From Bradyrhizobium sp. 195 (GTDB lineage: Bacteria; Pseudomonadota; Alphaproteobacteria; Rhizobiales; Xanthobacteraceae), in the NCBI RefSeq assembly GCF_023101665.1, contig NZ_CP082161.1:8042501-8106500 (forward strand): a stretch of DNA of 64,000 nucleotides. Reading direction: 5' to 3'. The notes beneath the pieces were generated by a model. The model was not told the origin of the DNA, made no database searches, and saw nothing but the letters and a program-made list of their open reading frames with translations. Positions 1-64,000 of this stretch are shown piece by piece; within the stretch, counting starts at the first letter, position 1, and each line of letters opens with the position of its first letter. Both the position numbers and the translations under genes were made by a program.

Positions 1-968
1 CCGTGCCAGAGCCCGCCGAGCAGCATCGTGACGATCAAATTGGCGTAGCGTAGCACGCGGCCGCGCCTGTTACCCCCGAGCGGGATATAGAGATAGTCGC
101 GCAGGAATTGCGACAGCGTCATGTGCCAGCGGCGCCAGAATTCGACGATGCTCGTGGCCTTGTAGGGCGAGTTGAAGTTGACGGGCAGAAAGATGCCGAA
201 CATCAGCGATATCCCGATCGCCATGTCGGAATAGCCGGAGAAGTCGAAATAGAGCTGGAACGTGTAGGCGAGCGCACCCAGCCAGGCCTGGTCGAAGCTC
301 GGCGAGCGCGCCTCGAAAGCAAGCGCGACCAGCGGCTGGATGCCGTCGGCAAGGCAGGTCTTCTTGAACAGTCCGATGGCGAAGATGATGACGCCGCACA
401 GGATCAGATGCGCGTCCGGATGCTTGGCGTCCTTCCGCTCGAATTGCGGGATCATGTCCTTGTGGTGGAGGATGGGTCCTGCGATCAGGTGCGGAAAATA
501 GGTCACGAACAGCGCGTAGTGCGGCAGCGCGTAGGCGGCGACCTGACCGCGATATGCATCCACCAGAAATGCGATCTGGGTGAAGGTGTAGAAGGAGATG
601 CCGACCGGCAGCAGGATGTGGACCGCGGCATGCGTGCCGAACAGCGCGTTGACGTTCTCGGTGACGAAGCCGGCATATTTGAAGATGCCGAGCAAGATGA
701 GATCGCCGGCGACGCCAAGCGCGAGCACCGCCTTTCGTTGCGACGGGCCGAGCTTCGCCACGATCAGCAGATGACCGGCGCCGTAGTTGAAGGCGATCGA
801 CAGCAGCAACAGGGCCACGAACTGCCAGCTGCCGATGGCGTAGAAGGCGAGCGAGGCCAGCGCCAGCCAGATCACCGGCGTCAGATTGCTGCGCCGCCCG
901 AGCCAGAAATAGCCTGCGAGCACGAGGGGCAGGAACAGCAGGATGAACGGATAGGAATTGAACAGCAT
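1..968 (-). CDS. MBOAT-family membrane O-acyltransferase (3' end cut by window edge)
   Basis: Reading leftwards from an ATG at 968 gives an uninterrupted 322-residue reading frame that runs out of the window. It is strongly hydrophobic with many membrane segments. It contains the AlgI/DltB-type stretch RDYLYIPLGGNRRG and, at the very edge, LGGLWHG, which carries the MBOAT active-site histidine. Family members move acyl groups (often acetyl) across or at the inner membrane onto polysaccharides or other extracellular acceptors. Full-length relatives have roughly 450-520 residues, so about a third is missing here. The usual partner, an SGNH/AlgX-like protein, would lie outside the window, so the acceptor cannot be named. 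Confidence 0.9.
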   Translation of the reverse strand, partial: MLFNSYPFILLFLPLVLAGYFWLGRRSNLTPVIWLALASLAFYAIGSWQFVALLLLSIAFNYGAGHLLIVAKLGPSQRKAVLALGVAGDLILLGIFKYAGFVTENVNALFGTHAAVHILLPVGISFYTFTQIAFLVDAYRGQVAAYALPHYALFVTYFPHLIAGPILHHKDMIPQFERKDAKHPDAHLILCGVIIFAIGLFKKTCLADGIQPLVALAFEARSPSFDQAWLGALAYTFQLYFDFSGYSDMAIGISLMFGIFLPVNFNSPYKATSIVEFWRRWHMTLSQFLRDYLYIPLGGNRRGRVLRYANLIVTMLLGGLWH

Positions 969-1104
969 CAGGCTGGACCGGCGGCGGGGATATGTCCGTA
1001 AAGCATACACGGGGCCGGTCAACAACCCGGCGACCTGGCGCGGGCGCGCTGGCAATTCGGGGGCTTGTCGCCATATTATGGGCGACCCGCTGCCTTCGAC
1101 GGCC

Positions 1105-1184
1105 GTCATTGCCGGGCTTGTTCCGGCAATCCATCGCTAAAGGATTCGTCTTTGATGGATGCGCGGGTCAAGCCCTCGCATGAC
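1105..1184. repeat. Palindromic intergenic repeat
   Basis: An imperfect inverted repeat opens with GTCATTGCCGGGC and closes with CCCTCGCATGAC. It lies between the divergent MBOAT and ptrB genes and belongs to the group of GTCAT...ATGAC elements found at several gene borders in this window. Confidence 0.6.
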
Positions 1185-1217
1185 GAGATAAGTTTCGGTG
1201 AGACGAATGAGGATCGA

Positions 1218-3338
1218 GTGACACAAGCCAAGACGCCTTCAGCCAAGACACCTTCCCAGCCCCCCGTCGCCCCGCGCCGGCCGCATTCCTTCATGCGGCA
1301 CGGGATCAATGTGACCGACGATTATGCCTGGTTGAAGGACGCGAAATGGCAGGAGGTGCTGCGCGATCCCACGGTGCTCGACCCCGACATCCGTAAATAT
1401 CTCGACGAGGAGAACGTCTACACCGAGAGCCTGCTCGGCCACACCGCTAGCCTTCAGAAGACGCTGGTGCGGGAGATGCGCGGGCGGATCAAGGAGGACG
1501 ATTCGAGCGTCCCCTCGCCCGACGGCCCCTTCGCCTATTTCCGCAGGTTTCGCGAGGGCGGACAGCACGAGTTGTTCGGCCGCATGCCGCGCGAGGGCGG
1601 CGATGGCGACATCGTGCTCGATGGCGACGCGCTCGCCAAGAACCACAAATATTTCAAGTTCGGCGGCAGCCGGCACTCGCACGATCACAAGCTGCAGGCC
1701 TGGAGCGCCGACACCAAGGGCTCCGAGTATTTTTCGATCCGCGTGCGCGACTGGGCCACGGGCAAGGATTTCGACGACCTCGTCGAGGAGACCGACGGCG
1801 GCATCGTCTGGGCCGCGGACTGCAAGAGCTTCTTCTATGTAAAGCTCGACGACAATCACCGGCCGATGCAGGTGTGGCGGCACAGGCTCGGCACCAGGCA
1901 GGCCGACGACACACTCGTCTACGAGGAACAGGATGCCGGCTGGTTCACCCATCTGCACGAGAGCACCAGCGGCCGCTTCTGCGTGATCGCGGGCGGCGAT
2001 CACGAGACAAGCGAGCAGCGGCTGATCGATCTCGCAAATCCCGAGGCGCCGCCGCGCCTCGTCGCGGCGCGCGAGGAAGGCGTGCAATATTCGCTGACCG
2101 ACCGCGGCGATCAGTTCTTCATCCTCACCAATGCCGATGAGGCCATCGACTTCAAGATCGTCACCGCGCCGCTTTCTTCGCCCGAGCGCAAGAACTGGCG
2201 CGATCTGATCCCGTATCGTCCGGGCATCTACATCATCGACCTCGATCTCTATGCCGGCCATCTGGTGCGGCTGGAGCGCGCCAATGCGCTGCCGTCGATC
2301 GTGATCCGCGATCTCGCTTTGAGCGAGGAGCACGCCATCGCCTTCGACGAGGCCGCCTATTCGCTGGATACGATGGGCTCCTACGAATTCGAGACGACGA
2401 ATTTGCGCTTTGCCTATTCGTCGATGACGACGCCGTCGGAGGTCTATGATTACGACATGGTCAAGCGCACGCGCACCTTGCGCAAGCGCCAGGAGATCCC
2501 GTCCGGCCACAACGCGGCCGACTACGTCACGACGCGTATCATGGCGAAGGCGCAAGACGGCGCCGAGGTGCCGGTGTCGATCCTCTATCGCCGCGGGCTC
2601 ACGCTCGACGGCTCGGCGCCACTCCTGCTTTACGGCTACGGCTCCTACGGCATGGCAATGCCGGCCTCCTTCAGCGCCAACCGCCTGTCGCTGGTCGATC
2701 GCGGCTTCGTCTACGCCATCGCCCATATCCGCGGCGGCGCCGACAAAGGCTGGGGCTGGTATCTCGACGGCAAGCGCGAGAAGAAGACGAATTCGTTCGA
2801 CGATTTCTCAGCCAGCGCCCGCGCGCTGATCGATGCGAAATACACCGGCGCCAGGCGCATCGTCGGCCATGGCGGCTCGGCCGGCGGCATGCTGATGGGC
2901 GCGGTCGCCAACCGCGCCGGCGAGCTTTTCGCCGGCATCGTCGCCGAAGTGCCCTTCGTCGACGTGCTCAACACCATGCTCGACGACACGCTGCCGCTGA
3001 CGCCGCCGGAATGGCCGGAATGGGGCAACCCGATCGAGAGCGAAAAGGATTTTCGGACGATCCTGTCTTACTCGCCCTACGACAATGTCGCCGCGAAGGA
3101 CTATCCGGCGATCCTGGCGATGGGCGGGCTGACTGATCCGCGGGTCACTTACTGGGAACCCGCCAAATGGATCGCGCGCCTGCGCGCGACCATGCGCGGC
3201 GGCGGCCCGGTCCTCTTGCGCACCAATATGGGCGCCGGCCACGGCGGCGCCTCGGGGCGGTTCGACCGGCTCGACGAAGTCGCGATCGTGTACGCGTTTG
3301 CGCTGTGGGCGGCGGGAATGGCGGAGGCTGGGGTGTAA
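1218..3338 (+). CDS. ptrB: Oligopeptidase B (prolyl oligopeptidase family S9A)
   Basis: A 706-residue serine peptidase, expected to be cytoplasmic and to cut short peptides after basic residues. The GTG at 1218 is chosen because GAGG lies 5 nt upstream; the longer frame back to 1065 runs through a palindromic repeat and has no family-like sequence. The N-terminal part (HGINVTDDYAWLKD, then YLDEENVYTE) is typical of oligopeptidase B, followed by the beta-propeller. The C-terminal alpha/beta-hydrolase domain carries the nucleophile Ser554 in GHGGSAGG, the acid in the LTDPRVTYWEPAKW stretch and the histidine in MGAGHGG. Length fits the family (about 680-720). It stands alone, facing away from the MBOAT gene. 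Confidence 0.92.
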   Translation: MTQAKTPSAKTPSQPPVAPRRPHSFMRHGINVTDDYAWLKDAKWQEVLRDPTVLDPDIRKYLDEENVYTESLLGHTASLQKTLVREMRGRIKEDDSSVPSPDGPFAYFRRFREGGQHELFGRMPREGGDGDIVLDGDALAKNHKYFKFGGSRHSHDHKLQAWSADTKGSEYFSIRVRDWATGKDFDDLVEETDGGIVWAADCKSFFYVKLDDNHRPMQVWRHRLGTRQADDTLVYEEQDAGWFTHLHESTSGRFCVIAGGDHETSEQRLIDLANPEAPPRLVAAREEGVQYSLTDRGDQFFILTNADEAIDFKIVTAPLSSPERKNWRDLIPYRPGIYIIDLDLYAGHLVRLERANALPSIVIRDLALSEEHAIAFDEAAYSLDTMGSYEFETTNLRFAYSSMTTPSEVYDYDMVKRTRTLRKRQEIPSGHNAADYVTTRIMAKAQDGAEVPVSILYRRGLTLDGSAPLLLYGYGSYGMAMPASFSANRLSLVDRGFVYAIAHIRGGADKGWGWYLDGKREKKTNSFDDFSASARALIDAKYTGARRIVGHGGSAGGMLMGAVANRAGELFAGIVAEVPFVDVLNTMLDDTLPLTPPEWPEWGNPIESEKDFRTILSYSPYDNVAAKDYPAILAMGGLTDPRVTYWEPAKWIARLRATMRGGGPVLLRTNMGAGHGGASGRFDRLDEVAIVYAFALWAAGMAEAGV

Positions 3339-3342
3339 TCTT

Positions 3343-3430
3343 GTAGGGTGGGCAAAGGCGCATCGCGCCGTGCCCACCATCTCTCAATAATTAGGGCGAG
3401 GTGGGCACGCTCCGCTTTGCCGACCCTACG
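3343..3430. repeat. Nested palindromic repeat between convergent genes
   Basis: GTAGGGTGGGCAAAG on the left is matched by CTTTGCCGACCCTAC on the right, with an inner GGTGGGCA/TGCCCACC hairpin. It sits between the convergent ptrB and SMP-30 genes and may act as a two-way transcription end. Confidence 0.65.
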
Positions 3431-3456
3431 GCAGCCTGACTCGTGTGGCGACTACC

Positions 3457-4548
3457 TCACACCGCCCCGTGCGCTTCCACATACAGCGCATAGACCGAAT
3501 GGCTGCTCGCCATGTAAAGGCGGTTGTTCTTGGGGCCGCCGAAGCAGAGATTGGCGCAGCGCTCGGGCAGCTTGATGAAGGCGAGCGGCTTGCCGTCCGC
3601 GCTGAACACCATCACGCCGTCGAGATCTTCGGACCTGGCCTTGAGCTGAAACACCTTGCGGCCGCCGATATCGGTGGGCTCGGATTGCAGCGCGCCGTTG
3701 GAGCCCCAGCCGCACCAGAGATTGCCGTCGCGGTCGACGCGGACACCGTCGAGCGATCCCTGGTCGGCGGCGTCGATCAGCTTGGTCTTGCCGCTGAGCG
3801 CGCCATCGTCGCTGACATTGTAGCTCCAGATGCTGCGGTTCGGCGTGCCCTTCCATTCGACGATGTAGAGCTTCTTCTCGTCGGGCGAGAAGGCAAGACC
3901 GTTGGGATTGACGAGGTCAGTGAGGACCGCGCTAATCTTGCCGTCCTTGGCGATGCGGTAGACGTTGGTGGTGGCCTGCTCGGCCTTTTCCTTCTTGCCT
4001 TCCCACTCGCCATTGATGCCGAACAGCGGATCGGTGAACCAGATGCTGTCGTCGGACTTCACCACGATGTCGTTCGGCGCGTTCAGCCGCTTGCCCTCGA
4101 ACTTGTCGGCGAGCACGGTGATCTTGCCGTCCTTCTCGGTGCGGGTGATGCGACGGGTGACGGAATGCTCGCAGGTGACGAGGCGGCCCTGGCGATCCCG
4201 GGCATTGCCGTTGGCGTAATTGGCATTGGCGCGGAACACGCTGGTCTGCCCGGTCTTCTCGTCGAACTTCATGATCCGGTTGTTGGGAATGTCGGAGAAC
4301 AGCAGATAGCCGCCTTCGGGGAAATAAGCGGGGCCTTCGGCCCAGCGCATGCCTGAAGCAACCTGCTCGACCGTCGAGGAATAGAGCCGGTACTTTGTGA
4401 AACTGGGATCGAGGATCTGGACGGCGGGATCGGGATAGCGCTGGTTCGGCGTGAACGCGAACGATTGCGCGCCGGCGGCGCGGGCGAGAAGCGTGGACGC
4501 CATTGCTGCGCCAGCGCCGGTCACGAGGTTCCGTCGCGTGAAATTCAT
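3457..4548 (-). CDS. SMP-30/gluconolactonase-like protein with Tat-type signal peptide
   Basis: 363 residues. The N-terminus (TRRNLVTGAGAA, then a hydrophobic stretch ending ARAAGAQ) looks like a twin-arginine signal, so the mature protein is probably periplasmic. The body is an SMP-30/LRE six-bladed propeller: MRWAEGPAYFPEGGYLLFSD near residue 70 holds the family metal-binding Glu, and LNAPNDIVVKSDDSIWFTDP and NPNGLAFSPDEKKLYIVEW are the other family signatures. Such enzymes hydrolyse aldonolactones to aldonates. It is followed upstream on the same strand by an aldolase-like and a dehydratase gene, which fits the first step of an acid-sugar pathway. The exact lactone is unknown. Confidence 0.85.
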   Translation of the reverse strand: MNFTRRNLVTGAGAAMASTLLARAAGAQSFAFTPNQRYPDPAVQILDPSFTKYRLYSSTVEQVASGMRWAEGPAYFPEGGYLLFSDIPNNRIMKFDEKTGQTSVFRANANYANGNARDRQGRLVTCEHSVTRRITRTEKDGKITVLADKFEGKRLNAPNDIVVKSDDSIWFTDPLFGINGEWEGKKEKAEQATTNVYRIAKDGKISAVLTDLVNPNGLAFSPDEKKLYIVEWKGTPNRSIWSYNVSDDGALSGKTKLIDAADQGSLDGVRVDRDGNLWCGWGSNGALQSEPTDIGGRKVFQLKARSEDLDGVMVFSADGKPLAFIKLPERCANLCFGGPKNNRLYMASSHSVYALYVEAHGAV

Positions 4549-4623
4549 AAAAGTCCTCCCTGCTTGATAAAAGGCCGGCGCTTGCTGCGCCGGCTCACGA
4601 CTTGATACGGGTTCGTGTCGGCC

Positions 4624-5343
4624 TTACCGGCCGTTCTTCTTCCGCCATTCGGCAAAGTCGGTCAGCGTCTGCGGATCGGTGGCGGGATAGAGACCGAAGA
4701 TGCCGCGACCCTTGCCGACTTCCTCGGTGACAAAGTCCTCGAACGCGGTCATCTCGAAGGTTTCGTTGGCGATCTCGTCCGCGAGATGCGCGGGGATCAC
4801 GATGACGCCGTCGGCATCGCCCAGGATGACGTCGCCGGGAAACACCGGCGCATCACCGCAGCCGATCGGGACGTTGATCTCGATGGCCTGATGCAGCGTG
4901 AGATTCGTCGGCGCCGAGGGGCGATGATGATAGGCGGGGATGCCGAGCTTGGCGATCTCGGCGGAATCGCGAAAGCCGCCGTCGGTGACGACGCCGGCGA
5001 CGCCGCGCTTCATCAACCGCGTCACCAGGATCGCGCCGGCCGAGGCCGCACGCGCGTCCTTGCGGCTGTCCATCACCAGCACCGCGCCCGGCGGGCAATC
5101 CTCGACCGCCTTGCGCTGCGGATGCGAGCGATCTTTGAAGACCTCGATCGTGTTGAGATCCTCGCGCGCCGGCATGTAGCGCAGCGTGAAGGCTTCACCG
5201 ACCATGGCCGGCTGGTCCGCGCCGAGGGGATGCACATCCTGGATCATCTGGACGCGCAGGCCGCGCTTGAACAAAGCGGTGGCGACGGTAGCCGTGGAGA
5301 CGGATTTGAGCTTGGTGCGGGTGGCTTCGGAAAGTTTGGACAT
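4624..5343 (-). CDS. RraA-family protein, likely HMG/oxoacid aldolase
   Basis: 239 residues starting at the ATG at 5343 (MSKLSEATRTKL); frame upstream of it falls in a palindromic repeat. It has the RraA/dimethylmenaquinone methyltransferase fold signatures: a GAVLVMD strand, a GAILVTRLMKRGVAGVVTDG core, then GGFRD, the Gly-x-Arg-Asp set that binds oxalate/pyruvate and divalent metal in the 4-hydroxy-4-methyl-2-oxoglutarate aldolase branch. True RraA RNase E inhibitors are shorter (about 160 residues). This longer form, next to an IlvD/EDD dehydratase, more likely cleaves a 2-keto-3-deoxy acid to pyruvate and an aldehyde. That role is inferred from context. Confidence 0.8.
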   Translation of the reverse strand: MSKLSEATRTKLKSVSTATVATALFKRGLRVQMIQDVHPLGADQPAMVGEAFTLRYMPAREDLNTIEVFKDRSHPQRKAVEDCPPGAVLVMDSRKDARAASAGAILVTRLMKRGVAGVVTDGGFRDSAEIAKLGIPAYHHRPSAPTNLTLHQAIEINVPIGCGDAPVFPGDVILGDADGVIVIPAHLADEIANETFEMTAFEDFVTEEVGKGRGIFGLYPATDPQTLTDFAEWRKKNGR

Positions 5344-5361
5344 CTCATGCTCTCTCTGGTC

Positions 5362-5467
5362 GTCATTCCGGGGCGCGCCACTTGGCGCGAGCCCGGAATC
5401 CATCAGGCCGCAGTCTGTGCCGCTTGATGGATTCCGGGCTCATCGCTTCGCGATGCCCCGGAATGAC
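5362..5467. repeat. Long palindromic intergenic repeat
   Basis: GTCATTCCGGGGCGCGCC...GGAATCCAT is matched by ATGGATTCCGGGC...CCCCGGAATGAC. The element fills almost the whole gap between the rraA-like and ilvD-like genes of one apparent operon, so if both are cotranscribed it lies in the mRNA. Confidence 0.75.
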
Positions 5468-5474
5468 AGGGTCA

Positions 5475-7214
5475 TCAGTAAATCGAAGGCTCGCCGATCG
5501 GCGCGCCGAAATCGGTCTCGAGGAAGTCGAAGTCGCAGCCGTCATTGGCCTGCTTGATGTGTTTTGTGAACATCCAGCCATAGCCGCGCTCGAAGCGGCG
5601 CTCGGGCTGCTTCCAGGCGGCGCGGCGCTTTGCGAGCTCGGCTTCGCTCACATCGAGGTTGATGGTGCGGGCGGCGACATCGAGCGTGATGCGATCGCCG
5701 TTCTGCACAAGGGCCAGCGGGCCGCCGATGTAGGACTCGGGCGAAACGTGCAGGATGCAGGCCCCATAGCTGGTACCGCTCATGCGCGCGTCCGAGAGGC
5801 GCACCATGTCGCGCACGCCCTGCTTCACGAGCTTGGTCGGGATCGGCAGCATGCCCCATTCCGGCATGCCCGGTCCGCCCTGCGGCCCCGCATTGCGCAA
5901 GATGAGAATGTGATCCTCGGTGACGTCGAGGTTGGGATCGTCGACCGCCTTCTTCATCGAGGGATAATCGTCGAACACCAGCGCCGGACCGGTGTGCTTG
6001 AGGAAGCGCGGCGCGCAGGCGGAGGGCTTGATAACGCAGCCGTCGGGCGCGAGATTGCCCTTGAGCACGGCCAGCGCGCCTTCCTTGTAGATGGGATTGT
6101 CGATGGAGCGGATCACGTCGGCATTGTGGACCTCGGCGCCCTCGATGTTCTCGCCCATCGTCTTGCCGGTGACGGTGATGCAATCGAGATGCAGATGCGG
6201 CTTGATCTGGCCCATCAGCGCCGGCAGGCCGCCGGCATAGAAGAAGTCCTCCATCAGATAGGCATCGCCGCTGGGACGGACGTTGGCGATCACGGGCACC
6301 TTGCGGCTCGCGATCTCGAAATCGTCGAGCCCGATGTCCTGGCCGGCGCGGCGGGCCTGCGCGATCAGGTGAATGATCGCGTTGGTCGAGCAGCCCATGG
6401 CCATGGCCACCGCGATGGCGTTCTCGAAGGCTTTCCGGGTCTGGATCGTCTTCGGCGTCAAATCTTCCCACACCATCTCGACGATGCGGCGGCCGCATTC
6501 GGAGGCCATGCGGATGTGGTTGGCGTCGGCCGCGGGAATCGAGGAGGCGCCCGGCAGCGTCATGCCGATCGCTTCCGCGATCGCGGTCATGGTCGAAGCC
6601 GTGCCCATGGTCATGCAGGTGCCGTAGCTACGGGCGATGCCGGCTTCGATATCAAGCCAGTCCTTGTCGGAGATCTTTCCAGCGCGCCGCTCGTCCCAGT
6701 ACTTCCAGCCGTCCGAGCCGGAGCCGAGCGTCTTGCCCTTCCAGTTGCCACGCAGCATCGGGCCTGCCGGCAGATAGATCGCCGGGATGTTCATCGAGGT
6801 CGCGCCCAAGAGCAGCGCCGGCGTAGTCTTGTCGCAGCCGCCCATCAGCACCACGCCGTCGACGGGATGACTGCGCAGCAATTCCTCGGCGTCCATCGCC
6901 AGCAGATTGCGATAGAGCATGGTGGTGGGCTTGAGCAGCGATTCCGACAGCGACAGCGCCGGCAGTTCGATCGGAAAGCCGCCGGCCATCAGGATGCCGC
7001 GCTTGACGTCGTCGACGCGCGACTTGAAGTGCATGTGGCAGGGCTGCGCATCCGACCATGTGTTCAGGATCGCGATGATCGGACGGTCCTTCCACTCCTC
7101 CGGCGCGTAGCCCATCTGCATGGTACGGGAGCGGTGGCCGAACGAGCGCAGATCGTCCGGCGCAAACCAGCGCGCGCTGCGGAGCTGGTCGGGCGTGATT
7201 TTCTTCTTGGTCAT
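5475..7214 (-). CDS. IlvD/EDD-family sugar-acid dehydratase (L-arabinonate/D-xylonate dehydratase type)
   Basis: 579 residues from the ATG at 7214. Iron-sulfur ligands are visible at Cys59 (SDAQPCHMH), Cys127 (MGGCDKT) and Cys200 (YGTCMTMGTASTM). Lys129 is in the metal-binding CDK position and the catalytic serine is in DARMSGT (Ser479). This layout and the short N-terminus match the pentonate dehydratase branch described from rhizobia better than dihydroxy-acid dehydratase IlvD. The expected reaction is aldonate to 2-keto-3-deoxyaldonate. The start overlaps the stop of the upstream permease gene as ATGA, so translation is probably coupled to the importer genes. Substrate identity (arabinonate, xylonate, fuconate or another) is not decidable by eye. 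Confidence 0.88.
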   Translation of the reverse strand: MTKKKITPDQLRSARWFAPDDLRSFGHRSRTMQMGYAPEEWKDRPIIAILNTWSDAQPCHMHFKSRVDDVKRGILMAGGFPIELPALSLSESLLKPTTMLYRNLLAMDAEELLRSHPVDGVVLMGGCDKTTPALLLGATSMNIPAIYLPAGPMLRGNWKGKTLGSGSDGWKYWDERRAGKISDKDWLDIEAGIARSYGTCMTMGTASTMTAIAEAIGMTLPGASSIPAADANHIRMASECGRRIVEMVWEDLTPKTIQTRKAFENAIAVAMAMGCSTNAIIHLIAQARRAGQDIGLDDFEIASRKVPVIANVRPSGDAYLMEDFFYAGGLPALMGQIKPHLHLDCITVTGKTMGENIEGAEVHNADVIRSIDNPIYKEGALAVLKGNLAPDGCVIKPSACAPRFLKHTGPALVFDDYPSMKKAVDDPNLDVTEDHILILRNAGPQGGPGMPEWGMLPIPTKLVKQGVRDMVRLSDARMSGTSYGACILHVSPESYIGGPLALVQNGDRITLDVAARTINLDVSEAELAKRRAAWKQPERRFERGYGWMFTKHIKQANDGCDFDFLETDFGAPIGEPSIY

Positions 7215-8071
7215 GATTGGGTGCCCCATTTCTGCACGGTGTTCCGCTCGATGGCGCGGAAGATCAGGTTCTCGACAAAGAGCCCGATGATGATCACCGT
7301 CAAGAGGCCTGCGAAGACCGCAGGTATGTCGAGCAGGTTGCGGTTCTCGAAGATAAACCAGCCAAGCCCGCCCTGGCCCGAGGACACGCCGAACACCAGC
7401 TCGGCCGCGATCAGCGTGCGCCAGGCAAAGGCCCAGCCAATCTTGAGGCCGGTGAGGATGGAGCCGAAGGCTGCGGGGATTAATATTTTGGCCACGTAAG
7501 GCAAGCCGCGCAGGCCGTAATTGCGGCCGACCATGCGCAGCGTGTTGGACACGCTCTTGAAGCCGGAGTGGGTGTTGAGCGCGACCGGCCACAGCACCGA
7601 ATGGATCAGCACGAACACGAGACTGCCATTGCCGAGGCCAAACCAGATCAGCGCGAGCGGCAGCAGCGCGATCGCCGGCAACGGGTTGAACATCGCCGTC
7701 ACGGTCTCGAGGAAGTCGGTGCCGATGCGGGTCGAGATGGCGAGAATGGTGAAGATCGCGGCCAGCGCGATGCCGGCCGAATAGCCCATGAACAGCACCT
7801 TCAGCGACGTCCAGGCGCGCATGGGAATGGTGCCGTCCCTGACGCGATCGAACAGCGTGATCGCGGTGTCGTGCAGCGTCGGGAATAGCAGCGGATTGTC
7901 GAGGGCGACGCCGTAGGCCTCCCAGATCGCCGCCAGGAACAGAATGATGACGGACTTGCGGACGAAGCCGTCGTTCCAGAGCAGCTCAACCACGCTCAGC
8001 TTGCGCTCGACCTCGCCAGCACCTGAAACGGCGGCCGGCTCGGCCCGCAGCAATATCTTGGCTTCGCCCAT
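7211..8071 (-). CDS. ABC transporter permease, NitT/TauT (SsuC/TauC) type
   Basis: 286 residues with about six membrane segments, the first at roughly residues 40-55 (VIILFLAAIWEAYGV). The inner-membrane-protein motif that contacts the ATPase is present as EVFGV-like ELVFGVSSGQGGLGWFI. It ends in an ATGA overlap with the dehydratase gene and starts 10 nt after the ATPase gene. With its neighbours it forms an importer whose relatives carry taurine, nitrate, sulfonates, pyrimidine precursors or aromatic acids; an acidic sugar is inferred from the enzymes alongside. Confidence 0.87.
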   Translation of the reverse strand: MGEAKILLRAEPAAVSGAGEVERKLSVVELLWNDGFVRKSVIILFLAAIWEAYGVALDNPLLFPTLHDTAITLFDRVRDGTIPMRAWTSLKVLFMGYSAGIALAAIFTILAISTRIGTDFLETVTAMFNPLPAIALLPLALIWFGLGNGSLVFVLIHSVLWPVALNTHSGFKSVSNTLRMVGRNYGLRGLPYVAKILIPAAFGSILTGLKIGWAFAWRTLIAAELVFGVSSGQGGLGWFIFENRNLLDIPAVFAGLLTVIIIGLFVENLIFRAIERNTVQKWGTQS

Positions 8072-8081
8072 CAGAGGCTCC

Positions 8082-8843
8082 TCAATGCGCGGTCAGTTCT
8101 TGCGCGAACAGGAGATCATGAATCTCCTTCTCGAGCCGGCCGGCGCTGCCGTCTTCGTTCGAGACCTTGTCGACGTCGACCACCTCGGCCTTGACGCGCC
8201 CGGGATGCGGCGACAGCAGCAGGATGCGGTTGCCGATGCGGATCGCTTCCGCGATCGAATGGGTCACGAACAGCACGGTGAATTTGGTCTCGCTCCAGAG
8301 CTGGAGCAGCTCGTCCTGGCAGGTCCGGCGCGTCAGCGCATCGAGCGCGGCGAACGGCTCGTCCATCAGCAGGATATCAGGCTCCATCGCCATGCCGCGC
8401 GCGATCGCGACGCGCTGCTTCATGCCGCCCGACAGCGTGTGCGGATAGGCGTCGACGACGCGGGTCAGGCCGACCTTCTCGATATAGGCCCGCGCCTTCG
8501 CTTCCGCGTCCTTGCGCGACAGCTTTCGCGCGGTCAGCAGCGGAAACATCACGTTGGCGAGCACGCTCTTCCAGGGCAGGAGCTGATCGAACTCCTGGAA
8601 GATCATCATGCGATCGGCGCCGGGGCCGTGGATCTCACGGCCGCCGATCGTCATGCGGCCCTCGCTCGGGCTCATGTAGCCGCCGACGGCCTTGAGCAGG
8701 GTCGACTTGCCGCAGCCGGAGGGACCGAGCAGCACGAAGCGGTCGGACTTGTCGACGGTGAAGCTCACCCTCTCCGTGGCGGTGACGACGGCGCTGGAGG
8801 TCTTGTAGCGCAGCGTCACTCCACTAACGTCGAGCAGCGCCAT
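8082..8843 (-). CDS. ABC transporter ATP-binding protein, NitT/TauT type
   Basis: 253 residues from the ATG at 8843 (MALLDVSGVTLRY). Walker A is GPSGCGKST (residues 40-48), the Q-loop FQEFDQLLPWKSV, the signature LSGGMKQR, Walker B ILLMDEPFAALD, and the switch His lies in FVTHSIAEAIRIG. The start codon shares a base with the stop of the binding-protein gene (TGATG), showing tight coupling. The longer frame upstream lies inside that gene and is not used. It energises import with the permease immediately downstream. Confidence 0.92.
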   Translation of the reverse strand: MALLDVSGVTLRYKTSSAVVTATERVSFTVDKSDRFVLLGPSGCGKSTLLKAVGGYMSPSEGRMTIGGREIHGPGADRMMIFQEFDQLLPWKSVLANVMFPLLTARKLSRKDAEAKARAYIEKVGLTRVVDAYPHTLSGGMKQRVAIARGMAMEPDILLMDEPFAALDALTRRTCQDELLQLWSETKFTVLFVTHSIAEAIRIGNRILLLSPHPGRVKAEVVDVDKVSNEDGSAGRLEKEIHDLLFAQELTAH

Positions 8844-9862
8844 CAGTTGCCCTTCAGATCGTGGGCGACGGGCAGATAATAATCGGTCCACGCCTTGGGC
8901 TGGTTCTTCAGCGTGCCGGTCTTGAACAGATGTGCCGCGAACTTCATCGTGCCCTGCGGCTCGAGATTCCACTCCATCATGCCGGGCTCCTTGAGGAGAT
9001 CGAGCAGCTCCTCCACCGAGGTCTTGTCGCCGGTGATCTCCTTGTAGATCTCAACCGCCTGCTTGGTGTCGCTGCGGATCAGGTCCTGCGCTTCCTTGGT
9101 CGCGTCGCGCACGGCCTGGATGATCTTTGGATTGGCGTCGGCGAACTTCGTCGTGGTGAAGAACTGGGCCTGGCTGAGCGGTCCGCCCATCACGTCGGGC
9201 GATGACAGCACGATATGCGCGCCCGGCACGTTCTTCAGCTCCAGGAAGGTGAAGGGCGGGATCGAGAAGTGGTTGTGCACCTCGTGCTTGGGGTTGGACA
9301 GCGCCGCATAGGCGTCGGGATGGCCAAGCTGCACGGTGTTGGCATCGAGCTTCGACCATTGGTCAGCGCCGAACGCCTCGGCAGCTGCGATCTGGAGCAC
9401 GATCGCCTGGGTCGAGACTTTCACGGTCGGCACCGCGATCTTGTCGGAGGGGCCGAAGTCCTTGATCGACTTGATATTGGCGTCGCGGCTGATCAGCGTC
9501 ATCGGCTGCGCCGAGGTCGCGACGATGCCCTTCACGCCGCCGCGGGTGCGATCCCACAGCAGAAGGAGGTTGCCGGTGCCGGTGTTGAGGATGTCGACGC
9601 CGCCCGCGAGCAGCGCATCGGTCTGCGCGCCGCCGCCGGAGAATGTGATCCATTTGGTGGTGACGCCGGCGACGCCGAGGGAAGCTGCATGCTTCTCGAT
9701 CAGCTTCAGCTTCTCCATGATGTGGCTCGGCATGTAGAAAATGCCGGGCTGGCGCGACAGCGCGACCTCGGATTTCTGCTGGGCGTGCGCGGCATTTGCC
9801 GCCAGGACGGCTGCGGCGATCAAGACGGCAGCCGCAAGCTTGCTGCGAAGATGCGTGATCAT
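8843..9862 (-). CDS. ABC transporter substrate-binding protein, NMT1/SsuA family
   Basis: 339 residues with a clear Sec signal peptide (LAAAVLIAAAVLAANAAHAQ, cut near residue 28). The mature protein has the NMT1/TauA-like fold pattern: GVTTKWITFSGGGAQTDAL early, then GGVDILNTGTGNLLLLWD. It is the first gene of the minus-strand transcription unit, reading away from the gntR gene, and is therefore expected to be the most directly controlled by the palindrome at 9908-9933. The ligand is unknown. Confidence 0.87.
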   Translation of the reverse strand: MITHLRSKLAAAVLIAAAVLAANAAHAQQKSEVALSRQPGIFYMPSHIMEKLKLIEKHAASLGVAGVTTKWITFSGGGAQTDALLAGGVDILNTGTGNLLLLWDRTRGGVKGIVATSAQPMTLISRDANIKSIKDFGPSDKIAVPTVKVSTQAIVLQIAAAEAFGADQWSKLDANTVQLGHPDAYAALSNPKHEVHNHFSIPPFTFLELKNVPGAHIVLSSPDVMGGPLSQAQFFTTTKFADANPKIIQAVRDATKEAQDLIRSDTKQAVEIYKEITGDKTSVEELLDLLKEPGMMEWNLEPQGTMKFAAHLFKTGTLKNQPKAWTDYYLPVAHDLKGN

Positions 9863-9907
9863 TGTTGTGTGTTTCCTCCGGTCATCGTCGAGCTGCGTTG
9901 ACGCTAC

Positions 9908-9933
9908 TGATGCACTAATATATTAGTGCATCA
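9908..9933. promoter_or_regulatory. Perfect 26-bp palindrome, probable GntR operator
   Basis: The half-site TGATGCACTAATA is followed directly by its exact reverse complement. It lies in the 94-bp divergent gap, 45 bp before the binding-protein start and 23 bp before the gntR start, and is far more AT-rich than its surroundings. A GntR dimer bound here could control both directions, including its own gene. This role is inference from symmetry and position. Confidence 0.8.
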
Positions 9934-9956
9934 AAGGCAAGCCCGCAGGACCCGCG

Positions 9957-10673
9957 ATGGAATCACCCCACCCCGCGCCGCGCGCGGCAGCACGACCGGC
10001 CGCCCGGCTCGACCGCGGCCGCCAAGCCGCACCGCAGGTGTTCGAGCGGTTGCGCAACGCAATCATCGCCCTCGAACTGCCGCCCGGCGCCCCGCTGTCA
10101 CGCGCGGAACTTGCCGGCCAGTTTGGCGTCAGCTCGACCCCGGTGCGCGATGCGCTGATGCGGCTCGAGGAAGAAGGCCTGGTGGACGTGTTCCCGCAGC
10201 ATGCCACCGTGGTCAGCCGCATCGACGTCGATCGCGCGCAACAGGCGCATTTCCTGCGCCAGGCGCTGGAGCTGGAGATCGTCCGCCTGCTCGCAACGGG
10301 TCCTGCGGCGTCCCTGATCGTGCGCCTGGACCATACCATTGCGTTGCAACAGCAATTCGCCAGGGCTGGAGACTTCGAGGCCTTCATGGCCGCCGACAAC
10401 GATTTTCACGCCCAGCTCTACATAGCTGCGGGCAAGCAGGATCTGTGGGCGCTGGTGCGCAGCCGCAGCGGACACAGCGACCGGCTGCGCCGGCTGCACC
10501 TGCCCTCCCCCGGCAAGGCCCAGAACATCGTGCGCCACCACAAGCTGATCACGCGTGCGATCGAGGCCGCAGACCCCGACGCTGCGCAACAGCACCTGCG
10601 CCAGCATCTGTCAGGCACGTTGAGCGAGCTCGACAGGATCCGGAGCAACTATCCGGAATATCTGACGGATTAG
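9957..10673 (+). CDS. GntR-family transcriptional regulator, FCD (FadR) subfamily
   Basis: 238 residues. An N-terminal winged helix (VFERLRNAIIALELPPGAPL, then LAGQFGVSSTPVRDALMRLEEEG at about residues 50-75) is the standard GntR DNA-binding domain. The C-terminal all-helical FCD domain shows the metal/ligand pattern DFHAQLYIAAG and later HHKLITRAIEAADPDAA. FCD proteins bind carboxylic or sugar-acid effectors, which suits the adjoining dehydratase/lactonase/importer genes. It is divergent from those genes and its start is just past the palindrome, so autoregulation is likely. Confidence 0.9.
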   Translation: MESPHPAPRAAARPAARLDRGRQAAPQVFERLRNAIIALELPPGAPLSRAELAGQFGVSSTPVRDALMRLEEEGLVDVFPQHATVVSRIDVDRAQQAHFLRQALELEIVRLLATGPAASLIVRLDHTIALQQQFARAGDFEAFMAADNDFHAQLYIAAGKQDLWALVRSRSGHSDRLRRLHLPSPGKAQNIVRHHKLITRAIEAADPDAAQQHLRQHLSGTLSELDRIRSNYPEYLTD

Positions 10674-10864
10674 GCGGCCGGCGTGACGACCCCCTATGCA
10701 CGCAACTGTGCATAGGCATGGCTTCCGGATTTCGGCTTACGCGAGCATTCACCGGACATTCGCGAAGTGCTTGCAGGCTGGACGGAATCCGCGCAACAAT
10801 TTCATCTTTGATGGATTTGATTTGCGGCCGGTGGAATCTCCATCCGGCCCGGAGGAATTCAGAC

Positions 10865-11284
10865 GTGGCCAACATCCTGATCGTGGATGACGACCCGGCC
10901 GTGCAAATCACGATCCGGCTGCTCCTGGAGAGGGCCGGTCATCACGTCACCGTCGCCGGCGATGGCCGCAAGGGACTTGCGCTGTTCGAGGCGGGCCGGT
11001 TCGATCTACTGTTTCTCGACATCTTCATGCCTGGCATGGACGGGCTGGAGACGATGCGTCACATCCGGGCGCTGGTCCCGGCCATTCCGATCATCGTCAT
11101 TTCCGGCCGCTCGATCACGCCGGACGCCTATGCAGAGCCTGATTTCCTGAAGATGGCGACCAAGCTCGGCGCCGTGGCAAGCCTGCAAAAGCCATTCAGA
11201 CCCGGGGCACTGCTCGCCGCGGTCGACGGCTGCCTGAAGGCGGGCGAGCCGGAGGGGTCCGATGTCAGCTCCGGCCACCGATAA
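10865..11284 (+). CDS. Stand-alone response regulator receiver (extended beta4-alpha4 loop)
   Basis: 139 residues beginning at GTG 10865, 9 nt after a GGAGG ribosome site. The acidic pocket is VDDDP, the phosphorylated residue Asp52 (FLDIFMPGMDG), the switch residue in VISG and the conserved Lys in QKPF. Between VISG and KPF there are about eight extra residues containing PDFLKMATKLGA, a feature shared with the receiver at 22250-22708. There is no output domain. Its 3' end overlaps the start of the large hybrid kinase by 23 nt, so the two are cotranscribed and probably work together. Confidence 0.88.
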   Translation: MANILIVDDDPAVQITIRLLLERAGHHVTVAGDGRKGLALFEAGRFDLLFLDIFMPGMDGLETMRHIRALVPAIPIIVISGRSITPDAYAEPDFLKMATKLGAVASLQKPFRPGALLAAVDGCLKAGEPEGSDVSSGHR

Positions 11285-14200
11285 TGAGGGCTCCGCCGCT
11301 TCAGGCCAGATCGGCCGCGATCGTCCGGGACGTCCTGCGAGCATCCCCCTGACGCTCGCGACGCGGCTGGCCATCGCAATGATCTTGCTGGTGGCGGTCA
11401 CTGTGGCCGCGGTCGGTTGGCTGGGCTTTCGCAACACCACGCAAGCGGTGATTCCGCGCGTGCTGGAGCGGGTCGAGGCCCAGTCGCGCCTGCTGGCGAC
11501 CAACCTCGAAACCTACGTCGCCGGCGTGCGCGGCGATCTGATCGGCTATCGCGCCGCCGCAGCCATCAACGGCCTGATCCGCGCTCAGGCCGGGGGCGGA
11601 ATCGACCCTTCTGACGGTGTCTCGGAGCAAACCTGGCGCGAGCGTATCGCCACGCGGCTCGCGGCCGAGGTCGAGGCCAAGCCCATCTACGGGCAATTCC
11701 GGATCATCGGTGTCGATAACGACCAGCGTGAGCTGGTTCGCGTCGATCGCTCCGGACCGAACGGAGCAGCACGGATCGCCCCAGACGACGAACTGGAGCG
11801 CAAGAGCGACCGGGCCTACTTTCAGGAAACGATACGGCTCGGGCCCGGCGAGATCTATGTGTCGCCAATTGATCTCGCGACTCGCCAGGGCGGCACGACG
11901 GCTCTTCGCGCTCCGACTCTGCGGGCAGCCACGCCGCTGTTCGCTCAGGACGGCAAGCCGTTCGGCATCATTGTCGCCAATATCGACATGCGTCCGGCTC
12001 TCGAGCGGGTCCGCGCGACGGTGACTTCGGGGGGAGAGATCTACGTCGTGAATTCGCGCGGCGATTATCTCGTCCATCCCGACCGTGCGCGGGAATTCGG
12101 CGCGCTGCATGACCGCCCCAACGACTGGCGCAAGGACTTTCCATACTTTGGAGCCTTGGCCGGCACGCTGGAAGGATCCACGCGGCTCCTGACCGATGGA
12201 TCGGGCCGGCCGAGCGGCGCGGCGATCGCGCCTGCGCTGCTCGCGGGCAAGGAATGGGTCGCAATCATCGAAACGATTCCCGCGCCCGTGTTCGGCCTGG
12301 TGCCGGCAGCAATCCAGAAGACGTCTCTGCTGGTCGGCACACTGGCGGTGCTCGCCGCCGGCTCACTCGCGGTGCTCCTGGCGCGCTCATTGACACGCCC
12401 GATCGGGCGCTTGACTGCGGCGGTGCAGGCCATCGGCAGCGGACGGCCTGCGGACATCCCCGTCGATGCCAGCGGCGAGACGGGCGTGTTGGCACGGGCC
12501 TTTGCGCAGATGGTTGAGGAAACCCGGGTGAAGACAGCAGCGCTCGAACGCGAGATCGAGGAACATCGCCGCACCGAGGCCGCGCGAAGCCATCATGAAG
12601 AGCGCGAGCGCTTGTTCAGCGCCGCGGTGGAGTCCTCCGACGATGCGATCGTGATGCAGACGCTCGATGCAGTCATCACGGGCTGGAATCCGGCTGCCGA
12701 GCGATTGTACGGGTATTCGGCGGACGAGGCGATCGGCAAGTCCACCGCGATCATCGTACCCGCCGACCGCCGCGGGCAGGGCAAGGACATTTTGCAGCGG
12801 ATCGCCCGGGGCGAGCCGATCGAACGCTTCGAGACAGTGCGCCTGCGCAAGGACAGCACACACGTCGAGATCTCGCTCAGCCTCTCACCGATCAAAGGAC
12901 CTTCGGGCGAGATCGTCGGCGTCTCCGGGACCGCGCACAGCCTCACCGAGGCGCGGCGGGCCGAGCGGCAGCTCCAGCGGCAACTCGAGGAGCGCCGGCA
13001 GATCTTCGACACCTCGCAGGATCTCATCATGATCATGGATGCGCGGGGCCATGTCGCGCAGATCAGTCCGAGCAGCGAGACCATTCTCGGCTACCGGCCG
13101 GACGAGATGATCGGCCGCAGCGGCGCCGACTTCGTTCATCCGGACTATCTGGCGCAATCGCGCGAGGCCATGCGCGCGCTACGGCGCGGCGAACGCCCCA
13201 AGCTCGGCGACACCCGCTGCTTCCACAAGAACGGACACGAGGTCTGGCTGTCCTGGCTCGGCAGCTGGTCCGAAAAGGCGCATCGCTTCTACTTTGCCGG
13301 GCGCGACATGACGGAAGCGCGGCACGCGCAGGAATCGCTGCGCGAGAGCGAGCGGCTCGCCCGCAACATCGTCGAGACCTCGCTCGACGCCTTTATCCAG
13401 ACCGACGAGACCGGCAGCATCCTGAGCTGGAACTCGCAGGCCGAACAGCTCTTCGGCTGGCGCCGCGACGAGGTGCTCGGCAAGAGCACGATTGACCTCA
13501 TCGTCGCCGAGAGCGAACGCGAGAGGGTCAGGGCGGGCCTGAAGCAGTTCCTGGAGAGCGAGGACGGCAGATCACTGAATCGCCGCCGCGAACTCGTGTG
13601 CCGCCGCCGCGACGGCAAGGAATTCAAGGCCGAGCTGAGCGTCACCGCGCTGAAGCGCCGCGAAGGCCTGCTGTTCAACGTCTTCTACCGCGACCTCACC
13701 GACAAGATCGCCGCCGACGAGCGCATCCGCCATGCCGAGAAGATGGAGGCGGTCGGCCAGCTCACCGGCGGCGTGGCGCACGATTTCAACAACATCCTCA
13801 CCGTCATCACCGGGACGATCGAGATCCTCGCGGAGGCCGTCGAGAAGGAGCCGCAACTTGCGGCCATCACCAAGATGATCGACGAGGCCGCCGCGCGCGG
13901 CGCCGACCTGACCCAGCACCTGCTCGCTTTCGCGCGCAAGCAGCCGCTCCAGCCGCGCGAGATCGACATCAACTCGCTGGTCGTCGACACCGCGAAACTG
14001 TTGCGGCCGACGCTGGGCGAGCAGATCCTGATCGAATCCGTGTTCGAAGACGAGATTTGCGTTGCGATCGTCGATCCCAACCAGCTCACCACCGCGATCC
14101 TCAACCTCGCGCTCAACGCCCGCGACGCCATGCCCGGTGGCGGCAAGCTGATCGTGGAGACCGGCGCCGCCTATCTCGACGAGGCCTATGCCAGCGTCAA

Positions 14201-14855
14201 CGACGTCCGCCCCGGCCATTATGTACTGATTGCCGTGAGCGACACCGGCGCCGGAATTCCCGCGAGCATGCTGCCCAGGGTGTTCGACCCCTTCTTCACC
14301 TCGAAGGGACCGGGCAAGGGCACGGGTCTCGGACTTTCGATGGTCTACGGCTTCATCAAGCAGTCCGCCGGCCACATCAAGATCTACAGCGAGGAAGGCC
14401 ACGGCACCACGATCAAGATGTACCTGCCGCCCGGCAAGACGCCGACGGCGGCCGGTGAGGGCGTGACGCCGGCGACGATCGAGGGCGGCCACGAGACGAT
14501 CCTGGTGGTCGAGGACGACAGGCTGGTGCGCGACTATGTGCTGGCGCAGCTGCATTCGCTGGGTTACGTCACCTTGCAGGCCGCAAACGCCGCGGAGGCG
14601 CTCGCGATCGTCGCCGCCGGAAAGCCGTTCGACCTCCTGTTTACCGACGTCATCATGCCCGGCAAGATGAACGGACGGCAGCTCGCCGACGAGCTCCAGA
14701 AGACGCGCCCCGATCTCAGGGTGGTCTACACATCGGGCTATACCGAGAATGCGATCATCCATCACGGCCGGCTGGATTCCGGCGTTCTGCTGCTGGCGAA
14801 GCCCTATCGCAAGTCGGATCTGGCGCGGATCATCCGCAAGGCGCTGAGCGCTTGA
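11262..14855 (+). CDS. Hybrid sensor histidine kinase: Cache-HAMP-PAS3-HisKA-HATPase-REC
   Basis: 1197 residues. A membrane segment at about 33-55 and a second at about 352-378 bracket a roughly 295-residue periplasmic Cache-like sensor. HAMP follows (about 375-428), then three PAS domains beginning near 447, 580 and 700. The phosphoacceptor is His840 in VAHDFNNIL. The ATPase domain shows NLALNARDAMPGGG, SDTGAGIP and GKGTGLGLSM, and the C-terminal receiver has Asp1129 in LLFTDVIMPG. The AHDFNN form is typical of large alphaproteobacterial hybrid kinases. The C-terminal receiver implies a phosphorelay through an Hpt protein; a free Hpt is encoded at 24908-25282. The signal is unknown. Confidence 0.92.
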   Translation: MSAPATDNEGSAASGQIGRDRPGRPASIPLTLATRLAIAMILLVAVTVAAVGWLGFRNTTQAVIPRVLERVEAQSRLLATNLETYVAGVRGDLIGYRAAAAINGLIRAQAGGGIDPSDGVSEQTWRERIATRLAAEVEAKPIYGQFRIIGVDNDQRELVRVDRSGPNGAARIAPDDELERKSDRAYFQETIRLGPGEIYVSPIDLATRQGGTTALRAPTLRAATPLFAQDGKPFGIIVANIDMRPALERVRATVTSGGEIYVVNSRGDYLVHPDRAREFGALHDRPNDWRKDFPYFGALAGTLEGSTRLLTDGSGRPSGAAIAPALLAGKEWVAIIETIPAPVFGLVPAAIQKTSLLVGTLAVLAAGSLAVLLARSLTRPIGRLTAAVQAIGSGRPADIPVDASGETGVLARAFAQMVEETRVKTAALEREIEEHRRTEAARSHHEERERLFSAAVESSDDAIVMQTLDAVITGWNPAAERLYGYSADEAIGKSTAIIVPADRRGQGKDILQRIARGEPIERFETVRLRKDSTHVEISLSLSPIKGPSGEIVGVSGTAHSLTEARRAERQLQRQLEERRQIFDTSQDLIMIMDARGHVAQISPSSETILGYRPDEMIGRSGADFVHPDYLAQSREAMRALRRGERPKLGDTRCFHKNGHEVWLSWLGSWSEKAHRFYFAGRDMTEARHAQESLRESERLARNIVETSLDAFIQTDETGSILSWNSQAEQLFGWRRDEVLGKSTIDLIVAESERERVRAGLKQFLESEDGRSLNRRRELVCRRRDGKEFKAELSVTALKRREGLLFNVFYRDLTDKIAADERIRHAEKMEAVGQLTGGVAHDFNNILTVITGTIEILAEAVEKEPQLAAITKMIDEAAARGADLTQHLLAFARKQPLQPREIDINSLVVDTAKLLRPTLGEQILIESVFEDEICVAIVDPNQLTTAILNLALNARDAMPGGGKLIVETGAAYLDEAYASVNDVRPGHYVLIAVSDTGAGIPASMLPRVFDPFFTSKGPGKGTGLGLSMVYGFIKQSAGHIKIYSEEGHGTTIKMYLPPGKTPTAAGEGVTPATIEGGHETILVVEDDRLVRDYVLAQLHSLGYVTLQAANAAEALAIVAAGKPFDLLFTDVIMPGKMNGRQLADELQKTRPDLRVVYTSGYTENAIIHHGRLDSGVLLLAKPYRKSDLARIIRKALSA

Positions 14856-14863
14856 GGCGCAAT

Positions 14864-15000
14864 CTCGTGTCCCGGACGCACTTCGGCGCGTAAGCGCTGC
14901 TGTGCAGAGCCGGGACCCAGAAGCTTGACCGGTGAGATTGGAAAGATGGGCCCCGGCTCTGCAGCGCATCACTGCGTGACGCGCTGCGTCCGGGGCACGA
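14864..15000. repeat. Long palindromic intergenic repeat
   Basis: TCGTGTCCCGGACGC at the left end pairs with GCGTCCGGGGCACGA at the right end, and inner arms GCAGAGCCGGG and CCCGGCTCTGC also pair. It lies between the convergent hybrid-kinase and FixJ-like genes, where it could end transcription from both sides. Confidence 0.75.
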
Positions 15001-15018
15001 GAGGAGAGCCCAGTCGCC

Positions 15019-15654
15019 CTACGACGCGCGCTGGGCCGCGGTCATCACGATACGGATCAGATCGGCGGCATTGCGCGCACCGAGCTTCTTCATGATGTTG
15101 GCGCGGTGATCCTCGATGGTGCGCGGGCTGATGCCGAGCGTGCGGCCGGCTTCCTTGTTCGACGCGCCTGCCGCGAACTGCTCGAGCACCTCGCGCTCCC
15201 TGCGCGTCAGCGGTTCGCGCCCGGGGAAATGCAGCGAGCCGAATTTCGGCGAGGCGTTCTCCGCCTGCCTGCGCGCATAGGCGCCGATCGCCTCGTCGAG
15301 CCGGCCGACAATCTCGCTGCCCCGGAACGGCTTCTCGATGAAGTCGAGCGCGCCGCTCTTGATCGCGCCCACCGCCATCGCGATGTCGCCCTGTCCGGAG
15401 ATCATGAAGATCGGCGCCGGATAATCCTCGCCCTGCAGCTCCTTCAGAATGTCGAGGCCCGACTTGCCGGGAATGTTCACGTCCAGCAGGATCGCAGCCG
15501 GTGTCCGGTTTCGCGCGACGGAGAGCAGCGCTGCGCCGTCCGCAAAACAGATCACCTCATAGCCCGCCGCCTTCAACACCATCGACAGAGTGTCGCGAAC
15601 GGCAGGGTCGTCGTCGACGACGAAGATTTCACCGCGAGAGCTTTGTTCGGCCAT
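15019..15654 (-). CDS. FixJ/NarL-like response regulator (REC + LuxR HTH)
   Basis: 211 residues from the ATG at 15654; an ATG three codons further upstream is also possible. The receiver has VDDDP, the phosphorylation site Asp58 (ILLDVNIPG), SGQGD and EKPF, followed by a linker and a LuxR-type helix-turn-helix (LTRREREVLEQFAAG, then ISPRTIEDHRANIMKKLGARN). The SGQGDIAMAVGAIKSGALDF segment is typical of the FixJ/TtrR branch. No cognate FixL-type kinase is adjacent; the hybrid kinase gene converges on it. It probably controls transcription in answer to an unlinked or neighbouring sensor. Confidence 0.9.
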   Translation of the reverse strand: MAEQSSRGEIFVVDDDPAVRDTLSMVLKAAGYEVICFADGAALLSVARNRTPAAILLDVNIPGKSGLDILKELQGEDYPAPIFMISGQGDIAMAVGAIKSGALDFIEKPFRGSEIVGRLDEAIGAYARRQAENASPKFGSLHFPGREPLTRREREVLEQFAAGASNKEAGRTLGISPRTIEDHRANIMKKLGARNAADLIRIVMTAAQRAS

Positions 15655-15804
15655 GTGCCACATCCGGTTGGCATGAAGGACTCGCGTGCGCGCCAACCGT
15701 TTATGGCGTTCGGCGCGGATTCGGCCCACCCGTATTTGTACGGGACATGGACTTAACGCACAAGTAGCGGCAGGGTGCCTAATTGCGGGGTACGGAGAAT
15801 ATCC

Positions 15805-16146
15805 ATGCTAAATTTCGCTGGCACACCCCCGCTCGTCGCGATGCCCGAAACTGACAGCCGTCAGTTGATCGCTGCCGAACTTCGCGCTCTGATCACACGG
15901 ATCGAGAGCAGCATGCGCCTGATCGACGCAGCCATGATGGAAACTGGCATGTTGGAAACAGGCTTGCTTGAAACAGGCTTGCTGGAAACAGGCTTGGCGC
16001 AGGGCGATCCGGCGGGTTCCGCCGACATTTTCGTGCTCGACGACGTCACGCCGCGCTATGCGACGGCGAACGCCGCCCTCAATGCCTGCCGGGCGGGCCT
16101 TGGCCACGCCCTGCAATGTCTGTCGGAATCCGGTAGCCCGGCATAG
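15805..16146 (+). CDS. Small hypothetical protein with (M/L)ETG(M/L) pentapeptide repeats
   Basis: 113 residues from the ATG at 15805, 7 nt after GGAG. Not a family I recognise. The N-terminal half contains an amphipathic helix (LIAAELRALITRIESSMRLI), then four tandem five-residue units METGM-LETGL-LETGL-LETGL, then a C-terminal part with ALNACRAGLGHALQCLSE. There is no signal peptide or membrane segment. It is divergent from the FixJ-like gene and convergent with the receiver at 16201. The unit matches a 15-bp DNA tandem repeat, so copy number may vary between strains. Confidence 0.6.
   Translation: MLNFAGTPPLVAMPETDSRQLIAAELRALITRIESSMRLIDAAMMETGMLETGLLETGLLETGLAQGDPAGSADIFVLDDVTPRYATANAALNACRAGLGHALQCLSESGSPA
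15937..15996 (+). repeat. Four in-frame 15-bp tandem repeats
   Basis: Four consecutive 15-mers of the form nTGGAAACAGGCTTG start at 15937, 15952, 15967 and 15982 with only a few mismatches. They encode the METGM/LETGL units of the small protein around them. Confidence 0.9.
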
Positions 16147-16200
16147 CGCGCGATCAACACGGTCCAGCAGCCGCATGCCATCGCATGGCAGCTCCGCGGC

Positions 16201-16704
16201 CTAGGCGCGGTGCCGTTCCACGATCGCGTCGGTGGCGACACCACCCCAGGTGTGCATCGCCGGAAGGCCCATCGCGGTCTTGCCGAGATTGGCGAGGCTG
16301 ATGCGCAAGGCCGCGAGGTCGAGCGGCTTCGGCAGGCTCTGGAGCTCGATCCCGACGGACCGGGCGAAGCTGCGGGCGGCGCTGCGGCGCTTGCCGTCCA
16401 TGCCGCTGATGACGATCACGGCGCCGCCGAACTTCGCCGCCGCCATCTCGCGCAGCACGTCGATGCCGTCGCCATCCTCCAGCACGAGATCGAGCGTCAC
16501 ACAATCGAAGCGGGCCGCACGGAGCTTCTCGATCGCGTCCGCCACCGACGGCGCCACGGTGACTTCGTGGCCGGCCTGCTTGGCGGCGACCGTGATCAGG
16601 CTGCGCTGCGTGGCGTCGTCGTCGACCACCAGGAGCTGAAGCGCACGCCGTTCGGCGCCATCGGGCAGGTTTGACGAGATGGGGGAAAGAGAACTTCTGG
16701 GCAT
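16201..16704 (-). CDS. Stand-alone response regulator receiver
   Basis: 167 residues. The N-terminal 20 residues are unstructured-looking, followed by a receiver with VVDDDATQ, the phosphorylation site Asp72 (VTLDLVLEDGDG), VISG and the Lys in SLPKPLDL. A tail of about 45 residues after the receiver ends in WGGVATDAIVERHRA and has no recognised output domain. It follows the che genes on the same strand, 138 bp after the PilZ-like gene, so it may belong to that transcription unit or have its own promoter. It is probably a phosphate sink, phosphorelay intermediate or protein-binding regulator. Confidence 0.85.
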   Translation of the reverse strand: MPRSSLSPISSNLPDGAERRALQLLVVDDDATQRSLITVAAKQAGHEVTVAPSVADAIEKLRAARFDCVTLDLVLEDGDGIDVLREMAAAKFGGAVIVISGMDGKRRSAARSFARSVGIELQSLPKPLDLAALRISLANLGKTAMGLPAMHTWGGVATDAIVERHRA

Positions 16705-16842
16705 TTCCGTATCCTGAGATTGAGGCCGTCGATGGATACACGGCTCGCGCTTAAGCGACGTAAAGCGGCCAAGGCAAATTCGCTCGGATGTTTCAGCAAA
16801 TATAAAGCAACCTGGCGGACAGCGCCGCGGCTGCCACGCCGA

Positions 16843-17160
16843 TCAGGCCGCTTCGTCACGGCCGCCGGCCGCGCCGCGCTTCTTCCTGTTCTTGCCGCGC
16901 AGGAACTGGATGTCCATTTCGGCGCCGTTGACGCGAACCAGCTCGCAGCGACGGTAGGCGAGGCCCGTTGACGACAACAGCAGGAAGAACTCTTTCAGGT
17001 TCAAGCCTTGGATCGAGCCTTCCACCGTCAGGATGGCGTCGGTGTCGGAGATCGCGTTGAGCTTGCAGTCGCGGCGCCAGGTGCCGTCGATGGCCATGAT
17101 GCAGACGTCATAGCCGCGGCTGAACGTCACGCGTTCCGTGCCCTTGCCATCCTCGGCCAT
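16843..17160 (-). CDS. PilZ-like protein linked to chemotaxis genes
   Basis: 105 residues, beginning 2 nt after the cheR stop, so almost certainly in the same operon. The pattern RVTFSRGYDVCIMAIDGTW, then CKLNAISDTDAIL and later EMDIQFLRGKNRKKR resembles small alphaproteobacterial PilZ proteins. The canonical c-di-GMP signatures RxxxR and (D/N)xSxxG are not fully present (SDTDAI stands where the second is expected), so c-di-GMP binding is doubtful. The basic C-terminus might contact nucleic acid or acidic partners. Its place in a che operon suggests coupling of motility or surface behaviour to second messengers. Confidence 0.6.
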   Translation of the reverse strand: MAEDGKGTERVTFSRGYDVCIMAIDGTWRRDCKLNAISDTDAILTVEGSIQGLNLKEFFLLLSSTGLAYRRCELVRVNGAEMDIQFLRGKNRKKRGAAGGRDEAA

Positions 17161-17162
17161 GT

Positions 17163-18041
17163 CTAGCGTCCTGCCATCACCGCCATGCGCGGTGCGGCGC
17201 CGGCGAGAGCCGGCTTGGCGGCCGCGGCACGCGGGTCGTTCGGCTTGTAGAGGCCGCGCCGCTCCGGAATAGGCTTGAACGTATCGGTCAGACCGACCAC
17301 GGTTTCGGCCGCGCCCAGCACCAGGAAGCCGTCGGGCTCGATCTGGCGCGCCAGACGGTTGAAGATGTTGATCTTAGTATCCTGGTCGAAATAGATCAGC
17401 ACGTTGCGGCAGAAGATGACGTCGAAGGTGCCGAGCTGGGAAAAATCGTGCAGCAGGTTGAGCTGCCGGTGCTGGATCATCGCCCGCAGCTCGGGATTGA
17501 TCTGCCAGGTCTCGCCGATCTGCTTGAAATATTTCATCAGCATCTGGATCGGCAGGCCGCGCTGCACCTCGAACTGGCTGTAGATGCCGGCCTTGGCCTT
17601 CTCCAGCACCTCCTGCGACAGATCGGTCGCGATGATCTCGACACGCCAGCCGGTCAGGGCCGCACCCATCTCCTTCAGGCTCATCGCCAGCGAATAGGGC
17701 TCCTGCCCGGTCGAGCCGGCGGCGCACCAGATGCGCACGCTCCGGCGCGCCGCGCGCGCCTTGATGACCTCGGGCATGATGGTGTCGCGGAAATGATCGA
17801 ACGGGACCTTGTCGCGGAAGAAGAACGTCTCGTTGGTGGTCATGGCTTCGACCACGTCGGTGATCAGCGTACGCGAGCCACCTTGCAGCTTCTGCACGAG
17901 TTCGGCGATACCGGAGAGCCCGGCCTTGCGGGCGAGCGGCAGCAGGCGGCTTTCGATCAGATATTGCTTGTCTGCGGACAGGTCGAGCCCGGAATTGTCC
18001 TTCAGGAATTTGCGCAGATACTCATACTCGGTCGGGGTCAC
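17163..18041 (-). CDS. cheR: Chemotaxis protein methyltransferase CheR
   Basis: 292 residues from GTG 18041 (VTPTEYEYLRKFLKDNSGLDL), preceded by AAGAGG at a normal distance; the longer frame from 18101 lacks family sequence. The small N-terminal helical domain is followed by the SAM-binding domain with IWCAAGSTGQEPYSLAM and later FDVIFCRNVLIYFD. CheR methylates glutamates in chemoreceptors using S-adenosylmethionine. The opposing CheB methylesterase and any receptor gene are missing from this cluster, so they must be supplied from elsewhere or adaptation works differently. Confidence 0.92.
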   Translation of the reverse strand: MTPTEYEYLRKFLKDNSGLDLSADKQYLIESRLLPLARKAGLSGIAELVQKLQGGSRTLITDVVEAMTTNETFFFRDKVPFDHFRDTIMPEVIKARAARRSVRIWCAAGSTGQEPYSLAMSLKEMGAALTGWRVEIIATDLSQEVLEKAKAGIYSQFEVQRGLPIQMLMKYFKQIGETWQINPELRAMIQHRQLNLLHDFSQLGTFDVIFCRNVLIYFDQDTKINIFNRLARQIEPDGFLVLGAAETVVGLTDTFKPIPERRGLYKPNDPRAAAAKPALAGAAPRMAVMAGR

Positions 18042-18101
18042 GGATGGCCTCTTCGAAGCTGTACTGGAACACTCTGGCCAAAGCACTTCGGCCAGACACA
18101 C

Positions 18102-18488
<387 letters not shown>

Positions 18489-18521
18489 TTTGGTTCTCCG
18501 GCTTCGATGTTTTTCGTTGGC

Positions 18522-18998
18522 TCACGCAGCCATTTGCACTTTGGTTTCGAGCTCGAGGACGCGATCGACGTCGAGGACGACCATGAGCTGTCCTTCGAGG
18601 CGGTGGACGCCGCCGGCGAGCTTGGCCATGCGGGGGTCGAGGTTGACGGGGTTCTCTTCCATGCCGGCTTCGGGCAGGCGCAGTACCTCGCCGATCTGGT
18701 CGATCAGCAGGCCATAGGATTCGCCGCGCAGGTCGACGCCGACCGCCATCGGCACCTTGCCGTCCTCAGGCTGCGGCAGGCCAAGGCGGGCGCGCATGTC
18801 GACCACGGTGACGATGCGGCCGCGCAGGTTCAACACGCCCGCGATCTCGCGCGAGGATAGCGGCACGCGGGTGACACGCTCGGGCATGAACACGTCCTGG
18901 ACGCGGGAGATCGGCAGGCCGAACAGCTGGCCGCCGATCATCGCGGTGACGTATTCGACCATGGCGCCTTCGCTGGACTGGGTCTTCTTGCTGGTCAT
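18522..18998 (-). CDS. cheW: CheW chemotaxis coupling protein
   Basis: 158 residues. It shows the CheW fold pattern: FGLPISRVQDVF, then NLRGRIVTVVDMRARLGLP and a GLLIDQIGEVLRL strand. It links CheA to chemoreceptors. It starts 27 nt after the cheA gene ends, so the two are cotranscribed. Confidence 0.92.
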   Translation of the reverse strand: MTSKKTQSSEGAMVEYVTAMIGGQLFGLPISRVQDVFMPERVTRVPLSSREIAGVLNLRGRIVTVVDMRARLGLPQPEDGKVPMAVGVDLRGESYGLLIDQIGEVLRLPEAGMEENPVNLDPRMAKLAGGVHRLEGQLMVVLDVDRVLELETKVQMAA

Positions 18999-19025
18999 AG
19001 GTATCTCCTGATCCCTGTCCTGCTC

Positions 19026-21833
19026 TTAGGCCGCTGCCCGGCTCAGCTCGGAGGCGCCGGCGGCGCCCGCGGTCTGCTCCTTCAGCGCCGCGATCAGACC
19101 GGGACGGTCGAACTTGGCGACGTAGTCGTGGAAGCCGGCCTGACGGCCGCGCTCGATCGCCGCCGGCGACACCAGGGCGGAGAGGCCGATGATCGGCATC
19201 GAGCCCAGATTGTTGTCGGAGCGGATCACCTCGGCGAACTCGAACCCGTTCATGTCGGGCATCTCGATGTCGGTCAGGACCACGTCGAAGCTCTGGGCGC
19301 GGAGCGCAGCGAGGCCCTCCTGCGCGGTCGGCGCGGTGCGGACGCGGTAGCCGGCCGCCTTGAGCACCGGGGCCAGCATATTGCGGAAGAACGCGCTGTC
19401 GTCGACCAGCAGCACCGACTGCGAGTGCAGCGACGGCTTCATCTCCTTGCGGGTGAACCAGTCGGCGAATGCCATCGGCAGGAAGTGGCCGACGTCGATC
19501 ACCTCGGTGGCCTGGCCCTTGATCACGGCCGAGCCCAGAATGCCCTGGCTGGAGCCGCCGACCTCGATGTTGAGCCGTTCCTCGACGATGTCGATGATCT
19601 CGTCGACGACGAGGCCCATGGAGCGGCCGTCGTCGGCGAACACCAGGATCGGCTGGGCGCCCTGGCTGGCGATGGTGACGCCTTCCATGGCGACGAGCGG
19701 CATCAGCTGCTCGCGGTACTGCACCATGTAGCGGCCGTTCGAGAACTCGATCTTGTCGGCGGGCAGCTCTTCGAGGCGCGTGACCAGCCCGAGCGGGACC
19801 GCCTTGGGCTGGGACGAGCCGGCGCGGAACACCAGCAGCGAAGTGGTCTGCTCGCCCGAGCCGATGTGATGGGCGCCGTTCTCGTCGCCCATGTCATGGG
19901 CCGAGGAACCGGCGGCGCCGAGCGCCTTGGCAATGCCGTTGGGGTCGATGATCATGATGACCGCGCCATCGCCCAGGATGGTGTTGCCGGAGAACATGTC
20001 GATGTGACGGAGCTTGGTCGACATCGGCTTGACCACGATTTCTTCGGTGTGGAACACGCCGTCGACGACGATGCCGAAGGTCTGGCTGCCGACTTGCGTG
20101 ACCACGATAAAACCGTTCTCGGGATCGGAGGCCGCGCCGTCGTCGATCTTGAGCAGCTTCTTGAGGTGGATCAGCGGCAGCAGCTTGTTGCGCAGACGAA
20201 GCACCGCGGTGTCCTTGATGCGCTCGATGCGGTGCTCGGAGTTGGCGCGGGCACGCACCAGCTCGACCACCGAGAGCTGCGGGATCGCGAAGCGGTCACC
20301 GGCGGCTTCCACGATCAGCGCGGAGACGATGGCCAGGGTCAGCGGGATCTTGATGGTGACCGAAGATCCTTCGCCGGCCACGCTCTTGATGTCGATGGTG
20401 CCGCCGATCTGGTCGATATTGGTGCGGACCACGTCCATGCCGACGCCGCGGCCGGAGATCGAGGTGATGGCGGCCGCGGTCGAGAAGCCCGGCGCGAAGA
20501 TGAACTTGTGGATCTGGGCTTCGCTCATCTTCTCGAGCTCGGCCTCGGTGACGAGACCTGAGGAGATCGCCTTGGCCTTGATCTTCTCGGTGTTGAGGCC
20601 GCGGCCGTTGTCGGCGATGCAGATGATGATGTGGCCGCCCTCGTGATAGGCGGAGAGGCGAATGGTGCCCTGCTCGCCCTTGCCGCTGGCAAGACGCTCG
20701 GCGGGGGTCTCCAGGCCATGATCGGCGGAGTTGCGCACCATGTGGGTGAGCGGGTCCTTGATCAGATCGAGCACCTGGCGGTCGAGCTCGGTGTCGGCGC
20801 CGTGCATCTCCAATTCGATCTGCTTGCCGAGTTCGCTGGAGAGATCGCGGACGATGCGGGGCAGCTTCTGCCAGGCATTGCCGATCGGCTGCATGCGCGT
20901 CTTCATGACGCCTTCCTGCAGCTCGGCGGTGACGTTGGACAGGCGCTGCAACGGCACCTTGAACTCGGTGTCCTCGTTGCGGCGGGAGATCTCCAGGAGC
21001 TGGTTGCGGGTCAGCACCAGCTCGGAGACCATGGTCATCAAATGCTCCAGCGTATCCACGTTGACGCGGATCGACTGGTTGGCGATGCGGTCGCCTTCGC
21101 CGACAGCCTCGTCGGCCATCGACTTCTTGACCGCGGGCTTCTCCTTGGCGGGTTTTGCGGCTTCCTTGGCAGCGGGCGCCGGGGCTTCAGCCGCCGCCGC
21201 GGGCTCGGCTTTAGCAACAGGCGCAGGCACCGGCGCTTCGATCGCGGTCTCGCGGAAGGCGCGCTCGAGCTCGTCGAGCGAGACTTCGCCCGGACGCAGC
21301 GGACGCTCCAGGGTCTGGTCGATCAGCGAGCCGGTTGTCATGTTTGCCGGCGCAGGCGCGGCAGCTACCGGTGCTTCCGGCACCAGCGGCGGGGCGTCAG
21401 CGACGGGAGCAGCGGCGCCGGCCGCGATCGGCTGCGCCGAGCCTGACATGGCCGCCATGCCCTGCTCGACCATCGCTTCCAGCTTGTCGATGAGGTCGCG
21501 GTCGTTACCCTCCGGCTCGGCTTCGGTCGCTTCGAGACCTGCGAGGATTTCCTTGATGCGGTCGATCGAGGACAGGATCACCGTCACCGCCTGCCCGGTC
21601 ACCGGCATGCCGTCACGGAATTTGCCCATCAGCGTCTCGCCGGCATGTGCCAGCGCTTCCAGCCGCGGCAGGCCGAGGAAGCCGCAGGTGCCCTTGATGG
21701 TGTGGACCAGGCGGAAGATGTTATCCAGGATCTTGGCGTTGTTCGGCTCCTGCTCGAACTTCACCAGCTGGTTGTCCACGGTATCCAGGCTCTCGCTGGT
21801 CTCCGTCAAGAACTCCCGCAACAGATCATCCAT
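19026..21833 (-). CDS. cheA: Hybrid chemotaxis histidine kinase CheA with two CheW-like domains and a receiver
   Basis: 935 residues. The N-terminal Hpt domain has the phosphoacceptor His44 in LVHTIKGTCGF. A long Ala/Pro-rich linker (about 140-240) contains a DQTLERPLRPGEVSLDELERAF-like conserved patch. The dimerisation and ATPase domains follow (LTHMVRNSADHGLE, DNGRGL, GRGVGMDVV). A first CheW-like domain (FAIPQLSVVELVRA) is followed by a second, more divergent one (about 660-800), and then a C-terminal receiver with VDDSAFFRN and VVLTDIEMPDMNG. Classical CheA has one CheW domain and no receiver, so this resembles FrzE-type or alternative-function che systems. It is the first gene of the cluster. 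Confidence 0.92.
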   Translation of the reverse strand: MDDLLREFLTETSESLDTVDNQLVKFEQEPNNAKILDNIFRLVHTIKGTCGFLGLPRLEALAHAGETLMGKFRDGMPVTGQAVTVILSSIDRIKEILAGLEATEAEPEGNDRDLIDKLEAMVEQGMAAMSGSAQPIAAGAAAPVADAPPLVPEAPVAAAPAPANMTTGSLIDQTLERPLRPGEVSLDELERAFRETAIEAPVPAPVAKAEPAAAAEAPAPAAKEAAKPAKEKPAVKKSMADEAVGEGDRIANQSIRVNVDTLEHLMTMVSELVLTRNQLLEISRRNEDTEFKVPLQRLSNVTAELQEGVMKTRMQPIGNAWQKLPRIVRDLSSELGKQIELEMHGADTELDRQVLDLIKDPLTHMVRNSADHGLETPAERLASGKGEQGTIRLSAYHEGGHIIICIADNGRGLNTEKIKAKAISSGLVTEAELEKMSEAQIHKFIFAPGFSTAAAITSISGRGVGMDVVRTNIDQIGGTIDIKSVAGEGSSVTIKIPLTLAIVSALIVEAAGDRFAIPQLSVVELVRARANSEHRIERIKDTAVLRLRNKLLPLIHLKKLLKIDDGAASDPENGFIVVTQVGSQTFGIVVDGVFHTEEIVVKPMSTKLRHIDMFSGNTILGDGAVIMIIDPNGIAKALGAAGSSAHDMGDENGAHHIGSGEQTTSLLVFRAGSSQPKAVPLGLVTRLEELPADKIEFSNGRYMVQYREQLMPLVAMEGVTIASQGAQPILVFADDGRSMGLVVDEIIDIVEERLNIEVGGSSQGILGSAVIKGQATEVIDVGHFLPMAFADWFTRKEMKPSLHSQSVLLVDDSAFFRNMLAPVLKAAGYRVRTAPTAQEGLAALRAQSFDVVLTDIEMPDMNGFEFAEVIRSDNNLGSMPIIGLSALVSPAAIERGRQAGFHDYVAKFDRPGLIAALKEQTAGAAGASELSRAAA

Positions 21834-22249
21834 GAGCTACGCCTTACTGAGCTGGACTTCGACGCCTGGGCCGCACTTGGAATCGACGGAAGCCCTCTTT
21901 CGATCGTTAGACATCCCCTTTCACGGTCCCGTTAATTTCATCCTCCGTGCTAATACGGATATTGAAGAGAAGTTTGCCGTTCGGCTGCGCGCGAGGGCCC
22001 TTTTCGGCAAAACCGCCATGGCGCGCGGCGGCGAGACGCGTGAGGGCAACGCGCCGATAGCGGCGCGGCGGGACGCACGAGAAAGTCCTGCTCGTGAAGG
22101 ACGATAGGCACGGTCTGCGCAGGATCGAACGAAGCCGTCCGCAATCGAGAGCGCCCTCGCGGCCGTCGTTTCGCGCTCGCCGAGATCGGCAAAGTTCGCG
22201 CTTTCGGTAAACGAACCGTTACCCCGTGACCGCTGCGGCGCGCGCGGCG
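21834..22249. other. 416-bp gap upstream of cheA, no gene seen
   Basis: Possible short frames here lack family-like sequence or a ribosome site. The half nearest cheA should hold the promoter of the che cluster, but I cannot identify convincing -35/-10 boxes. A slightly AT-richer patch lies around 21940-21975. Confidence 0.5.
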
Positions 22250-22708
22250 CTAACCCAGTCGCGCGGCCGACGCAATGTCGCGGTGCTCCGCCAGGCAATC
22301 ATTGATGGCGGCGAGCAGCGCGTGCGGCGTGAACGGCTTGCGCAGGCAGCGTGCGGCCCCGAGCTCCAGCGCCATCCGGAGGAAATCGGGCGCCGGCGAA
22401 TCCAGATTGGCAAAGGCGTAACCCGACATCGCGATCAGCGGAATGACAGGCGCCCGCTCGTGGAAGATCCGGATCGACTCGAACCCGCGCATGTGCGGCA
22501 TGAAGATGTCGATGATCATCAGATCGAACTGTTCGTGTTCGAGGGCCCGCAGTCCGGCTTCACCGCCCTCAGCGATCGTGACCCGAAAATTGTTGCGCTG
22601 GAGATAGATCTCGATGGCCATGCACACCATCGGATCGTCGTCGACAACGAGAATATGGCGCACGCCGTCTCGTCCCATTTGAGCGTCCCGTTTCGGCAAT
22701 TCAATCAT
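22250..22708 (-). CDS. Stand-alone response regulator receiver (extended beta4-alpha4 loop)
   Basis: 152 residues from the ATG at 22708; no strong ribosome site is visible, and ATG 22677 is an alternative. The receiver has VVDDDP, the phosphorylation site Asp67 (MIIDIFMPHM), AMSG and the Lys in RKPF. It shares the unusual PDFLRMALELGA insertion between beta4 and beta5 with the receiver at 10865-11284, so the two are probably paralogues. There is no output domain. It is isolated between the cheA promoter region and the Crp/Fnr pair. Confidence 0.87.
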   Translation of the reverse strand: MIELPKRDAQMGRDGVRHILVVDDDPMVCMAIEIYLQRNNFRVTIAEGGEAGLRALEHEQFDLMIIDIFMPHMRGFESIRIFHERAPVIPLIAMSGYAFANLDSPAPDFLRMALELGAARCLRKPFTPHALLAAINDCLAEHRDIASAARLG

Positions 22709-23145
22709 GGAGCCGTGGCGCACGCCTTTCTCCTCTGGTTTCGATCGAGAAATGGATTGGTTGCTAAGGGCGTTGGCGGCGCCGGGAAAACGAAGACGAT
22801 GGATGCAAAATCTGCGGCCAGATGGCGCCATGATCGGGAGCGGTGTCGGATAAGCACTCGTCCGATGCAGGAGAATGCGCGGGCCGACCGGCGCCCGATC
22901 GCAGCCCGGATGCAATGCTTCCGGCTCATGAAAGCCCCTTGCCGCTTTTTCCTGCGCTCCTAACAGGACGGACGCGCAGGCGCCGAAGCGAATCAGCGCG
23001 TCACCCTTATTTCCGCCGCAGATGCCCCAGGCTGTCTGCCCTCTAATGGGTATATGGACATCTCCACAACCGTTACAATATGTTTTTCCGCCGCGCAACT
23101 GGATGACGAACGCGCGCGGCACCCATCGGACTATCGACGCGCCAG
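22709..23145. other. 437-bp gap, no gene seen
   Basis: Short frames on both strands look like random open frames in GC-rich DNA. This interval should contain the promoters of the minus-strand receiver and of the Crp/Fnr gene to the right. No clear repeat or terminator was seen. Confidence 0.45.
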
Positions 23146-23288
23146 ATGACCTGCATGACCGCGAGCGGCCACCCGCCCAATCAGGCGCTGCAAATGCTCG
23201 ATGCGGCAGATTTTAATCTGCTGCGCCTCATCTCGCGACAGCGGGAATGGTCAGGGGAGCTGACTTGGGCGAGGCGGGCCTCGCGCTG
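23146..23288 (+). pseudogene. Out-of-frame N-terminal piece of the Crp/Fnr gene
   Basis: From ATG 23146 this frame reads ...PPNQALQMLDAADFNLLR, which lines up with SNGFLSALPADDFELIR in the neighbouring Crp/Fnr protein, then turns into unrelated sequence and stops at 23288. The matching continuation (HLATAGMVRGADLG) is in the next frame from about 23229. One missing base near 23226-23228 explains this. Confidence 0.65.
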
Positions 23289-23864
23289 AAATATGTCTAC
23301 TTTCCACACAGCGGTTCCGTTTCGATCACGGTGGGCCTGTCCGACGGACAGATGATCGAGGTGGCGATGCTGGGCCGTGATGGCGTCGTGGGCGGCGGCG
23401 CAGCGCTGGCCGATGGCATCATGCCGGCAGACGCTGTCGTGCTGTTTCCCGGCACGGCTTGTGTGCTTGAAATCGCGGCTTTCCGGGCAGTCGCAGCCGC
23501 AAGCGCGCCGTTTCGCAGCCTGATGGTCCGCCATGAGCAGGCCCTGCTCGCTCATGCTCAGCAGTCCCTGCTCTGCAATACGCTGCATTCCGTCGAGGCG
23601 CGGCTGGCGCGCTGGTTGTTGCGTGCCCCCGACCTGTCCGACAGCGAGCTCCTCCCGCTGACGCAGGAAGCGCTGGCGCAGATGATGGGCGTACGGCGCA
23701 ACGCTATTTCGCTCGTCGCACATGCGCTTCAGCGTGCCGGCATCATTCACTACGCACGCGGCCAGATCGAAATCCTCGACTTGCGGGCGCTGGAAGCGAC
23801 CTCCTGCCGGTGCCATTCGGCGGTGAAGGCCCACCACATCCGCCTGATGGGACCCTTGCGGTGA
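23247..23864 (+). CDS. Crp/Fnr-family regulator, N-terminally truncated by an apparent frameshift
   Basis: 205 residues if started at ATG 23247. It contains the later cyclic-nucleotide-binding fold (VYFPHSGSVSITVGL, then MIEVAMLGRDGVVGGG) and the Crp-type winged helix (LTQEALAQMMGVRRNAISLVAHALQ). The first 40 or so residues of the sensor domain are missing from this frame but are readable one frame away at 23146-23228, so the gene is either mutated or the sequence has a base error. The closest relative by eye is the next gene, at 24053. The sensor lacks the Arg-Ser phosphate cassette of true cAMP binders, as is common in this rhizobial group, so its ligand is unknown. Confidence 0.75.
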   Translation: MVRGADLGEAGLALKYVYFPHSGSVSITVGLSDGQMIEVAMLGRDGVVGGGAALADGIMPADAVVLFPGTACVLEIAAFRAVAAASAPFRSLMVRHEQALLAHAQQSLLCNTLHSVEARLARWLLRAPDLSDSELLPLTQEALAQMMGVRRNAISLVAHALQRAGIIHYARGQIEILDLRALEATSCRCHSAVKAHHIRLMGPLR

Positions 23865-24052
23865 CGAGAAACTCCACGCGCCCGACTGCACGCCGACGTG
23901 CACACATGCCGGTGGGACGATCGCCCGATGTGCCACCGTCGGACATCTTGTCCCAATTGCCAATATATCCCGACGGGAAGATGATGGAACTTGCTCGCCC
24001 AGGGAGCGGTTTCACCTGCCGCGCCCGCTGGTGGAGGAGAGGGGAGGCAGCT

Positions 24053-24760
24053 TTGGAAACGATGGTGCGCCCATCCAACGGTTTCCTGTCCGCACTGCCG
24101 GCGGACGATTTTGAATTGATCCGCCCGCACCTGCGAACAGTTGACCTGCCCCATGACTACGTCCTGGTCGAGACCGGCGAGACGCTCAAGCGCGCTTATT
24201 TTCCTCACCGCGGCGTCATCTCGCTGGTGGTCAAACTCGCCAAGGGCGAGCATGTGCAGGTCGCCATGGTCGGCCGCGACAGCCTGCTCGGGGCGCTCTC
24301 GACCATGGGCGATGCGTGCGCGTTGAACACCGCCATCGTACTCGTACCGGGCCTTGCGTCGATGATGGATCTCGACCGGCTGCGGATCGCCGCCGACCAA
24401 AGCAGCACCCTGCGCACGTTGCTGATGCGTCACGGGCTGGCGGTTTACGCCCAGGTCCAGCAGACCGCGGGCTGCAACGCCGCCCATCCGGTGGAGGCAC
24501 GGCTGTCGCGCTGCCTGTTGCACACTCATGATCTCTCGGGTGACTACCGGCTGCTGCTGACCCAGGAGGCCATGGCACAGATGATCGGGGCGCGGCGCAA
24601 CAGCGTGTCGCTGGTCGCCAATACATTGCAGCAGGCCAATTTCATCCATTACAGCCGCGGGCACATCCAGATCGTCAACCTCGACGGCCTGCGCCAGACG
24701 GCGTGCGAATGCTACGCCACCGTGAAGGCCCAGTACGACCGGCTGCTCGGCCCACGCTGA
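24053..24760 (+). CDS. Crp/Fnr-family transcriptional regulator
   Basis: 235 residues. The TTG at 24053 is preferred because GGGGAGG ends 5 nt before it; ATG 24062 is too far from that site, and an upstream ATG at 23810 would overlap the previous gene. The sensor fold begins FLSALPADDFELIRPHL and includes AYFPHRGVISLVV and VAMVGRDSLLG. The DNA-binding region is LTQEAMAQMIGARRNSVSLVANTLQ. No FNR-type cysteines or cAMP-phosphate cassette are seen. It lies 188 bp after a paralogous gene, so the pair probably arose by tandem duplication. Confidence 0.87.
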   Translation: METMVRPSNGFLSALPADDFELIRPHLRTVDLPHDYVLVETGETLKRAYFPHRGVISLVVKLAKGEHVQVAMVGRDSLLGALSTMGDACALNTAIVLVPGLASMMDLDRLRIAADQSSTLRTLLMRHGLAVYAQVQQTAGCNAAHPVEARLSRCLLHTHDLSGDYRLLLTQEAMAQMIGARRNSVSLVANTLQQANFIHYSRGHIQIVNLDGLRQTACECYATVKAQYDRLLGPR

Positions 24761-24907
24761 CCGCGGCTCGGATGGTAAACCGCCGGCTAATGCCGGTCTG
24801 CAAACACCTCATGTCCTGCTACCGGAACTGAAATGCGAATGCCGTAGACACGGGGGGCCCTCGCGCCGGGACGTGCCGCGCGACAATGACCCGTGATCAA
24901 GGCCACC

Positions 24908-25282
24908 ATGTTTGAAGTCACCGTCGCGCCCGCACAGAAGGCGCTCGATGCCGAACCCGCGCGCGAGCCGCGCGCATACGAAGCGCTGGTGCGCGAGATC
25001 GGCGAGGACGGTGCCTGTGAAGTGCGCGAGGTGTTCTGGAGCGAGACCTGCGCGCGCCTGCAACTGTTCCGCACGCTCTCGCTCGCTCAGCACCATGGCA
25101 GGATCGCACGCGAAGCGCATTCGCTGAAGAGCGCGGCCGGGACGTTCGGCTATGTCAGGCTCGCGGCGCTGGCATTGACGCTGGAGAGGTCGGCAGAGAG
25201 GCTCGGCGATGCCGAATTCCGCGATCTTCTGGACCGGATGGATGCCGCCTATGTCGCCGCGCGCGCACAGGAGCCGCGCTAA
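24908..25282 (+). CDS. Stand-alone histidine phosphotransfer (Hpt) protein
   Basis: 124 residues from ATG 24908 (AAGG lies 5 nt upstream; GTG 24893 is an alternative). The Hpt signature is AHSLKSAAGTFGYVRLAALA, with His71 as the phosphoacceptor and the conserved Lys three residues later. The rest is helical, and no catalytic domain is attached. Such proteins carry phosphate from the receiver of a hybrid kinase to a separate response regulator. Candidate partners in the window are the hybrid kinase at 11262-14855 and the orphan receivers at 10865, 16201 and 22250. Confidence 0.82.
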   Translation: MFEVTVAPAQKALDAEPAREPRAYEALVREIGEDGACEVREVFWSETCARLQLFRTLSLAQHHGRIAREAHSLKSAAGTFGYVRLAALALTLERSAERLGDAEFRDLLDRMDAAYVAARAQEPR

Positions 25283-25381
25283 TCACTCGGGCGTGCATTC
25301 CCGCCGTACTTCTACGGTTGGTGATTTTTAGAGATGGCTAATCATAGGTGGTGATAGTCGCGGGAAACCAGGAGGGTTTCC

Positions 25382-25630
25382 ATGTTCACCTACGAGACCG
25401 CGGACCAGAAGGAGGTTCGCCGCTTCCGCATCGCACAGTTCAACGGCCGGATGGCGACGGTGAGGGCTGGCGAGTCGACGGTGACCGGCTTCGTGCGTTC
25501 GGTGCTGGAGCAGGAATCGAGCATGCCTCCCCGCTGGACCATCACCATCATCCCGAACGGGCCGAAGGAAGAGATCAAGCCGCTGCGTCCCGCCTCGCGC
25601 GCGCGTCCCTTCGCCGAAGACTATTTCTGA
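25382..25630 (+). CDS. Small conserved-looking hypothetical protein
   Basis: 82 residues with a good GGAGGG ribosome site 5 nt before ATG 25382. I do not recognise the family. The sequence is compact and looks beta-rich (RRFRIAQFNGRMATVRAGES, then PRWTITIIPNGPKEEIKPL), with no membrane segment, signal peptide or cysteine. It sits between the Hpt gene and the LuxR-type gene, which face each other, so a signalling role is possible but unsupported. Confidence 0.7.
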   Translation: MFTYETADQKEVRRFRIAQFNGRMATVRAGESTVTGFVRSVLEQESSMPPRWTITIIPNGPKEEIKPLRPASRARPFAEDYF

Positions 25631-25704
25631 GCGCGATCGGGTTCTCGATAGATATTTTCCGGCCTTTGTCCGCACCGCCTGGCCGGCGATGCAACACGCC
25701 AGCC

Positions 25705-26337
25705 TCAATCGATCGAATGCAGCAGCGCCGCACGGACGAGATCCGCGGTGTTGCGCGCACCGAGCTTGCGCATCGCCTCGGCACGATGGCTCTCGAACGT
25801 GCGCGGACTGATCTGCATCCGAAGCGCACCCTGCTTGTTCGAGTATCCCTCGCTGATCAGCCTCAGCACCTCGCGCTCGCGCTTGGTCAGCCGCTTCTGG
25901 CCCGACAGGCCGAGAAGTTCGGCGCTCGGCACGCGCTGTGCTTGCTGGGCGCGGACGGCCTTTGATTCTGCGTCCTCGGCACTGGACGGGATCGACAAGC
26001 CACCCTTGTGAGGACCCGCAAGCTGCTTGACCAGGCCGCAAACCCGCTCGGTCTGTGCCAGCGCGTTCTCGACCACCCGCTGCAAATAGGCACGGTCGCC
26101 GGTGACAGGCGCGAACTGATCGCTGTGATGCTTGATCTCGCCCATGTAGAGCAGCAGCGCAGTCAGGGGGCCATTAAGCTCGCGGGCAATGGCAGCGGCC
26201 ATTTCGTCGGCCGCCTTGGCCCGGGCGGCGCTCAGGCGGACGAATTCGAGCTCATCAGTTGGAGCAGCGCTGCTTTCGTACCATTCCGACGGCCGCGAAT
26301 CGGTGGCCGTATCATTCTGTGACCCCATGTCACTCAT
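25705..26337 (-). CDS. LuxR-type regulator fused to a His-less DHp-like helix
   Basis: 210 residues. Residues 45-65 read ADEMAAAIARELNGPLTALL, which closely follows the H-box of sensor kinases (..IAHELNQPLTA..) but has Arg52 where the phosphoacceptor His should be. A second helix (YLQRVVENALAQTERVCGLV) completes a DHp-like hairpin. No ATPase domain follows. After a linker, the C-terminus is a LuxR helix-turn-helix (LTKREREVLRLISEGYSNKQ, then ISPRTFESHRAEAMRKLGARN) resembling that of the FixJ-like protein at 15019. It may dimerise through the DHp-like part or dock onto kinases or receivers without being phosphorylated. Confidence 0.83.
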   Translation of the reverse strand: MSDMGSQNDTATDSRPSEWYESSAAPTDELEFVRLSAARAKAADEMAAAIARELNGPLTALLLYMGEIKHHSDQFAPVTGDRAYLQRVVENALAQTERVCGLVKQLAGPHKGGLSIPSSAEDAESKAVRAQQAQRVPSAELLGLSGQKRLTKREREVLRLISEGYSNKQGALRMQISPRTFESHRAEAMRKLGARNTADLVRAALLHSID

Positions 26338-26539
26338 GTAGCGGAACCCGGGGCGGTCTGTGGTTAACTTTTTGCTCCGTAAGACTACGGTGATTTCGGC
26401 GGTTTTGCGCTAAAATGGCGACGTCGGCACAATTTGTGCTTGCGGCGCGCGGCGCTCGATCTCGCAAGGGTTGAGTTCCTGCTCAGGTCTTGGGCAAACG
26501 GGTCGAAAACTCCTTAACCACCGCTTTCGCCCGAGGCCG

Positions 26540-26550
26540 CCCCCCCCCCC
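26540..26550. repeat. Run of 11 C residues
   Basis: A homopolymer of 11 cytosines lies in the 271-bp gap between the divergent LuxR-type gene and the hypothetical gene at 26609, about 40 bp before that gene's likely ribosome site. It is the longest mononucleotide run I noticed. The rest of the gap shows no gene. Confidence 0.9.
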
Positions 26551-26608
26551 GGCTTTTACGGAATAATTAACGGCGACTTGCTTCTCTTAGGAGGTTGAGA
26601 GCGCGCAA

Positions 26609-27829
26609 ATGCCTCCACGCATTGGCCCGCACGCCCGCGGGACACGCTGCGAAAGATTGCGTGCCATGGACGAGATCGATCGGCTGTCGGAATTCCTGCA
26701 GAGGCTGACGCCGCTGTCGCGCAGCTGTCTGCTCAGTGAGCTGGAGCGGCTCGAGCTGTGCGGCATCGACATGCCGGGCTCGGCCGACGTCCAGTCCCGC
26801 TTGCGCGCCGAGTTTCGCAAGGACGGATCGACCCAGGCGCGCGCCACCAGCCCGTCGCGCTATTTCTTCGCGCCGCTCGAGCTGCTCCTGATCGATGGCG
26901 CGCCCGAGCATGCCAATATGGGGCGGATCTCGCGCAACACCCTCACCCCGATCTGGGAGTGGATCTGCCGCGACCTGCTGCCGACCATGGCACGCGACTA
27001 CATCAAGGCGATCAGCGACCAGGTTGCCGCCAACAATCCGAAGGAAGTCTCGAAGATCGCAGCGACCTTCCAGACCAAGGTCGTCAAGGTGCTCGAGAGC
27101 ACCTTCGCTTCGGCTGAGAGCACCGAATTCGCGCGGGCCAAGCTCGCGCAGTATACGGCGTCGCGCAGCGCCTTCGACGACGTCAGGAAGATGCAGCATG
27201 TGCTGCGCGCCGGCGATGCGCTGCCGAAATTCGATGAAAAACTGCCTGCAAAAATCGCGAGATTCGACGACGGCCAGGTTGCAAAGATCACCGCGCAGCT
27301 CGACGCCTTCAAGAAGGCTCATCCCGAGGCACTGCCCTTCGCGCTGACGCTGGTGGCGAGGCGCCTTGCGACGTCATGGCAATTGGTGAGCCTCGCCACC
27401 AAGGCCGCCGCGAGCAAGAGCCCCGCCGACGTCGCCGCCGCGCCCTATGCCTGCGTCGTTCCCATGGTGCTCGACCGGCTCGACGACAAGCGCCTCGCGC
27501 TTCGCATCGCGCTCCGGCACAACCGGGTGCTGGTCGCCCGCGACCTGCTCACCGAGATCTATGACACCGAATATGCCCTCAAGGTGCGCATCGACGGCAT
27601 CGAAAACAGCGAATGGGGAACCCGGCTCCAGCAATTGATGGATGCGATCGCGGCGCTGGTGTCCGCCGAGGTGAGTCGCTTCCCTTCCAATGTCGGCCAC
27701 ATCCTCGGCTCTCGCCGGCTGCGCAGCCACGACACGCTCGGCGGCAAGCTGACTTATCTGGCCTGGAAGGGACGCGACGCGATGCAGGACGGCGCGGCCG
27801 CGTTCCGCAAATTGATCGGGCAGACCTGA
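26609..27829 (+). CDS. Hypothetical helical protein of about 400 residues
   Basis: 406 residues from ATG 26609. AGGAGG ends 14 nt upstream, a long spacing; ATG 26666 (MDEIDRLSEFLQRL) would give 387 residues and may be the true start, as the first 19 residues look like non-coding sequence. I do not recognise a domain. It is rich in predicted helix, without signal peptide or clear membrane segment. Notable stretches are RYFFAPLELLLIDGAPEHAN, PIWEWICRDLLPTMARDYI and VVPMVLDRLDDKRLALRIAL. No catalytic motif is obvious. It stands alone between a LuxR-type gene and the REC-EAL gene. Confidence 0.8.
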   Translation: MPPRIGPHARGTRCERLRAMDEIDRLSEFLQRLTPLSRSCLLSELERLELCGIDMPGSADVQSRLRAEFRKDGSTQARATSPSRYFFAPLELLLIDGAPEHANMGRISRNTLTPIWEWICRDLLPTMARDYIKAISDQVAANNPKEVSKIAATFQTKVVKVLESTFASAESTEFARAKLAQYTASRSAFDDVRKMQHVLRAGDALPKFDEKLPAKIARFDDGQVAKITAQLDAFKKAHPEALPFALTLVARRLATSWQLVSLATKAAASKSPADVAAAPYACVVPMVLDRLDDKRLALRIALRHNRVLVARDLLTEIYDTEYALKVRIDGIENSEWGTRLQQLMDAIAALVSAEVSRFPSNVGHILGSRRLRSHDTLGGKLTYLAWKGRDAMQDGAAAFRKLIGQT

Positions 27830-28455
27830 TATCGCGCGGCGCGCTTCAATGCGCGCGCGGCAGGCACAGGAAGCGATCGAGAAATCGCCCTGACATCACG
27901 ATCCTGAACCACCAATACATCAAACGCCGCGTCGTCATTGTCGCAATCCTCGACAGCCCACCACCGGCTGAGCCGAGCAATAGCGCAAGTGCAGCAACCC
28001 ACGTGTGATGCGCTTCACATTCCGGCCGCGGGCCTGGCCGCGTTGTCGCAGAACTGTCGCGAGCGAAAGCGGAACCTGCGCGCATCGCGGGAAAGAAGAC
28101 GACGCGGTCCTGTTCACCGTCGTCGAGCACTCGCCGCGCATCTCGAAAAAGCCACCGGTCACAATCCTCCAACGATCTCGCATTGCTTCGAAAGGGCACA
28201 CAATCGCATTGCCCGCCTCCGTCCATCGGCGAGCACGACGCCAGTTACATCGCACGAGAGAAATTTCGCGTGCGCTGGCAGTCGTTGCGCCTGCGGTGCT
28301 CGAGTATGCGAATTCTTTTCGAACAGACTGTCGAAAAATTAGCTCGAATTGCAGGGTTTAACGTTACTCAGATAATTCAAGAATGATGTGATGCTCTCCT
28401 TATTTGAACCCACGCTCCGCGTTTAAGAAACCGTCACGGAACGGGAGTGGTGTTG
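27830..28455. other. 626-bp gap, no convincing gene
   Basis: Several overlapping frames exist on both strands but none has family-like sequence or a ribosome site. The last 150 bp (28300-28440) are clearly more AT-rich and probably hold the promoter of the REC-EAL gene. No repeat was recognised. Confidence 0.5.
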
Positions 28456-29670
28456 ATGAACGATGGGATGGTTGAGCTCGTCGGACGAAGGCCTGTGACC
28501 TTCGGACGACGAAAGGTAACGCCGCGCGCCTGCGTGGCCGATAGCAAGCGGCATCTGCGCGCCTTTCTCAGCGAGGTGCTGGAGGATCTCGGCTTCGTCA
28601 CCAGCGAATGCGCCAGCGCGGACGAACTGCAGACCGTGCTCGTCACCGATCTGCCCGACCTGATCCTGCTCGGCGTCGCCACTGACGGCATCGAGCCGGG
28701 GAGATTCCTCGAAATATTGGTGCGGGAGGCTTTTGCCGGCAAGGTTCTGGCCGTCGGCGCCCGTGAGTCGATCATCGTCAGGGCCGTGCAGCAGGTCGGC
28801 GAGGAATATGGTCTTACCATGCTGCCGCCGCTGACCACGCCCTTTGCCGCGGAAACGCTGCGCGAGCGCGTCGCCATGCTGCTGCCGGAGGAGCCGGCGC
28901 CGAGCCCGGCCGTGCATGTCGGCGAGGCCCTGCATGCCGGCTGGCTCGAGCTCTGGTACCAGCCCAAGATCGACGCGCGCACGCTGGTCCGCAGCGGCGC
29001 CGAGGCGCTGGTGCGGATGCGGCATCCGACCTGGGGCGTGGTGCCGCCGGCCTATTTCATTCCGGAGCCGCACGATCCGCATTTGCGCGATCTGTCGGAG
29101 TTCGTGATCGGGCGCGCCATGCAGGACTGGCACTATCTTCTGGAGCAACAAAGCCCGGTTGACCTGTCGATCAATCTTCCCGCGTCTTATCTCAAGGAGC
29201 CGCAGGCGGTGCGCGATCTCTGCCGCAGCATGCCGACGCATCCGGCCTTCGGCGGGCTGACGGTCGAGATCGACAGCGACGAGGCGATCCGCGATCTCGA
29301 TCACCTGACCGAGGTCGCGCGCGAGGTCGGCCTGCACAATATCGGCCTCTCGATCGACAATCTCGGCGCCAACTGGCCGGCGCTGATGGGCCTGGACAAG
29401 ATTCCCTTCGTCAAGCTGAAGGCCGACCGGCAGTTCGTCACCGGCAGCGGCAACGATCGGCTGAAGCGCACGGTGTGCCGCGACATCGTCGAGCTCGCGC
29501 AGAGCTATGGCGCGCGCAGCGTCGCCCAGGGCGTCGAGAGCCGCTCCGACCTCGTTGCGGCCAACGAGCTCGGCTTCGACCTCGTGCAGGGCTTTCTGTT
29601 CGGCAAGCCGATGCCGCTGAAGAAATTTGCAAGGAGCGCGCTGACGCGGACGGTGATGGGGCAGGCGTGA
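28456..29670 (+). CDS. Pseudo-receiver plus degenerate EAL-domain protein
   Basis: 404 residues from ATG 28456, with GGGAG 8 nt upstream. The N-terminal domain has a receiver-like pattern, but the phosphorylation site is replaced (LILLGVATDG, Gly where Asp is expected). The EAL domain begins WYQPKIDARTLVRSGAEALV and keeps ExLxR and the Asn in LSINLP. The DDFG metal motif is altered to DNLG, KID to KAD and the AEGVE motif to AQGVE. Active c-di-GMP phosphodiesterases keep these, so it is more likely a c-di-GMP sensor or scaffold than an enzyme. No membrane segment is present. Confidence 0.85.
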   Translation: MNDGMVELVGRRPVTFGRRKVTPRACVADSKRHLRAFLSEVLEDLGFVTSECASADELQTVLVTDLPDLILLGVATDGIEPGRFLEILVREAFAGKVLAVGARESIIVRAVQQVGEEYGLTMLPPLTTPFAAETLRERVAMLLPEEPAPSPAVHVGEALHAGWLELWYQPKIDARTLVRSGAEALVRMRHPTWGVVPPAYFIPEPHDPHLRDLSEFVIGRAMQDWHYLLEQQSPVDLSINLPASYLKEPQAVRDLCRSMPTHPAFGGLTVEIDSDEAIRDLDHLTEVAREVGLHNIGLSIDNLGANWPALMGLDKIPFVKLKADRQFVTGSGNDRLKRTVCRDIVELAQSYGARSVAQGVESRSDLVAANELGFDLVQGFLFGKPMPLKKFARSALTRTVMGQA

Positions 29671-29680
29671 GGCGAAAGCC

Positions 29681-30541
29681 TCACGCGAACCGGCGCGCGA
29701 AGAAGACGCAGGCAACCACGAGTGCAGTTGCGGCAATCATGCTCCAGGCGACCGGCTCGTGCAGCAACAAGCCCGCGAGCGCAAGACCGAAGAACGGCTG
29801 GAGCTGCTGCAGCTGACCGATTCGCGCGATGCCGCCGATCGCGAGGCCGCGGTACCAGAAGATGAAGCCGACGAACATGCTGAAGATCGAGACGTAAGCG
29901 AGCCCGATCCAGGCGGGCACGCTGACGCCGCTCCAGGCCGGCGGCCAGGTCCATAGCGCGACCGGCACCATCAGCGGCAGCGCAAGCAGGAGCGCCCAGG
30001 AGATCACCTGCCAGCCGCCGAGCCGGCGCGACAGCGCGGCGCCTTCGGCATAGCCGAGCCCGCACAGCACGATGGCGGCGACCATCAGGAGATCGCCGGC
30101 AAGCGAGGCCGATCCGTCGCCGGACAAGGCAAAGCCGGCCACCGTGGCACTGCCGAGGATCGCAAACAGCCAGAACAGCGGCTGCGGCCGCTCGCCGCCG
30201 CGCAGCACGGCGAAGATCGCTGTCGACAATGGCAAGAGGCCAATGAAGACGATCGAATGCGCCGAGGTGATGTGCTGGAGCGCGAGCGCCGTCAGCAGGG
30301 GGAAGCCGACCACGACGCCAATCGCGACGATGACGAGCGAGGCGAGATCCTTTCGCTGCGGCCGCGCCTGACGGAGCAGGCCGAGTACGGCGACAGCGAT
30401 CAGCGCCGCGATGACTGCGCGCGCCGACGTCAGGAACAGCGCCGAGAAGCCGCCGACCGCCACCCGCGTCGCCGGCAACGAGCCGCTGAAGATGATGACG
30501 CCGAGAAGCCCGTTGCCCCAGCCGCTGCCCGCAGATTGCAT
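29681..30541 (-). CDS. EamA/DMT-family transporter
   Basis: 286 residues, almost entirely hydrophobic, with about ten membrane helices in two repeats of five, as usual for the drug/metabolite transporter superfamily. Characteristic parts are the PATRVAVGGFSALFLTSARA start and GLLPLSTAIFAVL and WIGLAYVSIFSMFVGFIFWY further on. It converges on the REC-EAL gene with only 10 bp between them. The substrate cannot be predicted. Confidence 0.87.
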   Translation of the reverse strand: MQSAGSGWGNGLLGVIIFSGSLPATRVAVGGFSALFLTSARAVIAALIAVAVLGLLRQARPQRKDLASLVIVAIGVVVGFPLLTALALQHITSAHSIVFIGLLPLSTAIFAVLRGGERPQPLFWLFAILGSATVAGFALSGDGSASLAGDLLMVAAIVLCGLGYAEGAALSRRLGGWQVISWALLLALPLMVPVALWTWPPAWSGVSVPAWIGLAYVSIFSMFVGFIFWYRGLAIGGIARIGQLQQLQPFFGLALAGLLLHEPVAWSMIAATALVVACVFFARRFA

Positions 30542-30649
30542 GTCCGTCCCATTTCCTGGAGTCGCGACATTGGGGCTTCCGCGGTGGCGAGGCCAGTCAC
30601 AATTTCACAATCTGGCGAAACTGTATGGCGGCGCCGAAATGATCGCCGG

Positions 30650-31246
30650 TTAGTACAGCGGCTCCTCATACACCGGCTCGCCGTCGAGCAGCAGCCGCTT
30701 GATGGCGGCGCGGCCTGAGGGCAGCACGGCGGCGACGATGCGCAGCTTCTGCTGGTTGCGGGCCTGCTCGAGCTTGCCGCCCTCGCCTTCGGGCACGAAA
30801 TAGCTTTCGAGGCCGTATTTGATCGTGAGCTTGTCACAGAAGGTGCGGACGTCCGATCCGCAGGAATAGCTGACGCGGCCGCGGATCAGCACCTCGGGCG
30901 TCGTGACCGGCACAGGCGCGGCATGCACCGAGACGGCAGCGTAAAGGCCGTCCGCATTGGGCGCGAGCTTGACGAACACGATCGGGTTACGTGCGTCGGC
31001 CGGCTTGCCGGCGAGCGCGCCGGCCGGCAGCTGCGAAATGTCGTAGCGGAGCACGACATAGTCGCCGCGCAGAAGATCGCGCGGATCGACCGGCTGCGTC
31101 TGCAGGGTCACCTCACGGCCTTCGCGCAGGATCTGCATCCGGTCGGCGACCATCAGCACCAGCAACGCGCATTGCACGAGGACGGCGACACCGAAAAGGA
31201 CGGCTTTCGGGATGCGCTGCCAGAATCTTGTGATGGCTCCAATCAT
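30650..31246 (-). CDS. GDYXXLXY-domain membrane-anchored protein
   Basis: 198 residues with one N-terminal membrane segment (about 14-34) and the name-giving motif RGDYVVLRYDIS near residue 60. The remainder is predicted to lie outside the membrane. Its start overlaps the stop of the DUF2157 gene as ATGA, so the two are translationally coupled; these two families are commonly paired. Function is unknown. Confidence 0.85.
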   Translation of the reverse strand: MIGAITRFWQRIPKAVLFGVAVLVQCALLVLMVADRMQILREGREVTLQTQPVDPRDLLRGDYVVLRYDISQLPAGALAGKPADARNPIVFVKLAPNADGLYAAVSVHAAPVPVTTPEVLIRGRVSYSCGSDVRTFCDKLTIKYGLESYFVPEGEGGKLEQARNQQKLRIVAAVLPSGRAAIKRLLLDGEPVYEEPLY

Positions 31247-32514
31247 CGCTCAGCCCTCGGCAGCATGCGATTGAGCGCGGTTGCAAAGACCACGGCGACG
31301 ATTCCGGCCCCCGCGAGAAAGGCCGAGCGGCGCAGCAGCGAACCCTTCACCGCCCAGGTGATGCCGGCGATGATTCCGGCGATGCCGAGCCAGCCGGCGA
31401 CGATCCGCGGACGCACGTCATCGAGCACGCCGGAGACGACGAGGCACAGCATGGCGCACAGCAGCGCGGCATAAGCGAACCAGGGTTCGCCGGCCGTGGA
31501 GACCGGCCAGATCGGCGCGGCGAGCAGCACGAGCCCGATCGCGCAGGCTGCGAGCAACTCACCTGCGCGCTTCGTGAGAATGGCGGAGACGAGGGCGAGG
31601 ATCACCCCCGCAACTCCAGACAGGATCGCCCAGATCGGCTGGGCGGACACCGTGCTGGTCCGGAAGCGAATGAAGTCATCGACCGTCGTCACCTCCAGGA
31701 ACGCGACACCGGCCAGCGAGAACGCTCCGTAGATCGACAGAACGCTCCCAAGCTGGCGCGCCCTCGGCGAGGGCATGGCTGCGATCGCAAGCCCGGCGCC
31801 GAACAGCAGGGCGGCCCCGTTCGCGAGCAGGAAGGACGGCTGGGCGCCCTCGAACTCGAAGCGAAGCGACGTCGCGATCCACCACGGCAGCACCGCGAGC
31901 GCGACGAGGTGGGCAGCGACGCGGGAATTCCAGGCGAAGGCGAGGCCTGCGGCGATCAGCCAGACCGCCACGAACGGAAGATGCAGAAAGTCGGGCGCGT
32001 CGTGGATCCGCATGCAGGTCCAGATGCTGGCGGCGACGAGGCCGACCGCGAGCGCCCCGCGCGAGCCGGTCAACAGCGCCGCGGCGAACGCGCCGATCGA
32101 CCACAGCAGCATGCCGCCGGCAAAATCCTCGCCGAGATGGTACATCTGGCCGACCAGCGCGATGCCCGCACCGAAGATGATGGCGCCGACGCTCGCGCAG
32201 AGATCGGCGAGAACGTCGCGGCCCCTCGAAGCGAACCAGGCGCCAAGGCTGCCGGTGACGACCATGCCGGCGAGCAGGATCGCGAACCGCACCAGCCGCG
32301 CGATCTCCGTCCAGTGCGCCGCGACGAAGGCGAGGAACGCGGCCGCGATCAACAAGCCGCCGACGATGCCGACGACGACGGCGATGTTGATGCCCGCAGG
32401 CAGCGGCGGCAGCGCATTGCGGATCGATGCGGCTGCCGCCGGCGCAATCACGCCATCGGCCTCCCATCGCGCAAGATCAGCGTCCAGGCGGTCCCGGTAG
32501 GTCTTCTCGAACAT
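31243..32514 (-). CDS. DUF2157-domain multi-pass membrane protein
   Basis: 423 residues. A short soluble N-terminus (DADLARWEADGVIAPAAAAS) typical of DUF2157 is followed by about 11-12 membrane helices (from IAVVVGIVGGLLIAAAFLAF onward). It is the first gene of a two-gene unit with the GDYXXLXY protein. The biochemical role is unknown. Confidence 0.85.
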   Translation of the reverse strand: MFEKTYRDRLDADLARWEADGVIAPAAAASIRNALPPLPAGINIAVVVGIVGGLLIAAAFLAFVAAHWTEIARLVRFAILLAGMVVTGSLGAWFASRGRDVLADLCASVGAIIFGAGIALVGQMYHLGEDFAGGMLLWSIGAFAAALLTGSRGALAVGLVAASIWTCMRIHDAPDFLHLPFVAVWLIAAGLAFAWNSRVAAHLVALAVLPWWIATSLRFEFEGAQPSFLLANGAALLFGAGLAIAAMPSPRARQLGSVLSIYGAFSLAGVAFLEVTTVDDFIRFRTSTVSAQPIWAILSGVAGVILALVSAILTKRAGELLAACAIGLVLLAAPIWPVSTAGEPWFAYAALLCAMLCLVVSGVLDDVRPRIVAGWLGIAGIIAGITWAVKGSLLRRSAFLAGAGIVAVVFATALNRMLPRAER

Positions 32515-32637
32515 CGTGGTGGATTACCTCGGTGCCGCCGGAGGGCGGGGCATTGCTGGGTCGGATCGGGCGGGGAGTGGGTTCAAACGGGCTGGCGGGC
32601 TGCGGGCTTTCGGAGGGCCGAATGACGATAATGGCGA

Positions 32638-32658
32638 AACAACCCCATGCACAGTAGG
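32638..32658 (+). repeat. Dispersed repeat, copy 1
   Basis: Contains AACAACCCCATGCACAGTAG, found again at 56911-56931 in this window, in both cases preceded by GCGAAA-like sequence and followed by a G-rich stretch. Confidence 0.85.
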
Positions 32659-32672
32659 CGGGGCCCACGATA

Positions 32673-33023
32673 TCAAAGACTTACGGAAGGCAGGAATCGG
32701 ACCTCGCACCTCTGCAAGTCATCGATCCCCAGCGCGTCCAGCGCTGCACCTTCGACATGGAGCAGTCGCATCGCCACAGGCAGCCAGCGCGATTGCGCTG
32801 GCAAGAGAACATGCCGCAGGATGTCGTCGTAGGGTGCGAGGTCGAGATTGGCCGTCACCTCCGCGCTGCCGTCCTGCATGAGCATGATCCACGCATAGCT
32901 GTTCGAATAGGGCTTGCCATCGGGTGCCACGCCTCTGCCTTCCCCACGCGCGATGACGAGGTCGCCATCGGCCGAGCGGAAGGCGCTAGCAGCTGAAGCG
33001 GTAGCCGAGCCGGCGGCACACCT
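32673..33023 (-). pseudogene. Remnant of an NTF2/SnoaL-like protein gene
   Basis: The minus-strand frame reads FRSADGDLVIARGEGRG, then VAPDGKPYSNSYAWIML and an LDLAPYDDIL stretch. This matches the C-terminal half of SnoaL/NTF2-like proteins (GDxVVxExxG ... DGKPYxNxYxxxF ... LD). An in-frame stop at 33024-33026 cuts off the upstream half, no start or ribosome site is present, and the final 35 residues do not look like the family. It lies in a gene-poor stretch beside a dispersed repeat, so it is most likely a decayed fragment. Confidence 0.5.
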
Positions 33024-33107
33024 TCACGCTGCTTCCCTGCAGCGACAATCCCTCGTTTCGTGTATCGATCTCTGGCCCCGAACTGCCGAACATGTTTTGC
33101 TGCCGCC

Positions 33108-33542
33108 ATGCCTGAACCAACCCGAGAACAAGTCGAGCAATTGACGCGCGCGTTCGAACGTTTCACGCGCCGGTTCAAGGTGGCCGAGGCGGTCGCTGCG
33201 GCCGAAAACGCACTCAACGCGCTCGATGCCCAGACTCTGATGTTCATCGCCGAACATCCTGGTTGCGGCATGGGCGATGTCGCGCGCTATCTCAATGTCG
33301 CGATGACGACGATGTCCTCTGCCGTCGATCGGCTGGTGAAGAAAGACCTGATCGAGCGTCGCCGTCCCGAGGACAATCGCCGCGCGGTCGCCCTGAGCGC
33401 GAACGAAAAGGGGCGCCAGGTGGTTGACGAGCACATCGAAGGCTACCGGCAGGCATGTCGGACCATGCTCCAGGCGCTGGAGACGTCCGAACAGGACGAA
33501 CTGATCCGTCTGACTGAAAAAATTGCCGACAACGAAACTTGA
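33108..33542 (+). CDS. MarR-family transcriptional regulator
   Basis: 144 residues from ATG 33108. The winged helix is DVARYLNVAMTTMSSAVDRL followed by the wing ERRRPEDNRRAVALSANEKG, typical of MarR. It sits directly upstream of and in line with the molybdenum oxidoreductase operon, with a TACGAA-type palindrome in the gap. A similar TTTCGTGTATCGA patch lies about 50 bp before its own start. It is probably the local repressor of the operon. Confidence 0.9.
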   Translation: MPEPTREQVEQLTRAFERFTRRFKVAEAVAAAENALNALDAQTLMFIAEHPGCGMGDVARYLNVAMTTMSSAVDRLVKKDLIERRRPEDNRRAVALSANEKGRQVVDEHIEGYRQACRTMLQALETSEQDELIRLTEKIADNET

Positions 33543-33546
33543 ATAG

Positions 33547-33559
33547 TACGAATTTCGTA
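33547..33559. promoter_or_regulatory. Palindrome, candidate MarR operator
   Basis: TACGAA-T-TTCGTA, a perfect 6+6 inverted repeat around one base, lies between the marR stop and the oxidoreductase operon start (33618). It is AT-rich against the local background. A MarR dimer site is inferred from size and place. Confidence 0.6.
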
Positions 33560-33617
33560 TTATCTTGGTGATGCTGCCAGAGCTTGAGGAAAGTTCGGCC
33601 CAGAGATGGAGGCGTCC

Positions 33618-34123
<506 letters not shown>

Positions 34124-34127
<4 letters not shown>

Positions 34128-35110
34128 GAACCTTCGCTTATCAGCGCGTCGCCGATCAGGCTTCGGCCCTGTCCGCCGCGGCCGCCGGACCCGTCCGCTA
34201 CCTCGGTGGTGGCACCAATCTCGTCGATCTGATGCGACAGAATATCGAGGCGCCCCAGGCGCTGGTCGATGTCTCGCGCCTGCCGGCCGAGATCATCGAA
34301 ATGCCGGACGGAGGCCTCAAGATCGGCGCGGCGGTGCGCAACAGCACGCTGGCTGCGCATCCCGCCGTGCGTGCGCGCTATCCGATGCTGTCGCGCGCGT
34401 TGCTGGCCGGAGCCTCCGCGCAAATCCGCAACATGGCGACGGTCGGGGGCAACATCCTTCAGCGCACGCGGTGCGCCTATTTCTACGATGCGGAGGGCTC
34501 GCACTGTAACAAGCGCGAGCAGCATGCCGGCTGCGACGCCATCGGCGGCTTCAACCGCTATCATGCGATCCTTGGCGCATCGCCGCACTGTATCGCCACC
34601 CATCCATCGGACATGTGCGTCGCGCTTGCGGCGCTCGATGCGACGGTTCATCTCGCCGGCGACGGAGGCGAGCGCAGCGTCGCTCTGACCGATTTCCATC
34701 GCTTGCCGGGCGAGACGCCGCAGATCGAGACGGTCCTGCATCCCGGCGAACTGATCACCGCGATCGAGCTGCCGCCGGGCCCGGCGGCCGCGCGCTCGAC
34801 CTATCGCAAGGTCCGCGATCGTTCGAGCTACGCATTCGCGCTGATATCAGTCGCAGCCGGTGTAGATGTCGTCGACGGAAAGATCCGGGATGTCCGGATC
34901 GCGCTCGGCGGCGTGGCCGCCAAGCCATGGCGCGCGCGGCAGGCCGAGAAAATGCTGCTGGGCGAGGCGCCGACGCCGGATCGCTTTCGTGCATCGGCCG
35001 ACGCCGAACTGGCGGCAGCCAGCACGCTTGACGGCAATACCTTCAAGGTCGAGCTCGCGAAGCGGACCATCGTGGCCGTGCTCGCCCAACTGACAGGAGC
35101 GGACGCATGA
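34124..35110 (+). CDS. FAD subunit of the molybdenum oxidoreductase, with extra Fe-S loop (PaoB-like)
   Basis: 328 residues. FAD-binding motifs are RYLGGGTNLVDLM near residue 26 and RNMATVGGNILQRTRC near 105. Between the two FAD motifs and the C-terminal domain lies a cysteine-bearing loop, RCAYFYDAEGSHCNKR followed by AGCDA, the type that holds an additional [4Fe-4S] cluster in PaoB. It overlaps both neighbours by ATGA, so the three subunits are translated together. Confidence 0.9.
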
Positions 35111-37425
35111 GCAAGCTGCAGAATGCGATCGTCGGCGGCGTCCGCGCCGCGATGGGCTACGTTCCCGGCAGCTGGCTGCCGGGCGGCACGCCGGATCCGC
35201 TGATCGACAAGCGGGTCAACCTCGGGACGCAGCAGTCGCGCATCGACGGCCCCGACAAGGTGAAGGGCGCCGCTCGCTTTGCGGCGGAAGTTCCCATGGA
35301 AGGGCTGCTCTACGCGGCTTTCGTCCACTCCACGATCGCGCGCGGACGCATTGCCCAAATCGACGTCGCTGCCGCCGAGGCGGCGGACGGCGTGGCGCTG
35401 GTGATGACCCACCGCAACGCCCCGAAAATGGCACTGCCGCCGCCGATCGGCCTGACAAATCTGAAAGCCGCCGGCAACAACATCCTGTCCGTGATGCAGG
35501 ACGCGGAGATCCGCTGGAACGGCCAGACGGTGGCCGTCGTGCTCGCACGGACGCAGGAACAGGCGAACTTCGCCGCGTCGCTGGTCATCGTCCGCTACGA
35601 GCCGGTCGCTGCGCGGACGGAGTTCGAGGCCGGCAAGGCGAATGCCCGCACGCCGGATTCGTTGATGATCGAGCGAAACCGGCTGAAGAAGGGCGATGCG
35701 GATACCGCATTCAGGACAGCAGCCACCGTTGTCGATGCCGTCTATCGCACGCCCTGGGAAAGTCACAGCCCCATCGAACCCCATGCTGCGACCATCCGTT
35801 GGGACGGTGACCGGCTGATCGTGCATGACGCCACCCAGATGTTGAACGGCACGGCCGGTTCGCTGGCAAAGGTGTTCGACATCAAAGAGGCGCAGGTCTT
35901 CGTCAGCTCGCCCTTCGTCGGCGGTGGCTTTGGCGGCAAGGGATTGTGGGATCATCAGATCCTCGGCGCCGCGGCGGCAAAACTCGCAAAGCGGCCAGTC
36001 CGGCTGGTGTTGTCGCGGGCCAGCATGCAGCGCCTCGTCGGCGGCCGTTCGCAGACCGAGCAACGCGTGGCGCTCGCGGCCGACCGCGACGGCAAGCTGA
36101 CGGCGCTTCTTCATCACGGCTATTCGGTCAAGCCCGCGCACAGCGTGACCGACGAGGCGTTCACGCTGACCAGCCGATCGCTCTACGCGGCAGGAAGCTT
36201 CGACATCGTGCAGCACGCCATCGACCTCGACCTGCTCGCCAACACGTTCATGCGCGCGCCGGGCGAGGCGCCAGGGACGTTCGCGATCGAGAGTGCGATG
36301 GACGAGCTGGCGCATGAACTTCAGATCGACCCGATCGAACTGAGGCGTCGCAACATCGGCCACGCCGATCCGGTCAGCGGTGCGCCGCATTCGCAGAGTG
36401 ACCTGATGCTGGCCTACGAGCTCGGCGCGAAACGCTTCGGCTGGGAGCGCCGTCCATCCAGACCGCGTTCGAGCAAGGAGGGCGAGTGGCTGGTTGGTAT
36501 GGGATGCGCGTCAGGCTCGTTTCCCTACGTGCGGATGCCGGGCATGTCGGCCCGGATCACGATCGACACCGATGGTCGCGCGACCGTGGCGAGTGCCGCG
36601 CACGAGATGGGCATGGGTACGGCAACCGTGCAGCGGCAGCATGCCGCCGATCGTCTCGGACTGCCGCTCGACCGCGTCACCGTTCGGATCGGCGACACCA
36701 GCCTGCCGTTCGGTAGCTTCGCCGGCGGTTCGTCGCAAACGGCGTCGCTTGGCGCAGCGATCAACGCGGCGAGCACGAAGCTCGCCGGCGAACTGCTGCG
36801 CCTGGCCGGCAACGACACGCCGCTGGCCGGCCTGCGGGCGAACGAGATCGAATTCGCCGATGCAGGTTTGCGCAAGGTCGGCGATCCGTTGCGCCATGAA
36901 AGCTTCGCATCGATCCTCAAGCGGGCGGCGCGCAGCGAAATCAGCGTCGTCGGCGAAAGCTCGGCGCCCCTGGAGGTGCTGAAATTCTCGATGCACAGCC
37001 GGTCCGCGATCTTCTGCGAATTGCGCGTCAGCGAGGTGACGGGGGAAGTGCGCGTCGACCGTCTCGTCGGGTCGTTCGATTGCGGTCGCATCCTCAATCC
37101 GAAGACAGCAGCCAGCCAGTTTCGCGGCGGCATGATCATGGGACTAGGCATGGCGCTGACGGAAGAGACCCTGCTCGATGAGCGCAGCGGGCGGATCATC
37201 AGTGCGTCCATCGCAGACTATCATATCCCGGCCCATCTCGACGTGCCCGAGATCGACGTGTTGTGGACCGATATTCCCGATCCTCGCACTCCGATGGGCG
37301 CGCGCGGCATCGGCGAGATCGGCATCGCGGGCGTCGCTGCGGCGATCGCGAATGCCGCGTTCAACGCCACCGGCAAGCGCATCCGCGATCTGCCGATGAC
37401 GCCGGACAAGCTGCTGTTGGCTTGA
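35107..37425 (+). CDS. Molybdopterin-binding catalytic subunit (PaoC-like)
   Basis: 772 residues. Cofactor-binding signatures include FVGGGFGGKGLWDHQ and MRAPGEAPGTFAIESAMDEL, and the active-site Glu lies in GARGIGEIGIAG near the C-terminus. It forms an alpha-beta-gamma complex with the two upstream subunits and hydroxylates aldehydes or N-heterocycles using water. The sequence type is nearer aldehyde oxidoreductase than xanthine dehydrogenase, but the substrate is unknown. No XdhC/PaoD-type maturation gene follows, so cofactor insertion must rely on a chaperone encoded elsewhere. Confidence 0.9.
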   Translation: MSKLQNAIVGGVRAAMGYVPGSWLPGGTPDPLIDKRVNLGTQQSRIDGPDKVKGAARFAAEVPMEGLLYAAFVHSTIARGRIAQIDVAAAEAADGVALVMTHRNAPKMALPPPIGLTNLKAAGNNILSVMQDAEIRWNGQTVAVVLARTQEQANFAASLVIVRYEPVAARTEFEAGKANARTPDSLMIERNRLKKGDADTAFRTAATVVDAVYRTPWESHSPIEPHAATIRWDGDRLIVHDATQMLNGTAGSLAKVFDIKEAQVFVSSPFVGGGFGGKGLWDHQILGAAAAKLAKRPVRLVLSRASMQRLVGGRSQTEQRVALAADRDGKLTALLHHGYSVKPAHSVTDEAFTLTSRSLYAAGSFDIVQHAIDLDLLANTFMRAPGEAPGTFAIESAMDELAHELQIDPIELRRRNIGHADPVSGAPHSQSDLMLAYELGAKRFGWERRPSRPRSSKEGEWLVGMGCASGSFPYVRMPGMSARITIDTDGRATVASAAHEMGMGTATVQRQHAADRLGLPLDRVTVRIGDTSLPFGSFAGGSSQTASLGAAINAASTKLAGELLRLAGNDTPLAGLRANEIEFADAGLRKVGDPLRHESFASILKRAARSEISVVGESSAPLEVLKFSMHSRSAIFCELRVSEVTGEVRVDRLVGSFDCGRILNPKTAASQFRGGMIMGLGMALTEETLLDERSGRIISASIADYHIPAHLDVPEIDVLWTDIPDPRTPMGARGIGEIGIAGVAAAIANAAFNATGKRIRDLPMTPDKLLLA

Positions 37426-37547
37426 GGCGGCAGGCGCATCGGGGACACGCCGGGCGTGCCGAGCGCGTGGACTGCTGCGGCCCGGAAAGCACTGGATTTG
37501 CTTTCGGATCAAAGGGCTCGCCGCTTACCGGCAATTTTAGATTTGAC

Positions 37548-37637
37548 TGGCGGAGAGGGAGGGATTCGAACCCCCGATAGGCTTGCACCTATGCCGCATT
37601 TCGAGTGCGGTGCATTCAACCACTCTGCCACCTCTCC
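37548..37637 (-). tRNA. tRNA-Ser (anticodon CGA)
   Basis: On the minus strand a 7-bp acceptor stem GGAGAGG/CCTCTCC closes the molecule, with G as the discriminator and an encoded CCA. The anticodon stem-loop CCGCA-CTCGAAA-TGCGG gives CGA. A long variable arm (GCATAGGTGCAAGCCTATC) and a GGTTCGAAT T-loop fit class II tRNA-Ser. Length 90 nt. Confidence 0.96.
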
Positions 37638-38058
37638 TGAAGGCGCCAAGGCTAGGAGCTGCGGCCCCTGTGGTTGGGGGCGTTAATAGGCGAGGATGGC
37701 GGGCCAGACAAGGCGCGGGAGACGAAAATCAGCTCCGTTTTCCGGCCGGACCGCACGACGTCGCGGTGGTGGCGGGGCCGATTGCGGATTTCGGCGGCAC
37801 TTTGAGCCAATTCGCCCGGCCCGTTCGCTTCTGGCGCGGCGCGCGGCTGAGGCCGCGCACGGATTGACGAATCACGGGTCTGGGGGAGGAACGAGGGGGT
37901 GGGACCGCCAGACGCGGTAAACACTGGCGGTCCCGTGCCGCTCATTGAAACTCTGGCCAGGAAGGGCGGCTTCGCAGGCCAGGCGAGGCGACGATTCGAC
38001 CCTAGCGCGCGGGCGGCGTCTCGCAACGCAATCCGGTCCTTAACCTAACCAGTCAAGG
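37638..38058. other. 421-bp gap, no convincing gene
   Basis: A minus-strand frame across 37652-38026 has no recognisable content, and none of the short plus-strand frames has a ribosome site. The half next to the tRNA must hold its promoter. No attachment-site duplication of the tRNA end was noticed nearby. Confidence 0.5.
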
Positions 38059-39189
38059 TTACTCCTTGTCGTTCTTACCTTTTTTCTTCCCGTTCTCCGT
38101 GGAATCCCGGTCCTTGCCGTTGCCGTTCTCCTTGCGGCGGTTGGTGAAGCGCGCATTGCCGAGGCCAGTGCCGATGGTGAGCACGCCCCAGCGCTGGAAA
38201 TCCTGCATGAACGGCACTTCCGAGAGGCCCTGAACCACGCCGTCATTGTGCATCAGGACCGCGGTGTCGTGCTCGCCGATGACGGGGATGGCTTCGACGA
38301 GGCTCGCCGGCAGGTTGAACTTGCTGCTCTCCCAATTGCCCGGCAGGTTCTGCGCGCCCTTCTCGATGGAGCCGTCCTTGTTGATCACGCCGGGACAGGC
38401 GATGCCGATGAACGGCGCGAGCTTGAAGCCTTCGGCCGCGGCGTCCTCGATCAGGCCTTCGAGCATCTTGACCAGCCGCTTGACCGCGGCTTCGCGGCTC
38501 GGCTCGTCATCGGCGTGGCGCCACAGGTCGGATTTGAAGACGACCGCCTTGGACAGATCAGGCGCCTTCTTCCAACGGGTCTCGACGATGCCGCAACGGA
38601 TATTGGTGCCGCCGATGTCGACCGCGAGGATGCTGTCATAGGCCTCGAAAATCCAGGACGGTGCGAGGTGCAGGGCCCCGATCAGCCCGGCATCGTCGGG
38701 ATCGAAGCGGATCGGCACCAGGTCGACCTTGAAGCCTTCCGATTTCAGGATGATCTCGGCCCGGGCAATGGAAATCTCGCCCAGCCTGGAGGCCCGAAAG
38801 CCGCCGCCGACCACGATGCACTCGGTCTTGGCCCAAGCCTTGGTCTTGAGAAACCGCCGCGTGACGTAAGCCAGCTCCTGCGCAAAATCCTCGATCGCGC
38901 TGTGCACCACGGCGGTGGCCTCGGTATCGTCGCCGACCAGAACGGCATCGAGGACCTTCTTGCTGATCTTGTCGGACGGCTCGTCGCCGAAGGGATCCTC
39001 GCCGCTCTTGCGCAGCGGCTTGCGCCACGCCTCGAGAATCTCGCGAAACGCCCCCTTGCTGGCGCGGTCGCCGAGAAAGCCGTCCTCGTCCTTGATCTCG
39101 ATGTTGAAACTGTCGACCTCGACAGACGGCAGGCGGCCGGCCCCGTGCTGGGCGATGCCCGTCGTCTTCACCAATTCGTCTGTTGCCAT
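38059..39189 (-). CDS. ROK-like sugar kinase family protein with circularly permuted motif order
   Basis: 376 residues from ATG 39189. ROK motifs are all present but in a rotated order. Residues 95-175 match the normal C-terminal lobe (FAQELAYVTRRFLKT, CIVVGGGFRAS at 124-134, DDAGLIGALHLA at 165-176). Then comes the normal N-terminal phosphate loop AVDIGGTNIRCGIVE (189-203), ACPGVINKDG (264-273), a GEHDTAVLMHNDG stretch (305-317), and finally the second phosphate loop TIGTGLG (338-344). A 30-residue Lys/Glu/Asn/Gly-rich tail ends the protein. The GH...C-x-C zinc site of many ROK kinases is not seen. It may be a permuted kinase or a non-catalytic relative. It stands alone. Confidence 0.8.
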   Translation of the reverse strand: MATDELVKTTGIAQHGAGRLPSVEVDSFNIEIKDEDGFLGDRASKGAFREILEAWRKPLRKSGEDPFGDEPSDKISKKVLDAVLVGDDTEATAVVHSAIEDFAQELAYVTRRFLKTKAWAKTECIVVGGGFRASRLGEISIARAEIILKSEGFKVDLVPIRFDPDDAGLIGALHLAPSWIFEAYDSILAVDIGGTNIRCGIVETRWKKAPDLSKAVVFKSDLWRHADDEPSREAAVKRLVKMLEGLIEDAAAEGFKLAPFIGIACPGVINKDGSIEKGAQNLPGNWESSKFNLPASLVEAIPVIGEHDTAVLMHNDGVVQGLSEVPFMQDFQRWGVLTIGTGLGNARFTNRRKENGNGKDRDSTENGKKKGKNDKE

Positions 39190-39317
39190 GATAACCCTTG
39201 CCCGCATGTCCAATTTGCGAGGACAACGGGGAGGGAACCCGTTGGTTGCAAACCGGCTGCAGATTCGGCCGATGCGTTGGAAGGCAGGCCAAATCCTTCA
39301 AATCCCGGCAGTTTTCC

Positions 39318-39345
39318 TTGACTCTTCGCCCCTTGCGGCTATAAG
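39318..39345 (+). promoter_or_regulatory. Sigma70-type promoter of rplU-rpmA
   Basis: TTGACT at 39318-39323 and TATAAG at 39340-39345 are separated by 16 bp, close to the housekeeping consensus, and point to the ribosomal protein genes. Transcription would start near 39352, leaving a leader of about 155 nt. Confidence 0.8.
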
Positions 39346-39354
39346 TCCCGCAAC

Positions 39355-39485
39355 CGGCGCGGGGCGTTTCTCGCGCCGCCTGTTTTTGCGTGGGTTTTCA
39401 ATGGGATAAGTCCCGCCCGCACAAAACGCGCATAAACCATAGCGACTGGCAAAAAGCCGGCCCCGACAATCCGTCGCGAGGCCGG
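39355..39485 (+). promoter_or_regulatory. Structured leader of the rplU-rpmA mRNA
   Basis: A 7-bp stem CGGCGCG/CGCGCCG (39355-39378, 10-nt loop) is followed by CCTGTTTTT, resembling an intrinsic terminator at the very start of the transcript. A second hairpin, CCGGCC/GGCCGG (39457-39485), ends shortly before the ribosome site at 39496. The arrangement suggests attenuation or protein-responsive control, possibly by L21 itself; this is inference. Confidence 0.5.
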
Positions 39486-39507
39486 GATTGAACACGGAGA
39501 AAAAACG

Positions 39508-39894
39508 ATGTTCGCAGTCATCAAAACCGGCGGCAAGCAATACCGCGTCGAGCCGGATGATGTTCTCGAAGTAGGCAAGATCGAAGGCGAAGTCGGCTCG
39601 ATCATGCAGTTGAATGAAGTGCTGGTCGTCGGCGGCGACACGCCGGTGCTGGGCATTCCGACGGTCGCAGGCGCGTCCGTTGCGGTCGAGGTGCTCGACC
39701 ACAAGCGCGGCCCCAAGGTCATCGCGTTCAAGAAGCGCCGCCGCAAGAATTCGCGCCGCAAACGCGGCTATCGCGACGAGATCACGGTTCTGCGCATCAG
39801 CGAGATCCTGACCGACGGCGCCAAGCCCACCAAGGGCCCGCGTCCGAAGCGGGAGAAGGTGGCGAAGGAGCCGGCAGCGGAAGCCGCCGAATAA
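39508..39894 (+). CDS. rplU: Large ribosomal subunit protein L21
   Basis: 128 residues, starting MFAVIKTGGKQYRV, the highly conserved L21 N-terminus, with KVIAFKKRRRKNSRRKRGYR as the rRNA-binding basic stretch. About 25 acidic/basic residues extend the usual C-terminus (KPTKGPRPKREKVAKEPAAE), as in other alphaproteobacteria. GGAG lies 8 nt before ATG. It is the first gene of the rplU-rpmA unit. Confidence 0.97.
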   Translation: MFAVIKTGGKQYRVEPDDVLEVGKIEGEVGSIMQLNEVLVVGGDTPVLGIPTVAGASVAVEVLDHKRGPKVIAFKKRRRKNSRRKRGYRDEITVLRISEILTDGAKPTKGPRPKREKVAKEPAAEAAE

Positions 39895-39996
39895 ATAGAA
39901 TTGATCACGCCAATTCACGAATTGATGCGTGAGAAATTTTGAAATGATTCCGTCAAGGAATTGATCTAGAAATACGCAGGATTTCGGAGACGGGCC

Positions 39997-40266
39997 ATGG
40001 CTCACAAAAAAGCAGGCGGTTCATCGCGCAACGGACGCGATTCCAAGGGTAAGCGCCTCGGTATCAAGGCGTTCGGCGGGGAAGTTGTGATTCCCGGCAA
40101 CATCATTGCGCGTCAGCGCGGCACCACCTGGCACCCCGGCCTTAATGTCGGCATGGGCACGGACCACACTCTGTTCGCCAAGATCGAGGGTCGCGTCACG
40201 TTCCAGGCCAAAGCCAACGGCCGCACTTTCGTATCGGTACTCCCGATCGCAGAGGCGGCTGAATAG
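39997..40266 (+). CDS. rpmA: Large ribosomal subunit protein L27
   Basis: 89 residues. [20 protein letters not shown] is the classical L27 N-terminus that reaches the peptidyl-transferase centre, so no N-terminal pre-sequence like that of Firmicutes is present. [13 protein letters not shown] and [14 protein letters not shown] complete the family signature. It is 102 bp after rplU and is followed by a strong terminator. Confidence 0.97.
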
Positions 40267-40340
40267 ACGGTGGATCAAATTGGAATCCGCCGGTCCCACT
40301 GAACCGGCGGAGTCCAGATCATAGAGATCGAAGGCTCCAA

Positions 40341-40374
40341 GGGGAGGCGGGAAACCGGCCTCCCCTTTTCTTTT
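40341..40374 (+). terminator. Rho-independent terminator after rpmA
   Basis: GGGGAGGCGG, a GAAA loop and CCGGCCTCCCC form a long GC-rich stem with one bulge, followed by TTTTCTTTT. This ends the rplU-rpmA transcript. Confidence 0.92.
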
Positions 40375-40415
40375 GACTTGCTCACTTTGACTTAGTGACT
40401 TTCACGGAGCCGGAC

Positions 40416-41009
40416 ATGTTGCAGGATTTCTCGAGCGTGACCTTGGCTGAGGCGAGACCCAGCGTTGTCGCCACCGAACGGCTGACCTTGCGACGGCCGA
40501 CCCTTGCCGACGTCAGGACCATCGCCCAGCTCGCCAACGACCGCCGCATCGCGGAAAACACCCGCCGCCTCCCGCATCCCTATTCGCAGGACGACGCCAT
40601 CGAATTCGTCCGCGCCACCGCCGCGCTCGGCAGCGAGACCGTATTCCTGATCGAGCACGACACCGGACCGGTCGGCATGGTCGGCATCGACTGCTCAAAG
40701 CCCGGCGATGCCGAGCTCGGCTACTGGCTCGGCGTCGAGCATTGGGGCCAGGGCTTTGCCACCGAGGCCGCGCGCGGCGCGATCGACTTCTTCTTCGAGG
40801 AGTTCGAAGACGAGCATCTCTATGCCGGCGCGCGCGTCACCAACCCGGCCTCGCGCAAGGTGCTGGAGAAGTGCGGCTTCCAGTGGAGCGGCGTGCAGCT
40901 GCATCGCTTTCTCGCGCTGGGCTCCTCGACGCCCGTCGACTGCTTCCGCCTGTCGCGCGGGGTGTGGGCCTCGCTGAAGAGCTGGAGTAGCGCGAGACGG
41001 ATGAGGTGA
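40416..41009 (+). CDS. GNAT-family N-acetyltransferase (RimJ/RimL type)
   Basis: 197 residues from ATG 40416, with GGAG 6 nt upstream; GTG 40395 is possible. The RimJ/L pattern is ATERLTLRRPTLADVRTIAQ at the N-terminus, GYWLGVEHWGQGFATEAARG for acetyl-CoA binding and NPASRKVLEKCGFQWSG at the end. It would acetylate an amino group, perhaps of a ribosomal protein, given that this gene commonly sits between rpmA and obgE in these bacteria. The real substrate is unknown. Confidence 0.88.
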   Translation: MLQDFSSVTLAEARPSVVATERLTLRRPTLADVRTIAQLANDRRIAENTRRLPHPYSQDDAIEFVRATAALGSETVFLIEHDTGPVGMVGIDCSKPGDAELGYWLGVEHWGQGFATEAARGAIDFFFEEFEDEHLYAGARVTNPASRKVLEKCGFQWSGVQLHRFLALGSSTPVDCFRLSRGVWASLKSWSSARRMR

Positions 41010-41040
41010 CTTACCCTCCCCTGGAGGGGGAGGGTGGGCA

Positions 41041-41955
41041 TCACGCCGGCGGATTCACGTCGGCGCCCTCACGCCCCAAATCCCGCTCGCGCAAATAAAT
41101 GTAGAACCCCGCGCCGATGATGATGGCGGCGCCGATCAGCGTCGCCATTGACGGCACGTCGCCGAACACCACGAAGCCGAAGATCACGGCCCAGACGATC
41201 ATCGAATATTGGTAGGGCACCACGACGCTCGCCGGCGCGAGTTTCAGGGACCGGTTGACGCAGAACAACGCGGTCACCGAAACCAGCCCGGCGGTAGCGA
41301 AGATCACGAGGCTGCCCGAGGTCGGCGGCACCCAGTGGAATGCCGACAGCACCGCCCCCAGCGAAAACGTGCCGACAAATTGCGAGGATGCCATCACGAT
41401 GTCGGGCGTCTTGCGCAGGCTGCGTGTGATCAGCATCAGCGTCGCGAAGGACAGGCTGCCGCCGAGCGCGATCAGGGCCGGTAGGCTGACGGTCTGCGCC
41501 GACGGCCGCAGCGCGATCAGGACGCCGCAGAAGCCGATCAGGATCGCCGTCCAGCGCCGCCAGCCGACCTTCTCGCCCAGGAAGATCGCCGACATCGCGG
41601 TGACGAAGATCGGCCCGGCCAGATAGTACGTGATGACGTCGGCGAGCGGCAGATAGACCGTGGCGAGGAAGAAGGCGGCGACCTCCAGCGTCGAGAGCAC
41701 GACGCGGAACAGCTGCAGGCGCGGCCGCTCCAGATGCAGGAACTGGTGCCGCTGCTTCCAGATCAGCGGCGACAGCAGCAGCAGCGCCGCGCAGGCGCGC
41801 AGGAACAGGAGTTGCCCCACCGAATAGGTCCCGACCAGGAACTTGCCCATGGCGTCGCCGAACGAGAACATGAAGATCGACAGCACCATCAGGCCGATGC
41901 CGGCCAGGCGCGCGGATCGATCATCATAGGCGGAGAGAGATTTGAAGAAGGGCAT
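41041..41955 (-). CDS. EamA/DMT-family transporter
   Basis: 304 residues from ATG 41955; frame beyond that is inside a palindromic repeat. Ten membrane helices in two EamA repeats (IGLMVLSIFMFSFGDAMGKF, then ITYYLAGPIFVTAMSAIFLGEKVG, and PYQYSMIVWAVIFGFVVFGD in the second). It reads opposite to the flanking GNAT and MaoC genes. Substrate unknown. Confidence 0.88.
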   Translation of the reverse strand: MPFFKSLSAYDDRSARLAGIGLMVLSIFMFSFGDAMGKFLVGTYSVGQLLFLRACAALLLLSPLIWKQRHQFLHLERPRLQLFRVVLSTLEVAAFFLATVYLPLADVITYYLAGPIFVTAMSAIFLGEKVGWRRWTAILIGFCGVLIALRPSAQTVSLPALIALGGSLSFATLMLITRSLRKTPDIVMASSQFVGTFSLGAVLSAFHWVPPTSGSLVIFATAGLVSVTALFCVNRSLKLAPASVVVPYQYSMIVWAVIFGFVVFGDVPSMATLIGAAIIIGAGFYIYLRERDLGREGADVNPPA

Positions 41956-41974
41956 GATCGGACTGTGAGGGGTC

Positions 41975-42061
41975 GTCATTGCGAGCGAAGCGAAGCAATC
42001 CAGACTGTCTTTCGCTGCGGCAGTCTGGATTGCTTCGTCGCTTCGCTGCGCTCGCAATGAC
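41975..42061. repeat. Palindromic intergenic repeat
   Basis: GTCATTGCGAGCGAAGCGAA with GCAATCCAGACTG pairs with CAGTCTGGATTGC and GCGCTCGCAATGAC. It is closely related to the element at 45784-45868 and lies upstream of the EamA gene. Confidence 0.85.
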
Positions 42062-42210
42062 GGAGGAGAGAGCGTTAGGAATCGGCTGGTAGTGTCGCTT
42101 GCGGTCGTTTTAATGACGTGAGCCGCCGCGACAAGCCCGCAACGCCGAATTGAACGGATTGTCGCACTCTTCGCGCCGCGGTAGCGATAGGCCGACCACG
42201 AGCAGAGAGC

Positions 42211-42696
42211 ATGGACATGACCGATTTCGATCCGACCCAGCATCGCATGATCCCCACGCAACGCTGGTTTGAGGATTTCGTCATCGGCGAACGCTTCGTG
42301 CTGCCGAGCCGGACCCAGACGCCGGCGATCTTCGCGGCGTTTCAGACCGCGAGCGGCGATACCCATCCCGTGCACTACGATTTGGAATATTGCCGCAGCC
42401 GCGGCATGCCGCACCTGCTTGCCCACGGCTTCCAGACCCTGATCCACACCGCGCCCGGCGCCGGCCTGTTTCCGTTCATGGTCGAGGAATCCCTGGTCGG
42501 CTTCCTCGAGCAATCGAGCCGGTTTCTCAAACCGGTCTTCGCCGACGACACCCTCTATCCCGCGCTCGAGGTCACCGAGCTGGTGCCGGGCCGTACGACC
42601 GGCGTGGTGACGCTGGGCAGTACCGTGTTCAACCAGCGCAAGGAGCTGGTGCTGGAGGGCACGCAGAAATTCCTGATCCGGCGGCGGCCCCTCTGA
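42211..42696 (+). CDS. MaoC-like dehydratase/hydratase
   Basis: 161 residues with a single hot-dog domain. The hydratase motif is SGDTHPVHYDLEY with the catalytic Asp and His, followed by AHGFQTLIHTAPGAG. Members hydrate 2-enoyl-CoA or related thioesters, or serve other acyl-CoA roles. It stands upstream of obgE in the same direction, 102 bp away, without an obvious functional link. Confidence 0.88.
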   Translation: MDMTDFDPTQHRMIPTQRWFEDFVIGERFVLPSRTQTPAIFAAFQTASGDTHPVHYDLEYCRSRGMPHLLAHGFQTLIHTAPGAGLFPFMVEESLVGFLEQSSRFLKPVFADDTLYPALEVTELVPGRTTGVVTLGSTVFNQRKELVLEGTQKFLIRRRPL

Positions 42697-43839
<1,143 letters not shown>

Positions 43840-43961
43840 ATTCTCTCCACTGTCGTCCATGCGAACGCGGGACCCATACCGCGTGATCTATCGATAGCGG
43901 GTGGTTACAGTACCGAACTTCCAGTCTTCGCCAAACCTCTCCCTGTGGTTATGGGTCCCCG

Positions 43962-43989
43962 CGCCCCGTGCGCAATTGCGCACGGGGCG
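43962..43989. repeat. Perfect 28-bp palindrome with TGCGCAATTGCGCA core
   Basis: CGCCCCGTGCGCAA and its exact reverse complement lie back to back between obgE and the sulfatase gene. The core GTGCGCAATTGCGCAC recurs at 48202-48217 and, with one extra base, at 56244-56260. Nearby CTGTGGTTATGGGTCC is shared with the element at 56230-56382. Confidence 0.85.
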
Positions 43990-44097
43990 GGGTCGACAGT
44001 GGAATGTGTAGCCACAGAACACACGCATCGCTGACACCTTGTCATCGCCGCTCCGGTAGCGCAGCATCACACAATCAAGAAACGGCAGGGATGACGC

Positions 44098-45732
44098 ATG
44101 GCGCGCGCGAAGAACGTTCTCTGGATCATGTGCGACCAGCTTCGCTACGACTATCTCGCCTGCACCGGCCATCCCACGTTGAAGACGCCGAACATCGACG
44201 CCATGGCCAAGCGCGGCGTGCTGTTCAGCAAAGCCTATGTGCAATCGCCGATCTGCGGGCCGTCGCGGATGTCGTTCTACACGGGACGCTACATGCGCTC
44301 GCACGGCTCGCACTGGAACGGCTGGCCGCTGCGCGTCGGCGAACCGACGCTCGGCGATCATCTCAAGAAGATCGGCGTGCGCAATGTGCTGGTCGGCAAG
44401 ACCCACATGGCGCCCGATCTCGAAGGCATGAAGGCGCTCGGCATCCCGCCGGAATCGATGATCGGCGTGCATGTCGCCGAATGCGGCTTCGAACCCTATG
44501 AGCGCGACGACGGCCTGCACCCGACCGGCCGGCCCCGGCCGAAATACGACGAGTATCTGCGTAAGCACGGCTTCGAAGCCACCAATCCCTGGGAGCATTG
44601 GGCCAATTCGGGCGCGGCGGACGACGGCTCGTTGCAGAACGGCTGGCTGCTGGTGCACGCCGACAAGGCCGCGCGCGTGCCGGACGAGCATTCCGAGACG
44701 CCCTACATGACGCGGCGCGCGATGGACTTCATCAGCGAGGCCGAGACCGACGGCAGGCCGTGGTGCCTGCACCTGTCCTACATCAAGCCGCACTGGCCCT
44801 ACATCGCGCCGGAGCCTTACGTGAGCATGTATTCGACGGACGACATGATCCCGGCGATCCGCTCCGAGCGCGAGCGGCAGAATCCGCATCCGGTGTTCGG
44901 CGCCTACATGGACATGCGCTATTCCCGCAACATGGCGCGCGACGACGTCCGCGAGAAGGTGATCCCGACCTATATGGGCCTGATCACCCAGATCGACGAC
45001 CAGATGGGCGTGCTGATGAAGTTTCTGGAGGCGCGTGGCCTGCTGGAAACCACCATGATCGTGTTCACCTCCGACCACGGCGACTATCTCGGCGATCACT
45101 GGATGGGCGAGAAGGATCTATTCCACGAACAATCGGCGAAGATCCCCCTGATCATCATCGACCCGTCGCAAGAGGCCGATGCCACGCGCGGCACGCGCAG
45201 CGATGCGCTGGTCGAGGCCATCGATCTGGCACCGACCTTCGTCGATTATTTCGGCGGCAAGGCGCCGGGCCACATTCTCGAAGGACGTTCGCTGCTGCCG
45301 CTGCTGCGCGGCTCCACGCCGCCGGAGTGGCGCAAGGTCGCGTTCTCCGAATATGACTATGCGATGCAGGATGTGCGGCTGAAGCTGAACCAGCCGATCG
45401 AGCGCTGCCGCCTGTTCATGGTGTTCGACGGCCGCTGGAAATACATCCACGCCTCCGGCTTCCGCCCGATGCTGTACGACCTCGAAACCGATCCGGAAGA
45501 GTATTTGGATCGCGGCGACGATCCGGAATGCGCCGGCATCATCGCGCGGCTTCAGGCCGAGCTGTTCGACTGGGCGCTGCATCCCAACGACCATATCACC
45601 ACGCCGCGCGAGAAGATCGCGGCCTATGCCGACAACCAGCTCCAGGTGAAGGCCGGCGTTTTGATCGGCATCTGGGATGAGAAAGAGCTTGCGGCGATCA
45701 AGGACGGGATAGCGCAACGCGCGAAGATGTAG
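44098..45732 (+). CDS. Sulfatase-superfamily hydrolase, phosphonate monoester hydrolase-like
   Basis: 544 residues, no signal peptide, so cytoplasmic. The metal site starts NVLWIMCDQLRYDY (Asp13). The nucleophile motif SPICGPSRMSFYTGRY holds Cys53 in CxPSR, the signal for conversion to formylglycine. Later metal ligands lie in FTSDHGDYLGDH, and the C-terminus has the WKYIHASGFRPMLYDLETDP type. Length and the short N-terminus match the rhizobial/Burkholderia phosphonate monoester hydrolase (PehA) group, which cleaves both phosphodiesters and sulfate esters. The natural substrate is not known. It lies with the Bug-family gene in a segment that interrupts the usual obgE-proB order. Confidence 0.88.
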   Translation: MARAKNVLWIMCDQLRYDYLACTGHPTLKTPNIDAMAKRGVLFSKAYVQSPICGPSRMSFYTGRYMRSHGSHWNGWPLRVGEPTLGDHLKKIGVRNVLVGKTHMAPDLEGMKALGIPPESMIGVHVAECGFEPYERDDGLHPTGRPRPKYDEYLRKHGFEATNPWEHWANSGAADDGSLQNGWLLVHADKAARVPDEHSETPYMTRRAMDFISEAETDGRPWCLHLSYIKPHWPYIAPEPYVSMYSTDDMIPAIRSERERQNPHPVFGAYMDMRYSRNMARDDVREKVIPTYMGLITQIDDQMGVLMKFLEARGLLETTMIVFTSDHGDYLGDHWMGEKDLFHEQSAKIPLIIIDPSQEADATRGTRSDALVEAIDLAPTFVDYFGGKAPGHILEGRSLLPLLRGSTPPEWRKVAFSEYDYAMQDVRLKLNQPIERCRLFMVFDGRWKYIHASGFRPMLYDLETDPEEYLDRGDDPECAGIIARLQAELFDWALHPNDHITTPREKIAAYADNQLQVKAGVLIGIWDEKELAAIKDGIAQRAKM

Positions 45733-45783
45733 ACCCTCATCGCGAGTCTGCATCATCGACACAATCGAAACTCCATCCACACC

Positions 45784-45868
45784 GTCATTGCGAGCACAGC
45801 GAAGCAATCCAGATTCCTTCCACGGAGAGATTCTGGATTGCTTCGCCGCAAGTGCTCCTCGCAATGAC
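45784..45868. repeat. Palindromic intergenic repeat
   Basis: GTCATTGCGAGCACAGCGAA with GCAATCCAGATTC pairs with GATTCTGGATTGC and CTCGCAATGAC. It lies between the convergent sulfatase and Bug-family genes and resembles the repeat at 41975-42061. Confidence 0.85.
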
Positions 45869-45880
45869 GAGAGGAGAGCC

Positions 45881-46846
45881 TCAATTCTCGATCTTGTATC
45901 CCGTCGCCTTCACGATCGGCTGCCACAACGCAATGTTCGCGGCGAGTTCCTTGGATAGCCCGTCCGCATTGCTGCCGACCGGAATGAGCCCGATCGCCGT
46001 CAGCTTCTCCTTCACCTCCGGCTTGGCGAGCGCCGCGCTTGCGGCCGCGCCGAGCTTGCTCGCAAACTCCGGCGGGCTGCCGGCGGGGAGCCACATGCCG
46101 TACCAGGCATCGGCGACGAGATCGATGCCGCTCTCCTTCAGCGTCGGGACCTCGGCTGCGAAGGGCGAACGCTCTGCGCTCGAGACGGCGATGATCTTCA
46201 CGCCCTTGGCGCGATGCTGCGGCAGCGCATCGGCCAGTGTGGTGATCCCAAAAGAAATGTGACCGCCGACGAGATCGTTGAGGATCGGCGCGCTGCCGCG
46301 ATAGGGCACGCGGGTCAGGGGGATACCGAGGTCCTTCTCGAGCTTGGAACCCATGAAGTGCGGAATGGTGCCATTGCTGGGCACGCCGAACGAGGTCTTG
46401 TCCGGATGCGCCTTCAGCCACGTCACGAAGCTCTTGAAATCGGTGGCCTCGACCCCCGGATTGATCACCAGCGCGAATTCGAACCGCGCCAGCAGCGACA
46501 CCGGCATGAAGTCCTTCGCCGAGTCGAAGCTCGGTGTCGTCTCCACCATCGGCAGCAGGTACATGGTCGGCCCCGTCGTCACCAGCACCATGCTGCCGTC
46601 GGGGCTTGCGCCCTTCACCGCCTTGATGCCGATCAGGCCGTCGCCGCCGGTGCGGTTCTCGACCACGATGGTCCGCTGCAGCGCCGGCGCCATCTCCTGC
46701 GCGATCAGCCGGCATAGCGTGTCACCGCCCGCCCCCGCCGCGAACGGGAAGATCATCTTGCTCAGTCCCGCCTGCGCTTGCGCTTCGCCCGCCTGCGAGA
46801 GCAGCGGCAACCCCAGGCATCCGGCCATGAATTTGCGGCGATCCAT
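45881..46846 (-). CDS. Bug-family (TctC) extracytoplasmic solute-binding protein
   Basis: 321 residues from ATG 46846 (MDRRKFMAGCLGLPLL). The Tat-like RRKF plus hydrophobic stretch ends AQA near residue 27. The body has Bug signatures (MIFPFAAGAGGDTLCRLIAQ, VVENRTGGDGLIGIKAVKGA, and GGHISFGITTLADALPQHRA). Such proteins bind carboxylates for tripartite transporters or act as sensors; no TctA/TctB membrane genes are adjacent, which is common for orphan Bug proteins. Confidence 0.9.
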   Translation of the reverse strand: MDRRKFMAGCLGLPLLSQAGEAQAQAGLSKMIFPFAAGAGGDTLCRLIAQEMAPALQRTIVVENRTGGDGLIGIKAVKGASPDGSMVLVTTGPTMYLLPMVETTPSFDSAKDFMPVSLLARFEFALVINPGVEATDFKSFVTWLKAHPDKTSFGVPSNGTIPHFMGSKLEKDLGIPLTRVPYRGSAPILNDLVGGHISFGITTLADALPQHRAKGVKIIAVSSAERSPFAAEVPTLKESGIDLVADAWYGMWLPAGSPPEFASKLGAAASAALAKPEVKEKLTAIGLIPVGSNADGLSKELAANIALWQPIVKATGYKIEN

Positions 46847-47033
46847 TCGTTTCCTCTTTCGGCCCGTTCTCGTTGGCCGCAATTAGAGCCAGGCGGACGT
46901 CCGACACAAGGTCGAGATGCGCCGTTTACCATGCCGGCTGCCTTGCGCCGGTCACTGTCCTGCTGCAAAAGCAGGCCTTACCGGCGCCGCCTGTCGCTCG
47001 CCGTTTCCAACAGAGCAATCGATCAGACGCGCC

Positions 47034-48155
47034 ATGGCCAGCCCCGAACTCAGTCAATTCCGCCGCATCGTCGTCAAGGTCGGCTCCGCGCTGCTGGTCG
47101 ATTCTGGCAAGGGCGAGGTGCGAGCGTCCTGGCTCGCCGCGCTCGCCGACGACATGGCCAAACTGCACCGCGAGGGTCGCGACGTGCTGGTCGTCTCCTC
47201 AGGTTCGATCGCACTCGGCCGCAGCCGCCTCAAATTGCCGCGCGGTCCGCTGAAGCTGGAGGAGAGCCAGGCCGCCGCCGCCGTCGGCCAGATCGCGCTG
47301 GCGCGGATCTGGTCGGAGGTGCTGGGCGCGCACGGCATCGGCGCCGGCCAGATCCTGGTGACGCTGCAGGACACCGAGGAGCGCCGCCGCTACCTCAACG
47401 CGCGCTCCACCATCGGCAAGCTGCTGGAATGGCGCGCCATCCCCGTGATCAACGAGAACGACACGGTGGCCACCAACGAGATCCGCTACGGCGACAACGA
47501 CCGCCTCGCCGCGCGCGTCGCGACCATGGCGAGCGCCGATTTGCTGGTGCTGCTGTCCGATATCGACGGGCTCTACGACGCCCCGCCGAAGAACAACCCG
47601 AACGCAAAGCTCATTCCGGTGGTCGAGAGCATCTCCTCGGAGATCGAGGCCGTGGCGGGAGACGCCGAGTCGGAGCTGTCGCGCGGCGGCATGCGCACCA
47701 AGGTCGAGGCCGCCAAGATCGCGACGACAGGCGGCACGCATATGCTGATCGCCTCCGGCAAGATCGAGCATCCCCTGCAGGCGATCGCCGATGGCGGCCG
47801 CTGCACCTGGTTCCTGACGCCGGCCAATCCCATCACCTCGCGAAAGCGCTGGATCGCGGGCACGCTGGAGCCGAAGGGCACGCTGACCATCGACGCCGGC
47901 GCGGTGACGGCGCTGCGCGCCGGCGCCAGCCTGCTGCCGGCCGGCGTGATCAAGGTCGAGGGCCAGTTCGCCCGCGGCGATGCCGTGATCGTGCGCGGCC
48001 CTGATGCCAGCGAGGTCGGTCGCGGCCTGATCGCCTATGACGCCGAGGTCGCCGAGAAGATCAAGGGCCGCTCATCCCCGGACGTGATGGCCATCCTCGG
48101 CATCAGCGGGCGGTCGGAGATGATCCACCGCGACGATCTGGTGATGGGCGGATAG
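47034..48155 (+). CDS. proB: Glutamate 5-kinase
   Basis: 373 residues from ATG 47034 ([20 protein letters not shown]). The amino-acid-kinase domain shows [40 protein letters not shown] and [10 protein letters not shown]. The C-terminal PUA domain begins about residue 285 ([20 protein letters not shown]). It phosphorylates glutamate in the first step of proline synthesis and is feedback-inhibited by proline in the family. It is followed by proA after a palindromic repeat. Confidence 0.96.
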
Positions 48156-48166
48156 GGGCCTCCTCC

Positions 48167-48268
48167 GTCATTCCGAGGCGGTGCGCCAGCGCCGAACTAT
48201 GGTGCGCAATTGCGCACCTGAGAATCTCGAGATTCCGGGTGCGATGCTTCAGATCGCCCCGGAATGAC
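48167..48268. repeat. Palindromic repeat between proB and proA with nested GCAATTGC core
   Basis: GTCATTCCGAGGCG and CGCCCCGGAATGAC form the outer arms. GGTGCGCAATTGCGCACC, a perfect 18-bp palindrome, sits inside at 48201-48218, and AGAATCTCGAGATTC follows it. Confidence 0.85.
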
Positions 48269-48394
48269 GTCTGGGCTGGGCCAGTGGCCGAGGCCTCGTC
48301 CCATCCGGCGGAAGCCCAGCCATACCCTCCCGGCCCTTCGCAAAAGCGGGATTTCCGTGCTAGGACACCGCCTTAGCAGAAGGTTGAAACTCCA

Positions 48395-49690
48395 ATGGCC
48401 GCTCCCCTCAAAGCCGTCGACGGCAACGCCGATCTTCAGGCCCTGATGACCGATCTCGGAACCCGTGCCCGCGCTGCCGCGCGCGTGCTGGCGCTGGCGC
48501 CGCCGGAGCAGAAGAACCGGGCGCTGGAAGCCATGGAACGGGCGATCCGCGGCAATGCTGCGGCGATCCTCGCCGCCAATGCCGAGGACGTCGCCGAGGC
48601 CCGCGCCTCCAGTAACGCCACCTCCTCCTTCATCGACCGCCTGACGCTGACGCCGTCGCGGGTCGAGGCGATGGCCGAAGGCATCGGCATCGTGCGCGGC
48701 ATCGCCGATCCGATCGGCATCGTCATCGAGAGCTGGCAGCGACCGAACGGCATGACGATCGAGCGCGTGCGCGTGCCGCTCGGCGTCGTCGGTGTGATTT
48801 TCGAGAGCAGGCCCAACGTCGCGGCGGACGCCGGCGTGCTGTGCCTGAAATCCGGCAATGCCGTGATCCTGCGCGGCGGCTCCGACAGTTTCCGGTCGTG
48901 CCGCGCAATTCATGACTGCCTGGTGCAAGGCCTGCGCGAAGCGGGTTTGCCTGAAGCTGCGATCACGCTGGTGCCGACGCGCGACCGCGCGGCGGTCGGC
49001 ATGATGCTGTCGGGTTTGAACGGCGCCGTCGACGTGATCGTGCCGCGCGGCGGCAAGAGCCTCGTCGCACGCGTCGAGCAGGAAGCGCGCGTGCCGGTGT
49101 TTGCGCATCTCGAAGGCGTCAATCACGTCTATGTCGATGCCGGCGCCGACCTTGCCATGGCGAAGTCGATCGTGCTGAACGCAAAAATGCGCCGCACCGG
49201 CGTCTGCGGCGCGGCCGAGACGCTGCTGGTCGATCGCGCTGCTGCCGGCAAAAATCTGAAGCCGCTGGTCGAGATGCTGATCGAAGCCGGCTGCGAGGTG
49301 CGCGGGGATGAAACAGTGCAAGGGACGGATGCGCGCGTAAAACCTGCGAGCGAAGATGATTGGGACACCGAATATCTCGACGCGATCATCGCGGCGAAGG
49401 TGGTGGACGGCGTCGACGGCGCGATCGCGCACATCCAGAACCACGGTTCGCATCACACCGATGCGATCGTGAGCGCGGATGAGGCGGCTGCGAACAAATT
49501 CCTGAGCGAGGTCGATTCCGCGATCGTGCTGCACAACGCCTCGACGCAGTTCGCCGATGGCGGCGAGTTCGGCTTCGGCGCCGAGATCGGCATCGCCACC
49601 GGCCGCTTCCACGCTCGCGGCCCTGTCGGCGCCGAGCAGCTGACGAGCTTCAAATATCGCGTTCGCGGCACCGGGCAGACGCGGCCGTAA
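48395..49690 (+). CDS. proA: Gamma-glutamyl phosphate reductase
   Basis: 431 residues. Aldehyde-dehydrogenase-like NADPH-binding and catalytic regions include [31 protein letters not shown] and the catalytic Cys in [27 protein letters not shown] is the ProA C-terminal signature. It reduces glutamyl-5-phosphate to glutamate-5-semialdehyde, the second step to proline, receiving its labile substrate from ProB encoded just upstream. Confidence 0.96.
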
Positions 49691-49710
49691 GCAATGTCGC
49701 GGGGCGGGCA

Positions 49711-50355
49711 TTGAGCAACAATTTCGTCGTGCCGCGTTTCCCGGCGCAAGCGGTCCCGCCCACCACGAAGGGCATGCGCATCGGCCTGCTCGGCGGCTCG
49801 TTCAATCCGCCGCACCAGGCCCATCGCGCCATCAGCCAGTTTGCGCTGAAGCGATTGCAACTCGATCGCGTCTGGTGGCTGGTGACGCCTGGCAACCCGC
49901 TCAAGGAGAACGGCGCGCTGCATGAGCTCGGCGCGCGCATGCAGGCGGCGCGCGAGGTCGCTGATGATCCGCGCATCGAGGTCAGCTGTCTCGAATCCGT
50001 CATTCGTACCCGCTATACTATCGACACGATCAACATCTTGCGCCGCCGCTTTCCCGGCTTGCGCTTTGTCTGGATCATGGGCGCCGACAACCTCGCTCAA
50101 TTCCACCGTTGGCAGGACTGGCGGCGCATCGCCGCCCAGGTGCCGATGGCCATCATCGATCGCCCGCCGCAGAGTTTTCGCGCCCTCGCCTCCCCCGCGG
50201 GACAGGCATTATCGCGCTACCGCCTTCCCGAGGAAAAAGCGGCACTGCTGGCGGACCGGAGGCCGCCGGCCTGGGTGTTTTTGACCGGATTGAAGCTGAA
50301 TCTCTCCTCGACGGGCCTGCGGAACCCGGACGGGAGCTGGAAAGGTACGAAGTGA
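49711..50355 (+). CDS. nadD: Nicotinate-nucleotide adenylyltransferase
   Basis: 214 residues if the TTG at 49711 is used; the conserved core starts [20 protein letters not shown], so ATG 49774 (193 residues) is an alternative. The [11 protein letters not shown] nucleotidyltransferase motif and [12 protein letters not shown] define NadD. It makes deamido-NAD from NaMN and ATP. The gap after proA is only 20 bp, which favours the upstream start region and cotranscription. Confidence 0.93.
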
Positions 50356-50497
50356 GTGAGACTATGCCGACGTGGTGTGGACTTCGGGCTCTCTGGCATA
50401 TTGAAACCCTTAACCCCACATGATGTAGTGTAACCAGTGAGCGCCGGATTCGGTGTTCGCGATACAGTGAAAGGAATGGTCCCTGACCACATCTGTA

Positions 50498-50926
50498 TTG
50501 TCCAAGACAGAGTCTGTTTTACCCAAGGTTGCCAAGCCGGCGCGTAAAACATCGACCAAAGCTGCGGCCTTGAAGGCGCAACCCGACGCCGACAAGACGC
50601 TGAGCCTGATCCTCTCCCGCCTCGACGACATGAAGGCGGAAGAGACGGTCACCATCGACCTTCGCGGCAAATCGGCGTACTCCGACTACATGATCGTCAC
50701 CACCGGCCGGGTGAACCGGCACGTCGGCGCGATCGCGGAAAACGTCGCCAAGGGCCTCAAGGAAAACGGCATCAAGAACATCCACGTCGAGGGCTTGCCC
50801 AATTGCGACTGGGTGTTGATCGATTCCGGCGACGTGATCGTGCACGTTTTCCGACCCGAGGTCCGCGAGTTCTACAATCTCGAGCGATTGTACACGCAGG
50901 GCCCAGGGGCGGCGAAGGCGATCTAG
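50498..50926 (+). CDS. rsfS: Ribosomal silencing factor RsfS
   Basis: 142 residues from TTG 50498. No ATG is available in frame before the conserved domain. AGGA at 50472-50475 is 7 nt from a CTG at 50483 that would add LTTSV, so initiation is at a non-ATG codon in either case. The DUF143 core is SAYSDYMIVTTGRVNRHVGA, VEGLPNCDWVLIDSGDVIVH and FRPEVREFYNLERLY. It binds L14 and blocks subunit joining under starvation. It precedes rlmH as in many bacteria. Confidence 0.93.
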   Translation: MSKTESVLPKVAKPARKTSTKAAALKAQPDADKTLSLILSRLDDMKAEETVTIDLRGKSAYSDYMIVTTGRVNRHVGAIAENVAKGLKENGIKNIHVEGLPNCDWVLIDSGDVIVHVFRPEVREFYNLERLYTQGPGAAKAI

Positions 50927-51006
50927 GCTCATCGGGCCGATTTCGAATCGGCTGACGCGCATGCTAGCGTCGTGCGCGCGCTTATTGCGCGCGGTCTTGA
51001 AAACGC

Positions 51007-51038
51007 GACCCTGAAGATATCAGACCCTGAAGATATCA
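51007..51038 (+). repeat. Tandem 16-bp repeat at the rlmH start
   Basis: GACCCTGAAGATATCA occurs twice in a row, perfectly. The last A of the second copy is the first base of the rlmH ATG, so the repeat forms the whole proximal ribosome-binding region. Confidence 0.95.
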
Positions 51039-51520
51039 TGCGTGTTGCTGTCATTGCGGTGGGCCGGCTGAAGCAGGGCCCCGAACGGGAGCTTGCCGAC
51101 CGCTATTTCGAGCGGTTCGATGAGGCCGGCCGCAAGCTCGGATTCCGCGAGCTCCTGGTCCACGAGATCCCCGAAAGCCGCGCGCGAGACACCGCGACGC
51201 GGATGAGCGAGGAGGCCGCGGCGATCTCCGTCCATATTCCGGAAAAGTCGATCCTGGTGGCGCTGGACGAGCGCGGCCAGAATCTGGATTCCACCGTATT
51301 CGCACGGCATCTCGGCCGCTGGCGCGACGAGGGGGCCGGACATACTATCTTCGTGATCGGAGGGGCGGACGGACTTTCGCCCGAATTGCGCCGTAAGGCC
51401 AAGCTCGCGATCGCGTTCGGCTCTGCGACCTGGCCGCACCAAATGGTCCGCGTCATGCTTCTGGAACAGCTTTATCGGGCCGCCACCATTCTGGCCGGCC
51501 ACCCCTATCACCGCGCGTGA
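51038..51520 (+). CDS. rlmH: 23S rRNA (pseudouridine-1915-N3)-methyltransferase RlmH
   Basis: 160 residues from ATG 51038 (MRVAVIAVGRLKQGPERELA). The SPOUT knot is seen in ALDERGQNLDST, TIFVIGGADGLSPELRRKA and WPHQMVRVMLLEQLYRAATI, the last being the RlmH C-terminal signature. It methylates a helix-69 pseudouridine on assembled ribosomes. The upstream in-frame extension to 50972 has no family sequence. Its stop overlaps the envC start by one base (TGATG). Confidence 0.96.
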   Translation: MRVAVIAVGRLKQGPERELADRYFERFDEAGRKLGFRELLVHEIPESRARDTATRMSEEAAAISVHIPEKSILVALDERGQNLDSTVFARHLGRWRDEGAGHTIFVIGGADGLSPELRRKAKLAIAFGSATWPHQMVRVMLLEQLYRAATILAGHPYHRA

Positions 51521-52878
51521 TGCGCGCCACAACGAGCACCTTTGCCGACACGATGCGAGCGCCGCTCCTCAACCTGTTGCTGATCACAAGCGTTGCCGGC
51601 GCAAGCCTCGCGCAAGCTCAGACGGCAAATCCGGCGCCGCAGACCGCAGCCGTCTCGCCCGATGCCATCAAGCAGCGCGAGCAGGAGCTGGAAGCCGCCC
51701 GCGCCAGGCAGAAGAGCGCGGAGGAAGCACAGGCCAAGCTCAAGGCCGAGATCACCGCGCTCGGCCAGGACCGCACCCAGCTCAACCAGCAGCTGATCGA
51801 CACCGCCGCCAATGTGCGCAGCGTGGAGACCAAGATCGACGAGACCGAAGCACGGCTGCGCGCGCTGAACGGACGCGAGCAGGCGATGCGCACCTCGCTG
51901 GATTCGCGCCGCGCCGACATCGTCGAAGTGCTGGCAGCGTTGCAGCGGGCCGGGCGGCGCACGCCGCCGGCGCTGCTGGTGCGACCCGAAGATGCGCTGC
52001 AATCGCTGCGCACGGCGATGTTGCTCGGCGCCGTGGTGCCGGAGTTGCGCGGCCGCGCCGAAAAGATCGCAAGCGAGCTCGGCGAGCTCGTCGCCTTGCG
52101 CAAGTCCATCGCCACCGAGCGCGACCAGCTCGCCTCTGACCGCGACCGGGTCCGCAGCGACCAGACCCGGCTCACCGCGCTCGTCGACGAGCGGCAGCGC
52201 CAGCAGGCGGGGCGCGAAAAGGATCTCGACGCCGAGAATTCTCGCGCGATCATGCTTTCAAAGCAGGTCGGGGATCTCCAGGGGCTGATCACCAAGATGG
52301 AGCAGGACCTGCAAAGCGCCGCCAAGGCAGCCGAGAAGGCCGCGGAGGCGGCAAAGCTCGCCGAGGCCAAGGCGGCCGCCAGCGCCAAATCCGGCCCGGG
52401 CGCATTCAAGGACCGGTCCCGGACCACCCCCGCGATTGCCTTCGCCTCGGCCAAGGGTCTGCTGCCGCTTCCGGTTAACGGTAACAAGATCAGGGATTTT
52501 GGCGGTTCCGACGGGGTCGGCGGGGTCCAGAAGGGTATTTCGCTGGCGACCAAGCCCGGCTCCCAGGTCACAACGCCGTGTGACGGCTGGGTGGTCTATT
52601 CCGGCCCGTTCCGCAGCTATGGACAACTCTTGATCCTAAACGCCGGGGGCGGGTATCATGTCCTGATCGCCGGGATGGAGCGCATTTCGGTCAACATCGG
52701 ACAGTTTGTGCTCACGGGGGAGCCGGTCGCGACCATGGGGTCGACCTCTCAGGTCGCTTCCATTCTCGCGACGAACGCGAGTCAACCTGTGCTGTATGTC
52801 GAGTTCCGTAAGGACGGCACTCCAATCGATCCAGGCCCATGGTGGGCCGCAAATGAAGGCGAGAAGGTTCGCGGATGA
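51520..52878 (+). CDS. envC: EnvC-like murein hydrolase activator (coiled coil + degenerate LytM)
   Basis: 452 residues from ATG 51520. A signal peptide (LLNLLLITSVAGASLAQAQ) is followed by a long coiled coil (about 45-285) and a C-terminal LytM/M23 domain. In the LytM domain the zinc ligands are largely lost: the usual HLHFE is LYVEF and only the His of GGGYHVLI remains. It is therefore an activator of amidases rather than a hydrolase, like E. coli EnvC. It overlaps ctpA by ATGA. Confidence 0.9.
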   Translation: MRATTSTFADTMRAPLLNLLLITSVAGASLAQAQTANPAPQTAAVSPDAIKQREQELEAARARQKSAEEAQAKLKAEITALGQDRTQLNQQLIDTAANVRSVETKIDETEARLRALNGREQAMRTSLDSRRADIVEVLAALQRAGRRTPPALLVRPEDALQSLRTAMLLGAVVPELRGRAEKIASELGELVALRKSIATERDQLASDRDRVRSDQTRLTALVDERQRQQAGREKDLDAENSRAIMLSKQVGDLQGLITKMEQDLQSAAKAAEKAAEAAKLAEAKAAASAKSGPGAFKDRSRTTPAIAFASAKGLLPLPVNGNKIRDFGGSDGVGGVQKGISLATKPGSQVTTPCDGWVVYSGPFRSYGQLLILNAGGGYHVLIAGMERISVNIGQFVLTGEPVATMGSTSQVASILATNASQPVLYVEFRKDGTPIDPGPWWAANEGEKVRG

Positions 52879-54233
52879 TGCGCAAGACTTCAGTAATCCT
52901 CCTCAGCGCAGCCACCGGTGCGGCGCTGACGCTGTTCGTGACGCAGCCGCGCGCGGTGTTCATGGGCTCGAGCGCGCGAGCTGCCACCGCGGACACCTAT
53001 CGCCAGCTCAATCTGTTCGGCGACGTCTTCGAGCGCGTGCGCTCCGACTATGTCGAGAAGCCCGACGACACCAAGCTGATCGAATCCGCCATCAGCGGCA
53101 TGCTCACCGGCCTCGATCCGCATTCGAGCTACATGGACGCCAAGAGCTTCCGCGACATGCAGGTGCAGACCCGCGGTGAGTTCGGCGGCCTCGGCATCGA
53201 GGTCACGATGGAAGACGGCCTCATCAAGGTGGTCTCGCCGATCGACGACACGCCGGCCTCGCGCGCCGGTGTCATGGCCAACGACATCATCACCAATCTC
53301 GACGATGAGGCGGTGCAGGGCCTGACCCTGAACCAGGCGGTCGAGAAGATGCGCGGCCCGGTCAACACCAAGATCAAGCTCAAGATCATCCGCAAGGGCC
53401 AGGACAATCCGATCGACGTCACCCTGGTGCGCGACAACATCCGCGTCCGCTCGGTGCGCGCGCGTGTCGAGCAGGACGACATCGCCTATATCCGCATCAC
53501 CACTTTCAACGAGCAGACCACCGAAGGCCTGAAGCGCGAGGTCGCCAACCTCTCGAATCAGATCGGCGACAAGCTCAAGGGCTACGTCATCGACCTCCGC
53601 AACAATCCGGGCGGCCTGCTCGAGGAAGCGGTCACTGTCTCCGACTCGTTCCTGGAGAAGGGCGAGATCGTGTCGACCCGCGGCCGCAATGCCGAGGAAA
53701 CCCAGCGCCGCACCGCGCATTCGGGCGACCTCACCAAGGGCAAGCCAGTCATCGTGCTGGTCAATGGCGGCTCGGCTTCGGCGTCGGAAATCGTCGCCGG
53801 CGCGCTGCAGGACCACAAGCGCGCGACCATCGTCGGCACCCGCTCGTTCGGCAAGGGTTCGGTGCAGACCATCATTCCGCTCGGAAGCGGCAACGGCGCG
53901 CTGCGTCTGACCACCGCGCGCTACTACACGCCGTCGGGCAAGTCGATCCAGGCCAAGGGCATCGTGCCCGACATCGAAGTGCTGCAGGACGTGCCGGACG
54001 AGCTGAAGTCGCGCACCGACACCAAGGGCGAAGCTTCGCTGCGCGGCCATCTCAAGAACGACGGCGACGAGAAGACCGGCTCGCAGTCCTACGTCCCGCC
54101 GGACGCCAAGGACGACAAGGCGCTCAAGCTCGCCGACGACCTGCTCCACGGCATCAAGAACAGCGCCTCCGCCGCGCCCACCCCTGGCGGCGACAACAAG
54201 GCCACGACCGACAAGCCGAAGGCGGCGAACTAG
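52875..54233 (+). CDS. ctpA: Carboxy-terminal processing protease CtpA (S41)
   Basis: 452 residues. An N-terminal hydrophobic signal/anchor (VILLSAATGAALTLFVTQPR) leads to a PDZ domain (about 95-180; GGLGIEVTMEDGLIKVVSPI). The S41 catalytic core has LRNNPGGLLEEA, the nucleophile Ser in LVNGGSASASEIVAGALQD and the Lys in RSFGKGSVQT. It acts in the periplasm on C-termini of envelope proteins. Coupling to envC suggests a joint role in cell-wall turnover; a terminator follows. Confidence 0.95.
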   Translation: MMRKTSVILLSAATGAALTLFVTQPRAVFMGSSARAATADTYRQLNLFGDVFERVRSDYVEKPDDTKLIESAISGMLTGLDPHSSYMDAKSFRDMQVQTRGEFGGLGIEVTMEDGLIKVVSPIDDTPASRAGVMANDIITNLDDEAVQGLTLNQAVEKMRGPVNTKIKLKIIRKGQDNPIDVTLVRDNIRVRSVRARVEQDDIAYIRITTFNEQTTEGLKREVANLSNQIGDKLKGYVIDLRNNPGGLLEEAVTVSDSFLEKGEIVSTRGRNAEETQRRTAHSGDLTKGKPVIVLVNGGSASASEIVAGALQDHKRATIVGTRSFGKGSVQTIIPLGSGNGALRLTTARYYTPSGKSIQAKGIVPDIEVLQDVPDELKSRTDTKGEASLRGHLKNDGDEKTGSQSYVPPDAKDDKALKLADDLLHGIKNSASAAPTPGGDNKATTDKPKAAN

Positions 54234-54272
54234 GTCTTTTCAAGCCAGGTTTTGGCATCCTGCGACATCACG

Positions 54273-54301
54273 AAAGGGCGGCTCCTGGAGCCGCCCTTTT
54301 T
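54273..54301 (+). terminator. Rho-independent terminator after ctpA
   Basis: AAAGGGCGGCTC, a short CTG loop and GAGCCGCCCTTTTT form a strong stem followed by T residues, ending the rlmH-envC-ctpA transcript. Confidence 0.95.
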
Positions 54302-54392
54302 GCTTGGAACTCCCGGCATCCCCGGCCTATCCCGGCCTGCCGCCGCTTGACCTCGGCGTGGTATCGTCATTCGCAGTGATTCGGGATCGCGC

Positions 54393-55622
54393 ATGACTGA
54401 AACGGCCGATGATCTGAGCGCCCCGCTCGGACAGGATAAGCCGCGCCGGAAACGCCGGCTGCGGCTGCCGTTCACGGCCATGCAGCTGCTCGCCGTCCTG
54501 CTCGGCCTGTTCCTGGCTACCTTTGCCGGCTTCGCCATCTTCAACAAGGATCCGCTCGGCGGCGAGCCGATGACGCGGATCGCGCTCAAGCCGATGGACA
54601 AGGCATCGGACGAGAAGCCCGCCGCCGCAGGCCATGGGTCCGAAACCAAGCAAGAGGGCAAGCACGAAACCAACGAAGCGCCGAAGCAGGCCGCTCCCGG
54701 CGAGCAGAAGACCGTCACCATGATCGACGGCTCCACCGGCGCCCGCCACGACGTGGTGATCGGCGCCGGCGAGGCCGCCGACAAGGGCGATGCCGCAGGG
54801 TCGGCACCGCCGCCAGTCATGGCCGGGATCAATCCAAAACTGCTGGAGAAGTCACGCTACGGCATGATCCCGGTGGTCGCCGACGGGCTGAAGCCGTTCA
54901 ACGTCTACGCAGCGGATGCCGACCGCGCCAAGGCGGCCAAGATGCCGGTGGTCGCCATCGTGATCGGCGGTCTCGGCGTCGGCGCCGCCAAGACCACCGA
55001 CGCCATCATGAAGCTGCCGCCGGCGGTGACGCTGGCCTTCACGCCCTACGGCGCCGATCCCGGCAAGCTCGCCGAGCGGGCCCGCGCGCAGCGCCACGAG
55101 ATCTTCCTGCAGATCCCGATGGAGCCCTACGACTTCCCCGACAACGATCCCGGGCCGCAGACGCTGCTGACCTCGCTCAGCGCCGACCAGAACATGGACC
55201 GCCTGTACTGGCATTTGAGCCGGATGCAGGGTTATGCCGGGCTCACCAATTTCATGGGCGCCCGCTTCATCGCGACGGAGCCGGCGATGCAGCCGATCAT
55301 CCGCGAGGCGGCCAAGCGCGGCCTCGGCTTCTTCGACGACGGCTCCTCGCCGCGCAGCATCGCGCCACAGGCCGCGGCGAACCAGGCCATGCCGTTCGGC
55401 AAGGGCGACATCGCGATCGACGTGGTGCCGACCCCGACCGAGATCGACCGCGCCCTGAACAAGCTCGAATCGGCGGCACGCGAGCGCGGCGCGGCTGTCG
55501 GCACCGCCTCCGCCCTGCCCGTCTCGATCGAGCGCATCGGCGCCTGGACCAAGACATTGGGCGACCGGGGTATTCTTTTGGTGCCATTGACAACCGCGAT
55601 GCTGAAATCAAAATCCAGCTAA
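54393..55622 (+). CDS. yibQ: Divergent polysaccharide deacetylase family protein (YibQ-like)
   Basis: 409 residues. An N-terminal membrane anchor (about 28-50, [20 protein letters not shown]) is followed by a 100-residue Lys/Glu/Ala-rich linker and the deacetylase-like domain ([78 protein letters not shown]). The catalytic metal site of true polysaccharide deacetylases is not conserved. Frequent neighbour of envC and ctpA; likely in envelope maintenance. Confidence 0.9.
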
Positions 55623-55698
55623 ATCAACGGATTGGTACGGCACGGGTCCTCGCGGGGCCATTCGCGCCCTACCGACAGCATGCGAGAGGTCTGGCGGA

Positions 55699-56205
55699 AT
55701 GGCGCGTTACGAGGATCTGCCCTACCGGACCTGCGTCGGAGTGATGCTGATCAACACGAAAGGCCTGGTGTTCATCGGCCGCCGCGCCGGCGGCATCGAA
55801 CATGTCGACGACACCCATGTCTGGCAGATGCCGCAGGGCGGCGTCGATCCCGGCGAAGACACCTGGGCGGCCGCCAAGCGCGAACTCTATGAGGAGACCA
55901 GCGTGCGTTCGGTCGAGCGGCTCGGTGAGGTCCCGGACTGGCTCACTTACGACATTCCGCGCACGGTCGCCGGTCGCGCCTGGAAGGGCCGCTACCGCGG
56001 CCAGCGCCAGAAATGGTACGCGGTGCGCTTCACCGGCAAGGACAGCGAGATCAACGTCGAAAAGCCCGGCGGCGGCGGCCACAAGGCCGAGTTCGTGACT
56101 TGGCGCTGGGAATCGATGAAGAATCTGACTGGGCTGATCATCCCGTTCAAGCGCCCGGTCTATGAGCGCGTGGTGCAGGAATTTTCCGCGCTGGCGGATG
56201 AATGA
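55699..56205 (+). CDS. rppH: RNA pyrophosphohydrolase (Nudix)
   Basis: 168 residues. The Nudix box is [20 protein letters not shown] plus TSV, complete with the REXXEE core. [20 protein letters not shown] and [12 protein letters not shown] are the RppH/IalA signatures. It removes pyrophosphate from mRNA 5' ends to trigger decay; the orthologue in Bartonella is linked to invasion (IalA). A paralogue follows at 56398. Confidence 0.93.
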
Positions 56206-56229
56206 TTTGCGGTCGCTCCACCCTCGCCC

Positions 56230-56382
56230 GTCATCTCCACCTAGTGCGCAAATTGCGCACGGGGGGCGGGGATCCATAACCCCAGGGCGAAGTTGGCGGC
56301 AGGTATCGACCACGACCTTTCAACCAACGACCGCCTGTGGTTATGGATTCCGGGCTCGCGCTCTCGCGCGCCCCGGAATGAC
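56230..56382. repeat. Composite palindromic repeat between the two Nudix genes
   Basis: It contains GTGCGCAAATTGCGCAC at 56244-56260, GGGATCCATAACC matched by GGTTATGGATTCC, and an end CGCCCCGGAATGAC. It combines pieces seen separately at 43962-43989 and 48167-48268. Confidence 0.75.
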
Positions 56383-56397
56383 GAAGAGAAGTAGCCC

Positions 56398-56901
56398 GTG
56401 ACCGACCAGGAAAAGCCCTACCGCCCCAATGTGGGGATTGCCCTCTTCAACGCCGATGGCCGCGTGCTGATCGGCCACCGCTTCAAGGGCGACGGCCCCG
56501 AGATCATCCTGCCGGGGCTCGACTGGCAGATGCCGCAGGGCGGCGTAGACGAGGGCGAGAATCTGCGCGATGCCGCGATGCGCGAGCTCTGGGAAGAGAC
56601 CAGCGTCGTCAGTGCGGACTATCTCGGCGAGACCGATTGGCTGACCTACGAATTCCCGCCCTATGACGGCCCGCAGACACACCGGCTGGCGAAGTTTCGC
56701 GGGCAGCGGCAGAAATGGTTCGCGCTGCGCTTCACCGGCAAGGATGACGAGATCGATCCGCTGACGCCGCGCAACGACCAGCCCGCGGAGTTCGACGCCT
56801 GGCGCTGGGAGCGTCTGGATCGCGTCGCCGACATCGTGGTGCCGTTCCGGCGGGAGGTTTATCGCGCGGTGGCGCGAGAGTTTGCGGCCTTTGGAAACTA
56901 G
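56398..56901 (+). CDS. Second RppH-like Nudix hydrolase
   Basis: 167 residues from GTG 56398. The Nudix box is GGVDEGENLRDAAMRELWEE plus TSV. FRGQRQKWFALRFTGKDDEI and AEFDAWRWERLDRVADIVVP match the first copy in order and spacing. It differs from its neighbour at the N-terminus, where a short GDGPEIILPGLDWQ insertion precedes the box. A tandem duplication is likely; it may share the RNA pyrophosphohydrolase role or act on another dinucleotide. Confidence 0.9.
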   Translation: MTDQEKPYRPNVGIALFNADGRVLIGHRFKGDGPEIILPGLDWQMPQGGVDEGENLRDAAMRELWEETSVVSADYLGETDWLTYEFPPYDGPQTHRLAKFRGQRQKWFALRFTGKDDEIDPLTPRNDQPAEFDAWRWERLDRVADIVVPFRREVYRAVAREFAAFGN

Positions 56902-56910
56902 AACCGCGAA

Positions 56911-56931
56911 AACAACCCCATGCACAGTAGG
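56911..56931 (+). repeat. Dispersed repeat, copy 2
   Basis: Second copy of AACAACCCCATGCACAGTAG (first at 32638-32658), again after GCGAAA and before a G-run, immediately after the second Nudix gene. Confidence 0.85.
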
Positions 56932-57006
56932 ACGGGGGTTGAAGTCGTTGGAGAATTTCCGCCGGAGATTTGCGCCTGAGGCACCATTCTCGTCAGCAAG
57001 ACTGCC

Positions 57007-57150
57007 ACCGCTTGCTCCGCTGCGCTCCCTCCCCCGCTTGCGGGGGAGGGTTGGGGAGAGGGTATCTCCGCAACCGAGAACCCCCAAGAGGAGAGAGCCC
57101 TCACCCGGCGCGTTGCGCCGACCTCTCCCGCAGGCGGGAGAGGTGCACCG
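57007..57150. repeat. Twin-hairpin repeat
   Basis: CCCTCCCCCGC-TT-GCGGGGGAGGG at 57027-57050 and ACCTCTCCCGC-AG-GCGGGAGAGGT at 57121-57144 form two strong hairpins between the convergent Nudix and cyclase genes. A shorter relative (ACCCTCCCC...GGGGAGGGT) lies at 41013-41035. Confidence 0.8.
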
Positions 57151-57190
57151 AGCCACGCAGCCGCTTGATTCAACCTAAGCACATTCCAGG

Positions 57191-58858
57191 CTAATTGATC
57201 GGTCCCACCGTGAACGGACCGATTGCGAGGACGTGGCAATCGCTGTCGCACTTGGCGCAGTCGGCGAGCGCGGAGTTGACGGCGGTCTGCTCGTCGGCGG
57301 CCTTGAGGCCGAGGCCCGGCCGGCCGGCAGTGCCGACGGCAATCGCATTCCAGCCCATGGCGTCCGCGAGCTTGCGCACCACCTCGCCGCGCGCATCGGC
57401 CACGATCGAGGCATTGGAGGCGGCATTGAAAAAGCCGGTGATCCTGAACAGGGTCGGGATCGGCACGACGAAATTGTCGTCGACCGCGACCACGAGGCAC
57501 GCCACGCCGGCGATCGCGCCGCATGATTCCAGGGAGCGGCGCGCGGCGTCGTCGGCGGACGAGGCGCCGAGCACCATGAAATATTGTCCGCCCGGCCCGA
57601 GTGCGACCGAACGCGATTTCGCTGCCGGCACGAACATGTTCTCGAGCCGGACTTTTTGCGGTTCGCGCACGATCGGAAAGTCCTTTGAGGCGAACGCCCG
57701 CTCGGTCATGGCGTCATGCCGCACCCAGGGCTGTGGCGGCATCGGCGGCTTGCCGTGGGTGTAGACGACAGTGTTGCCGACCGCATAGAGCTCGCAGCGC
57801 CGTGGTGATTGCGCGGCATCGGCGCGCTTCTGGCACTGCTCGAGCGCGCCGTTGCGCGCGGCCTCCTCGTTCGGCTGGTTCAGCGCCGAGCCGGTGAAGC
57901 CGCCGACATTGAGCGCGAAGGCCTTGTAGTCGCCGGCCGTGGAATAGTCGCCGGCGAGGAAGTTGCGGACACGCTCGTTGATGAAGGGCACGCTGTCGGC
58001 CGCAAACTTGCCGGCCATCGGCGCGGCCGACGGCGGCGGCGCAGGCATCGGAGCCATGGCAGCTCCGGCATTCTGCGGCGCCATTGGTGTCATCGGCGCC
58101 TTGGCAAGCTGGGTCGGCATTGGGCTCGGCGCCGCTGCGTTTGCCGTCGGCGCGGCACTTGGTGCCGCGGCCGGCGCCGCTGCGACATTTGCCGTCTGCT
58201 TGAGCTTGGTGTTGTAGAGAAAGCCGGTGACGGCGATGGCGACGATCGAGACCACCGCGACCACCAGCGGCCACATCCACACGGGGGCGGCGGCCAACTT
58301 CGAGCCCGGCTTCTTCAGTTGCGGCTTGCTATAGGTCCCGTCCTCGCGCCGCATCGCCACCATGTAGGCATGCACGGGCGTCGGGATGTTCTTGACCTCC
58401 TGCGCGCCGATATCGGCGAACTGCACCGAGAGCTTGTTGGCGACCTGCTCATGCACGGCGCGGGAGACGCAGATGCCGCCGACCTCGGCGAGACCTTCCA
58501 GCCTTGCCGCGATGTTGACGCCGTCGCCCAGCAGATCGCCGTTGCGCTCGACCACGTCGCCGATGGTGATGCCGATGCGGAACGACATCTGCCGGCTCGG
58601 CGGATAGGCCATGTTGCGGGTCCGCAACGACTCCTGGATGTCGATCGCGCAACGCACCGCATCGACCGCGCTCGGGAATTCCGCCAGCACGGCATCGCCC
58701 GCCGTGTTGAAGATGCGTCCGCCGGCCCTGGCGATGAAATCGTCGATGACCTCGCGATAGGAGGCCAGACGCCGCAGCGTCTCCTCCTCGTCTTCCGCGA
58801 CCAGCCTCGAATAACCGGCAATATCCGCTGCGAATATCGCTGCGATCTTGCGTTTCAT
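57191..58858 (-). CDS. Membrane adenylate/guanylate cyclase with C-terminal cysteine repeats
   Basis: 555 residues. The class III cyclase domain is at the N-terminus (FAADIAGYSRLVAEDEEETL with the first metal Asp, FNTAGDAVLAEFPSAVDAVR with the second, then GITIGDVVERNGDLLGDGVN). A membrane segment at about 192-214 (WPLVVAVVSIVAIAVTGFLY) is followed by a 75-residue Ala/Pro linker. The remaining 260 residues contain three related units, each with an Ala-rich helix ending in Cys (EEAARNGALEQCQ, DDAARRSLESCGA, QTAVNSALADCAK) and a second Cys before a beta strand. These recall DUF4189-type repeats and would lie in the periplasm. A periplasmic sensor controlling cytosolic cAMP production is plausible. 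Confidence 0.85.
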   Translation of the reverse strand: MKRKIAAIFAADIAGYSRLVAEDEEETLRRLASYREVIDDFIARAGGRIFNTAGDAVLAEFPSAVDAVRCAIDIQESLRTRNMAYPPSRQMSFRIGITIGDVVERNGDLLGDGVNIAARLEGLAEVGGICVSRAVHEQVANKLSVQFADIGAQEVKNIPTPVHAYMVAMRREDGTYSKPQLKKPGSKLAAAPVWMWPLVVAVVSIVAIAVTGFLYNTKLKQTANVAAAPAAAPSAAPTANAAAPSPMPTQLAKAPMTPMAPQNAGAAMAPMPAPPPSAAPMAGKFAADSVPFINERVRNFLAGDYSTAGDYKAFALNVGGFTGSALNQPNEEAARNGALEQCQKRADAAQSPRRCELYAVGNTVVYTHGKPPMPPQPWVRHDAMTERAFASKDFPIVREPQKVRLENMFVPAAKSRSVALGPGGQYFMVLGASSADDAARRSLESCGAIAGVACLVVAVDDNFVVPIPTLFRITGFFNAASNASIVADARGEVVRKLADAMGWNAIAVGTAGRPGLGLKAADEQTAVNSALADCAKCDSDCHVLAIGPFTVGPIN

Positions 58859-58986
58859 CTGTCACCCGCCCCGGGAACAAAATTCGCAAGGCAGAATGCC
58901 GTTATCGGAAGCGCGGTGCAACAAAGTTTCAGCGCCCGCCACGGTCAGTGACGAGCGCTGAACTTGTTCAGGAATTTTAGGCCTAA

Positions 58987-59010
58987 AGCCCCGGAGCGGT
59001 GCCCCGGGGC

Positions 59011-59012
<2 letters not shown>
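58987..59012 (-). terminator. Likely terminator after atpC
   Basis: AAGCCCCGG and CCGGGGCTT form a 9-bp stem around AGCGGTGCC; on the minus strand it is followed by TAGGCCTAAAATT. One arm overlaps the atpC stop codon. The T-run is weak, so termination may not be fully intrinsic. Confidence 0.6.
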
Positions 59013-61884
<2,872 letters not shown>

Positions 61885-61937
61885 TCTTCGTTCACCCCGG
61901 CGATCAGCCTGTGGCTGGACCGCGACCCTGTCTTGTC

Positions 61938-62049
61938 GTCATGCCCGGGCTCGTCCCGGGCATCCACGTCTTCGTCTCCACGCGGTGGCGCGTGGATGGC
62001 CGGGACTTCAATTGCGAAGACGCGCTTCGCGCTTTAGCCCGGCCATGAC
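61938..62049. repeat. Palindromic repeat inside the atp operon
   Basis: GTCATGCCCGGGC...CATCCACG pairs with CGTGGATGGCCGG, and the right end is CCCGGCCATGAC. An inner GAAGACGCGCTTCGCGCTT hairpin is present. It lies between atpA and atpG. Confidence 0.8.
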
Positions 62050-62058
62050 GGCTCTTGA

Positions 62059-64000
<1,942 letters not shown>

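Follow-up and report, generated by a model that had tools for sequence, protein, structure and literature searches.

The kinases of the ROK family share a set of functional motifs, DxGGT, an ND catalytic pair, GTGxG and GGG, and in ROK structures GExGH and CxCG...C hold one face of the sugar together with a zinc ion. The ROK repressors work without kinase activity. It is uncommon for an enzyme to be circularly permuted in nature. The phosphate-1, phosphate-2 and adenosine motifs of ASKHA proteins have been described (PMC1079889), and a passage of the same paper, in which ROK is not named, holds that kinase cores within one fold group may be circular permutations of each other; in the open-access literature, no circular permutant was found to be described for the ROK family or for an actin-like ATPase/ASKHA protein.

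The protein considered here is encoded by Bradyrhizobium sp. 195 within a window of 64,000 nucleotides, the whole stretch of DNA that was analysed. The best structural match of its second half is N-acetylmannosamine kinase (human GNE kinase domain, 2yhy/2yhw; E. coli NanK, 2aa4), which also supplies the best Foldseek row for the first half and a profile match to residues 87-176, and with which it shares the loops and the catalytic ND. It differs from that enzyme in being rotated and, judged against a panel of ordinary ROKs, in lacking GExGH and the zinc motif and in carrying a 10-column insertion before HND. ROK glucokinase/hexokinase structures (3vgk, 3vov) match each half separately, whereas the window protein has the rotated order and no zinc motif. 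Against the BglK model (NF042998) it scores 23.2 bits, for a cut-off of 550, with a different chain order, and unlike the ROK repressors (Mlc; Lmo0178, 5f7r) it has no detected DNA-binding domain.

A ROK-type protein rotated along its chain

The gene (P0002) lies on the minus strand at 38059-39189, and the segments and motifs placed below lie on the same strand. It encodes 376 residues, from an ATG at 39189 to a stop at 38059; an alternative in-frame start, TTG at 39213, lengthens the ORF and leaves the motif picture unaffected. A tRNA-Ser gene (anticodon cga; 37548-37637, minus strand) is found between it and a large ORF at 35107-37425, and an ORF at 39508-39894, rplU-like in our own reading, is divergent from it.

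Of the features that mark membership of PF00480, DxGGT, the ND pair, GTGxG and GGG were all found, with residue 195 being either T or S in all but one of 110 relatives, but the linear order of that family, with DxGGT first and GGG and a GLIGA-type end last, is violated. An earlier note on this DNA had placed VVGGGF at residues 126-131, DDAGLIGA at 165-172, DIGGTN at 191-196, ACPG at 264-267 and TIGTGLG at 338-344, and these positions were confirmed. Residues 1-180 (38650-39189) correspond to the C-terminal part of a ROK protein (strand 3 of the C-lobe sheet, helices, the adenosine GGG and the last helix), residues 181-352 (38134-38649) to its N-terminal part (DxGGT, the catalytic ND and the GTG loop), and residues 353-376 with the stop codon (38059-38133) form a charged, variable tail that is predicted to be disordered. 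A simple motif regex recovered the rotated order in 107/110 relatives and the ordinary order in 18/19 ordinary ROKs, this control panel being 19 of 30 loci after nine in which a regex gave no ORF and two outside 250-330 residues had been dropped; of the three failures, P0154 and P0167 have a stray early GGG and P0178 does not match the DxGG pattern, with the alignment register the same. The rotated order is thus common to the family and not a matter of chance or of a frameshift in a single genome.

When the two halves were aligned separately to ROK profiles, the Pfam ROK model (PF00480) matched residues 188-356 through its positions 2-147 of 294 only (30.2 bits; cut-off 22.9), and two NCBIfam N-acetylmannosamine kinase models placed residues 87-176 at their positions 206-286 of 291 and residues 103-176 at 215-286 of 288, with the window protein scoring far under the cut-off of each NCBIfam model that it matched. 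A profile-profile comparison with hhalign put residues ~73-178 at columns 201-299 of the ordinary ROK alignment (E 7e-6). The profiles thus do not place residues 1-185 outside the ROK C-terminal lobe. With the family rotated by script and aligned with the 19 ordinary ROKs, the main landmarks came into register: in the rows compared with L142, DIGGTN stands over DLGGTK, CPG over IPG, HND over AND, GTGLGN over GTGTGGG, VGGGF over LGGGL and DDAGLIGAL over DSSGVRGAA, with weak similarity between the phosphate-2 and GGG landmarks (AQHGAGRLP over GEWGHNPLP, GFLGDRAS over CYCGKESC). Rotating the sequence gave no gain in the Pfam ROK score (29.5 bits, against 30.2 in native order), a small ROK profile returned equal median scores for rotated and native sequences, and the second half alone, compared with a narrow ordinary-ROK profile, was aligned in the wrong register; we count these results as neutral because the methods are local and the identity is low. 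Searched against the PDB with phmmer, the window protein reached its first ROK-type row at E 0.018, and the family profile gave a stronger match, to 2yhw (E 1.5e-4; profile positions 160-209). The top five phmmer rows, 'Cake' chains matching within 265-321, were discarded as repeat artefacts.

Predicted fold

Structure prediction gives a single confident fold (pTM 0.86) and not two unrelated domains. The model's second half superposes strongly on the opposite, N-terminal, end of ROK structures and its first half, weakly, on their C-terminal end, and the two RNase H-like lobes and the phosphate-1, phosphate-2 and adenosine motifs of ASKHA proteins are likewise found half by half, weakly in the first. 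Strands 333-339 and 343-350 of the AF2 model flank the phosphate-2 loop region, and the new termini lie directly behind that loop, as had been claimed. The half-wise profile matches and the single predicted fold agree on a ROK protein rotated along its chain rather than a fusion of two domains; that the order is rotated and the fold intact seems to us very nearly certain, and computation supports the view that a ROK-type (actin/hexokinase-fold) kinase has here been circularly permuted in nature. The Lys/Asn/Gly tail to which the earlier note had drawn attention is present in the window protein but is not a conserved feature of the family: behind N350, the 110 relatives have between 1 and 34 residues (median 7), and tail residues 354-376 have a pLDDT below 50 in the model.

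Family spread and host paralogues

Each of the 8000 scored candidates is homologous at E<=0.001, a count of homology and not of permuted order, and details of them rest on the best 120 of the 8000. At the same threshold, 85 of 149 same-family genomes have a match, a few of them fragmentary. The class sample yielded 13 matches in 289, 12 of them across most of the length, and the phylum sample 39 in 398, of which 22 were strong and 17 covered the second half only, as expected of ordinary ROKs; weak matches limited to residues ~178-358 (1/13 in the class, 17/39 in the phylum) were set aside as such. Plasmids contributed 205 matches among 72,556 records, mostly from Rhizobium (111) and Sinorhizobium (79), with pSymB of S. 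meliloti 1021 among the carriers. In a midpoint-rooted tree of 58 sequences, five loci whose genomes lie outside the class group with Variovorax P0206 in a single nested clade. Among the matches listed, relatives are named 'ROK family protein', 'putative NBD/HSP70 family sugar kinase', 'glucokinase' or 'hypothetical protein'. The permuted ROK family is large and seemingly unstudied: the open-access literature yielded no paper naming the S. meliloti relative or tying the ROK family to EcfG or general stress in rhizobia, and nothing linking it with trehalose-phosphatase in Rhizobium.

Besides the window copy, on C1, the host genome has two further intact ones, both on contig C3, and an interrupted one on C2. 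Those on C3 (G000, 221 kb; L192 and L193) are 81% and 79% identical, and the interrupted copy (G000 contig C2, 0.6 Mb, 301254-301975; L084-L086, L194) is in three pieces, with stops inside one. A Bradyrhizobium-like copy, 83% identical and with an adjacent rplU-like ORF, is found in a record titled Frankia sp. RB7 (L052, JAUEPE010000043.1), perhaps mislabelled or contaminated. A plasmid labelled 'Roseateles sp. XES5' (L110, NZ_CP084753.1; UNVERIFIED_ORG) holds an otsB-ROK pair; its betaproteobacterial label is doubtful, since in the tree this ROK sequence falls among those from Rhizobium and Sinorhizobium. The permuted copy at L196 (G769) is highly divergent (43% identical); it has an otsB-like ORF ~1 kb away and adjoins, on the same strand, an ORF for an ordinary glucokinase of the Glk type (PF02685, E 5.6e-66). 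The idea that the permuted gene replaces glucokinase was rejected, as an ordinary Glk match is present in the host genome.

Neighbouring genes and a stress-type promoter

Of 129 anchored loci, 80 and the window make up a Bradyrhizobium-type set of 81, and the remaining 48 were analysed apart. An rplU-like ORF lies on the opposite strand within 1.5 kb at 79 of the 81, the window included (none was matched at L075 and L078), and at 5 of the other 48. Across those 48 there is no conserved operon partner, and stress-type neighbours merely recur. otsB-like ORFs are near the permuted gene at 5/48 loci by clustering and at L111 by annotation, and DUF892 at 4 of 48; a NAGGN-system peptidase is among the neighbours of the S. 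meliloti copy, Ku and LigD are among those of the XES5 plasmid copy, and an ECF sigma gene adjoins the copy at L209. Genes taken as near the S. meliloti copy are listed in part of PMC6180224, where the copy itself is not shown. The otsB neighbours are meaningful in that EcfG controls trehalose synthesis in B. diazoefficiens (PMC8092242).

Because stress genes recur as neighbours, an EcfG promoter, which in R. etli is GGAAC-N16-CGTT (PMC3892343), was looked for. A looser first scan found a site in 18 of 114 loci, for 2.2 expected, with 15 loci unanchored. Of the 48 loci, 16 have GGAAC-N16/17-CGTT upstream, or 18 when the second box may start with C or T, whereas permuting the two boxes in 360 ways, with the real pair counted in, gave a mean of 0.23 and a next best of 5; the 48 are not independent, L104 and L105 being one species and L107, L109, L111 and L189 close in the tree. 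The site lies 113-149 nt before codon 20 in 14 of the 16, and at 229 and 263 in L201 and L195. With at most one mismatch, a site 200 to 70 nt upstream is present at 32/48 loci, where shuffles give 1.45. The five loci from outside the class have none even at one mismatch, and the relaxed site is missing in 18 of the 42 taken as alphaproteobacterial (among them L110, with its betaproteobacterial record label). Stress control of many alphaproteobacterial copies is in our judgement highly probable.

The window copy has a candidate EcfG-type promoter, GCAAC-N16-CGTT, at 39225-39249 on the minus strand, its last base 36 nt ahead of the first base of the start codon and its sequence one mismatch from GGAAC-N16-CGTT. 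The exact form is absent from the window, and the one-mismatch pattern has 2 matches there, for 0.94 expected, so the window site is not significant by itself; genome-wide, the motif is not enriched (199, against 198 in reversed controls). Upstream of the host paralogues L192 and L193, one has the exact GGAAC-N16-CGTT and the other GGAAC-N16-TGTT. Stress control of the window copy may be slightly favoured. The stress link could instead be incidental, with GGAAC-N16/17-CGTT belonging to another ECF sigma factor or serving some copies only, and the chromosomal copy at the side of rplU being a housekeeping gene. That would suit the absence of the exact motif from all 81 Bradyrhizobium-type loci, the lack of any such site around the host's nepR and the divergent rplU-like ORF, but sits less easily with GCAAC...CGTT as the best site in 59/81 of the same loci, at mostly 16-nt spacing and an about constant position (74/81 have a site by a relaxed pattern), though these loci are related by descent, or with the stress-type neighbours elsewhere; we regard it as a serious minority possibility.

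Catalytic residues and the substrate segment

The residues D191, N196, N281, H314, N315, D316, G340, T341, G342, G128 and D165 are present in 110/110 relatives. They include D191 and N196 of the phosphate-1 loop DIGGTN (191-196; 38602-38619), where G193 is likewise present in 110/110 and G194 is invariant, the HND of residues 314-316 (38242-38250), which stands over the AND of ordinary ROKs and whose D316 is the predicted catalytic base, and the GTG of the phosphate-2 loop TIGTGLG (338-344; 38158-38178), soon after which the chain ends. The adenosine motif GGG (128-130; 38800-38808) is also invariant. D41 is kept in 109/110, and Cys265 is the sole invariant cysteine.

The GExGH and CxCGxxxC zinc/sugar motif of PF00480 was not found, and there is no conserved Cys in that segment. 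GExGH is replaced by HGAxxLPxVxVD (15-26; 39112-39147), in an approximate register that aligns GEWGH over AQHGA (13-17), and GFxGDRAS (37-44; 39058-39081) aligns over the zinc motif. With this segment changed, the protein is, as read from its sequence, not simply a permuted hexose kinase. Retention of the catalytic base and N281 suggests a kinase whose substrate is altered and may be larger, and the rebuilding of the GExGH/zinc segment while N281, N315 and D316 are kept would make a plain hexose an improbable one. The NCBIfam model that matches most members is BglK (12/17 of set A1, best E 8e-11), a glycoside kinase by name, which fits the altered-substrate reading weakly. One may guess at a glycoside, a disaccharide or another osmolyte-related sugar, though an osmolyte-related sugar as the substrate we think rather unlikely.

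The earlier note had left two options, a permutant with an intact fold and a non-catalytic derivative; the first is borne out, and the second is made less likely by the invariance of the catalytic Asp and the phosphate loops. A permuted but non-catalytic protein would be an ATP-binding sensor or regulator that keeps the actin fold and uses ATP-driven lobe closure for signalling, for which the ROK repressors offer a precedent. We consider this unlikely, though well worth keeping in view: HND with its catalytic Asp is kept in 110/110, where relaxation would be expected of a pseudo-kinase, and Pfam matches at E up to 1 are to ROK and, weakly, to Glucokinase, with no DNA-binding domain. Catalysis by the permuted ROK protein, as judged from these conserved residues, is reasonably probable.

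Discussion

That there is no permutation, and that a ROK N-lobe has been fused to another protein whose resemblance over residues 1-185 is chance or distant actin-fold kinship, would accord with the detection of the second half only by Pfam and with the weak Foldseek and VIA-align results for residues 1-182, but is extremely improbable given that two NanK models and hhalign put residues within 73-178 at the ROK C-terminus, in agreement with the structure, that a pTM of 0.86 speaks against two independent domains and that the main landmarks are in register after rotation.

The best explanation overall, which we think likely, is a permuted ROK-type kinase of which many alphaproteobacterial copies are switched by EcfG; the rotation, the fold, the conserved catalytic core and the stress-type promoter in many copies are its computed part, with catalysis, the substrate class and stress control of the window copy added by inference. 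In the permuted kinase, a short linker (~residues 176-186) would join the old N- and C-termini, and the new ends would have been opened in the hairpin between C-lobe sheet strands 2 and 3, right behind the phosphate-2 loop. The two lobes would assemble into a single ATPase fold that closes on ATP, with DIGGTN, TIGTGLG and GGG holding the nucleotide and D316 activating a substrate hydroxyl for phosphate transfer, roles that are taken from ROK enzymology. The general-stress sigma factor EcfG would probably switch on many of the alphaproteobacterial copies, some of which are beside otsB or other stress genes. It is tempting to go further and to see here a large, naturally permuted branch of actin-fold phosphotransferases, catalytically active and specialised for the general stress response of Alphaproteobacteria, in which EcfG induces a kinase acting on a compatible solute or glycoside and the opened hairpin frees both chain ends beside the active-site cleft, but this fuller picture we hold only tentatively.

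By its predicted anatomy the protein would be a ROK/ASKHA kinase, but two defining ROK features fail, the motif order and the zinc/sugar motif, and it should be kept apart from the ordinary members of the family. With a permuted and highly conserved actin-fold kinase, nature itself tests how strictly topology constrains the fold and the closing of its lobes. The stress-type promoters, for their part, give a concrete, testable role to an uncharacterised 'ROK family protein' of model rhizobia such as S. meliloti.
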